From IMG/VR virus record IMGVR_UViG_3300047560_001061, positions 1 through 39,820 of that record: DNA of 39,820 bases; one strand, written 5' to 3'. Position 1 is the stretch's first letter, and every line of letters begins with the position of its first letter. The notes beneath the pieces were generated by a model. That model was given only the letters and a program-made list of their open reading frames with translations, did not search any database and was not told the origin of the DNA. Below are positions 1-39,820 of the stretch, piece by piece. Source of the DNA: a virus. The position numbers and the translations under genes are program-made.

Positions 1-483
1 ATCTTCAGAGGTTAGCTGCCCATCAGATGAACTGATGAAGAATGGCTCTGTTTTTCCTGAGTCGCTGATGGTTCCACTGTTTGGAATGTTTATAGTTGTA
101 GAAGAAATGTCAGTAATGCTTGTGGAGCTATATACATAAGACTCGTCTACAAAGTTAAGCAATATTCTACTGTCATAGTCTTTGGCAGATGGGTTCTCTA
201 GTCCTGGAAATAGGGCAATCTCTGTAATGCCATATCTGTTGTTTGTTGGCAATTCTGCAATAAGAGATAATTCTGGAACACCGCCATTGTTTACGTACCC
301 TCTCGAAATGATCTTTGATCTATAGGTTTCAAAGTCTAGCTTTGATTGGTTGATATATGGGTTGCCAGATGGTTCTGTCGTAAGAGCTTTTGTTCCACAG
401 CCAATAGCAATGTGGGTAGCAAATGCAGGTAACTGACCTAACATATATTTTGCTAAAAGAGAAGAACCAGAATTTGTAAACAT
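1..483 (-). CDS. Tail/baseplate-type protein, 3' end beyond the left edge (partial)
   Basis: An open frame of 161 codons begins with ATG at 483 and runs off the left edge without a stop. The N-terminus contains FATHIAIGCGTKAL, then a stretch ending YGITEIALFP. This style (a small domain that notes compatibility with a generic tail module, followed by beta-rich sequence) is seen in minor tail and baseplate proteins, but I cannot name the family. The start is supported by a TGCTATAAT element (490-498) whose -10 hexamer ends 6 bases before the ATG, so the mRNA is predicted to be leaderless; no Shine-Dalgarno is present. The gene is last in the visible tail-tip block, downstream of the Ala-rich protein. 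Real coding sequence is very likely; the function is only a positional inference. Confidence 0.75.
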   Translation of the reverse strand, partial: MFTNSGSSLLAKYMLGQLPAFATHIAIGCGTKALTTEPSGNPYINQSKLDFETYRSKIISRGYVNNGGVPELSLIAELPTNNRYGITEIALFPGLENPSAKDYDSRILLNFVDESYVYSSTSITDISSTTINIPNSGTISDSGKTEPFFISSSDGQLTSED

Positions 484-489
484 AAATCT

Positions 490-498
490 ATTATAGCA
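490..498 (-). promoter_or_regulatory. Extended -10 promoter, leaderless type
   Basis: On the minus strand this reads TGCTATAAT, followed by AGATTT and then the ATG of the left-edge gene. The 6-base gap puts the predicted transcription start at or next to the start codon. It sits just beyond the stop codon of the 280-residue gene. Confidence 0.65.
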
Positions 499-1341
499 TT
501 AATAGCTATATACCTCTGACGAATTCATAACTTCTACCTGTACCGTTTCTGAAGATTTATCTGTAATGCCTATGACCTCAATAATTAAATTATCTAGGTT
601 TGCTGAGGCTACGTTGTCCTCAACATAAACATAGAATGCTCTTGTTGGTACTAGTGGAATATATTTTGAAATGTCTAAGGGAAATGCAGTTAGACTGTCT
701 CCGATTGCATCTTGTAGCCCAGACAAACTTTTTGGAGAGTATTTGCTTTGTAGTGCTGATAGGTCTGAAAATACCTGGTATGGTAATGCCTGGTTATCTA
801 TATTATAGATCATGTCAGATCTAGAGTATTCTAATAACTCTATTCCGCCAATTGATTGGAACAACATGTTGGCAGTTGCTTCGGCATCGATTGTGTCTGG
901 CTTAAATGCTAATAGGTTATCTGTAGCAAGCTTAATTGTAATGGAGGCATTTCCAGTATTTTGTGAAGATGAACCTGTTGCTCCTGAAGTGTCCCCTGTG
1001 GCTGTTATTGTAATTGGTGTTGGAGTAACTGTAACCACAGGTGGGGCAGGGAAATCTTGCGATCCAGTCACATAGGACTGGGCTGCTCTAATAATTCCAT
1101 GATCTATTCCAGCAGCGTCAGCTTGAGAGTATGTCATATTTGACACGGCTACAGTAGCTGCTTTTGTCTGGGCAACACTTGCTGCTGCTGCAGCATCATC
1201 TGCTTTAATTGCAGTTTGAGCAGCTTGTCTGGCTGCTGCTGCTTTTGCTGCTGCTGCTTGAGCTGAAGCTGCGATTGCTAAGGCTGCCTGATAATCTGCT
1301 CTCAGGGTAGCACTAGATGCTAGACTATCTGCTGTTGGCAT
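499..1341 (-). CDS. Minor tail protein candidate with Ala-rich helical N-terminus
   Basis: 280 residues. Residues ~10-70 are strongly Ala/Gln/Lys-rich and should form a long helix or coiled coil. A Pro/Thr/Val linker follows (~97-115), then a Thr/Ser/Gly/Asn patch and a mixed alpha/beta C-terminal half. I do not recognise a family. ATG at 1341 follows a GGAGGAG Shine-Dalgarno with about 7 bases spacing, and the upstream tail gene stops immediately before it, so the two are probably co-transcribed. The location after the large tail-tip protein suggests a tail-tip or fibre component whose helical N-terminus may mediate trimerisation or attachment. That role is inferred from position and composition only. 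Confidence 0.75.
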   Translation of the reverse strand: MPTADSLASSATLRADYQAALAIAASAQAAAAKAAAARQAAQTAIKADDAAAAASVAQTKAATVAVSNMTYSQADAAGIDHGIIRAAQSYVTGSQDFPAPPVVTVTPTPITITATGDTSGATGSSSQNTGNASITIKLATDNLLAFKPDTIDAEATANMLFQSIGGIELLEYSRSDMIYNIDNQALPYQVFSDLSALQSKYSPKSLSGLQDAIGDSLTAFPLDISKYIPLVPTRAFYVYVEDNVASANLDNLIIEVIGITDKSSETVQVEVMNSSEVYSY

Positions 1342-1342
1342 A

Positions 1343-4300
1343 TTACACTCCTCCTACTTCACTCAAGTATACAGTATTCTTGATTCCATCTAGGCCCTTT
1401 GAATACTGAATGTTATATACTACAAACTTTGAATCTGGAGAAACTGCTTCATCAACCCCATTGACCTGGTAATCAATTTTTATGATATCTCCTAGTTGCA
1501 AGATTGGCATTCCAAATAACTCAACACCTACTGACTTTCTTGGTCTCATGACTTTTTGTGTTACCCAGGACATTAGCTTGTTAGCCAAGTCTTCAGACTG
1601 TATATATGGAGTATCTAGAGTAAATTCTTTCTTGCCATAAGTCATTCGGCTTGCTTTAATATCATCATAGGTTTTCTTGTTTTTTAGCTCTTCTTTTGCT
1701 GATAGCTTAAAGTTAGAGAAATCACTGTTTTTCAAGAAGAACTGGTCTACTGTCAGCTCATTCTGTGTCTGCTGTGTAAAGGCAACTCCCTGGATTCTCA
1801 GATAGTTTCCGCTAGATTCATCTAGGGTTAGCAAGGTATCTGTGTTATTGAAAATTAAGAATTCTGCTCCATATGGAGTTGACTTGAATCCTGAAATAGT
1901 GTATCCCTTTAGACTGTTAAATGTGGGAGATACTACTGAATATAATGCTGGATATGCCTTGTCAAATCTGACATTCATATATGCACATTCACGCATAATA
2001 GTTCCGAATTCATCATAGAATATGCTATATGCTGGGTCTGACTGTGCCCCAATTCCTGATAGGTAGGAGCCATTAATCATTCCGCTCATTGCATATTTTC
2101 TAAAGGAATCTGTCACAGAGATGTGTCCTGTATAGTTAGAGCCAAAGCCAAATGCTTTTGCAGTGTCATTTCCAATTGGAACATCTAGGAGAGAGTCGTT
2201 TGTTTGAGAATAGTTTTTGACCAAACCATATACATTTTCAAACATTAAGCGTGAAGATCCACGTGTAAATAGGGCTACGTTAGTTGTAGAGCTATTGTTT
2301 TCTGGTAGTGCATCTTTATCTTCTACCGTTCCAACTACCTGCCCATTGACAAATAGATAGAACTTCTTTGTTGTATTTGAAACTCTTTCGTATTCAACTG
2401 CAATATCGTAAACTGTAGGAGATGTTTCATTCATCAGTCTTGACTGCCCCGTAAACTTTCCATCATCTACAAGGATAGGAGCTAGTCCAGACCAAAGAAC
2501 ATTTGGGATAGCCTTATCTGCATCAGATGTGGCTGTTCCATTTCTTTGCAACTTATAGAAGAACATGTTGTTGATTGGGACTGTTCCAGAGTAATTGTTA
2601 ACATTATTATTTGTTAATGCTGCAATCTCAAAGTAATATCCATTGTTTGTTGTTGGATCAATAAGAATGGCAACGCCTCCACTAGATCCACCAAGAACCT
2701 GAGCCTTAGAGGTTACGTTAATAGTTGTAGTTGTTCCATCTGAGTTTGTGATGGTCTTTGGATAAGTAGTCTCTTTTAGCGAATACATCGTAGAGTTTCC
2801 AACTGGTTGTTGGTCATAACCTGATCCATTTCCAACAGACCCGACAATTCTAGTTCTTGTTCCAAAGTGTGTATATCTTGTAGGCAGCTGCTTGTATACA
2901 TATGATACATAGTCAATTGGGTTTTGTGAGCTACTAAATGATGGCCCATTCATTACTAGGGCAGATGCCTGAACAGTTGCAGGGATTGACTCATCTGTCG
3001 TAGTGAATACATTCTTTATTACACTTGAGATAGTTGTATTGTTCTTATTTGAAGATTCAATACCTGCTTTTCCATTTGCATTTGATACCGTTGTTGTTCC
3101 ACCGCTCAAGAGCAACTCTGAATCCATGAAGCATCCCTTAAGATTATTTGGATTAGTCCAGGTAGATGAAAGTCCATAGTAGTGGTCTACAATTTCTGTA
3201 CCAAACTGTCCACGACCGTGTTTAGCAACATCTCCAACTTTGTAAGACCCATCTGAGTTAACTGCTGGCTCTGAGTATATTCTAACTCTTCCTGTTGGAT
3301 AAATTCTTTGCCCTAATGTAAGCTTTGCAAAGTAGTACTCAAAGTCTTTTGGATTTGAAATCCATATAAGAGATGCCGTACCTGTTGGACCAGAGATTGA
3401 AAACTCCACAGCATCGTATCGAATCACTTCTCCATTTGCATAGAAATATCCTGCATACTTTGAGATAAACTGAATACCGTCACCGAATTCAATAATGTTG
3501 TCTACTACAGTACCTAGTGAGTTTACTGTTGGCAGAGTCTTTGATAGACCAATACCGTCAGTTCGTGACCCAGATAGTGGAATTGCTGATAAGGTATATG
3601 CACTTTGTGCTGATGTTTCTCCATTAGTTGGGTTTAGGTTTGATTCTGGAGAGACTTCCCAAAGTAGGGATGGCTTATATATCCAGTTTTTTGCTTTTAG
3701 CCCATAGCTAGACTGAGCTACAGACCCATAAGTCTTTTGAATATATTTATTAGAATATGTAATCTTTCCACTATTAAAGATAGTTGTATCTGATGAAGCA
3801 ATATCCACAATGTTGCTAGATGCATCTATAGTTAAGTTTACTTCTCTATCGTTAGCTGCTGGCATCATGTAGTCTCTTGTCATTACAACAAAATTATTTT
3901 GTTCATCAAAAAACATTGCTGATTGAGTGGATACCGCCAACTGCTCCAAAATTTGTGAGACATTTGTATCTGGTCCAATAAAGAAATAGGGGATGATGTC
4001 ATTATTAATTTTTGTTGCATAGAATCTGTAGTTAGAAAAACCAATACTATCTAGAAGTCTTGAGATGATATATAGCAATGGCTTATTTACCATCATCATC
4101 TGGGGTGCAATTGTAGTCTCTAGAAGGATGCTTAAATCTCTAAGCTGAATCACTAGGTCTCTAGTTGAAGAGTTTAGCTTTGGAGCATCGTCTGAATACA
4201 TCGTTTTGATTGGAACATGGTAGTCGTAGAGCGTTCCATTATTATCTACATCAAAGATTGATTCGTAGAATTTAAATTGAATATTTCTGGTTCTTAGTCC

Positions 4301-5707
4301 ATAGATGATGCTATCTAGATTGTTCTCTGAAAATGCCTGGTCAAAATCGAACATGGAAATTGTTCCTGTTCCTGCCATCATTTTTGATACTGGAAGTCCT
4401 GCACCAGATAGGTCTGAGGCTGGCTTTGTAATATCGTAAGACTGTACTCTATCTGAAACATTCATAAATAGTCTAGGAGACATTTCGATTAAGTCGAATG
4501 TTGAATTGGGAGTATTCATCTCGTCTACAACGATTCTGATTCCATCTAGATATTCAAACTGACGGAACTTGTCTATTCCAGACTGAGTATATGAGCTATT
4601 AGCTTTGATTGGATCGGTCAAGTAGATTGTTCTACTACTGATAGTTTGGCTACTAGGCAGCCAAGAATATGTAGGGGTAAAGATCTCGTATGGGTTGTTG
4701 TAATCTTCATTTGTCCAAATATGGAATGCTCCAATATCTGTATTACTTGATTTAATAAGATAAGCATAACCAAGATATGATGTTTCTGGTAGTGCTGCTG
4801 TGGATGATAGCTCTCCAGCAAACACAAATATATCCTTATACTGGTCTGGAACCTGAAGGCCAAAAGAAAATTCTACATAGCCATCTTCTGCTATGTCAGT
4901 TGGCATATTAGTATAGTCTACAATGTCTGTCCAATCAGTACCGTGCAACTTTTGAAGTTTCCATTTCTTAGGAACAGTCTTATTCGTGTCACCATAGAAT
5001 GGGTCATTAACCACTTTTCCAGATGAAGTTTTGAGAACTCCCAGGTTAACTGATCCAACGTTGGTTTGCATTTTGATTACAATTTTGTTGGCTGCAATAG
5101 AATTTTTATAAACAACGAATGGGGCAACATCGTCAATGGCATAGCCACCGTCTATGCTAGCTGTGCTAGAGGAGTATCCTCGTGTTGCTAAAACCTTTTC
5201 TGTAGTGTCCCATTCAGTTTTATACGATGTCCAATATTTAAAAATATCATCTTTGTCAGAAGCGTAATATCTTGGTCGCTTTTCAATGATAGAAACATCT
5301 TCCGACATGCTTTGACCGATCTGCAGTATTTGTCCTGCTTTGTCAAAATAACGTAATTTATTAATTCCAGATCTTGGTCTAAATCTTCCTAGGCAGTCTT
5401 CTAGCGAATAGTAAAGCTGTTCCTTTATCTTTTTCTTTGTAAAGAATATTGGATCATTATTTGAATCATTACCGCCTGTAATTACTGCATCGGCATTGGT
5501 TCCATTATCATAGTATCTTCCAGTATCTGTACTGTCAAACTGTCCATATGGGGTAGAGTATTGTGGGTCTGTTTTTCTATACTTATAATTTCCAATTTTT
5601 GAAATATTCATAGCATCATTAAGATTCCATTCCATCAGAATGAGGGCTTGGCTTTTAATTGATGAACTTGTTTGTAAGTGATTTGTAAGTATTGAGTCTG
5701 TAAACAT
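1343..5707 (-). CDS. Large tail-tip (tail hub/minor tail) protein
   Basis: 1454 residues from ATG at 5707. I chose this start over one 33 bases upstream because GGAAGAGG lies just before it and the ATG shares a base with the preceding stop (TAATG). The N-terminal ~500 residues are beta-rich and describe a large structural protein. Around residues 570-650 a stretch like ISRLLDSIG...ILEQLAVSTQSAMFFDEQNNF resembles the hub region of phage tail-tip proteins. Residues ~1000-1200 look like a concanavalin/LamG-type jelly roll (ending VNGQVVGTVED). The extreme C-terminus (LGDIIKIDYQVNG) is also typical of tail hub proteins. It lies third after the tape measure, the usual place for the hub/tip. Tail-tip role is likely; receptor or sugar binding by the jelly-roll part is inferred. 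Confidence 0.8.
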   Translation of the reverse strand: MFTDSILTNHLQTSSSIKSQALILMEWNLNDAMNISKIGNYKYRKTDPQYSTPYGQFDSTDTGRYYDNGTNADAVITGGNDSNNDPIFFTKKKIKEQLYYSLEDCLGRFRPRSGINKLRYFDKAGQILQIGQSMSEDVSIIEKRPRYYASDKDDIFKYWTSYKTEWDTTEKVLATRGYSSSTASIDGGYAIDDVAPFVVYKNSIAANKIVIKMQTNVGSVNLGVLKTSSGKVVNDPFYGDTNKTVPKKWKLQKLHGTDWTDIVDYTNMPTDIAEDGYVEFSFGLQVPDQYKDIFVFAGELSSTAALPETSYLGYAYLIKSSNTDIGAFHIWTNEDYNNPYEIFTPTYSWLPSSQTISSRTIYLTDPIKANSSYTQSGIDKFRQFEYLDGIRIVVDEMNTPNSTFDLIEMSPRLFMNVSDRVQSYDITKPASDLSGAGLPVSKMMAGTGTISMFDFDQAFSENNLDSIIYGLRTRNIQFKFYESIFDVDNNGTLYDYHVPIKTMYSDDAPKLNSSTRDLVIQLRDLSILLETTIAPQMMMVNKPLLYIISRLLDSIGFSNYRFYATKINNDIIPYFFIGPDTNVSQILEQLAVSTQSAMFFDEQNNFVVMTRDYMMPAANDREVNLTIDASSNIVDIASSDTTIFNSGKITYSNKYIQKTYGSVAQSSYGLKAKNWIYKPSLLWEVSPESNLNPTNGETSAQSAYTLSAIPLSGSRTDGIGLSKTLPTVNSLGTVVDNIIEFGDGIQFISKYAGYFYANGEVIRYDAVEFSISGPTGTASLIWISNPKDFEYYFAKLTLGQRIYPTGRVRIYSEPAVNSDGSYKVGDVAKHGRGQFGTEIVDHYYGLSSTWTNPNNLKGCFMDSELLLSGGTTTVSNANGKAGIESSNKNNTTISSVIKNVFTTTDESIPATVQASALVMNGPSFSSSQNPIDYVSYVYKQLPTRYTHFGTRTRIVGSVGNGSGYDQQPVGNSTMYSLKETTYPKTITNSDGTTTTINVTSKAQVLGGSSGGVAILIDPTTNNGYYFEIAALTNNNVNNYSGTVPINNMFFYKLQRNGTATSDADKAIPNVLWSGLAPILVDDGKFTGQSRLMNETSPTVYDIAVEYERVSNTTKKFYLFVNGQVVGTVEDKDALPENNSSTTNVALFTRGSSRLMFENVYGLVKNYSQTNDSLLDVPIGNDTAKAFGFGSNYTGHISVTDSFRKYAMSGMINGSYLSGIGAQSDPAYSIFYDEFGTIMRECAYMNVRFDKAYPALYSVVSPTFNSLKGYTISGFKSTPYGAEFLIFNNTDTLLTLDESSGNYLRIQGVAFTQQTQNELTVDQFFLKNSDFSNFKLSAKEELKNKKTYDDIKASRMTYGKKEFTLDTPYIQSEDLANKLMSWVTQKVMRPRKSVGVELFGMPILQLGDIIKIDYQVNGVDEAVSPDSKFVVYNIQYSKGLDGIKNTVYLSEVGGV

Positions 5708-6324
5708 TATGCCTCTTCCAAAGTTATAGATACGTTCCAAAGATCGTGCTCATTGGCTCCACGCTTTACTATAGAATAAGAAAAATCTGCAATAAACATT
5801 TCTAATACTTGGTTGTATTCGTGAAGATGCCCATACTGATTTGTTGAGTTTGGATTAAATTCTGTGTACTTGTCATATGCCAAATAGACATAGAATGAAC
5901 CATAGTGATTCTCATACCAGTTAAGAAGTTCAGCTCCACCTGCTCCACCGTCTACGGTTACTTCGTCTGTACCACTAAGAGTTCCAGACTCATTGAATAC
6001 TGGTGAGCTATTGAACGATCTAGATGGAAGCATGTTCCAGGATACTGACAGAGACAGTTTATCTGCAATGTGGTAAGAACGCATTTTACCATTGATGGTT
6101 CTCTTTCGCTGCTCAATACGATTTGCTTTCATTTGAATTGCATCACGGTTGTGTTCTGAAACTATAATGAAGTCTTCAAACTCTACTCCATCTGGAACGA
6201 AATATCCATTGCTTATTGTTCCTGGATTATTTGAAAATAGTAGTGCTGCAGGACGACCACGCAGAACACCACTTACTTCATTGACAAACTTTTGTCTTCC
6301 AATAATATAATCTTTTGTTGACAC
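5707..6324 (-). CDS. Distal tail (Dit-like) or minor tail protein
   Basis: 205 residues with a GTG start at 6324 that overlaps the tape measure stop by one base (TAGTG). An AGAGGAG Shine-Dalgarno lies about 9 bases upstream inside the tape measure gene. The sequence is rich in beta strands and aromatic residues (SLSVSWNMLPSRSF, NWYENHYGSFYVYLAYD), with no signal peptide or membrane segment. The gene directly follows the tape measure and precedes the large hub protein. In siphoviruses this slot holds the distal tail protein that joins tube and tip. I assign it mainly by position and overall character. The tight coupling on both sides implies co-translation with its assembly partners. Confidence 0.65.
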   Translation of the reverse strand: MSTKDYIIGRQKFVNEVSGVLRGRPAALLFSNNPGTISNGYFVPDGVEFEDFIIVSEHNRDAIQMKANRIEQRKRTINGKMRSYHIADKLSLSVSWNMLPSRSFNSSPVFNESGTLSGTDEVTVDGGAGGAELLNWYENHYGSFYVYLAYDKYTEFNPNSTNQYGHLHEYNQVLEMFIADFSYSIVKRGANEHDLWNVSITLEEA

Positions 6325-9300
6325 TAAATTCTAACTCCTCTTACACGCTGGCTATCGTATTCACGGATCTTTCCAATTACTGCTCTAGCAATCGAATCTG
6401 TATCCTGTGAGCCAGTAGTGTGAATATTAACACTATAGCTATTATTATACACTGAACTGTTGTCAACGTTTGATGAAATGTTATTGTTTACTGGTGATAC
6501 CTGCGAAATTTGAGGTGCAGTTACATAAGAAGGCATGTCAAATGTTCCAGAATTAATTCTATCCATAAGTCCTGAGCCATATTTTGATACTGCACCACGG
6601 TTCATTACAAACTCTCCAGGAGTCAGCATTGCAGGAACAGTATCTGATCCTCTAGCAATAAATCCACCTGTAGCGTAATAACCCATTTTAGCTAATTCAT
6701 CTTTTGGAAGGAACTGTAGTCCTGCTGGAGCCTGGACCAAGGCCTTTGGAGCAGCTGGTGCTACAGGAGTCTTAGGACTCAAAGATATGTTTAAAAGTGC
6801 TCTTTCCTCAGCCGATAGAGCCTCTACACTACTGCTTTGAAGGTGAATAAGTGCAAGTCTAGCAGCTTCTGTTTTGCTAATTGGAGCAGGTGCTGCTGGC
6901 GTTTGATTAGCAAATGCTGCATCATCACTCATTGTTTGATTGGCAGCAAGAATAGTCTGAGTTCTTTGAGCCTCAACTACTTGAGACTTAATAGCATCTA
7001 AGGTATTAAGCTGAATATCATACATTTTAGCCTGAATGTCAGAGATTCTCTTTTCAATTGATTCTCTGTTTAGCATTTCGCCATTAATTGATACCAAAAT
7101 GCTATTTAGCTCTGTTTGTCTTGCTGTTTCTAGAGCAGTGCTTTGATCTCTCATTGCACGTTCCGCAGCATTCTTACGTGACTGTTGAACGGCTCTTGCT
7201 GCTGCTGCCATATCACCCTTAGTGATTGCATCTGCAACATCTAGTTGATCTTGTTGTTGCTGAGATATATCCTCTTGTGCTTTTTGAATTTCTTCAAGTG
7301 CTTTAACTCTTGCATCATATGCTTTGTTAATTGCATCTTCCTTGACCGAAATAACATTTAGTCCATCATTATAGACATCAATCTTATCTTGAAGAATTGG
7401 CATTCCGCTTTCAGCAGTAGCCTTATCAAGCTTGGCCTGGAGGTAGTCAACTACCTTTTGTTGCTTTTCTGCTGCAGTAAGAGATGCATTAGCAGATGTT
7501 TGTTCTGCATTGATAAAGTTTGTCTCTGCAGCAATTAGATCATTGATGGCCTTTTTACGCTTTACTGCATTAGTAATATTCAAGGCTGATGCATATGCTG
7601 CTTTGAAGTCTGCATCTGCAAGCATCTTTGTCAGAGTTGTCTGATCCTTTACTTTAGCAGATAGACTTGCTCGTACCTTCACTTCTTCTGCAAAACCAAC
7701 TGTTGCAGTTTTTTGCTTTACAATAAATTCAGAAACTACTTTTTGGTCAAATAGCTCCTTTAGCTTTAGCCCCTTGCTAGTAAGCTTTCCAGCAACAATG
7801 TATTGTTTTCTAGTGGCATCATCAGCTGTTGCTAGTAGATCGATGAATCCAGCAACATATTTCTTTGAATCCTTAAGCATTGTTAGTCTAAGATTTGCAC
7901 TAGCAATATCTGTTGATGTTTGCTTTAGTAGGTTTGTCTTAGTGGAGCCACCGCCTCCACCGCCTCCACCAGAGCCTGAGCCTGAATCAGAACCAAGTGC
8001 TGATTTAATAACTGATCCAAACTTAGCCATTTCTGCTTTTGCTTGTGCAATCTTTTTGTCCTTTATAAGGCTTACAATACTCTGTCCCTTTGTAGGATCT
8101 GCTTGTAGGATTGTCATTAGCAATAGCTGATCATTTACTGATTTAAGTGAGCTAGCAGCATCCTTTGCTGTCTGCCCTCCTAGAGAACCAATAGTATTCA
8201 GCAAATTAGTTTTTCCAGCTGCTGATTTTGAAATATTTACAGCCATCTCACTAAGAGAGCCAGTAAACTGTTTTGAAGTAATAAGTCCATTAGCCAACTC
8301 AGTTGAGATATTTGCAATCCCCTGCTTAAAGTCAGTGGATGCTGCGGAAGACGCTGTGGCAATTTTAAGATATGCTGCCATGTTAGCTTTGTATGCATTG
8401 ACAGCATTAATATCTTCTTGACTAGCAAATCCTAGATCAACCTTCCCATTTTTTGCATCCCTACTTAAACGTGCACCCCTTTGCCATTGTTTAAATTCTG
8501 AAGAATTCGTATTTGTAGAAATTTTTGCCAGGGTCTCAGCTGCAGTTTTAGCAAATCCTGCACGACCAGTCTTTGTTGTTAGGTCAATATCAGCAAATTC
8601 AATTTTAAGATTTTCTTTACCAGCAGCAATTTGAATTGCCTTAATCAGGCTATCTACTGCAGCCTTATCCATTCCGCTTGCTAGCAATGTTTGGCCTAGA
8701 TTCTTGATGTAGTTCTTTGCATTCTTTGCCCCCATGCCCTTGACATCACCAATAACTTTTCCAATTTCGCTATCTTTATTCTTAAAATCTGAACTGTCTA
8801 GTAATGTCTGAATATCTCCAGCTTGCTTTCCATTTTTACTAGCTGCTCCAGCAGCTGCACCAGCAATTTGTGGCATTTTTAGTGTTGACCCAGTTAGATT
8901 TCCAAAAGCTCCCATAGCTGCTTTAGTATCTGCTGCAATCTGCTTAGGCTTCTTAGCATCTTCCAAAGCTTTTTTATTTGCTTCATTCAGGGAATTATTG
9001 ATTGCTATACCAACACCAATAATTGCAGCTAGGGCCACAAATCCTGCAATAACTGGAAGTAGTGGTAGCTCTAAAGCACCAAGAGCTATTGTTAGAGCAC
9101 CTGTTTCTGCTACCTCAACGCCTCTAGCAACATTCTCAGCCTCCATCTCTCCTGTTTCAACAGCTCTTGCAGCATTTTCGACATCAATAGCTGTTGAAGA
9201 TATTGCTACTTTCTTTGATAGGAACTCAAGTCCGCTGCCGAGTAGGCTTATGATTCCAATTACTGGACTAATTGCATTTGCAATATCTCCTAATGGTCCA

Positions 9301-12300
9301 GGAAGCATTCCTAATGAGAATACTGCAGTAGTGATTCCTGCACTGAACTTGGTGAACTTACCATCAAGTTTTGAGAGACCCTCTCCTACTGTCATCATCT
9401 TTTTAGCAGTTCCAGCTTGTACAGCTGCAATTGCCTCTTGAGTCTCTACAGATGCAAGTTTTTCTTTAGCAATACGCTCTTTAACAGATGCAGCCAGAGA
9501 TGCTCTACGTGCCTTAATCTCTTTGTCAATGGCTGCAGTATCTGCACCCATCATTAGTGCTTGCTTACGCTGAATCTCAAGACTCTTTAATTGGTAATCT
9601 CTAGAATATGCTTGTCTAGTAATGCTTCCAACATTTTGCTTCTTTGCCTGAGTTACCCCAGAATTTACAGCTTCAGCTACTGCTTTTCCTGCTGCCTCTG
9701 CTTCTGGTTGCTCTGACTTAATTCCATTAATAGCACCCTTACCAATATTAGCTCCTGCATCATACGCATCTTTAGATGGCGATGCTTGACGAGTAGACTC
9801 TCTAACTGCCTTAGATACGCTCTGGTATGTTGATACAATACCATCTTTCATTCTTTGAGCTGCAGCGGTTGCCACAGTAGATAGTTCTAGATTATACTTG
9901 TTTGCTATAGTATTTAGATCTGACATCTGTGGTTCGCTCATATGAGCTTTTACAAGACCAGTAGTGTCTGTCCCTAGAGCATTTGCAATAGGGGTAAAGT
10001 TTTTACTTCTATATGATTGAAGGCCTTTAAATATAGACTTTCGTCCTACAGATCTAGTCTTGTTTGGATTTGATGAAGATACTCTTTGAATTGTTGAGTC
10101 TTCAAATGTTGTTGGTTGAGTTAAGAATTGTTCAGTAGCATCAGCATAGGCCTGGCCCCTCTTGGCAGACTCTTTTCTAGCAACATTTTGATAAATTTCT
10201 GAAAGCTTAGGGTCATTTATTTTTCCACCCTGTTTTTCTATTGCAGTCGCAACTCCAATTTGAATATCTGTTGCAAATTTTGCAAGTTCTGGATTTGACT
10301 GCAACATAGCCAACACTTGCTTGTTGTTTGTAGCACCCAGAGATTTAGCAACTGCTTCAATAATTGGAGCATTCATTCCTGCACCCAAAGATTTAATCTC
10401 AGAGCTAAGATTGCTTGATGAGACTCCTCCGCCCTTTAGTGCTTGGTTTGTATCGCTACCAAGAAGTGCAACAGCATTTGTATACGTGCGGAACATCTTT
10501 GAGTTATTATCTTTGAATCCAGGAACATTGATCTTTCTACCCTGGAAAAGAGCACTAATGATTGCTGGGTTCTTCTTTACTGTAGCAGCGTCAATTACTG
10601 CCTCACCATTAGATAGATTAGTAGGTACAGCATCATCTTTAGGACCACCAGGGCCAACAACCATACCTCCAGTAGCCATCTTCCTACCGCCATTACCTCT
10701 AAAGGCCATTACAGGTCCTACAAATTGGCTTGCAGCTAGATTAGCCTTCTTTAGCTCTTGTGTGTATAGAGAGATTGCTTCTGCTTCAGAAGTAATCGTT
10801 TGCTTAAGTTTTGAGTGAATCTGGTCAAGAGATGCAGCTACTGAAGCAGCCTGAAGCTGCTCTTGGGTCATGTAGCTTGTTGTCTCTCCAAGTACCTGAG
10901 ATGCTGTTGTAGCCTTGTTAAATACACTCTTTACCCATGAGAATAACTTTAGGAAGTTTGCGATACCGTTTCCAACTAGACCAACTGTCATAAGAACAAT
11001 TGGAGCAAGTCCACCAACAACAGCAATAGTGTTTACAATAAAACTCTTTGATCCATCACCAAGCTTATTAAACCATGTAAGCAGTTTTCCAACTACCTCA
11101 AGTGCAGGAGTTACAGCTTTTAGGAATGCTTCTCCTACGGGAGCCATCTTAAGCTGGAAGTCTGCCATTGCCTTTTGGAACTTGTACATTGGGGAAGACT
11201 GAATCTTGTCCAACTCTTTCCTTGCCATTGCTGCTCTTTGAATTGCAGACATGTTCGCAAGTTCCATAGCCTTTGATGCCTGGCTTGATTCGTCTGTTAC
11301 GTTTTTAAACAAGGTTGACATACGTGCAAACTGGAATTTTCCAAACATCATTTCGATTGCTTTTGCACGGTTAAGTGGGTCAAGAGTATTTAGAGCATTT
11401 CCAAAATCAACAACTGTTTTCTTTAGGTTTCCCTTATCATTCTTAACAATATTTGAAACATTGATTCCAAATCCAGAAAGGAAGTCTGATGCCTTCTTAG
11501 TAGGATTAATTATAGCTGCAAGACCAGATTTGATGGCGTTAGCACCTTCAGATGCGTTGACTCCACCTTCTTTCATTGCAGTCATGAAGAAGGCTAGATC
11601 TTCTACGTTTCCACCAAGCTGCTTAACAATTGGAGCAGCCTTTGGAATAGCAGTTGTCATATCTTCAATGGATAGAACTGTCTGGTTTTCTACTGCGTTA
11701 AGATAATTAATCTTATCTGATAGTTGAGAAGTTGAAATACCAAATGCATTGGTAAGTGAGATAGTTGTTTCTAGTGCTTGCTTTTGGTCTACCCCACCAA
11801 GAACAGAAAGTTTTGTTGCCTGGTCAATCTGAGCAAGAAGGTCTGCTCCAGTTTTACCCATTGCAGCAGCCTGGGCTGCCATAGCCATTGTGTCAGATAC
11901 TGCTACACCATATTGTGTATATGAAGCTGCAAGCTTTTGAATCTTACCAACCATCATGTCGGTTTCTTGTGCTGTAGTATTTAGGTCACCATAGACACGT
12001 CTAATCTGAATTGAGCCTTGCTCAATTTGCTGATATGCCTTTGCAGCTGCTGCTCCAGCCATAGCAATTGGAATAGAGAAACCAACCATAAGCTGACGAC
12101 CAGCCCACTGAGTATTCTTACCCCAGTTTAGAAGTTGTGTAGAACCCTGCTTCAGAAGCTGATTAAGAATCTGCTGTTTTTGAGCAGCCATCTGAGTTTT
12201 TGTTGATAGGTTTTCCATATCAAGAGCAAGTGGTCTAATTGCAATAGACTTGAGTGCTCCATTTGCATCACGACCCATCTTGATGTACTGAGTCTGGATA

Positions 12301-12671
12301 TCTTTGACACGTTCAGTAGCAACCTTATTAATGGTTTCGTATTCAGTCTTGAATACCTTACCGAAAGATTTTGATGCAGCAATACCATAACGGAAATATT
12401 CGTTAAGGGAGAATTTATTCTTTTCAAGAGACTGGTTAAATGACTCAGTAGAACTCTTGATGGTTTGGATGCTGGCAGCAAACTTGCCAGACATATTTAC
12501 GGAGTTGATAAAATTTTGTTGCATTCCAGATACAACAGCATTTGATGCTGCACCTGATTTTGCCATTTGGCTATAGAAGGCTGAAAGACTTCCTTGTAAA
12601 TTCTTGATATTCGCTAGAGCACCAGCGGTATCAACATTTATCCTAATATTGGACTGAATGTCCTCAGCCAT
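6324..12671 (-). CDS. Tape measure protein
   Basis: 2115 residues, by far the longest gene here. It sets tail length and is packed inside the tail tube. Residues ~190-430 match the TP901-type tape measure core (KIQKLAASYTQYGVAVSD, LSVLGGVDQKQALETTISL, AMKEGGVNASEGANAIKSGL). Hydrophobic segments lie near residues 542-575, 1109-1152 and 1192-1224. A Ser/Gly then poly-Gly linker lies near residue 1567 and is followed by long charged coiled coil. The C-terminus has GGFIARGSDTVPAMLTPGEF, a typical tape measure ending, and a related motif (GGMVVGPGGPKDDAVPTNLS) occurs internally near residue 667. ATG at 12671 follows AGAGGTG. The two chaperone genes lie just upstream, as expected. Confidence 0.97.
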   Translation of the reverse strand: MAEDIQSNIRINVDTAGALANIKNLQGSLSAFYSQMAKSGAASNAVVSGMQQNFINSVNMSGKFAASIQTIKSSTESFNQSLEKNKFSLNEYFRYGIAASKSFGKVFKTEYETINKVATERVKDIQTQYIKMGRDANGALKSIAIRPLALDMENLSTKTQMAAQKQQILNQLLKQGSTQLLNWGKNTQWAGRQLMVGFSIPIAMAGAAAAKAYQQIEQGSIQIRRVYGDLNTTAQETDMMVGKIQKLAASYTQYGVAVSDTMAMAAQAAAMGKTGADLLAQIDQATKLSVLGGVDQKQALETTISLTNAFGISTSQLSDKINYLNAVENQTVLSIEDMTTAIPKAAPIVKQLGGNVEDLAFFMTAMKEGGVNASEGANAIKSGLAAIINPTKKASDFLSGFGINVSNIVKNDKGNLKKTVVDFGNALNTLDPLNRAKAIEMMFGKFQFARMSTLFKNVTDESSQASKAMELANMSAIQRAAMARKELDKIQSSPMYKFQKAMADFQLKMAPVGEAFLKAVTPALEVVGKLLTWFNKLGDGSKSFIVNTIAVVGGLAPIVLMTVGLVGNGIANFLKLFSWVKSVFNKATTASQVLGETTSYMTQEQLQAASVAASLDQIHSKLKQTITSEAEAISLYTQELKKANLAASQFVGPVMAFRGNGGRKMATGGMVVGPGGPKDDAVPTNLSNGEAVIDAATVKKNPAIISALFQGRKINVPGFKDNNSKMFRTYTNAVALLGSDTNQALKGGGVSSSNLSSEIKSLGAGMNAPIIEAVAKSLGATNNKQVLAMLQSNPELAKFATDIQIGVATAIEKQGGKINDPKLSEIYQNVARKESAKRGQAYADATEQFLTQPTTFEDSTIQRVSSSNPNKTRSVGRKSIFKGLQSYRSKNFTPIANALGTDTTGLVKAHMSEPQMSDLNTIANKYNLELSTVATAAAQRMKDGIVSTYQSVSKAVRESTRQASPSKDAYDAGANIGKGAINGIKSEQPEAEAAGKAVAEAVNSGVTQAKKQNVGSITRQAYSRDYQLKSLEIQRKQALMMGADTAAIDKEIKARRASLAASVKERIAKEKLASVETQEAIAAVQAGTAKKMMTVGEGLSKLDGKFTKFSAGITTAVFSLGMLPGPLGDIANAISPVIGIISLLGSGLEFLSKKVAISSTAIDVENAARAVETGEMEAENVARGVEVAETGALTIALGALELPLLPVIAGFVALAAIIGVGIAINNSLNEANKKALEDAKKPKQIAADTKAAMGAFGNLTGSTLKMPQIAGAAAGAASKNGKQAGDIQTLLDSSDFKNKDSEIGKVIGDVKGMGAKNAKNYIKNLGQTLLASGMDKAAVDSLIKAIQIAAGKENLKIEFADIDLTTKTGRAGFAKTAAETLAKISTNTNSSEFKQWQRGARLSRDAKNGKVDLGFASQEDINAVNAYKANMAAYLKIATASSAASTDFKQGIANISTELANGLITSKQFTGSLSEMAVNISKSAAGKTNLLNTIGSLGGQTAKDAASSLKSVNDQLLLMTILQADPTKGQSIVSLIKDKKIAQAKAEMAKFGSVIKSALGSDSGSGSGGGGGGGGSTKTNLLKQTSTDIASANLRLTMLKDSKKYVAGFIDLLATADDATRKQYIVAGKLTSKGLKLKELFDQKVVSEFIVKQKTATVGFAEEVKVRASLSAKVKDQTTLTKMLADADFKAAYASALNITNAVKRKKAINDLIAAETNFINAEQTSANASLTAAEKQQKVVDYLQAKLDKATAESGMPILQDKIDVYNDGLNVISVKEDAINKAYDARVKALEEIQKAQEDISQQQQDQLDVADAITKGDMAAAARAVQQSRKNAAERAMRDQSTALETARQTELNSILVSINGEMLNRESIEKRISDIQAKMYDIQLNTLDAIKSQVVEAQRTQTILAANQTMSDDAAFANQTPAAPAPISKTEAARLALIHLQSSSVEALSAEERALLNISLSPKTPVAPAAPKALVQAPAGLQFLPKDELAKMGYYATGGFIARGSDTVPAMLTPGEFVMNRGAVSKYGSGLMDRINSGTFDMPSYVTAPQISQVSPVNNNISSNVDNSSVYNNSYSVNIHTTGSQDTDSIARAVIGKIREYDSQRVRGVRI

Positions 12672-12699
12672 CTATAACACCTCTTTTAATTTTTATTTT

Positions 12700-13008
12700 T
12701 TAGAAAAGTCCTTCACCAAGAGTTGCTCCTGATGCCTCTTCTATGATCTGGTAAACAAGCTTGATGTCAAGCATGTCTTCCAGTTCTGCTTGAGTCTTTT
12801 CTAGTAGTGTTGGATCGTACTGCTTAAACGCAATCTTTACACACTCTAGAAGAAGATCAAGCGATTTATCGTTATCATCCGCTACTTCAGAAATCTTGGC
12901 AAATGCCTTTGAGAATTCACGAAGAAGAGATAGTTTTAGTGGACGTGCATTTACTACAGTTCCATCTAATAGTTTAATAGCTGTTGCTTCATTAATTGTA
13001 ATAGCCAT
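12700..13008 (-). CDS. Short tail assembly chaperone (gpG-like, stand-alone)
   Basis: 102 residues. It aligns along almost its whole length with residues ~9-95 of the 235-residue gene upstream; shared landmarks are DG, PLK, LREF, CV.I..KQYDP/RQYSP and EDM.D.K/EDL.D.K, roughly one third identity by eye. Tail assembly chaperones coat the tape measure before tube polymerisation. Most siphoviruses make the short form and a long form from one gene by ribosomal frameshift, whereas here the short form is its own gene. ATG at 13008 follows AAAGGAG with good spacing, and an extended -10 (13033-13041) gives it its own promoter. The family call rests on paralogy, size and position between tail tube and tape measure. 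Confidence 0.8.
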   Translation of the reverse strand: MAITINEATAIKLLDGTVVNARPLKLSLLREFSKAFAKISEVADDNDKSLDLLLECVKIAFKQYDPTLLEKTQAELEDMLDIKLVYQIIEEASGATLGEGLF

Positions 13009-13032
13009 TGTTCTCCTTTTGTAGGTTATTTA

Positions 13033-13041
13033 ATTATAACA
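13033..13041 (-). promoter_or_regulatory. Extended -10 promoter of the short chaperone gene
   Basis: The minus strand reads TGTTATAAT just downstream of the stop codon of the long chaperone. The predicted start site near 13026 leaves a short leader carrying the AAAGGAG Shine-Dalgarno of the short chaperone. No convincing -35 was seen. Confidence 0.55.
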
Positions 13042-13051
13042 TAGATTAGTT

Positions 13052-13759
13052 TTATATGGATTCATATTCAAGTCCCATACCGATTCCAAAACCAGCTTGT
13101 TTAGCTGCAACTCCAGTTACTGATGTAATATCATTTGAATCTACCCTGACTTGGTTTGGATCTTTTCCACTGGCAATAGCAGCAGCATTGGCCTTGACTC
13201 GTTCCCAAGGATCTTCCTCTTGCTGTCCCATTTGCTCATCTAGATTAATGCCCTGTATTGCTGCATGGAACTTCTTTTCAATATAGTCCGCATCTCTCTT
13301 TGCTTTTAGCGTTGCTAATATTTCAGGGATAGATAGAGAACTTTCTAGATCTTCATAATCTTTCCACATACCAATTAAGAATATTTCAGACTCTAGGGAT
13401 ACCAAATCTAGGTCTTCCCAGGAATCTGCCTTCGAAGCTGACACACTCTCTTGAACATTGTTAGTTTTCTTTTCAGACATGTCTATGTCTGCAGATATTT
13501 CTAAGACACGATACATCGTCTTTAGATCGAATAAATCTTCTACGTCCTCTATAGTACTTCTATGTGGACTGTATTGCCTCATGCATATAGAGACACATTG
13601 TATAAGTCTATCCATTGCATCTTCATCATTTACCGCTTTTTTAATTTCTCTAAACGAGTCCATAAACTCTCTCAGATATTTTATTTTTAACGGAGTAACA
13701 TAAATAGAACTCCCATCTACAAGCCCTAATGTTTCACTTTTATATACTTTATTTGCCAT
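13052..13759 (-). CDS. Long tail assembly chaperone (gpGT-like, encoded in one frame)
   Basis: 235 residues. Residues 1-92 are the chaperone domain shared with the 102-residue neighbour. A polar linker (~93-115) leads to a second domain with LESSLSIPEILATLKAKRDA, YIEKKFHAAIQGINLDEQ and DPWERVKANAAA. Those features are characteristic of the downstream (T) portion of long chaperones in actinobacterial phages. The G-like and T-like parts are therefore fused in a single uninterrupted frame. The gene lies between a strong terminator after the tail tube gene and the short chaperone gene. No clear Shine-Dalgarno precedes ATG 13759, so translation may be weak, and expression could depend on terminator read-through or on the weak TGGTAAACT element near the start. 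Confidence 0.82.
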   Translation of the reverse strand: MANKVYKSETLGLVDGSSIYVTPLKIKYLREFMDSFREIKKAVNDEDAMDRLIQCVSICMRQYSPHRSTIEDVEDLFDLKTMYRVLEISADIDMSEKKTNNVQESVSASKADSWEDLDLVSLESEIFLIGMWKDYEDLESSLSIPEILATLKAKRDADYIEKKFHAAIQGINLDEQMGQQEEDPWERVKANAAAIASGKDPNQVRVDSNDITSVTGVAAKQAGFGIGMGLEYESI

Positions 13760-13772
13760 TCATTAAGTTTAC

Positions 13773-13809
13773 CAAAAAAATAACCGCCTAGTTTTCGCTA
13801 GACGGTTAT
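13773..13809 (-). terminator. Rho-independent terminator after the tail tube gene
   Basis: On the minus strand a 12-base-pair stem with one mismatch (13798-13809 paired with 13780-13791, 6-base loop) is followed by a run of seven T. It lies between the tail tube stop and the chaperone start, where many phages reduce transcription. Confidence 0.88.
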
Positions 13810-13825
13810 CTTCAGGTTTTACCTA

Positions 13826-14449
13826 TTATGGGAATGTGCGGTCGATAATCTTACCGTATGATCCAGTTGAGTCTGGAAGTAGACGGAAAGTAACCTCAAA
13901 TTCAGTAGCTGTATCACGCTTTGCAGCAACCGTAACGTTCTGAATTGACAGAACACGGTTGGCCTTGTAGATACGCTCAGTAGTTCCTGTGGTAGGCTGT
14001 GGGCCAGCACCAACTGCAATAAGAGAACGTTCGATTGGATAAGCTCCAAGTTCTCCAGCAAGCATGTCCATGCTGTCTCCTCCAAGGTCGCTACCAAGGG
14101 TAGTGCTTGTTGCTGCTGTAGCCACAAGAAGGTTGGTTAGAGTTGCCTCTGCGAAAGTAGTCTTTAGTTCTACCTTCATTCCCTGCTTGTAAAGCTTTGC
14201 AACGTCAAGCATCTGGTCTACCTTAACCTCACCGAAGTCAGGCTGGAAAGTCAGCTCAAGACCGTTAGTTGTATAACCAACGCTTGTCCAACCTGTTGTG
14301 TTGGATAGCTGCTCCTTGTACGATACACCTTCACCATCGGTAGTGATCGCTGGTAGTTCTGCCTCTGCAGTGTCATTGATAAACAATGCAGCAGCTCCTA
14401 CAACGATGTTCTTAGCGTCACCACGATTGTAACTGTTTGTAAATGCCAT
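13826..14449 (-). CDS. Major tail protein (tail tube subunit)
   Basis: 207 residues from ATG 14449. A GTG nine bases further upstream falls within the Shine-Dalgarno (AGAGGTG), so the ATG is preferred. The protein is compact and Thr/Ala/Gly-rich with alternating beta strands (NGLELTFQPDFGEVKVDQ, EFEVTFRLLPDSTGSYG), no membrane segment, and a size typical of tail tube subunits. It has its own extended -10 promoter upstream and a strong terminator downstream, fitting a very highly expressed virion protein. It stands between the tail terminator candidate and the chaperones, the canonical position. The family call is by position, size and character. Confidence 0.85.
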   Translation of the reverse strand: MAFTNSYNRGDAKNIVVGAAALFINDTAEAELPAITTDGEGVSYKEQLSNTTGWTSVGYTTNGLELTFQPDFGEVKVDQMLDVAKLYKQGMKVELKTTFAEATLTNLLVATAATSTTLGSDLGGDSMDMLAGELGAYPIERSLIAVGAGPQPTTGTTERIYKANRVLSIQNVTVAAKRDTATEFEVTFRLLPDSTGSYGKIIDRTFP

Positions 14450-14501
14450 AGTTTTCACCTCTTTTTTCTATAGAAATAATGGGCGTGTTTCCTCACTATT
14501 A

Positions 14502-14510
14502 AGTATAACA
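14502..14510 (-). promoter_or_regulatory. Extended -10 promoter for the tail tube gene
   Basis: The minus strand reads TGTTATACT about 50 bases upstream of ATG 14449, just past the stop of the 175-residue gene. With the terminator at 13773-13809 it defines a one-gene transcription unit. Confidence 0.6.
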
Positions 14511-14518
14511 GCCTTTTG

Positions 14519-15046
14519 TTATAGCTGGTGATAGTCGTAGTCTACGATAATCTTATTACCAGCGTATGTTCTTGCTGTAGCAAAATTAACAATATCTCTG
14601 GTTTCTTGTAGCTGATAAACTTTTAGTTTATGAAAGTAGATTGGCTTAAAGTCTTTACCGTCAATAGTAAGAACGCCATTTACTAACTTGCTTCTAATCC
14701 AGGTATTTATTTCCTCTGCGGATTCATCTTCTCTATCAAGTAGATCATAGATTACCTGTGTAGTCTCAATGAGGGCTTCTGGGTCCCCTGCCATTTTGTA
14801 GAAATAATAAAGTAGTTGCTCTGATTTAATGTGTGGAAATGCCTTGTGACGCATTCTAAACATTCTGTCATATACAGCAAACACGTTGTTGGCAGCTTCT
14901 GGGAATGTCTCGGTCAGAGCATTGATGTCTGTTGGTGATACTGGAAAGAATAATAAGCTTCCAGAAAAACGATTAGGAATACTTGCTGGTATCTTTTCAG
15001 CTAAGTATTGATTAATAAAAATTGGAGCATAGTTTAAATTTGTCAT
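14519..15046 (-). CDS. Tail terminator / head-tail joining protein candidate
   Basis: 175 residues. The sequence is mixed alpha/beta with a helical middle (YDRMFRMRHKAFPHIKSEQL, EALIETTQVIYDLLDREDES) and a beta-strand C-terminus. It is the last gene before the tail tube promoter. In siphoviruses the gene just before the tail tube usually encodes the tail terminator that caps the tube and docks to the head. Start and stop of the preceding gene overlap in ATGA, with a CAGGA Shine-Dalgarno upstream, so translation is coupled. Assignment is positional; a completion protein of another type is possible. Confidence 0.6.
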   Translation of the reverse strand: MTNLNYAPIFINQYLAEKIPASIPNRFSGSLLFFPVSPTDINALTETFPEAANNVFAVYDRMFRMRHKAFPHIKSEQLLYYFYKMAGDPEALIETTQVIYDLLDREDESAEEINTWIRSKLVNGVLTIDGKDFKPIYFHKLKVYQLQETRDIVNFATARTYAGNKIIVDYDYHQL

Positions 15047-15717
15047 AGTGTTCCTGCCTTAGAAATCCATTTATACCCCACATCAAACCCCTTTGATCTT
15101 CCACCTGTTTGTGCAAGCCTGAAGTTAGCTTTGAACTCTTTTGGATATTCTATATAATTAATGATACCACTAGATCTTAAAAAAGACTGAGTTAAATACT
15201 TATTGAAGAATAAATCGAAAATATCTTTGTATGCACCTTGAACAGCAGGACCACCTGGGTTCTCTATTGTCACTGGGGCTTTTGTAAAAATTGTTTCTCC
15301 ACCATCTTGGAATACCAGAGGGTTTTGTCCTCTAGGGGTTACTGTTACTGGAGATCCTGATTCCATAATGCTAGCCTTATTCCAAAAAGGAATATTTGAG
15401 CCATCTTGTAGGGATTGAGATTTTTTAAAAGTTGATCTAAAGGATATTTTTGCATCATCAGATACGAATGATATATCGTATAGTCTTGCTTCTGGACTTC
15501 CAGTTCTATACCATTCGTATACGTGGTGAAGCATAGCTGGGTTTGCTTTTGCATTTGAATCGATAAATGTATAGGCAATCTCTAAGAATGTTTTTCCAAG
15601 ATTATTAAAGAAGTTTGTCTTTCCAGCCTCTACGCCTTTTAAGAATCCTTCTGAATATCCAATGATGTTTGCAAAATCTTTTTCTAGTCCAGCAATATCA
15701 ATAGTTGCTGCTATCAT
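15043..15717 (-). CDS. Head-tail joining (HK97 gp10-like/minor capsid) protein candidate
   Basis: 224 residues. The N-terminal part is helical (GLEKDFANIIGYSEGFLKGV); the middle carries VYEWYRTGSPEARLYDISF and a beta-rich segment, and the C-terminus is basic (FRLAQTGGRSKGFDVGYKW). HK97 gp10-like neck proteins have a comparable arrangement and occupy the second slot before the tail tube. It overlaps both neighbours by four bases (ATGA), so four head-tail genes form a tightly coupled set. The family assignment is an inference from order and general layout; no motif is decisive. Confidence 0.55.
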   Translation of the reverse strand: MIAATIDIAGLEKDFANIIGYSEGFLKGVEAGKTNFFNNLGKTFLEIAYTFIDSNAKANPAMLHHVYEWYRTGSPEARLYDISFVSDDAKISFRSTFKKSQSLQDGSNIPFWNKASIMESGSPVTVTPRGQNPLVFQDGGETIFTKAPVTIENPGGPAVQGAYKDIFDLFFNKYLTQSFLRSSGIINYIEYPKEFKANFRLAQTGGRSKGFDVGYKWISKAGTL

Positions 15718-16166
15718 ACATCAGCACCCTGATTCTCTGAGCGTCTAACAACAACCTTGTAATATTCTGTTGTACCAAATGGTCCAACGATAGGGTTGTA
15801 TGTTGCTACCTCAAATAGGGTTGCTTTCCCTGCTCTAACTCCAGCAGATTCATTAAAAATTATGTTTCCTTTAGTATCTCTAATATTAGTAATTAGGATA
15901 TTATTCATGGATACCTGGTTTTCACGAGTTAGCGTCAGGATGTCCGTCTTAATTCTTCCAACCATTGAGTTATCCATATTGATTAGAGCATCATTTACCT
16001 GCATGTCTTCTTTAAACTTACGACCTGCTGGATTGAAAGCACAAGCAATTGTTCTATCTAATACCCAACGCTTCTTAACATTTCCATAAGCACTTTGCTC
16101 AATTATTGGAAAGTATACATCTGCAAGAAGTGGATAGATAAAATCTGTTTGCTCTACTACAGCCAT
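15714..16166 (-). CDS. Head-tail stopper/connector protein candidate
   Basis: 150 residues. The sequence is beta-rich with few helices (NVKKRWVLDRTIACAFNPAG, ILLTRENQ-type stretches, YYKVVVRRSENQ). ATG 16166 follows AGGAG with 9 bases spacing; the end overlaps the next gene in ATGA. Stopper proteins of this size plug the portal channel after DNA packaging and follow the adaptor in gene order. This fits its place between the 309-residue protein and the gp10-like candidate. No diagnostic motif was recognised, so this is a positional call. Confidence 0.5.
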   Translation of the reverse strand: MAVVEQTDFIYPLLADVYFPIIEQSAYGNVKKRWVLDRTIACAFNPAGRKFKEDMQVNDALINMDNSMVGRIKTDILTLTRENQVSMNNILITNIRDTKGNIIFNESAGVRAGKATLFEVATYNPIVGPFGTTEYYKVVVRRSENQGADV

Positions 16167-16167
16167 A

Positions 16168-17097
16168 TTAGATTACTCCTGCTTTAATAACATTTCCCTT
16201 ATAGTTGTCAAGAATCTTGTCTACAATGTTATTTCCAGTTCCTGTTAGGAATTGTGGTGCAAACTTTAGATCGAATTGGTCTGTACTATATTGTTGAACA
16301 AAGTTACGGTAATAGCTGTTATTGTCATTTTGAAGATCTTTAATGAGCATAATGGCAGCTTGTTCTACATCTGGTGGAACTGCCTTATATCCAACATCAA
16401 GAATGAATGTGTAGTCTGCTCCTTGTGGGAATGCTGCACCAACTTTTCCAAAGAACCCTAAGTCTCCGACTCCTATAGGAAGACGTGGAGGCAACTGCTC
16501 CAGCCTATTATATTCTCCAGCCTGTAGTCTCATGATTGCAGAGTTATCTGGAGTAATTACATATGTATAGGCATTTGAGTCTGGTGTTTCTGGGTCATAT
16601 ACAAGAACATTGTTCTCATATACCTTCAAAATTTTCTTAGGATTGTGCCACATTGGAATATAGTCTGTTCCCTGGCCTGTAGTTTGGACTACAAGTTTAT
16701 GGTTATAGAATCCTTCACCTGTTGCTGAATCATTTCCTAAGTAAGCGTCAATGATTGCACGAGCAATGATCTCTAGCCTTTTGTATTCTGCAATTTCTGA
16801 AGCAGTTGTTCCTAACATATTTGGGTCCACATATGGTCTGTAAACCGTTAGGTTTGATTCTACGACTACCTCGCCAAGTAGGTTAGTGTCGTAGATCTTA
16901 ATAGCAAAGTCACGGTCAAACTGGACTTTTGCTCTTGGCAAAATATATAATACTTGTGCATCATCTGTAGAAGTTACAGTCGATGTTTCAATTGAGTGAT
17001 CCACTACGTCCTCAAGATAAATAAAATACGTGTGATTTGCCAGTGGCACATCCCATGTAGTTGTAATTGGATATGGCGGAACTCTCAAAATTTCCAT
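16168..17097 (-). CDS. Head-tail adaptor/connector protein candidate
   Basis: 309 residues. The N-terminal ~110 residues look like a beta-sandwich (TYFIYLEDVVDHSIETSTV, FAIKIYDTNLLGEVVVESNL). A helix starting at YKRLEIIARAIIDAYLG begins a second region with repeated beta strands, and the C-terminal part has a helix (VEQAAIMLIKDLQNDNNSYY) as in gp6-type adaptors. An N-terminal beta domain added to an adaptor-like core makes it longer than simple connectors. It is preceded by GGAG 11 bases from ATG 17097 and almost abuts both neighbours. First of the head-tail joining set after the capsid region. Confidence 0.55.
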   Translation of the reverse strand: MEILRVPPYPITTTWDVPLANHTYFIYLEDVVDHSIETSTVTSTDDAQVLYILPRAKVQFDRDFAIKIYDTNLLGEVVVESNLTVYRPYVDPNMLGTTASEIAEYKRLEIIARAIIDAYLGNDSATGEGFYNHKLVVQTTGQGTDYIPMWHNPKKILKVYENNVLVYDPETPDSNAYTYVITPDNSAIMRLQAGEYNRLEQLPPRLPIGVGDLGFFGKVGAAFPQGADYTFILDVGYKAVPPDVEQAAIMLIKDLQNDNNSYYRNFVQQYSTDQFDLKFAPQFLTGTGNNIVDKILDNYKGNVIKAGVI

Positions 17098-17100
17098 GTA

Positions 17101-17376
17101 TTACTTGTCTCCCTCATAAAGAGTGATATAGGATTTCAGTGCCAGCCAGGCATCTGCTTCACTCTTTGTTAGCCTATTAATTCCAGGCTTGATATCTGGA
17201 AGGCCTTTTTGAGATACACCCTTAAGTGCAAATACCTCAACATAGCCCTCTGACTTTTTCTTTGGCTTTTCTTCTTTTACTGGCTCAACAACAGTTTCAA
17301 TAGCTGGTTCAGCAATAGCTTCTGGAACAACTACATCTTCTGCTACAGCCTCTGGCTCAACAATCTGGTCTTCCAT
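17101..17376 (-). CDS. Small acidic protein with a short C-terminal domain, paralogue of its upstream neighbour
   Basis: 91 residues. The N-terminal ~40 residues are acidic and Val/Ala/Pro/Glu-rich. The C-terminal ~45 residues contain an IKPGINRLTKSEADAWLAL motif that resembles LKSGYNIVDKAKADKWLTL in the upstream 141-residue protein. The two thus look like paralogues with disordered N-terminal tails. They lie between capsid and connector genes, where decoration, head-fibre or minor capsid proteins are common. Function unknown; a capsid accessory role is inferred from place and probable co-transcription. AGGT precedes ATG 17376 by about 8 bases. Confidence 0.7.
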   Translation of the reverse strand: MEDQIVEPEAVAEDVVVPEAIAEPAIETVVEPVKEEKPKKKSEGYVEVFALKGVSQKGLPDIKPGINRLTKSEADAWLALKSYITLYEGDK

Positions 17377-17378
17377 AA

Positions 17379-17804
17379 TTACTTACCTGAACCAAAAGCA
17401 GCAGCTACCTCTTCTGGAGTAGCAACTCTAACTCCAGCAAGTGTAAGCCACTTATCAGCCTTTGCCTTATCTACAATGTTGTAGCCACTCTTTAGTGCTC
17501 CACCGTTCTCTGCCCAGTGATAATTCTTTTTTGAGTAAAGAGCTACAGTTTCATCCTTTGCAGGTAGTGCAGCTGGTGCTACAACTTCTACCTTCTTCTT
17601 ATTCTTTACTACAGTGCTACCAATAGCTCCACCTTTAACTACCCCCAGGCCTTTGCCTTCGGTTTCTTCTGCAGCTGGTGCTGGAACTTCTTTTACTTCT
17701 TCTACTGCTGGAGCTGGAGCAGCCTCAACTGCTTCTACCTTCTCTTCTGCAGGAGTTTCGACTACAGCATTCTCTGCTACGTCTACCTTTTCAGTTTCTG
17801 ACAT
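17379..17804 (-). CDS. Acidic Ala/Pro/Glu-rich protein with short C-terminal domain; possible capsid accessory protein
   Basis: 141 residues. Residues 1-80 are low-complexity (runs such as AEEKVEAVEAAPAPAVEEVK) and probably disordered. The C-terminal ~60 residues carry a compact domain (VALYSKKNYHW, GYNIVDKAKADKWLTLAGV) shared with the 91-residue neighbour. ATG 17804 follows AAAGGAG and an extended -10 promoter, just beyond the capsid terminator, so this gene starts the connector transcription unit. Decoration or head-fibre function is plausible by place, but no named family was recognised. Confidence 0.72.
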   Translation of the reverse strand: MSETEKVDVAENAVVETPAEEKVEAVEAAPAPAVEEVKEVPAPAAEETEGKGLGVVKGGAIGSTVVKNKKKVEVVAPAALPAKDETVALYSKKNYHWAENGGALKSGYNIVDKAKADKWLTLAGVRVATPEEVAAAFGSGK

Positions 17805-17830
17805 AAAATCATCTCCTTTTCAATATTTTA

Positions 17831-17839
17831 ATTATATCA
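17831..17839 (-). promoter_or_regulatory. Extended -10 promoter starting the connector unit
   Basis: The minus strand reads TGATATAAT directly after the capsid terminator. The predicted start near 17824 leaves a short leader with an AAAGGAG Shine-Dalgarno for the 141-residue gene. Confidence 0.65.
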
Positions 17840-17844
17840 TTAAT

Positions 17845-17880
17845 TAAAAGAAAAGAGAGGCAGGATCTCTCCTGCCCCTC
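17845..17880 (-). terminator. Rho-independent terminator after the major capsid gene
   Basis: The minus strand forms an 11-base-pair GC-rich stem with one mismatch (17870-17880 with 17855-17865) and a 4-base loop, followed by TTTTCTTTT. It sits about 30 bases after the capsid stop codon. Confidence 0.88.
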
Positions 17881-17909
17881 CGTTTCTATATTCAGTTATA
17901 GTTTAGGGA

Positions 17910-18998
17910 TTAGCCCTTGGTTGCGAATGCAACAGCGTCTTGCTCTTCCCAGTTAATTCCGAAGCGGACGAATACGGTGTATTCAATTGTGTCCTTCTTT
18001 GGAACGTAGAAGCGGTTGACGGTGATGTCACGCTGGAATCCCCAAATACGGTTAGCAGGGAATGTAAGATCTACATAGTCTGCAGGGTAGTAAGGGACCT
18101 CAAGAACAGGAACACCTAGAACACGAGTCTGTCGTGCTCCACCGAAGGTCTGGTCTAGACCTGCGAAGTAGTCACCACGTGCACCTTCGGTTGAACCGAT
18201 GGCGTTGAACGAGGTTCCGTTGTTCTTAACGATATTTGCAAAGGTGTCAGTTCCAGCATAGAACTTAAGACCTGACTGCAGAGCACGGTAGCGTCTTGGC
18301 ATAGCCAAGATTAGCTTCTGTAGATCCTCAGTGGTCCAATCAGCACCATTTGAAACAACTGCCTGGTGTGCGAAGTCGTCATTCTTGGTGTGCTGAACGA
18401 AACCGTTCATAATACCAAGGAATGCGTCTCCTGACTGTGCAGTGTCACCATTGATAGCTAGGTCTTCGATGTCATTACCGAAAGCGGTGGTCATCAAGCG
18501 AACCAAGTGGTCCTCAAGAGCACCTCCTTCGATATTGTCCTCTAGGGCCTCAGCCGAGACTTCCCAGTCAAGGCGTAGCTTCTTTGTAGTAAGCTCCACC
18601 TTTGAGAATGTCGCTCCAGCATTTGTGAAGCTTGCATCTCCCTGGTTAGCAGCACGTACTACACGCTCACCAACGTTAACCTTCTCAAGCTCCATTGTGT
18701 TAGCTCTCATAGTTACACGGCGACCGTCATTTGCAAGTGTGGTTGCATCCCAAACATAGTCAATAAAACGACGAGCTTGCTCTGGACGCAGGATACCAGC
18801 ACCTGGGTAATTAGGGTTGGCAGTGTTCGATGGATTTACAGCGTTAGGACCGCTTGTAAGACCAAAGTTTGCGTCAGCTGTGTTACCTAGGTAAGCAAAG
18901 CCTGGATCAGTTACACCACCAATACCACCAGCTGCGAAACCACCCTCTGCGTTTGGGTAGGTTGCACCTGGATTATTCTTTAGAATTTCTTCCGACAT
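17910..18998 (-). CDS. Major capsid protein (HK97-fold type)
   Basis: 362 residues from ATG 18998. An ATG 15 bases upstream overlaps a GGAGGTG Shine-Dalgarno, so the inner ATG is preferred. The order portal, protease, capsid supports the call, as does the sequence. It has an N-terminal flexible Gly/Asn/Pro region, a long central domain with LDWEVSAEALEDNIEGGALE and AFGNDIEDLAINGD (helix spine and P-domain type features) and a beta-rich C-terminus (FQRDITVNRFYVPKKDTIEY, RFGINWEEQDAVAFATKG). Such C-terminal hyper-regular strands are typical of Phage_capsid-family proteins. A terminator follows, and codons are cleaner and more GC-rich than in neighbours, as expected for a highly translated gene. 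Confidence 0.93.
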   Translation of the reverse strand: MSEEILKNNPGATYPNAEGGFAAGGIGGVTDPGFAYLGNTADANFGLTSGPNAVNPSNTANPNYPGAGILRPEQARRFIDYVWDATTLANDGRRVTMRANTMELEKVNVGERVVRAANQGDASFTNAGATFSKVELTTKKLRLDWEVSAEALEDNIEGGALEDHLVRLMTTAFGNDIEDLAINGDTAQSGDAFLGIMNGFVQHTKNDDFAHQAVVSNGADWTTEDLQKLILAMPRRYRALQSGLKFYAGTDTFANIVKNNGTSFNAIGSTEGARGDYFAGLDQTFGGARQTRVLGVPVLEVPYYPADYVDLTFPANRIWGFQRDITVNRFYVPKKDTIEYTVFVRFGINWEEQDAVAFATKG

Positions 18999-19034
18999 AT
19001 CTTTCACCTCCATGAATTTTTGTTTTTTGTTTAT

Positions 19035-19556
19035 CTAAAATAGATCGGATGATTTGAGGAAACTTCCGCCCCATATTGATTTTTCAACCATTGCTGGTTC
19101 CTGAACGATCTCGCCCAGATCGCCAGATTTGCGGAAAGCGGTATCTGCTTCTACTGCATCAATTCGCTTTCCAAGATTTCCGAAGCCTGATTCTGCATCA
19201 GCAATTTTCGCTGAAACATTACCAATTGACTTCTGTAGTTCAGCAATCTCGGCAGCTTGTGCCTTGACCACCTCAAGAATATCGCTAAAGGCCGATGAAA
19301 TACTAGTCTTCAGATCAGCAATTGCCTCATCTGACTTAGATACCTTTTCCTTGTCTTCCTCTTGTGAAGATTCGGTTGCATCCTCTTCGCCCTCTGCTGC
19401 CTCTTCATCAGTTGGCTTAGTATCTGCCTTTGCAACTTCCTCAACCTCAACGGCTGGGGTTGCAATCTCAGCATCTGCCTCTGGAGCGACTTCTGCAACA
19501 ACAACTTCAGCTGCATCATCTGCAACTGGAGCATTAACAATTTCGTTGTCTGCCAT
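19035..19556 (-). CDS. Nested in-frame capsid scaffold protein (internal start)
   Basis: 173 residues in the same frame as the protease gene, starting at ATG 19556 (residue 254 of the long product). On the minus strand the ATG is preceded by CAGGAGGATAAT, a near-perfect Shine-Dalgarno (19561-19567) at good spacing. Such a sequence would be unlikely in mid-gene unless used. The product would hold only the acidic disordered arm and the coiled-coil part that ends in an aromatic/hydrophobic tail (SIWGGSFLKSSDLF). Overlapping protease/scaffold genes with a nested scaffold are known in lambda (C/Nu3). The protein is inferred from the start signal. Confidence 0.65.
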   Translation of the reverse strand: MADNEIVNAPVADDAAEVVVAEVAPEADAEIATPAVEVEEVAKADTKPTDEEAAEGEEDATESSQEEDKEKVSKSDEAIADLKTSISSAFSDILEVVKAQAAEIAELQKSIGNVSAKIADAESGFGNLGKRIDAVEADTAFRKSGDLGEIVQEPAMVEKSIWGGSFLKSSDLF

Positions 19557-20315
19557 ATTATCCTCCTGTAGATTCTTAGCAATTGAAATGCCTTTAGCAC
19601 TGTCAACTAAGAATTTGATCATATCTGTTTTTTCGCTGTCATTTTTCTCAACGAAACCTATGTTCTGCATTGGGATTCCAGATACTGGACTTACTGCTAC
19701 CTCTTCTTCAGAGATGGTTACGATACCGTTCTCTTTATCCCAAAATACATTTTCAATCATAACATCTGATGAAGTTCCGCTAACTACGGTGTCTCCATTC
19801 TGATTTTTCTGAATTGCCAAAATGTTTGCAAACTGATTTGCTGGATTGTCTACTAGAGACAACTCAGTTAAATCATAATCTTTAATTATACGCACTGGAG
19901 AGTCAATGCTCTCGTCATATGCATTCTCGTAGTCGTTCATTCTACCACCAATTGAAAAGCCTGAGTAGGTTCCATCTAGAACCTTCTCCCAGCAATCCTG
20001 AGCACCCTTCGATACATAAGCTGAAACATATACTCCTGAATAGAACTTCTTTGTTTCTGGGTCGAAGTATTTGTCCTCTTTAAATGATACCATTTTTCCA
20101 ACAGCAATGTCTTTGTGCATTTCACGGATGTTTCCACGGAATGCCTGGAAAGCCTTTAGGCTTGCTTCTGTAGTTACGATATCTGCCTGTCTATCAATAT
20201 TGTCAAGAGTAGCAAAGCCCGAAACAATTCTACGCTCTGCATCTACTTTACTGAATGGCATCGATAGGCGAACATTTTCACCCTCTGTATCCCAATGTGC
20301 TTTTTGAATAGTCAT
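19035..20315 (-). CDS. Prohead serine protease fused to a scaffold-like C-terminus
   Basis: 426 residues. Residues 1-175 are an HK97-type (S78) prohead protease with IVSGFATLDNIDRQADIV, GNIREMHK (His67 likely catalytic), YSGFSIGGR (Ser121 likely nucleophile) and LTELSLVDNPANQ. It would cleave scaffold and capsid parts during head maturation. Residues ~254-426 are Ala/Glu/Asp-rich, then coiled coil (ISSAFSDILEVVKAQAAEI, AELQKSIGNVSAKIADAES), typical of a scaffolding protein. An internal ATG with its own strong Shine-Dalgarno lies at the junction (see nested entry). The start at 20315 is placed by a TATAAT element 8 bases upstream with no Shine-Dalgarno. Confidence 0.93.
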   Translation of the reverse strand: MTIQKAHWDTEGENVRLSMPFSKVDAERRIVSGFATLDNIDRQADIVTTEASLKAFQAFRGNIREMHKDIAVGKMVSFKEDKYFDPETKKFYSGVYVSAYVSKGAQDCWEKVLDGTYSGFSIGGRMNDYENAYDESIDSPVRIIKDYDLTELSLVDNPANQFANILAIQKNQNGDTVVSGTSSDVMIENVFWDKENGIVTISEEEVAVSPVSGIPMQNIGFVEKNDSEKTDMIKFLVDSAKGISIAKNLQEDNMADNEIVNAPVADDAAEVVVAEVAPEADAEIATPAVEVEEVAKADTKPTDEEAAEGEEDATESSQEEDKEKVSKSDEAIADLKTSISSAFSDILEVVKAQAAEIAELQKSIGNVSAKIADAESGFGNLGKRIDAVEADTAFRKSGDLGEIVQEPAMVEKSIWGGSFLKSSDLF

Positions 20316-20323
20316 ACTACTAT

Positions 20324-20355
20324 ATTATAGACCCTTTTTATATAATTGTTACAAT
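20324..20355 (-). promoter_or_regulatory. Promoter ahead of the protease gene, with a small palindrome
   Basis: The minus strand carries TATAAT (20324-20329) 8 bases before ATG 20315, so the mRNA is nearly leaderless. Upstream, ATTGTTACAAT (20345-20355) is an 11-base palindrome that could be an operator or part of a weak -35; its role is unknown. Confidence 0.5.
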
Positions 20356-20366
20356 AACATTATACA

Positions 20367-21971
20367 CTATTCTGATCTACTTCCCTCTCCTTTTGCATTC
20401 CTACCAGAGGCTGTTGCAGTATTATCTGCTTGAGCCTGTTGTCTCTGTGCATCACGAGTTCTATTCTGTGCATTATTTGCATTTGCATCGGCAGACTGAC
20501 GTGCTGTTGGAAGAACAATCTTATCTCCATCTTCACGTTCTGGTAGGTTGAGAACTTCACGAGCTTCATTAGGAACCATGATTTGATTCTTAACATAGTT
20601 AGTGAGAATCTGCGACTGTGCAAGTTCATCAGTAAGGGTTAGTTCGTTAAACTTAAGTTCTACGATATCTGTTTTCTCACGAATAATTTTATTAAGAACT
20701 TTTTCAATGTTTCTCTGTGCTGGTCTTGCTACCTGCTCTTTAAAGGTACGGTCCTGTGCTAGAGATGCTGCAATAGCTGAAGAGTCTCCACCACCAAGTT
20801 TTGAAAGTGGAACCTGGTGAGCAACAAGAATGTCGTCACGGTTCTGCTTACGATAAACAGAGAATGAACCTTCCTGAACCCCATTCTCAATTGGCTCCAT
20901 CTTAAATTCAACCTTGTTAGTCTCAGAATCTCCTGGAAGAGGGATATATAGAGTTCTGTGGCTCTGCCCCTTTAGTCCAGTCTGAAGGAATCTAAATAGC
21001 TTGTCTTCTGATTCGGCAGATAGCTGTGCACCCTTAAGGGTTACAATGTAGCGAGGAACTGCCTTGTTCTGGAAATAGTCAATGTTGTATTGTGATGCAA
21101 GGGCATCTCCTAGAAGTGATGGCATTGCTGCGATTACATCTGGAACTCCATAGAAGGTATTCAGTGGTGAGTATTCCTTCAGGTGGATAATCTCATTAGG
21201 ACGCTTGTCGTCAGTAATTGGGTTATTGTTAGATGCCCCGAAATTACGGAAGTATGTAACCTTGTTTCCAATAACCTGGACAAATCCATCATGTAGACGG
21301 CGAACACGGATAGTGGTAGCAGGAATGTGTCCTACATATCCAATATCTCCAGTTACAGTTCTACCAATTTCAATATATCCATTACCAGTTGAGTGCAGGT
21401 CCGTAATGACCTTTTCCATGATAAGAGTAAAGCTTTCGTCCTGGTTCAGGCTTTCTAGCCAATCTCTTAGCTGGATCTTTAATCTTTCAATTCTATTTCT
21501 GGCACGAGATACTGCTGTAGCATCCTGCTGTGCCTCAAGCTTCATAGTTGTTTTGTCTGAAATAACGAAATCATATCCAAGTCCAACAATGTTTTCAACC
21601 TTAGCATCGATAGCTGCGTGGTTAGCGAATGAGGTATCATAATAGTTTGCAAGTTCATATAGGTCATATGGAGGGGTAATCACATCAAATAGACCGTATG
21701 CATTACGATATACCATTCCTGGATTAATAGCTTTTGACTGTGCCCCAGTTCCAGACTGCACAGCAAGTGCTGAGTCCATGTATTGTCCTGTTGCCTGAAC
21801 CTTAGTAAGGTTTCTGGCAGTTCTACGTTTAAAGTTTAAGTCTAGACCATTGTAGTCCTTGATCTCGTCCCAATTCTTTTTGAATGGGTCAGAGTCCTTA
21901 AACGGATTCTCTATTTCAATCTCATTGTCCCACTTTACTGGGATAGCAATTTTGGTAATCTCATTACTCAT
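20367..21971 (-). CDS. Portal protein
   Basis: 534 residues from ATG 21971. A start 18 bases upstream lacks a ribosome site, whereas GCAGGTG precedes the chosen one. The portal forms the dodecameric DNA channel at one capsid vertex. Typical features: LYELANYYDTSFANHAAIDA near the N-terminus, GNGYIEIGRTVTGDIGYVGH, IIHLKEYSPLNTFYGVPDVI, and the C-terminal stem/crown region QVPLSKLGGGDSSAIAASLA followed by helical RTFKEQVARPAQRNIEKVLN. A Gln/Ala/Asn-rich tail ends the protein. Its first codons overlap the stop of the small upstream gene (ATGAGTAA), implying coupled translation. No terminase gene lies next to it. Confidence 0.95.
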   Translation of the reverse strand: MSNEITKIAIPVKWDNEIEIENPFKDSDPFKKNWDEIKDYNGLDLNFKRRTARNLTKVQATGQYMDSALAVQSGTGAQSKAINPGMVYRNAYGLFDVITPPYDLYELANYYDTSFANHAAIDAKVENIVGLGYDFVISDKTTMKLEAQQDATAVSRARNRIERLKIQLRDWLESLNQDESFTLIMEKVITDLHSTGNGYIEIGRTVTGDIGYVGHIPATTIRVRRLHDGFVQVIGNKVTYFRNFGASNNNPITDDKRPNEIIHLKEYSPLNTFYGVPDVIAAMPSLLGDALASQYNIDYFQNKAVPRYIVTLKGAQLSAESEDKLFRFLQTGLKGQSHRTLYIPLPGDSETNKVEFKMEPIENGVQEGSFSVYRKQNRDDILVAHQVPLSKLGGGDSSAIAASLAQDRTFKEQVARPAQRNIEKVLNKIIREKTDIVELKFNELTLTDELAQSQILTNYVKNQIMVPNEAREVLNLPEREDGDKIVLPTARQSADANANNAQNRTRDAQRQQAQADNTATASGRNAKGEGSRSE

Positions 21972-22353
21972 CGAATGCACCTGCTCCATATGTGTCTAGA
22001 GTTTTCTTAGCAGCAATAAGTGCTCCTAGGTCATTTTCTGATGGGATTAGTCCCTGAGCCATTCTGTCTACCTGCTCAGAATATTCTTCATCGGTAATTT
22101 TTCTTACTCCTGGGAAAAACTCTGCAGAACCCTCTGCTTGACCAAAATACGCAGCAGCTTGAGTAAGTTCTGTGATCTTGGCTTGATCACCCTTCATTGA
22201 TTCGATACTAAGAGCATTGCCTTCACCATCGGTAAAGTATTTTCCAGTTGGAAGTTTCCAAACATAGATGCCAGCGTTAGTGTACGACTCATTAATTACT
22301 TGAACCTTGGTCTTGCCAATTTGACCAGGAAATCTCATTTGTGGTTGTTTCAT
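21964..22353 (-). CDS. Conserved-looking protein of unknown function upstream of portal
   Basis: 129 residues from ATG 22353; a GTG two codons earlier is possible. The sequence has a short beta start (KTKVQVINESYTNAGIYVWK, LPTGKYFTDGEGNALSIE), a helical middle (AKITELTQAAAYFGQAEGSA) and a helical acidic end. No signal peptide or membrane segment. It is probably made from a leaderless message: TGGTATACT ends 7 bases before the ATG. It overlaps the portal start by 8 bases, so it is likely translated with the portal. A role in portal assembly or packaging is possible from position only. Confidence 0.75.
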   Translation of the reverse strand: MKQPQMRFPGQIGKTKVQVINESYTNAGIYVWKLPTGKYFTDGEGNALSIESMKGDQAKITELTQAAAYFGQAEGSAEFFPGVRKITDEEYSEQVDRMAQGLIPSENDLGALIAAKKTLDTYGAGAFDE

Positions 22354-22360
22354 AACCACA

Positions 22361-22369
22361 AGTATACCA
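22361..22369 (-). promoter_or_regulatory. Extended -10 promoter ahead of the portal unit, leaderless type
   Basis: The minus strand reads TGGTATACT, then 7 bases, then ATG 22353. It lies directly after the stop of the LamG-like gene and would drive the portal operon. No -35 consensus is visible. Confidence 0.6.
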
Positions 22370-22371
22370 CA

Positions 22372-25300
22372 CTATACAGGTTTAATATTTTCAGATAACC
22401 ACAATACATTCTTATACAGAGATGAGGTTGCATAATTAATCGATATATCTGATTTTTCTGGGTTAGATGCCACCACAATCCTATTAGTTCCTTGGTATAG
22501 ATCATATAAATATTCTGGTGTTACTGTGTATACTGCTGGAACTTCATCCAGATAAGTATCTTGCCAGTTTACACTTATATCAAGAATATCCTGCCATGTG
22601 TGTGACTCTAGGACCTGTTCCCAGGTTTTTCCAACAATTCTACTGAATAGGTCATCTTTCGGAATCTTTAGATATAGAATATTGTTAAATACTCCTGGAC
22701 CAATAATGTCTAGGCTATATCCTTGTCCAGACATGTTTAATGGTGTTGGGAATAGTATTCCAATAACAGACCACTCTAGAGTTTCTATGTTTATGTTTCC
22801 AGTTGTTACGTGACCATTTATAGTAAATGTTATATGCTCTGTTATATCTGTCTCTACCCCATCGGCTATGTTAACGCATACAAGTCTAACCATTCTATTC
22901 GATACTCTTAAAGCCTTTATTCTCAAATGGTTCATTGGTATGGTTGTTGAATATCCACTAGGAATATAAGAGGTTTGGCTATAAATATCAAATAGTGGAT
23001 ACCAATATGCATTGTAATTAGAGTCATATCCGAATCCCAATGTGACGAATCTTTCAAATGTTGAGTCTATAGGCTTATAGTACATTTGCAAAGACTGAAT
23101 GTAAAAGTCATTTGAATTATTTGCATTAATAGGAATTCTGATTCCTGTGTCACATGCCCCATCAAAATTAGTATAAGGCTGCTGCCCCAATAGAGATATT
23201 CCAGATATGTCTGTTAGATAGTTATACGGTGATGACCCCATGCTTACTGAGTAGTAATTCTTTTTCCCTGATGGACCAAATGGATATGCAGCTATTCCAA
23301 ACTTAGACCCAATTGGATGTGCGATGTCATTAATTCTTGATGATACTTGAATCTTTTTTACAGATGGATTTTCTGACAAGATTCCTTTTGATTGTAATGA
23401 TACTATGATATTTACATACTGGTTTATAAATTCAGCATCTGATGGGTCTTTGCTAGAAGCTAAAATTGTTCCATCTGAAATACCAGAATAAGCCATAAAA
23501 ATTTGTGACAAATCATTTTCTGCGACATCTGCAATTGATGCGTATGTTCTATAGGATGAGTTAGAATACGTATTCTCATCTACAAAAGTATTTACCTGAA
23601 TAAAGTCTAGGGCTTTTACCTCATCTACCGTTGAAGATAGTCTTGAGAATGGAATATTTTGAAGCCAATATCCACACAAAGATATATCTGGATAATAGTA
23701 TGAACCAACGTGATTAAATACTAAAGAATAGGTAACCATTTCTGAACAATCACCAATATATCTTCCATCTATAAATCTTGGTTGTGATGTTGCAGCAGGT
23801 AGTGCTTCAGCAATATCAGCGTCTACAAATAAAACTTTAGACACATATCCTGTAAAACTGCTAGCATCCGTATTATCTCCACCAACATATAGGATCCAGT
23901 TGTCAGAGTTGCCATTAAGGAATGAGACTGGGTTATTCTCTTTAATATATGATAGATCTATTCCTAGAAATTGCGATGAGTCAGATCCCATATTTGATCC
24001 ATATAGGCCTCTTGTTGGAGCAAACTCACTGTAAATATATCCATGTGAACTATCTAGGGCTTCTGCTGAATATGAATAAGGAGATGTATCCGATTTCACA
24101 AAATATGTTTTAAAGTAATATCCTGGATATGTTTCGTCTACAGTTTCTGTTTGTATGTGTAATTTTCCAATAAAGTAGTCTTGCGAAGTTTTATCTAATA
24201 GCTTAAATAGAATTTTATCCGAAGTAATCTCCTTATCCATTACTCCATCCATATTTAATTGAAGCATGAAGGAGTGAAGCTTTGACGATTTTATAGGAAG
24301 TCCATTAAATGATATATATTGTTTTGCATACTTATCTGGATCTGACATAAACTCAATACCAGGGAAAAAGTCAAACCCATGATATGTATTATATGCAAGT
24401 GGAACAATGTCTGAGCCTGTCCATGTTTTAGATATGTCATTACCATCATGATCAATGGCATAGAATTCTGGAAGGCTATATTCTGGCAGCTTTAGTTTAT
24501 TATCAGATACTGTTAGGTTTGAGAATGTTCCAGACTGCCAGGTATTTGTTTGTGGAAACTTTACTGTTTTGGCAAAATTAGCAAATGCACCATCAATAGC
24601 GTATGTCTGTCCTCCATGTTTTGCTAGAACAGATTGTGGATATTCTACAGCCTGACCGTATGTGAATCTTTTCTTGGCAACAATATCTGGAACTGAATAG
24701 TTATAGATGGCAATACAGTCTAAATTAATGCTATGCGACATGTTAGCTGAAAAGGCTAGCCAGTCTTGTTCAAGACCATTATTGAATGCTGTCGGTAAGT
24801 CTATCTTTGACATATCAATAACCATGCTAGCCAATACTTCTCCATTGACAATTATGGATGCACTATTTGCTGATATTGAAATATCTACAAGCATTGGTTT
24901 TTGGAATCCCCCAAGAAATGCAGAGCAAGAATTATTTCCAATTTTTAAAACTAGTGATCGATTATATAAGTAAAGCCCATCATCTGAAGCAACTGGTCCA
25001 ATGATTCTAGTTGCATCATAGTATCCATAGTAGTTAATAACTTTAATCCAGAACTCTAGGGTCATATCTGAAAATTTTCCAGACTCATTCAGGAACCCTT
25101 TTCCTGGTAGTAAGATTGATGGCATGTATGGCTGTGTTGGAATATTAGCTGGATACATCTCAGCAACATTTTGTGATCCGTAAACTAGTGGAACACTGTC
25201 GCTACTAACACGAGTATATAGTGTTGAAAGCTCTAAGTCTTCGTGTGCCAAAAGTTCTGTAGAGTGTGCTGTCCAGAAATCTGATGATGAATCTGTTATT

Positions 25301-25530
25301 GAAAATGGAAGATATGCATAATATCCATAATCTGAATCGTTTGCTGATCCATATCTATATGCCCTAGCTTCAGTACCAGTATACAGATAGTGAACATTTG
25401 CGATAGGACTCTGATATGGAAGAGTAAAGCTACCAGACAAATCTTCTGGTAGCTCTTCATCAAGTGCCCAGAGGGCTATAGGATTCTCGCTATAGATTTT
25501 GTCTGCATAGGTATTTGATGAAATTGTCAT
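22372..25530 (-). CDS. Large LamG/concanavalin-like virion protein
   Basis: 1052 residues from the ATG at 25530; an ATG 18 bases upstream is overlapped by the -10 element, so I prefer the inner one. It begins YADKIYSENPIALWALDEEL, a typical start of LamG-like domains in phage structural proteins. A jelly roll with MTLEFWIKVINYYGY and ISANSASIIVNGEVLASM follows (~residues 160-270). More beta-rich repeats fill the rest, and the C-terminus includes GKTWEQVLESHTWQDILDIS. It likely binds a host-surface polysaccharide or protein as part of a fibre or virion decoration. Unusually, it lies immediately before the portal unit rather than in the tail-tip block. Function is inferred. Confidence 0.8.
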   Translation of the reverse strand: MTISSNTYADKIYSENPIALWALDEELPEDLSGSFTLPYQSPIANVHYLYTGTEARAYRYGSANDSDYGYYAYLPFSITDSSSDFWTAHSTELLAHEDLELSTLYTRVSSDSVPLVYGSQNVAEMYPANIPTQPYMPSILLPGKGFLNESGKFSDMTLEFWIKVINYYGYYDATRIIGPVASDDGLYLYNRSLVLKIGNNSCSAFLGGFQKPMLVDISISANSASIIVNGEVLASMVIDMSKIDLPTAFNNGLEQDWLAFSANMSHSINLDCIAIYNYSVPDIVAKKRFTYGQAVEYPQSVLAKHGGQTYAIDGAFANFAKTVKFPQTNTWQSGTFSNLTVSDNKLKLPEYSLPEFYAIDHDGNDISKTWTGSDIVPLAYNTYHGFDFFPGIEFMSDPDKYAKQYISFNGLPIKSSKLHSFMLQLNMDGVMDKEITSDKILFKLLDKTSQDYFIGKLHIQTETVDETYPGYYFKTYFVKSDTSPYSYSAEALDSSHGYIYSEFAPTRGLYGSNMGSDSSQFLGIDLSYIKENNPVSFLNGNSDNWILYVGGDNTDASSFTGYVSKVLFVDADIAEALPAATSQPRFIDGRYIGDCSEMVTYSLVFNHVGSYYYPDISLCGYWLQNIPFSRLSSTVDEVKALDFIQVNTFVDENTYSNSSYRTYASIADVAENDLSQIFMAYSGISDGTILASSKDPSDAEFINQYVNIIVSLQSKGILSENPSVKKIQVSSRINDIAHPIGSKFGIAAYPFGPSGKKNYYSVSMGSSPYNYLTDISGISLLGQQPYTNFDGACDTGIRIPINANNSNDFYIQSLQMYYKPIDSTFERFVTLGFGYDSNYNAYWYPLFDIYSQTSYIPSGYSTTIPMNHLRIKALRVSNRMVRLVCVNIADGVETDITEHITFTINGHVTTGNINIETLEWSVIGILFPTPLNMSGQGYSLDIIGPGVFNNILYLKIPKDDLFSRIVGKTWEQVLESHTWQDILDISVNWQDTYLDEVPAVYTVTPEYLYDLYQGTNRIVVASNPEKSDISINYATSSLYKNVLWLSENIKPV

Positions 25531-25538
25531 GGTAATTA

Positions 25539-25547
25539 ATTTTACCA
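25539..25547 (-). promoter_or_regulatory. Extended -10 promoter for the LamG-like gene
   Basis: The minus strand reads TGGTAAAAT, then 8 bases, then ATG 25530. No Shine-Dalgarno precedes the ATG. The same TGGTAAAAT also precedes the CxxCxxCC gene on the other strand. Confidence 0.5.
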
Positions 25548-25558
25548 TATATCATTAA

Positions 25559-26602
25559 CTACTTTTTATACAGTTCAAGGTTAGCGATCAGTCTAAGATT
25601 ATTCGGGGACATCTCTACAGCCTTTGTTCCATACAACAAGGCTTCTTCTTTAAATCCCAAGTTCCAGGCAGAAATTGCTGCTAGATCATATGGTAAATCT
25701 CCCCATGCAAATTCTTCACATAGGTAGTCTAATGGTTTTTCTTCTATCCTGATGGCATCTAGACATGCCCAATAACAGTTCTGCCAATCCTGCTTCTCAT
25801 AGAAATATTGTGCATATTCTACAAGAGGTTCTCGTCTTCCTGGAGATTCATTAATTGCTTTATTTAGATATTCATGTGTTAGTGCTGGGATACATTTAGC
25901 AAGATATCTATATGATGATGCACGTTCTGGCCCCCAAGTTGCTTTGGGAAGAGATAGATGTCTCTTAAATTCTGATGCTGCTTTGTCGAACATTCCATTA
26001 TAAAAGTACTCTCTAGCTAGGTAGTAGGAGTTTCTATCATCTGTCAGATCTTCAGATACCGCCAGTTCTAGGAGAGGGAAATACTGTCCTCTTGACTTAG
26101 AAGAGTCTGGATGATGCTCTATCTGAAGTTTTGTCCATTCTTGAATTTCTTCTAGCCTATCTGAAACAATTACTTCATGAACAGGATGCTTCCATCTATA
26201 TCCATGACGTTTGTGGATTTTATCTCCACCATACTGTAGTCCAGGAGAGCCATCTTCTTGCCAAGACCAAGTATATTGGTAACGTGGTCTAGTTGTCTCT
26301 GGACGAACCTTTTCTAGCTCTTCTCGCCATCCTGGAAGAAGGACTTCATCCATGTCCAGAGCAATACACATATCGATGTCGTTAGGAAGGAGAGCAAGAG
26401 AAGCATTCCTAGCATCATCAAACCGCCAAGGGCTAATGGAAGCAATAGAAGTATTAACACCACACTCATTTGCAATAGAAACTGTCTTGTCTGTACTACC
26501 AGTATCCAGAATAAATCTATAATCTGCATCTTTACAGCTATTGGCCCATCTCTCAACAAATTGTTCCTCATTCTTTGCAATTGCATAAACTGCAATCTTC
26601 AT
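25559..26602 (-). CDS. GT2-family glycosyltransferase with TPR-like C-terminus
   Basis: 347 residues. The GT-A nucleotide-sugar domain is clear: MKIAVYAIAKNEEQFVERW, LDTGSTDKT (33-40), WRFDDARNASLALLP and the DxD-type metal site DMDE (83-86). KHPVHEVIV follows, as in related enzymes. From ~190 onward helices resembling tetratricopeptide repeats (YYLAREYFYNGMFDKAASEF, ASSYRYLAKCIP) form a protein-binding extension. The enzyme would transfer sugar from a nucleotide donor to a protein or surface acceptor. In this fibre block the target may be a virion protein, or a host surface molecule, but that is inference. ATG 26602 shares a base with the preceding stop (TAATG). Confidence 0.9.
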   Translation of the reverse strand: MKIAVYAIAKNEEQFVERWANSCKDADYRFILDTGSTDKTVSIANECGVNTSIASISPWRFDDARNASLALLPNDIDMCIALDMDEVLLPGWREELEKVRPETTRPRYQYTWSWQEDGSPGLQYGGDKIHKRHGYRWKHPVHEVIVSDRLEEIQEWTKLQIEHHPDSSKSRGQYFPLLELAVSEDLTDDRNSYYLAREYFYNGMFDKAASEFKRHLSLPKATWGPERASSYRYLAKCIPALTHEYLNKAINESPGRREPLVEYAQYFYEKQDWQNCYWACLDAIRIEEKPLDYLCEEFAWGDLPYDLAAISAWNLGFKEEALLYGTKAVEMSPNNLRLIANLELYKK

Positions 26603-27255
26603 TAGCTAAAGTTCTTTCTCTTCCAGAATTTTCTCTTATAGAAATTAAATGGAGGTGAATGAAGCTGATTTAAAAATGATACAGGTACTATGGCATCTTT
26701 TTCATTTTCTACATCTGCTTTCCATTCTTCTCTTTTGAATGGAATTACCTGTGCAATAGGAGTTCCCTCAAGAATTATACCAGTAAAATCTTTTTGGACC
26801 AAGAATGGGAAGTTTACTGGTGCTGGGAATTCATCAGTATCTACCACTCCAGATAATGTAAAGAATGGTAGATCTAATCTATTCGCTGGATGCATGAACA
26901 AAGAACTGTATCCTTTTGGAGTTTGTGCAATAAAATAATTTATCCACTTTAATGGAGTCTGTGCATATATCTCTGATGTTATTGCTGGGGAAATCTGAGA
27001 GTCTATGTGTGCCTCTACAAAAGATAACTCCGCTATCTGCTTGCATTCTCCATTTTCAAAGTATGTATCTGCTGAAAGGCAAATCGTGTATCCCATTGTC
27101 ATAGAGTCTAAGAATGGCATACATACCTTTACCGTTTCAATTCCTTCATGGACTCTAGGCATTAGCCTAAACCATTCTGGAACTACTCTTGCAGACGGTG
27201 TTGGGTCTTTAAGTAAAAACTTAGCTCGTGTTGTCTTGAATTTAATTTTCTTCAT
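26602..27255 (-). CDS. dUTPase-like-signature protein, paralogue 2
   Basis: 217 residues from ATG 27255, which is preceded by AAGGAGT. An in-frame ATG 27 bases upstream lacks a ribosome site. It is clearly homologous to the 230-residue gene at 27613. Shared blocks are VPEWF/YRL, C.PF.D.M..GY, TPKGYSSLFMHPANRLDLPF and SGVVDTDEF plus NFPFLVQKDFTGIILEGTPI, AQVIPFKRE. The SGVVDTD...EGTPIAQ pattern resembles motifs III-IV of trimeric dUTPase/dCTP-deaminase folds (GVIDxDYxG...GDRIAQL), but the catalytic residues of a dUTPase are not evident. It may be a structural or regulatory use of that fold. Function unknown; it overlaps the preceding small gene by 14 bases. Confidence 0.78.
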   Translation of the reverse strand: MKKIKFKTTRAKFLLKDPTPSARVVPEWFRLMPRVHEGIETVKVCMPFLDSMTMGYTICLSADTYFENGECKQIAELSFVEAHIDSQISPAITSEIYAQTPLKWINYFIAQTPKGYSSLFMHPANRLDLPFFTLSGVVDTDEFPAPVNFPFLVQKDFTGIILEGTPIAQVIPFKREEWKADVENEKDAIVPVSFLNQLHSPPFNFYKRKFWKRKNFS

Positions 27256-27613
27256 GTATAGACTCCTTAAACATGTTTTCATTATAGACTAGTCCTCTTT
27301 TGACCAGAGTTTCTTCGGGATTGAATTCAATAAATTTGTTTTCTGGATTTAGAAGAAAGTCTGCAGCAAGTTCATTTATTTTTAAAATCTCAACAACGAT
27401 GCCGTCATTAGAAATAACAGCAATTGATCTTGTTTTATACTGCTGCTCTTTTAGGGCATCAAAGCTTGATCCTGGTCTATAGACTATTTTCTTTTCCATC
27501 TTTTTTTCCATGATCTTTGTGTATAGAAGTTCTATAATCATTGATCGGATAGATGGCCTATGCTTATGTATAAGATCTCCATATATTCTATAAGATTTGT
27601 CTTTCTTAGCCAT
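27242..27613 (-). CDS. Small protein of unknown function between two paralogues
   Basis: 123 residues, basic N-terminal half (KSYRIYGDLIHKHRPSIRS, MEKKMEKKIVYRPGSS) and a mixed C-terminal half (RSIAVISNDGIVVEILKINE, LVYNENMFKESIHEEN). No domain recognised, no signal peptide. ATG 27613 overlaps the preceding stop by one base (TAATG), and AAGGAA lies just upstream. Its 3' end overlaps the next paralogue by 14 bases. The conserved arrangement of two paralogues around it suggests a functional set; function is unknown. Confidence 0.7.
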   Translation of the reverse strand: MAKKDKSYRIYGDLIHKHRPSIRSMIIELLYTKIMEKKMEKKIVYRPGSSFDALKEQQYKTRSIAVISNDGIVVEILKINELAADFLLNPENKFIEFNPEETLVKRGLVYNENMFKESIHEEN

Positions 27614-28305
27614 TAGTTATATTCCTTACGTTGCCAAAAATACTTTTTATAACTTTTACCTGGAGATCTTACGAACTCTCCCTGTAATCCCTCTAAGTAC
27701 TTAATACCCTCATCATTTTTAATGGAAGACCATTTTTCTCTTTTAATTGGTATTATTTGTGCAAATGGAGTTCCTTCTGGGATTACGCCAACAAAATCTT
27801 CTTTCATAAAGAATGGGATATTCCCTGATGTCGAATACTTGTCTGAATCCATGATTCCAGATGTAATTGTAAACGGAAGATCGTGTCTATTCAATGGATG
27901 AACGACAAGAACACTCCATCCTCTTGGAGTCTTAAAACCCCAAAATCCCTTAAAGGCTAAGTGGTTTGGTAAGTGACCTGCAGGTCTTGGCATTTTTTCA
28001 CCAAGTTCCTTTGTTCTTTCAGCGATAAAATCTTGGAATACACTATCTGAATTCCATCCAAGATGAAGAGATCCGTCTTCATTTCTTGACACAAAGATGT
28101 CCATCGGTGTTGTAAGAACATACCCTGATATCATTGCATCCATAAATGGAACACATTTCTTTAATCCAGAAGTCATTTCTTTGCTTATTGGATCTTCCAG
28201 CTCAGATTCTGATAGTCTATACCATTCTGGAAGTACTTTTTTAGCTGGAACTGGTTGCCCCACACCGCCAAATCTCTTGTCGGAGAAGAATCTAATAATT
28301 TTCAT
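27613..28305 (-). CDS. dUTPase-like-signature protein, paralogue 1
   Basis: 230 residues. It aligns with the 217-residue gene downstream along most of its length: VLPEWYRL, CVPFMDAMISGYVL, TPRGWSVLVVHPLNRHDLPF, TSGIMDSDKY, GNIPFFMKEDFVG and EGTPFAQIIPIKRE, ending in an aromatic basic tail YKKYFWQRKEYN. The block SGIMDSD...GN.PFF...EGTPFAQI has the spacing of dUTPase/dCTP-deaminase motifs, although nucleotide chemistry cannot be inferred from it. AGGGT precedes ATG 28305, which lies just beyond the Tyr/Thr-repeat gene stop. Cytoplasmic by composition. The role in the fibre region is unknown. Confidence 0.8.
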   Translation of the reverse strand: MKIIRFFSDKRFGGVGQPVPAKKVLPEWYRLSESELEDPISKEMTSGLKKCVPFMDAMISGYVLTTPMDIFVSRNEDGSLHLGWNSDSVFQDFIAERTKELGEKMPRPAGHLPNHLAFKGFWGFKTPRGWSVLVVHPLNRHDLPFTITSGIMDSDKYSTSGNIPFFMKEDFVGVIPEGTPFAQIIPIKREKWSSIKNDEGIKYLEGLQGEFVRSPGKSYKKYFWQRKEYN

Positions 28306-28311
28306 AATACC

Positions 28312-29565
28312 CTAGCTTCTACTAATTTCTATTGATGTTCCTATTATAGCACTTTGTCCATATGCAGATGGAGAGACTCCAATTCCATATTGAGTGGTAA
28401 CGGTAGCACCAGTAGCAGTATAAACTAGATCTGATCCAATCTGGGTAACAAGATTTGTATCAGAGTATGCTTTTGCTGTGATTTGTGTTCCAAGAATGGA
28501 CACAAGTATTGACTTTGCTGTTTGTGTGTTTGATAAAAGAGTGGACGAAAGCTCTGAAACTGTGTTTGATAGAGATCTCTTTAGTTTCAGATATTCACTA
28601 TAGGTAGTTGTAGTTCCAGATGCGTATGTATATGGGAATGATGTTGCATATGTTGGGTTAATGTATCCAGCAGTAAATGCATATCCTGTTCCAACAGCAT
28701 TTCCAATTGGGGTATAGCTAATTGGTGTTGTATATCCACTTCCATTTTGTGTTACAGCAGCTGTATAGGTTCCTCCAGCAACTGAGTATGGAACTCCAGG
28801 AGGAACGGTAAAGTATGTAGTATTTCCCATAACATAATATGTTGATGTTGTATATACAGTATCTGAACCAGAACTATATACGGTTCCTCCAGCAGAAGTG
28901 TATGGACCAGAAGCAATATAATAACTTGGTGGAATTTTGTAGTAGCTTCCAGCTGTATAAGTAACTGGTGCGGACCCAGACGTGTAGGTTATTCCAGGAC
29001 TCTTGCTATAGACAACATATGTGCTATATGGAGTTTGTCCTTGTGTTGTCACTGTATTATATGGTGCTGCCTGATATGAAGTATAGTTTCCATCGGTAAA
29101 AGAATAGTTATATGGAGTTCCTACAGAATAATTATATGAATAGTTGTATTGGTAGCTATACTGAACATTTCCTGAAGTATAGAAATAACTCCAATATGTA
29201 GCAGAAGCATAATTAGTGTTTGTTACTTGTGTACCCTCGACATTAACCATCCACCAGTCTGAAGAGCTTTGTACCCAAAGAGCAACTGCAGATCCTTCAT
29301 TTGTTCCTGATAACTTAACCACATTGTTGAATGTTGGCATGGCAACTGTAGATATTGGGTATGATGAGCCTGATGCTCCAGGATTAGGAGTAGTAGTAGT
29401 GGTAGCTGCTCCAGACACAATGTTAATTGTTCCATTCAGAGGATTCCAGACTTGTCCACTTGTAGAAGCTCCAAGGCCTCCAGTAGTATTTGCTCTTGAG
29501 GAAAAGATGTCTGAAAATTTTTGTTGCACTGAGCTAAAGATTGATCCAGAGAATATTCTTGCCAT
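28312..29565 (-). CDS. Tyr/Thr/Ser/Gly-repeat fibre protein, copy 2
   Basis: 417 residues, paralogous to the 496-residue gene just upstream. Residues 1-~125 form a conserved N-terminal domain (NTTGGLGASTSGQVW, GTNEGSAVALWVQSSSDWWM, VNVEGTQVTNTNYASATYWS). The middle (~125-320) is low complexity, with Tyr-Thr-Ser-Gly/Ala units such as YNYSVGTPYNYSFTDGNY. The last ~100 residues repeat the conserved C-terminus (SEYLKLKRSLSNTVSEL, YTATGATVTTQYGIGVSPSA). This conserved-ends, variable-middle layout suggests a fibre shaft with attachment and tip domains. A AAGGAGGG site begins right at the upstream stop, with a long 13-base spacing to ATG 29565. Function inferred. Confidence 0.78.
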   Translation of the reverse strand: MARIFSGSIFSSVQQKFSDIFSSRANTTGGLGASTSGQVWNPLNGTINIVSGAATTTTTPNPGASGSSYPISTVAMPTFNNVVKLSGTNEGSAVALWVQSSSDWWMVNVEGTQVTNTNYASATYWSYFYTSGNVQYSYQYNYSYNYSVGTPYNYSFTDGNYTSYQAAPYNTVTTQGQTPYSTYVVYSKSPGITYTSGSAPVTYTAGSYYKIPPSYYIASGPYTSAGGTVYSSGSDTVYTTSTYYVMGNTTYFTVPPGVPYSVAGGTYTAAVTQNGSGYTTPISYTPIGNAVGTGYAFTAGYINPTYATSFPYTYASGTTTTYSEYLKLKRSLSNTVSELSSTLLSNTQTAKSILVSILGTQITAKAYSDTNLVTQIGSDLVYTATGATVTTQYGIGVSPSAYGQSAIIGTSIEISRS

Positions 29566-29584
29566 TTAACTATCGCTACCCTCC

Positions 29585-31075
29585 TTAATTTCTGTTTATT
29601 TCAACAGATGTTCCTATTATAGCACTTTGGTTATAGGCGGAAGGCGACACTCCTATTCCATATTGAGTAGTAATTGTGGCTCCAGTTGCTGTATAAACCA
29701 GATCAGCTCCGATCTGTGATACAAAGTTTGTATCTGAGTATCCCTTTGCTGTAATCTGATTTCCAAAAATTGATACAACTAGTGACTTAATACTTTGAGC
29801 ATTTGATAGTAGTGATGAAGAAACCTCAGAAACCGTATTTGCTACTGATTTCTTAATCTTTAAGTATTCGCTGTATGTTGTGGTTGTTCCAGATGCATAG
29901 GTATAGTATGTAGAACCAGTTGTCAGAGCAAATCCTGATGTTGTCACAAAGAAGTATGTGCCTGGAGCATTTGTCAATGCTGTGTTATATGCATAAGAAT
30001 ATGGTGTACCGCTTACAAAACCAGATGTATAAGGAATTGAACTTGTATATGGAACTGCTGACGAGTATCCTGGTGGAATTACAGTATATGTTGCTGCTCC
30101 AGAAGTATAAACAGCTGCTCCAGAAGTATAAAAAATTGTAGCACTTGCGGTATAGTTAGTTGCTCCAACTGTATATGGAGCACCATATGCTGTAACTCCA
30201 GCTGTATAGGTAGTTGGTCCAGCAGTATATGTTGTTGCACCTTTTGTATAGTTTGTAAAAGGTGCTGCGGTATAAGCAACACCACCACCACCAGAAGAAT
30301 ACGATGCTGATGAAATGTAGTATGTATTTGATAGCTTATAGTAGCTAGTTGGTCCCTTTGTATAGTTTGTAGGGACACTTCCAGATGTAAAGTTAGCACC
30401 GCTTCCTGTTGTATATGGTGCACCGCTGCTATATGCAGTACTTCCAGTATATGGGGTTGATCCAGATGCTGTATATGGTGTACTAGACCAGTAATCTCGT
30501 GCAGATGTATATGGGTTTGCAGATGTATATGGAATTGCAGAAGCAAAAACTGCATAAAATGTTGTTGCTCCAGAAGTAAAGCTTATTGTAGGACTTGATG
30601 TCAACTGATATGAGTACGAAGGGAAGGTATATGACTGAACTGCATAGTTATAAACATAGTTGCTTGGATTTGCCTGGGTGTATTGATAAGCATAGTTATA
30701 GCTCCAGTATGTTGTGCCAGCATAATTTGTATTTGTTACCTGGGTTCCTTCGACATTTACCATCCACCAATCGGATGATGACTGAACCCACAGTGCTACT
30801 GCAGATCCTTCATTGGTATTTGCAATTTTAATTACATTGTTTGGGGTTGGTAGATTAACAATTGCTAAGGGATATGTACTTCCAGCTCCTCCTGAAGTTG
30901 GAGTTATTGTTGCTGTAGCTGCACCAGATGTTACTTGAATTGTTCCATTAACAGCAGTCCACTGAGAGCCGTCAGATGCTACTCCTAGTGAGCCTGTGGT
31001 ATTTGTTCGTGATGAAACATCGTCATAGAATCTTTTTCGTATTGCTGCAGCAGCCGCTCCTATATTAAATCTCAT
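29585..31075 (-). CDS. Tyr/Thr/Ser/Gly-repeat fibre protein, copy 1
   Basis: 496 residues from ATG 31075, which shares a base with the stop of the collagen-like gene (TAATG). A longer reading upstream would run through that gene in another frame and is rejected. The N-terminal ~145 residues (TNTTGSLGVASDGSQW, NEGSAVALWVQSSSDWWMVN) and the C-terminal ~100 (SEYLKIKKSVANTVSEVSS, YTATGATITTQYGIGVSPSA) match copy 2 closely. The middle is longer and made of short units such as YTAGPTTYTAG, YTSGAAVYTSGAA and TNYTKGPTSY. It has no signal peptide or membrane span. Likely a trimeric-type fibre or adhesin; recombination between the two copies looks possible. The function is inferred. Confidence 0.78.
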   Translation of the reverse strand: MRFNIGAAAAAIRKRFYDDVSSRTNTTGSLGVASDGSQWTAVNGTIQVTSGAATATITPTSGGAGSTYPLAIVNLPTPNNVIKIANTNEGSAVALWVQSSSDWWMVNVEGTQVTNTNYAGTTYWSYNYAYQYTQANPSNYVYNYAVQSYTFPSYSYQLTSSPTISFTSGATTFYAVFASAIPYTSANPYTSARDYWSSTPYTASGSTPYTGSTAYSSGAPYTTGSGANFTSGSVPTNYTKGPTSYYKLSNTYYISSASYSSGGGGVAYTAAPFTNYTKGATTYTAGPTTYTAGVTAYGAPYTVGATNYTASATIFYTSGAAVYTSGAATYTVIPPGYSSAVPYTSSIPYTSGFVSGTPYSYAYNTALTNAPGTYFFVTTSGFALTTGSTYYTYASGTTTTYSEYLKIKKSVANTVSEVSSSLLSNAQSIKSLVVSIFGNQITAKGYSDTNFVSQIGADLVYTATGATITTQYGIGVSPSAYNQSAIIGTSVEINRN

Positions 31076-33918
31076 TATGTGGTCAAGTCTCCAGATACAA
31101 CCCATGTATCTGTAGCACGTTTGACTAATGTGACAATTGACCATTGAGCACGTAGTTTTAGTCCTGGAGTTCCATTTACAGTTACCCCAGCACCAGCAGT
31201 AATTGTAGTCTGCCCTGCCCCTGTTTGAAGGACTGTAATGGTTGTTCCAGTAGCAAACGCTACAGAAGAGTTTGGTGGAACTGTTAAAGTATTTGCAGAA
31301 GCAACATTTAGCTCTACCATTTGATTTTTGTCAGTCAGAGCTAGTGTGTATGATGCTGTTTGAGCATTTATAGCTGTAAGTGTAGGGGCATCTGCACCAG
31401 CAGGACCTGTGGGACCAGTAGGCCCTGTAGCTCCAGTGGAGCCATTATTTCCTGGAATACCCTGTGGACCTGTAGGTCCTGTAGGACCAGTTGGTCCAGT
31501 TGGACCTTGAATACCCTGTGGACCAGTAGGTCCAGTAACTGTGCTTGCAGCACCAGTAGCACCAGTTGGACCTGTAGGTCCAGTAACTGTGCTTGCAGCA
31601 CCAGTAGCTCCTGTAGGACCTGTTGGACCAGTAACCGTAGATGCTGCACCAGTTGCTCCTATAGGACCTGTAGGTCCTTGAATGCCTTGTGCTCCTGTAG
31701 GTCCAGTAGGTCCTGTATTTCCTATAAATCCTTGAGGCCCTGTTGGACCAGTTACTCCAGTTAGTCCTGTTGGACCTGTTGGGCCTGTAGCACCATCTGC
31801 ACCAGCAGGACCTTGTGGACCAACAATTTGACCAGCATCAAACCAAGAAGAACCATTCCAAACATATAGATCTCCGTCAGCCTCTACGATATAGGCATCA
31901 TTAACTGAGTTTCCAGTAGCAGGAAGAAGTATTACTGTTGCTACTGACCCCTTAAGGTTTATAGATGTTCCAGCAGACCCTTGAGGACCAGTTGGTCCTG
32001 TTGGACCAGTTGGGACAGGTTGATTTTTCCATAATCCAGTTGATTCTTCATATGTCAAAACTTGGTTGTTTGTTGGTGTTGATATTAGAACATTGTGAAG
32101 TTCATCAAGTTCATATCCATTTTGTGGCTTAACATAAATTCCTCCATTGCCACCATTCGTTTTTTGGACAACGCCAACAAAAACCATATGATTAGGTGCA
32201 GATGGCTTTGTTGTTGTAAATGTTCCTGGTGTGCTTCCTAGCCAAAGAACGTCTCCAGCAGAATATGCAGATAGGTTTAATCCATTTACTACACCTTGAG
32301 TAGTTACAAATCCAAGTTGTCCTGCAGCGATTGGTTCTGTTACTACACCAAAAGTTTTTGAAGATGTTAGTTCAGATGTGTTGGATGCACGTTTTACTGT
32401 AGCGTGATCTCCTTGAGCACCATATAGATAAACAACCTCTCCATCAAGTAGCGTTGTGGATTCTGCGTTTCTTACATATGCAACAAACTCTTGACCAATT
32501 TGAAGATTTACATTGCCACCAACAAGTCCTACCTGTGGTGTTCCCCATGCTTGATCCCAAATAATTTTTCCAACATTAGTTGTTGGGGTAGCTGTAGTAT
32601 CTAGCTGAACACCGCTAAGAGAAGTAATTCCATTGGCATCACGCTGAACTAAGTAATTAGCAGTATTTGCAGATGCTGAGTTTGCACCGATAACAGCAGA
32701 AGTGGATGTTCCAGAATTTGTTATAGGACCAGTTACAGAGATAACCCCAGAAGGTCCAGTTGGTCCTATAGCACCAGTTGGCCCTGTGACAGTGCTTGCT
32801 GCACCAGTAGGTCCTGTTGGACCAGTTGGACCAGTAGCACCATCAGCACCAATGTATCCATCAGCACCTTGAGGACCAGTAGGTCCTGTTGGGCCGTGGA
32901 CAGCTGGAGCATTTACCCATGCCTGAAGTCCTGCATCAAAAGCAAGGATATCTCCATCGGCAATTGTTTCTGGATTTAAAAGAATATCTCTAAGTTCACC
33001 TAAAGTAGGAAGGAATTTAGAATAAACAAGAATTTCACCATCAATGGCGTGACTATAAAGACATACGCCAACAGCAGTTCCATAATAAATATCGGTAGGG
33101 AAATCTGTAGTAAGTTGTCCACTATCCCAGGTAAATACTACCTGACCCTCGGCAAGTGCAGAGGTATCTAGTCCATGAACAATACCATAGGTTGTACAGT
33201 ATCCTAATTCTCCAGGAGCAACGTCCTCAGTCATAATTCCTAGGAATCGTTCTGCAGAAAAGTCATTTGTATTCGTTGTATTATCTACAACAATATTTTG
33301 GTTATCAGATCCAACTATATATACAGCGGTTCCGTTTAACAGGGTATGTGTAGCACCATTCTTTACAAGCTGGTTTAGTTCTTGACCAATCTGAAGAGTT
33401 ACCCCAGGATCTTTCATCTGGAATTCTAGTGTGCCGTATTCGGCGTTCCAAGCAATCTGTCCAACATTCTGAGATCTAAAATCTTGTGATGTATCAAATT
33501 GTGCATATTGTAGGGTTGAGATATGTGTAAAAGCATCTTCATCGACAAACAGTACTTGTGCTTCTGGAATGTATTGTGCAGGACCAGTTGCAGAGATTAC
33601 TCCCGATGGACCAGTAGGTCCAGTTGGACCAACATTTCCCTGAGCACCTGTAGGTCCAGTAACATTGCTGGCCTCTCCTTGTGGGCCTGTAGGTCCTGTA
33701 GGGCCAATTAGACCGATAGGACCTTCTAGTCCTTGTGGGCCTTGATCTCCTTGAGGACCTGTTGGTCCAGTAGTTAAAGAAATAGCATCAACATATAATT
33801 TTGTGGTAGCGTCTGTTGGCCCTTGTGGGGTTCCTACGGATACAGGACCGCCAAAAGATCCTCCTTCAGTTACCTGAATTCCTTTTTTTACTTTAAAGTC
33901 TTTGTTTGATGTAGACAC
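31075..33918 (-). CDS. Collagen-like tail fibre protein
   Basis: 947 residues with a GTG start at 33918 preceded by AGGAG. The N-terminus ([17 protein letters not shown]) resembles phage fibre attachment sequences and matches that of the 461-residue fibre upstream. Gly-X-Y collagen-like tracts ([10 protein letters not shown]) occur at about residues 50-115, 340-400, 640-660 and 705-845. They are separated by two copies of a globular domain ([20 protein letters not shown] and [18 protein letters not shown], both followed by a capsid-like beta domain). The C-terminal ~100 residues ([35 protein letters not shown]) match the end of the 261-residue fibre. It likely forms a trimeric fibre with a receptor-binding tip. 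Confidence 0.87.
31528..31675 (-). repeat. Three 48-bp tandem repeats in the collagen-like gene
   Basis: Units begin near 31532, 31580 and 31628 and share CCAGTAACTGTGCTTGCAGC-type sequence (third unit slightly diverged). Each encodes 16 residues of the type [16 protein letters not shown]. The unit interrupts the Gly-X-Y register with AASTVT, so it is a repeat of the local motif rather than a pure collagen run. Confidence 0.85.
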
Positions 33919-33936
33919 ATACGCTCCTAATCATTA

Positions 33937-33945
33937 ATTATAGCA
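33937..33945 (-). promoter_or_regulatory. Extended -10 promoter of the collagen-like gene
   Basis: The minus strand reads TGCTATAAT. Here the start codon is 18 bases downstream and is preceded by an AGGAG site, so the leader would be about 10 bases. It is the same 9-base element as the leaderless promoters, but with a ribosome site. Confidence 0.65.
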
Positions 33946-33965
33946 TTTATTTAAGCCAAAAATAA

Positions 33966-33996
33966 TGAATCCCCCCAGTATAAACCAGGGGGACTC
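33966..33996 (-). terminator. Hairpin terminator after the 461-residue fibre gene
   Basis: On the minus strand TCCCCC (33988-33993) pairs with GGGGGA (33970-33975), followed by ATTCATTATTTTT. The T-run is a few bases away from the stem, so it may be leaky. It lies just after the fibre gene stop and before the next promoter. Confidence 0.65.
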
Positions 33997-34006
33997 ACTC
34001 TTTTAA

Positions 34007-35392
34007 TTAGTCATTCCAGACATAAGCAGTTCCAGAAACCATTACCTCAGAAGAATCGTGAGTAGGAACAACAACGATTGTAATGTTTCCACTCAGATCT
34101 ACGTCTGCGGTTACGTCTCCCATGTTTCCATTTGTAGAAACAATCGCATACTCTGTAATAGCAACATTGTTTGATGCATCTGCTGTTACTAGAATCTCTG
34201 ACATCTGAGAGTCACCAGTTGAGTTACTCATAACTCTAACATTGAACTTACCGCTCTTGTATCCAGAAGGAAGTGTAAGAGCAATTACCGTATCAGAAGT
34301 ATTTCCTATAGCCCATCCAGCAATTTCTTGAGCATAGAATCCAATCTTAACTCCTGCATAAATTGGTGTTGCAGTATTGTTACCATTTGCAATTGCAGTA
34401 TCTGTATAAGCATTTGCTGCAGCCTCAGAAGTAGCTGCTGTTCCTGCAGGGTCATAGTTTACCGCAAGAGAGTCTGCATATGCTTTAGCATTTCCTTCTG
34501 CTGCTAGGGCAGCTCCTGCTGCATCATAATTAGAAGCAAGACTATCTGCATAATCTTCTGCATTGTGCTGTGCAGAGGCTGCTGAACCTGCTGGGTCATA
34601 ATTTACAGCCAGACTGTCTGCATAGCTTTTAGCATTGTCTTCTGCTGTTGTAGCAGAGCCAGCTGCATCATAGTTAGATGCAAGACCATCTGCGTAACTC
34701 TTTGCATAGTTTTTTGCATTTGTTTCTGCAGTGCTTGCATAGCCCTGAGCTGCTGTGTCAACAGCTGATAGCTGAGTTTCAACATATGTGACATCTGCCT
34801 TTGTAGCCACCAGGTTAGCAACATCTGTTGCATAGTTTGGATTATCTGCAATTGCAGCTGCTAGTTCATTAAGAGTGTTTAGAAGGTCTGGTGCTGAGTC
34901 AACAAGAGCAGAAACCTTTCCATCTGTATAGCTGTTAGCATTTGCTTCAGCAGCTGAAGCTGCACCAGCTGGGTCATAGTTTCCTGCAAGACCATCTACA
35001 TAGTTCTGGGTAGCAATAGCATTTCCCCAAACTGTAGCATTTCCATCTGGTCTAAGATCGATATCTGCATTGTTTGTAGTAACGATAACATTCTGATCAC
35101 CGTGAAGAACTAGATCGTTTGAACTATAAGCATTTACCTCAAGTGCTCCATCATTATTCTCGTGAATTTGTCCAGCGTTTCCAAGACGAACATCTGGTGC
35201 TGTAAGCTTTGAATCTAGATCAATTTGTCCTGCTGCAAAATTTCCAAATCCATCACGCAGAACAACTGTATTTGATATGTTATCTCTATATGTGTTTGCT
35301 GTGGTAATTATGTCATTACCATTTACGGTTGCTGTAGTTCCTTCAACTACCAGGCCGTTTTTGACTTTAAAGTTTTTATCAACTGTAGCCAT
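34007..35392 (-). CDS. Repeat-shaft tail fibre protein
   Basis: 461 residues. The N-terminus DKNFKVKNGLVVEGTTATVN matches a common attachment sequence of phage fibres and the 947-residue neighbour. After a beta region come about seven copies of a ~22-residue helical unit of the type AKSYADSLAVNYDPAGSA (~residues 135-325), a likely coiled-coil/triple-stranded shaft. The C-terminal ~115 residues form a beta domain (GWAIGNTSDTVIALTL, ITEYAIVSTNGNMGDV) similar in pattern to the 148-residue gene upstream. ATG 35392 follows AAGGAGATGA. A hairpin terminator follows the gene. It is probably a receptor-binding or accessory fibre. Confidence 0.85.
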   Translation of the reverse strand: MATVDKNFKVKNGLVVEGTTATVNGNDIITTANTYRDNISNTVVLRDGFGNFAAGQIDLDSKLTAPDVRLGNAGQIHENNDGALEVNAYSSNDLVLHGDQNVIVTTNNADIDLRPDGNATVWGNAIATQNYVDGLAGNYDPAGAASAAEANANSYTDGKVSALVDSAPDLLNTLNELAAAIADNPNYATDVANLVATKADVTYVETQLSAVDTAAQGYASTAETNAKNYAKSYADGLASNYDAAGSATTAEDNAKSYADSLAVNYDPAGSAASAQHNAEDYADSLASNYDAAGAALAAEGNAKAYADSLAVNYDPAGTAATSEAAANAYTDTAIANGNNTATPIYAGVKIGFYAQEIAGWAIGNTSDTVIALTLPSGYKSGKFNVRVMSNSTGDSQMSEILVTADASNNVAITEYAIVSTNGNMGDVTADVDLSGNITIVVVPTHDSSEVMVSGTAYVWND

Positions 35393-35411
35393 TTCATCTC
35401 CTTAAATAAAA

Positions 35412-35858
35412 TTAAGCCTTAAGTCCCATGCGACCGAATCGCACGGTAACTGGCGTAATTCCAGAAATAGGAGTTACGATCAAACGAACGTAAATCCCAT
35501 CTTTAATCACAGAAATGGTTCCAACTTCCCCATCATTGTCAATAACTCCGTATTGACTAACATTTATATCTGAGCCGTCTACTAATACAGATAGCTCAGT
35601 TGCATAAAACTTATTTGCCCCATTTGCAGTATTGGTTACAGAAACTAAATACTTTACCATTCTCCAGTCTGAGGCAACAAAACTGTCTACAATGGTCTGA
35701 TTCTCAATGCCGTTGATAACATGTTCATTGTTACCTGCAGTACCTAGATCAGTAGCCTGAGAGATTAAAGTATCGATAAGGTCAACATAGTCCTGTCCGT
35801 TTGGACGGTCACCTGTTTCAAACTTTGTTTTGAGGGTATCGATATTTAGTCTAGCCAT
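35412..35858 (-). CDS. Small beta-domain fibre or fibre-assembly protein
   Basis: 148 residues. The first ~55 residues are helical (LNIDTLKTKFETGDRPNGQD, YVDLIDTLISQATDL), and this helical start recalls fibre-attachment parts of phage tail proteins. The rest (~58-148) is a beta domain with SDWRMVKYLVSVTNTANG, SVLVDGSDINVSQYGVIDND and TVRFGRMGLKA. It has the same strand pattern as the C-terminal domain of the 461-residue fibre downstream. A TATAAT element 7 bases before ATG 35858 predicts a leaderless message for the two-gene unit. Accessory fibre function is inferred. Confidence 0.75.
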   Translation of the reverse strand: MARLNIDTLKTKFETGDRPNGQDYVDLIDTLISQATDLGTAGNNEHVINGIENQTIVDSFVASDWRMVKYLVSVTNTANGANKFYATELSVLVDGSDINVSQYGVIDNDGEVGTISVIKDGIYVRLIVTPISGITPVTVRFGRMGLKA

Positions 35859-35865
35859 ATTATTA

Positions 35866-35874
35866 ATTATAGCA
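35866..35874 (-). promoter_or_regulatory. Extended -10 promoter, leaderless type
   Basis: The minus strand reads TGCTATAAT, then 7 bases, then ATG 35858. It lies between the 73-residue gene and the beta-domain gene and would drive the fibre unit to its left. Confidence 0.7.
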
Positions 35875-35879
35875 GTATT

Positions 35880-36101
35880 CTAAAGAATGTAGTTTGTAAA
35901 TCCAACAATAGCAATTCCAATAGGTGCTGGATTGTTTGCACTATACCCTGGAATTCCAACATTTATAAACTTAATCTTAAATGGAATAACTGGTTCAATG
36001 GCAACTACTTTATTTGTTTTCTTTATGTCAAAGATAGGAAAGCTAGAAGACTTTATAGTCTTTACTTTGTTTAAATTCTCAGATATCTTTACAGAAGCCA
36101 T
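35880..36101 (-). CDS. Small protein paired with the RGDT-motif protein
   Basis: 73 residues. ATG 36101 shares a base with the stop of the 131-residue gene (TAATG), so it is very probably translated with it. It starts ASVKISENLNKVKT, which resembles the AVLKISESK start of the 33-residue protein in the second copy of this pair. The C-terminal half is hydrophobic and Gly/Pro-rich (FINVGIPGYSANNPAPIG) and ends GFTNYIL, but is not a convincing membrane helix. Function unknown. Confidence 0.65.
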   Translation of the reverse strand: MASVKISENLNKVKTIKSSSFPIFDIKKTNKVVAIEPVIPFKIKFINVGIPGYSANNPAPIGIAIVGFTNYIL

Positions 36102-36496
36102 TAATCTGTTACATCTTCAAGGATAATCATGCTTCCTTGTGCCACGGTCCAAACACGATCTGGCTGTGATAGTTGAATATCGAAGATATCTCCTGTTTGT
36201 AGAATTTGGGATTCACTAGCTGCAAGAGAAACAGTAAAATATCCTGGAAGTTCATCAATTTCTGGAGCAGGAGTGAGTGTCAGCACTACCTCTGCATCAT
36301 CTGTAATGATTACTTCTTTACCTAATAAGTTTGGTCTTTTTACCTTCATCAGGATATCCCAGTCTGTAACTGTGAGTGGCTGCTTGGCATCATCTGTAAC
36401 ATATGCCTTAAATGCTGCAGTGTCCCCACGGACAACGGTCCATGTAACCATAGGAGGTCTGTTTCCAACTGAGTATGCTGATTGTGATCTTGCCAT
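36101..36496 (-). CDS. Paralogue A of a beta-rich RGDT-motif protein
   Basis: 131 residues, predicted beta sandwich: VTWTVVRGDTAAFKAYVTDD, VTDWDILMKVKRPNL, PGYFTVSLAASESQ and RVWTVAQGSMIILEDVTD. It aligns with the 123-residue gene at 38187 through W..(I/V)..RGDT, T.WD, a late VWT...G.I/MI and the acidic end D.(S/T). The likely function is a structural or fibre-associated domain, but I recognise no named family. It begins at ATG 36496, 7 bases after TGCTATAAT, without Shine-Dalgarno (leaderless prediction), and is followed by a translationally coupled 73-residue gene. Confidence 0.72.
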   Translation of the reverse strand: MARSQSAYSVGNRPPMVTWTVVRGDTAAFKAYVTDDAKQPLTVTDWDILMKVKRPNLLGKEVIITDDAEVVLTLTPAPEIDELPGYFTVSLAASESQILQTGDIFDIQLSQPDRVWTVAQGSMIILEDVTD

Positions 36497-36503
36497 AAAA
36501 ATA

Positions 36504-36512
36504 ATTATAGCA
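36504..36512 (-). promoter_or_regulatory. Extended -10 promoter, leaderless type
   Basis: The minus strand reads TGCTATAAT, then 7 bases, then ATG 36496. It lies close to the oppositely directed lysin promoter, so the two promoters are divergent. Confidence 0.7.
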
Positions 36513-36522
36513 TGTTTTATTT

Positions 36523-36551
36523 TTGATTCTAGACCACAAAAGTGATATACT
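36523..36551 (+). promoter_or_regulatory. Lysin promoter (TTGATT, 17 bases, TATACT with TG)
   Basis: TTGATT (36523-36528), a 17-base spacer and TATACT (36546-36551) with an upstream TG make a full extended sigma70-type promoter pointing right. The predicted start site near 36558 is followed at once by the hairpin at 36560. Confidence 0.72.
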
Positions 36552-36559
36552 TGTAAAAC

Positions 36560-36584
36560 AACTTCCCCTCAAAAGGAAGTTTTT
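36560..36584 (+). terminator. Leader hairpin with T-run (possible attenuator)
   Basis: AACTTCC (36560-36566) pairs with GGAAGTT (36575-36581), followed by TTT. It begins within a few bases of the predicted start site, so it could be a 5' stabilising hairpin or an attenuator rather than a terminator of an upstream gene. Confidence 0.55.
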
Positions 36585-36602
36585 CCGTTAAGGAGGAATC
36601 TG

Positions 36603-36671
36603 ATGAAACAGAGTAACAACAAAGTGACAATCGTGACAATCCAAGACAATTTATTTTTGCTATCACTGTAA
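36603..36671 (+). CDS. Leader micro-ORF, 22 residues
   Basis: ATG 36603 is preceded by AAGGAGGAATCTG, a strong Shine-Dalgarno with good spacing, and reads 22 codons (MKQSNNKVTIVTIQDNLFLL, then SL) to TAA 36669. The peptide has a polar start and hydrophobic end. Because it lies between the promoter and the lysin start, it may be a leader peptide whose translation affects lysin expression, or a minimal membrane-active peptide. The start signal is seen; expression and role are inferred. Confidence 0.45.
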   Translation: MKQSNNKVTIVTIQDNLFLLSL

Positions 36672-36734
36672 AGATAATGTCGCCAGAAGCCTGTGACAGA
36701 GGCTAGTAACCACATAAAAATAAGGAGGTAGCAA

Positions 36735-37280
36735 ATGATTAAAAAAATTGCTGCAGTAGGTGTTTTAACACTTACACTTACTGGGTGTGTCTCTCCCATA
36801 ACTGAGGCAAAAGTGTTTGTAGCAAAGCCAGTAATTAATGTGATTCATAACAACTTTGATATGAAAAGTATTATGAAAAATGCTGAACTATTGGCAAATA
36901 CAAAAAAGATAAGCAATGCATTATCTAAACTAGACAAGACTGTTGGAAAGACATGGTATGTCTTTTCTGGAGCAACCCCATCTGGATGGGACTGTTCTGG
37001 ACTTACTCTTTGGTTCTATGAACAAATGGGAATTAGTCTAAAGCACAGAGCATCCGAACAACAATATGCTGGAGTCAGAACGAAGGATCCAAAACCTGGA
37101 AACATCGTTGTCTTTAAATATAAAGGATACAAAGCTGCATACCATGTAGGAATTTACATTGGGAATGGATTGATGATACATGCACCAAAGCTTGGTCATT
37201 TAACTAGAGTAGAAAATATATCTACTTTTGCAGGAAAGTATTCGACAATTGAATATAGAGAAATTTTGAAGAGTTTATAA
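36735..37280 (+). CDS. NlpC/P60 endopeptidase with lipoprotein signal (lysin candidate)
   Basis: 181 residues. Residues 1-18 are a lipoprotein signal peptide (KK, a hydrophobic core, then LTGC with Cys18). The C-terminal domain is NlpC/P60: WDCSGLTLWFYEQMG (Cys87 nucleophile), YHVGIYIGNG (His137) and MIHAPK (His149 likely third site). This class cuts peptide stems of peptidoglycan (typically gamma-D-Glu-diamino acid bonds). A lipid-anchored lysin would be exported without a holin and held on the outer side of the membrane. ATG 36735 follows AAGGAGGT. A micro-ORF and hairpins lie upstream. Family assignment is strong; whether it lyses cells or acts in entry/superinfection is inferred. Confidence 0.88.
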   Translation: MIKKIAAVGVLTLTLTGCVSPITEAKVFVAKPVINVIHNNFDMKSIMKNAELLANTKKISNALSKLDKTVGKTWYVFSGATPSGWDCSGLTLWFYEQMGISLKHRASEQQYAGVRTKDPKPGNIVVFKYKGYKAAYHVGIYIGNGLMIHAPKLGHLTRVENISTFAGKYSTIEYREILKSL

Positions 37281-38066
37281 CTAAGCTCGTAGATTTCCAA
37301 CTAGTGCCCAGGCATTCGTATCTACCTTTAATAGGGAAGCTGCTGAATACTGGGCATTTAGTTTTGTCATGGAGTTTTCGCTACCCATAGTTACACCAGA
37401 TGCTGGGATAAAGGTAATCATACCAGAGCCAAGCTGAATAAAATCTATCTTAGTTCCAATTGCAAATGCAACAGATGTATTTGTTGGAATCGTTAGAACA
37501 GTGCTTGAAGCATTTGTAATTCCAATTGTCTTACCTGCATCTGTCAGAGATACTGTGTAGGTTGATGCTGATACGATTGCATAGTCAACAACTGTTCTAA
37601 TTGATGCAAGTGCTGAAACTAATCCATTAACTTTTGACTGAGCGATAGCGTTATCTGCAAGAGTCAGAGTTGCACCAGACATATCTACAGTTCCAGAAAA
37701 TGTTGGAGATGCTAATGGGGCTTTAGCAGCTAGTGAGGTTGTTAGACCACTGATCTTTGATTGAGAGATAGCTGCAGTTGTAGAAATGTCTCCATCAACA
37801 ATCGTATTGTTAGCAATTGTAGTTGATGTTACAGACTGTGAAGGCAAAGTTAATGTTGCTGAAGATAGATCTACGGTTCCTGTAAAAGCAGGGGAATCGA
37901 TAGGTGCTTTCTTAGCAAGATGACCTGCAACTGAATCATCAAAAACTGTAGCATCAGTTTCAGATCCATTGTGGTAGATCTTAAATGCCTTAGTGATATC
38001 TGCTGGGTCAGTTAGAACTGGAATAGTTACAGGGAATGTTTGACCGAAGTTGGGTGTATTTGCCAT
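37281..38066 (-). CDS. Short tail fibre protein
   Basis: 261 residues. It begins ANTPNFGQTFPVTIPVLTDP. Two copies of a KAPIDSPAFTGTVDLSSATL-type unit (~residues 52-80 and 112-140) alternate with helical stretches, a common layout of short fibre shafts. The C-terminal ~100 residues (TYTVSLTDAGKTIGITNAS, PTNTSVAFAIGTKID, AQYSAASLLKVDTNAW) are homologous to the end of the 947-residue collagen-like fibre, so both may carry the same tip fold. It starts at ATG 38066, 6 bases from TGCTATAAT. Its stop codon abuts that of the lysin gene on the other strand. Confidence 0.82.
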   Translation of the reverse strand: MANTPNFGQTFPVTIPVLTDPADITKAFKIYHNGSETDATVFDDSVAGHLAKKAPIDSPAFTGTVDLSSATLTLPSQSVTSTTIANNTIVDGDISTTAAISQSKISGLTTSLAAKAPLASPTFSGTVDMSGATLTLADNAIAQSKVNGLVSALASIRTVVDYAIVSASTYTVSLTDAGKTIGITNASSTVLTIPTNTSVAFAIGTKIDFIQLGSGMITFIPASGVTMGSENSMTKLNAQYSAASLLKVDTNAWALVGNLRA

Positions 38067-38072
38067 AACAAA

Positions 38073-38081
38073 ATTATAGCA
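38073..38081 (-). promoter_or_regulatory. Extended -10 promoter, leaderless type
   Basis: The minus strand reads TGCTATAAT, then 6 bases, then ATG 38066. It overlaps the end of the preceding mini-gene region and starts the short fibre transcript. Confidence 0.7.
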
Positions 38082-38085
38082 TTAA

Positions 38086-38187
38086 TTACTTATTTATTTT
38101 GACAGTTTTAGTTTTACCTTTTGGAAGAGTAATTCTAATCACATTTGGCAAGTAAGCTTTTGATTCAGAGATTTTTAGAACAGCCAT
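38086..38187 (-). CDS. Very small basic protein, 33 residues
   Basis: ATG 38187 overlaps the stop of the 123-residue gene (TAATG) and the frame runs 33 codons to TAA 38086. It starts MAVLKISESKAYLPNVIRIT and continues with a Lys-rich end. The first residues match those of the 73-residue gene that follows the paralogous 131-residue protein. The repeated arrangement supports it as a real gene despite its size. Function unknown. Confidence 0.6.
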   Translation of the reverse strand: MAVLKISESKAYLPNVIRITLPKGKTKTVKINK

Positions 38188-38558
38188 TAGATAGCACCAC
38201 TAATGTCTCCGATTACGCTAATCGTACCTACTATAGGAGTCCATACAAAGTTTGATCCTGTTACCTGGACATCAAACAAGAGTTCGGCTACAGTTGCATT
38301 ATATGCTGTACCCCAGTTTTCTGTAATGTCAGATGGAGCTACTACCTCAATCCATCCTGGACCGCTGTTTACATCTAGTTCGTCAGCAATGTCTGTCTTA
38401 GGATCATATGCTGTAGCAATATAGTCCCATCCAGTTGTGGAAAATTTTGTCACCTCGTCATTGTTCAAGAATTCAATCTTGATTTTAGAAGTGTCACCAC
38501 GAGTGATGTTCCATTTGATGATTGCTGGATCAGATCCAAATTCGTCTATAACTGCCAT
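38187..38558 (-). CDS. Paralogue B of the beta-rich RGDT-motif protein
   Basis: 123 residues from ATG 38558. An ATG 18 bases upstream overlaps the promoter and is rejected. Landmarks shared with paralogue A are IIKWNITRGDTSKIKIEFLN, STTGWDYIATAYDP, WIEVVAPSDITENWG and VWTPIVGTISVIGDISGAI. Beta-sandwich character; family unnamed. TATAAT ends 6 bases before the ATG with no Shine-Dalgarno, predicting a leaderless message. A companion of 33 residues follows with overlapping stop/start. Accessory fibre or virion role is inferred from neighbours. Confidence 0.72.
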   Translation of the reverse strand: MAVIDEFGSDPAIIKWNITRGDTSKIKIEFLNNDEVTKFSTTGWDYIATAYDPKTDIADELDVNSGPGWIEVVAPSDITENWGTAYNATVAELLFDVQVTGSNFVWTPIVGTISVIGDISGAI

Positions 38559-38564
38559 AACATA

Positions 38565-38575
38565 ATTATATAACA
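38565..38575 (-). promoter_or_regulatory. TATAAT promoter, leaderless type (TGTTA variant)
   Basis: The minus strand reads TGTTATATAAT, then 6 bases, then ATG 38558. The same 11-base string precedes the holin-like gene (39160-39170). It follows the terminator hairpin directly. Confidence 0.6.
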
Positions 38576-38583
38576 TTAATTAA

Positions 38584-38636
38584 ATAAAAAACTAGCATCC
38601 AAGTGGTGGGTATGAGTGGGGCACTTGGACACTAGT
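38584..38636 (-). terminator. Long hairpin with T-run; terminator or small-RNA end
   Basis: On the minus strand ACTAGT-CC-type arms pair across 38622-38636 and 38591-38605 (a 5-bp and an 8-bp stem split by a 2x2 internal loop, 16-base G/C-rich loop). TTTTT follows, then ATTT. It would end transcripts arriving from the holin-like gene. Confidence 0.8.
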
Positions 38637-38639
38637 TCG
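38587..38639 (-). ncRNA. Candidate ~50-nt small RNA
   Basis: An extended -10 (TGCTATACT, 38646-38654) points left with a predicted start near 38639, at the first base of a long hairpin that ends in a T-run. Promoter, hairpin and terminator thus form a compact unit with no frame inside. A small RNA is a reasonable reading; it could also just be a terminator with a fortuitous -10. Confidence 0.4.
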
Positions 38640-38850
38640 TTTAAAAGTATAGCATAATTCAAATGTTTCAAGCATGTTAATAAATTGTTACATAAAATTT
38701 ACATAAAAAATGATGAAAATGGACTTGACAAGGTTTCGTTTCTGTATATAATATATATATCTATTAAATATAAATATTAAATATATCTCTTATATCTTAT
38801 ATATTCTTTATATTATATTAATAATAATTAATAAATAATAATCGCAGAGT
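38640..38850. other. AT-rich intergenic region
   Basis: No gene was found here. From about 38745 to 38842 the plus strand has no G and only five C. Elements seen are the minus-strand TGCTATACT at 38646-38654 and a plus-strand consensus promoter at 38725-38752. The AT-rich tract could be an easily melted region, for example near an origin or a strong promoter. Confidence 0.6.
38725..38752 (+). promoter_or_regulatory. Consensus sigma70 promoter TTGACA-16-TATAAT
   Basis: TTGACA (38725-38730) and TATAAT (38747-38752) are both perfect consensus hexamers with a 16-base spacer. It points right, so the transcript is antisense to the holin-like gene and could reach the CxxCxxCC gene at 39217. Confidence 0.75.
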
Positions 38851-39150
38851 TCAGTCTCTTGATGTTCTTGATGAGATATAGGTTATAAACATTTCTGTAA
38901 GAGAATCTATCTTCTGATCTAATCTTTTATGATAATCATTTCCATCTACATTCTGATCTTTTAGTAAAAGGATATCGTTTTCCATTCTGTTTACTTGATC
39001 CTTTATTGATTGTCCAGAATTAGGTTTAAGCTCATGCTTGATTTCTTCAAAATAATGCTTGACGAGCCAGCGGACACCAAGTGCCGATGTTGACACGATG
39101 GTTCCAATTCCAATTATTAAGCTAACTATAGCAACTACGTCAAATTGCAT
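38851..39150 (-). CDS. Holin-like membrane protein with coiled-coil C-terminus
   Basis: 99 residues. One membrane-spanning helix (about residues 5-28, VVAIVSLIIGIGTIVSTSAL) is followed by a charged cytoplasmic or periplasmic tail predicted as coiled coil (SIKDQVNRMENDILLLKDQN, HKRLDQKIDSLTEMF). Small single-span proteins with such tails occur near lysins in phages of Gram-positive hosts and are often annotated as holins or membrane proteins. The lysin is about 1.6 kb away on the other strand. ATG 39150 is preceded by TATAAT at 9 bases. A terminator hairpin lies downstream. Holin function is not proven by sequence. Confidence 0.65.
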   Translation of the reverse strand: MQFDVVAIVSLIIGIGTIVSTSALGVRWLVKHYFEEIKHELKPNSGQSIKDQVNRMENDILLLKDQNVDGNDYHKRLDQKIDSLTEMFITYISSRTSRD

Positions 39151-39159
39151 AATAGATTA

Positions 39160-39170
39160 ATTATATAACA
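39160..39170 (-). promoter_or_regulatory. TATAAT promoter of the holin-like gene
   Basis: The minus strand reads TGTTATATAAT, then 9 bases, then ATG 39150. It is the same 11-base string as at 38565-38575, with no Shine-Dalgarno. Confidence 0.55.
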
Positions 39171-39191
39171 ATTTTATAAATACCAGCGGTA

Positions 39192-39200
39192 TGGTAAAAT
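39192..39200 (+). promoter_or_regulatory. Extended -10 promoter of the CxxCxxCC gene
   Basis: TGGTAAAAT lies just upstream of the AAGGTGG ribosome site of the gene at 39217, giving a leader of about 10 bases. No clear -35 is visible. Confidence 0.45.
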
Positions 39201-39216
39201 AGAAATAAGGTGGGTT

Positions 39217-39735
39217 ATGGCAGCTATTAATTTAAATCTCAGTAAAAAAGGAACTCCAGCTAGAAGCTGTGAAGGTTGTACCGCATGTTGCGAAGGATGG
39301 ATTACCGCAACAATTGGTGGAGAAGAAGTCCGTCCAGGAAAGCCGTGTCAGTTTGTAGAGCAAGGCGTTGGATGCACAATCTATAAAGATCGTCCAAAAA
39401 ATCCATGTAAGGACTTCCGTTGCATGTGGAGAGACACAGATGCTCAGATTATGCCTGATGAGTTCAAGCCGTCTGAGGTCGGTTCGATGGTGGTCCGTCA
39501 GAACATAGACGGTGTAGACTTCCTAACGCTTGTAGAATGCGGTGTAAAACCTCTCCCAGAAGTTCTATCCTGGTTTATAACTTTCGGCGTGGCAAATGGT
39601 TTGAATCTAGAGTGGAAGGTAGACGGCAAAGCATATTGGATGGGAAACCCTCACTTCAATGAAATAATGTTTAATCGCAATGTCCTACAAGCTCGGCGTG
39701 ATATGAGTACCACAAACACAAATGACAAAAATTAG
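39217..39735 (+). CDS. YkgJ-type CxxCxxCC metal-binding protein
   Basis: 172 residues. The N-terminal motif SCEGCTACCEGW gives C18-x2-C21-x2-C24-C25, the signature of the YkgJ/CxxCxxCC family (predicted Fe-S or zinc binding). Further Cys residues (C44, C53, C64, C69, in GCTIYKDRPKNPCKDFRC) complete the usual pattern. The C-terminal part (FITFGVANGLNLEWKVDGK) is not diagnostic. The family's biochemical role is not established; it is found in diverse phages. AAGGTGG precedes ATG 39217 and an extended -10 lies upstream. It is the first gene of a plus-strand block that leaves the window, unlike the minus-strand virion genes. Confidence 0.82.
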   Translation: MAAINLNLSKKGTPARSCEGCTACCEGWITATIGGEEVRPGKPCQFVEQGVGCTIYKDRPKNPCKDFRCMWRDTDAQIMPDEFKPSEVGSMVVRQNIDGVDFLTLVECGVKPLPEVLSWFITFGVANGLNLEWKVDGKAYWMGNPHFNEIMFNRNVLQARRDMSTTNTNDKN

Positions 39736-39747
39736 TCACTATGTGTT

Positions 39748-39820
39748 ATGTCCGCAAATATGCCAGATATCCAGGACATAGAAGTTATCTTCGATATTGG
39801 AGATACCAAAATAATAGAAT
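39748..39820 (+). CDS. Possible gene start at the right edge (partial)
   Basis: An ATG at 39748 opens a frame to the window end reading MSANMPDIQDIEVIFDIGDT and onward, acidic and protein-like. A competing open frame starts at 39741 but is rich in Arg/Tyr/Trp and less typical. Neither has a Shine-Dalgarno. Too short to identify. Confidence 0.35.
   Translation, partial: MSANMPDIQDIEVIFDIGDTKIIE

Follow-up and report, generated by a model that had tools for sequence, protein, structure and literature searches.

The genes described here lie on the minus strand of the window, the whole 39,820-nt stretch of viral DNA that was analysed (IMG/VR record IMGVR_UViG_3300047560_001061). A YT-rich fibre-like protein (28312..29565) is encoded directly upstream of two paralogous genes; it returned no match in Pfam or PHROG profile searches, and members of its cluster (c2) are found near the paralogue family in 43 loci. 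It is followed by a 230-aa paralogue (27613..28305), a small gene encoding 123 aa (27242..27613; cluster members in 41 loci), a 217-aa paralogue (26602..27255) and a glycosyltransferase (25559..26602; phrog_13126 beta-1,4-glycosyltransferase, E ~5.5e-108). The four coding regions that begin with the 230-aa gene and end with the glycosyltransferase run into one another, their consecutive overlaps measuring 1, 14 and 1 nt. The start of the 217-aa protein was placed at an internal ATG; an alternative 226-aa reading begins at 27282, but homologues start with MKkIkF.

The initial annotation described two homologous proteins of 217 and 230 residues flanking a small gene, and this arrangement was confirmed, with both proteins encoded by minus-strand ORFs and aligning with 31% identity across 232 columns (E 2e-42). 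The motifs that it quoted are exact in both: SG-(I/V)-x-D-x-D, N-x-PF and EGTP-x-AQ, which read SGIMDSD, NIPFF and EGTPFAQIIPIKRE in the 230-aa protein and SGVVDTD, NFPF and EGTPIAQVIPFKRE in the 217-aa protein. These are not chance matches, as they are conserved across 130 diverse relatives. Using the numbering of the 230-aa protein throughout (codons counted from the start at 28305), D155 is present in 95% of the relatives, G178 in 97%, P180 in 99%, Q183 in 97% and G150 in 86%, while position 153 is D in 91% and E in 8% (D or E in 99%). The signature is thus a property of the family. The distance from D153 to Q183 is 30 residues in 106/130 relatives, compared with 29 residues between the corresponding positions in 18/20 genuine dUTPases.

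Both proteins match phrog_7084 over their full length (230-aa protein, E 1.5e-40; 217-aa protein, E 1.2e-37), a family for which no function is assigned in PHROGs and for which neither subtypes nor a fold are described there. Comparison of the family with Pfam DUF6065 (PF19541) using hhalign indicated homology at the superfamily level (P 4.6e-7, probability 92.6, 132 columns), with shared motifs C-x-P, TPxGW, N, G(L/I)(V/I)(D/E)(T/S)D and G(T/E)P. DUF6065 matched 78/130 members at E up to 1, and several bacterial relatives in the family alignment pass its gathering cut-off; however, the two window proteins reach only 17.9 and 14.5 bits where 26.6 bits are required, and the bacterial DUF6065 sequences examined have different ends and a Glu in place of the motif III Asp. 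Judged by sequence, the pair falls in phrog_7084, with DUF6065 as a sister family. The family spans phages, haloviruses and proteobacteria, with at least 570 viral stretches (570 of the first 600), and members are as low as ~20–30% identical. An NCBIfam profile search returned a chance match only, and our literature search found no paper mentioning DUF6065.

From its motifs III and IV, the pair had been suggested to share the fold of trimeric dUTPases and dCTP deaminases, and structure prediction bears this out. The AlphaFold2 model of the 230-aa protein, built from a 130-sequence alignment, is of high confidence (pLDDT 95.7, pTM 0.89), and the fold that it predicts is that of dUTPase rather than an unrelated one. 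The 50 best Foldseek rows against the PDB are all dUTPases, dCTP deaminases (rank 2) or phage/SaPI dUTPase complexes (best E 1.2e-4). In VIA-align, all 50 rows are dUTPases (Z 8.3–9.2; e.g. 3ecy_A, rmsd 3.2 over 119 residues), led by a staphylococcal phage dUTPase and including several dUTPase-Stl complexes, and a search of a viral model library returned direct relatives first and then dUTPases. A Z near 9 with a query-normalised TM of ~0.33 denotes a divergent match, in a family with many extra residues. Taking these comparisons together, we consider it very probable that the pair in the window has the dUTPase fold.

Sequence comparisons are fainter. The family profile gave only three matches in the PDB, all to dUTPases and all on motifs III–IV, with E values (0.5–1.8) that are non-significant alone; Pfam dUTPase (PF00692) matched 4/130 members below its gathering cut-off (best E 0.075) and neither window protein at E up to 1, and the window proteins have no Pfam match to dCTP deaminase (PF22769). 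These individually non-significant values would be expected if some other beta fold had come by a few similar short motifs by chance, a reading that we regard as very improbable, as it is contradicted by the high-confidence model with its exclusively dUTPase/dCTP deaminase (DCD) top PDB list and by an independent hhalign alignment of the family with 22 genuine dUTPases (P = 0.0011), in the same register as the PDB profile alignment. Alignment with dCTP deaminases was weak (P 0.05). For DUF6065 proper, alignment with dUTPases was non-significant (P 0.21) in what was a rough test, with 2–3 bacterial alignment rows on the wrong strand; it is therefore the window subfamily, with its predicted structure, that carries the dUTPase link.

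Within this predicted fold, the active site is remodelled relative to dUTPase. In common with trimeric dUTPases, the family has the motif III Asp-x-Asp followed by an aromatic residue (D153, D155 and position 157); the last is aromatic or His in 117/130 members and was counted as the shared feature, although it is shifted by one residue relative to dUTPase motif III. The motif III-like codons (residues 150–155, GIMDSD) lie at 27841..27858 and the motif IV-like codons (residues 178–183, GTPFAQ) at 27757..27774, both on the minus strand and both identified by conservation and by the PDB profile alignment. The motif IV Gly and Gln (G178 and Q183), at near-equal spacing (30 vs 29 residues), and a P-x-G-(Y/W) strand that runs into the motif II region are also shared with dUTPase and dCTP deaminase. 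In contrast, the G-x-R-I-A-Q of dUTPase motif IV has Pro (99%) at its Arg position, and the (P/G)R-S-(G/S) of motif II is replaced by a consensus H-P-x-N-R. The glycine-rich motif V arm (R-G-x-x-G-F-G-S-T-G) is absent, the C-terminus reading Y-K-x-x-x-W-x-(R/K)-K-Y instead, and the A-G-x-D-L string of motif I is absent from the consensus, the nearest candidate, tentatively placed, being an SGYxL that lacks the Asp. The remark in the initial annotation that the other dUTPase motifs are not evident was therefore correct, with motif II altered and motif V absent.

Unlike dUTPases and dCTP deaminases, members are considerably longer, fall below the Pfam cut-offs, often occur as two complementary paralogues and have near-invariant C51, K49, D56, K188, R189 and Y219. 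These near-invariant polar residues are kept across phages and bacteria and are visible in the halovirus sequences too. Because the near-invariant set (C51, K49, D56, D153, D155, Q183, K188, R189 and Y219) is enzyme-like, purely structural reuse of the fold is not the obvious reading. We also considered whether one paralogue might be a dead enzyme, an idea that was dropped as the key residues are kept in both.

The tree divides the window pair, placing the 230-aa protein in one clade (R-type, with R97 and without Q101) and grouping the 217-aa protein with members carrying H97 and Q101 (H-type). One R and one H were found together in 37/45 distinct multi-copy loci, compared with 20.6 in shuffles, and a second set of new loci gave a similar picture (17/21 vs 9.2). 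H-type members alone are common (38/49 single-copy new loci), which weakens the idea of an obligatory R/H pair. The pairing may also reflect joint inheritance.

The small middle gene was identified only by its predicted fold, as PHROGs and PDB sequence searches left it unassigned and its sequence similarity to known chaperones of this type (Pam3 gp25 and Mu Tfa) is non-significant. Its AlphaFold2 model (pLDDT 78 overall, ~90 over residues 61–110) consists of a single long helix (residues 22–37) followed by a C-terminal beta domain, with nothing after it. Among the 472 chains compared using VIA, the two best matches to this protein were Pam3 gp25 (7ypx_a residues 1–60 with residues 59–121 of the query; Z 6.9, rmsd 2.4 over 57 residues) and the Mu Tfa chain 5yvq_B (Z 3.1). 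With these proteins it shares a small beta-sandwich fibre-binding domain and a site beside fibre genes; however, the order is reversed, with the helix first and the beta domain last, and the C-terminal helical trimerisation domain of gp25 is missing. The predicted structure is thus like that of the domain with which the Pam3 tail-fibre chaperone binds fibres (PMC9608196).

The initial annotation also held that an enzyme context is missing. This stands for the window, where the neighbours are a fibre-like gene and a glycosyltransferase, but not for halovirus relatives, which adjoin nucleotide-enzyme genes, lying between ribonucleotide reductase or thymidylate synthase and tail-fibre genes. The relatives in cyanophages S-RIM4 and Sf-CH8 are not near any annotated fibre genes, a point against a fibre role; in S-RIM4, the relative comes 834 nt after ribonucleotide reductase genes. 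Such nucleotide-enzyme neighbours, together with the dUTPase fold and the retained D/D/aromatic/Q residues, are what a deoxynucleotide-pool enzyme (dUTPase or dCTP deaminase-like) lying beside fibres by happenstance would show. Nearly all virus records tested also appear to lack a canonical dUTPase or DCD, although these contigs may be fragments. We nevertheless judge a pool enzyme improbable: the family lacks both motif V and the RSG of motif II, two complementary paralogues would be unneeded, HF2 already has its own DCD, and bacterial genomes with a family member encode a genuine dUTPase in 18/20 cases, which argues against simple dUTP removal, and a DCD-model match in 20/20.

Only 40/71 new loci have, within ~6 kb, any of the gene families that recur as neighbours (among them fibre, chaperone, 2OG oxygenase and glycosyltransferase), which counts against a role tied to the fibre. 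Bacterial neighbourhoods gave no indication of function. Proteins of the dUTPase fold form trimers. Close linkage of the family to fibre genes and chaperone-like genes, a trimeric fold that matches fibre symmetry and the loss of enzyme motifs II and V could all be explained by a non-catalytic part of the virion or of fibre assembly, with a threefold dUTPase-like trimer serving as adaptor, cap or partner of the trimeric fibre without any chemistry. This is the foremost alternative, if still an unlikely one: near-invariant Cys, Lys, Asp, Gln and Tyr at ~20–30% identity would be unexpected in a structural protein that accompanies adhesins, bacterial members on chromosomes lie outside recognisable fibre operons, and the HF2 relative was not found reported among virion proteins, where text and annotation name VP1 (495) and VP3 (590).

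The staphylococcal phage dUTPase at the head of the VIA matches, the several dUTPase-Stl rows and the phage-wide distribution recall the binding of the SaPI repressor Stl by phage dUTPases, and a nucleotide sensor or sponge acting against host defence or signalling would follow the same logic. We hold this to be more doubtful than a pool enzyme, given linkage to fibre genes rather than to early genes or defence islands, the conserved chromosomal bacterial members and a PADLOC search in which defence families gave a single, chance-level match.

Computation establishes the pair's family and fold, the residues that are conserved, the division into two subtypes, the genomic surroundings and the chaperone-like fold of the middle gene; on these we tentatively favour, at somewhat less than even confidence, a complex in the cytoplasm that binds a ligand or acts as a catalyst and serves fibre maturation. 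Under this proposal, an old duplication would have produced the H- and R-type genes of a dUTPase-fold, DUF6065-like family, retained in one translationally overlapping stretch that also holds a chaperone-like gene and a glycosyltransferase and that follows immediately on a fibre-like gene. The proteins would be cytoplasmic and oligomeric, forming trimers as in dUTPases and probably mixing R and H, and may hold a ligand of nucleotide type, or one linked to a nucleotide, where dUTPases have their active site (candidate residues D153, D155, aromatic 157 and Q183, with the family-specific C51, K49, N139, R140, K188, R189 and Y219). Nucleotide binding is something that we only infer, since no motif I Asp could be placed and the family keeps neither the RSG of motif II nor motif V. 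Working alongside the chaperone and the glycosyltransferase, the complex might use its ligand to mature or chemically modify the fibre, or a molecule on the host surface, and not for ordinary dUTP removal.

These observations suggest that an old nucleotide-enzyme fold has been reused in making or modifying phage fibres, a role for which our literature search found no description, nor anything relevant on a dUTPase fold near tail fibres. A bolder version, which we rate as unlikely but worth stating, is that a mixed R and H oligomer and the fibre chaperone modify or mature trimeric tail fibres, and that DUF6065 is an overlooked dUTPase-fold superfamily with chemistry centred on the near-invariant cysteine. 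DUF6065/phrog_7084, a large family without an assigned function, now has a predicted fold, which makes these adhesin-adjacent proteins testable for nucleotide binding, catalysis by the near-invariant cysteine and co-assembly of the subtypes; should the fibre link hold, they would represent a new kind of component in the making of phage receptor-binding structures.

In favour of the proposed fibre role, a correlation with host specificity is reported in HF1-group haloviruses for two genes downstream of VP1, HfxHF1_490 and _485 (PMC7230728). The family relative HrrHF2_475 lies just beyond these two genes.

The initial annotation described two homologous proteins flanking a small gene at 26602-28305, and both proved to be real minus-strand ORFs: an R-type protein of 230 aa (27613-28305) and an H-type protein of 217 aa (26602-27255), which align over their full length (31 % identity, E = 2e-42). 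The motifs quoted there for both proteins, read as a dUTPase-like signature, are exact in the sequence. A 123-aa ORF (27242-27613) lies between the two paralogues. Between the 230-aa gene and the glycosyltransferase (25559-26602) each gene overlaps the next, by 1, 14 and 1 nt in turn, and on sequence the stretch therefore reads like one translationally coupled unit. The pair is preceded by tandem related YT-rich repeat proteins (28312-29565 and 29585-31144), which look like duplicated fibre genes, and next upstream of these is a collagen-like gene (31075-33918, GPTGPTG repeats).

Both proteins returned full-length matches to phrog_7084 (E values 1.2e-37 and 1.5e-40) and scored under the cut-off for Pfam DUF6065. 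Profile–profile comparison (P 4.6e-7 over 132 columns) places DUF6065 proper as a sister of this family. Relatives were found by tblastn in haloviruses of the Hafunaviridae and a small number of cyanophages, in at least 570 viral contig stretches (570 of 600 among the matches listed) and at 24 bacterial and archaeal genomic loci, proteobacterial for the most part. A wide, real family without an assigned function gains a predicted fold and a two-subtype organisation.

The AlphaFold2 model, built from a 130-sequence alignment, was of high confidence (pLDDT 95.7, pTM 0.89). The best 50 Foldseek rows against the PDB were all dUTPases, dCTP deaminases or phage dUTPases, and VIA-align returned dUTPases in 50/50 rows (Z 8.3-9.2; several with rmsd 3.0-3.7 over ~112-120 residues); the viral-model library yielded dUTPases too, ranked behind direct relatives. 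Searching PDB sequences with the family profile (E up to 10) gave only three matches, all to dUTPases on motifs III-IV and individually not significant (E 0.5-1.8). Using hhalign, the family matched 22 genuine dUTPases (P 0.0011) in the same register, and four members matched Pfam dUTPase (best E 0.075); taken together, these sequence results are weak but independent evidence.

The family retains the dUTPase positions G150, D153 (D 91 %, E 8 %), D155 (95 %), G178 and Q183 (97 %; numbering of the 230-aa protein), and residue 157 is aromatic or His in 117/130 members. D153 and Q183 are 30 residues apart in 106/130 members versus 29 in 18/20 genuine dUTPases, with one additional residue ahead of the aromatic. 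In hhalign alignments, TP-x-G-(Y/W) falls on the dUTPase P-x-G strand and H-P-x-N-R occupies the P-R-S-G position, indicating that motif II is altered; motif IV has Pro where dUTPases have Arg, and the glycine-rich motif V of dUTPases is missing. Since several of the motifs that define dUTPases were looked for and are lacking, we do not class the family as a dUTPase despite its predicted dUTPase fold. The loss of motifs II and V also argues against simple dUTP removal as the role of the pair, as does the presence of a normal dUTPase in 18/20 bacterial genomes with a family member. K49, C51, D56, G61, K188, R189 and Y219 are near-invariant but new relative to dUTPases, a set expected of a putative rebuilt ligand or catalytic site. 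A purely structural role is argued against by polar residues that stay near-invariant even among members just ~20-30 % identical. We favour a pair that would act as a cytoplasmic ligand-binding or catalytic oligomer serving fibre maturation or modification. The computation shows the fold, the conserved residues, the two subtypes, the gene context and the chaperone-like neighbouring gene; the oligomeric state, the type of ligand and the fibre as target are what we infer. HF2 (L018, 9908-10792) has a true dCTP deaminase as well as the dUTPase-fold protein of this family, so a single virus can encode both.

In a FastTree phylogeny, the 230-aa protein fell among members that have R97 but lack Q101 (R-type); the 217-aa protein grouped with those carrying both H97 and Q101 (H-type), which is the form of bacteria and basal members too. 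The type was recoverable in 84/88 cases without the region around residue 97. One R and one H gene occurred in 37/45 distinct multi-copy loci (mean of shuffled sets 20.6, and at most 32 across 10,000 shuffles) and in 17/21 new multi-copy loci (9.2 in shuffles), the shuffles taking no account of shared ancestry among loci. The sole family gene was H-type in 38/49 single-copy new loci; with the H-type so frequently found by itself, the R-type resembles a specialised partner more than one half of an obligatory pair. In other viruses, ~240-aa proteins lie between H- and R-type genes (L067:6666-7376, cluster c19; L072:3024-3749, cluster c18). Among 24 neighbour clusters, none but these two resembled the family at profile level (by hhalign, c19 P 5e-4, nearly full length; c18 0.014; next cluster 0.11), and hence they may represent a third, very diverged paralogue.

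The 123-aa middle protein was modelled from 41 sequences, with pLDDT ~90 across its C-terminal domain. This domain matched residues 1-60 of Pam3 gp25 (Z 6.9, rmsd 2.4, 57 residues), and the runner-up of 472 chains was the Mu tail-fibre chaperone (Z 3.1), in a range (Z < 8) that can reflect a common arrangement. As the top two rows are fibre chaperones and fibre genes adjoin, the modelled protein is likely tail-fibre chaperone-like. The gp25 beta-sandwich is the fibre-binding part of the Pam3 tail-fibre chaperone (PMC9608196).

In the first locus set, with neighbours counted up to six genes from a family member, 43 loci carried a fibre-like gene belonging to the window gene's cluster, 41 carried the chaperone-like gene and 34 a DUF6171-like Cys-rich protein; at least 23 had 2OG-Fe(II) oxygenases and at least 17 had glycosyltransferases. 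In the second set, 40/71 loci had one or more of the listed neighbour families, so the association with fibre genes extends to a large share of loci but not to every one. The small Cys-rich protein (L036:8635-8958 and relatives) lies shortly downstream of family members, and the oxygenases (e.g. L074:3093-3725 and relatives) are frequent neighbours, at times several in series. In one virus group (L015, L017, L055 and L079), which has a single R-type member, the fibre-like gene immediately upstream of it is replaced by genes for a predicted membrane protein (c21) and a large protein (c33).

The halovirus relative has ribonucleotide reductase or thymidylate synthase on one side and the tail-fibre end on the other; HfxHF1_490 and HfxHF1_485, two genes located downstream of VP1 there, are correlated with host specificity (PMC7230728). 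The relative in the cyanophages S-RIM4 and Sf-CH8 is placed among metabolic genes. Bacterial chromosomal members (L101, L103, L112, L114 and L117) often lie near ORFs whose sequences resemble an ECF-type sigma factor accompanied by an anti-sigma protein, a subtilase-like protein or a small secreted protein.
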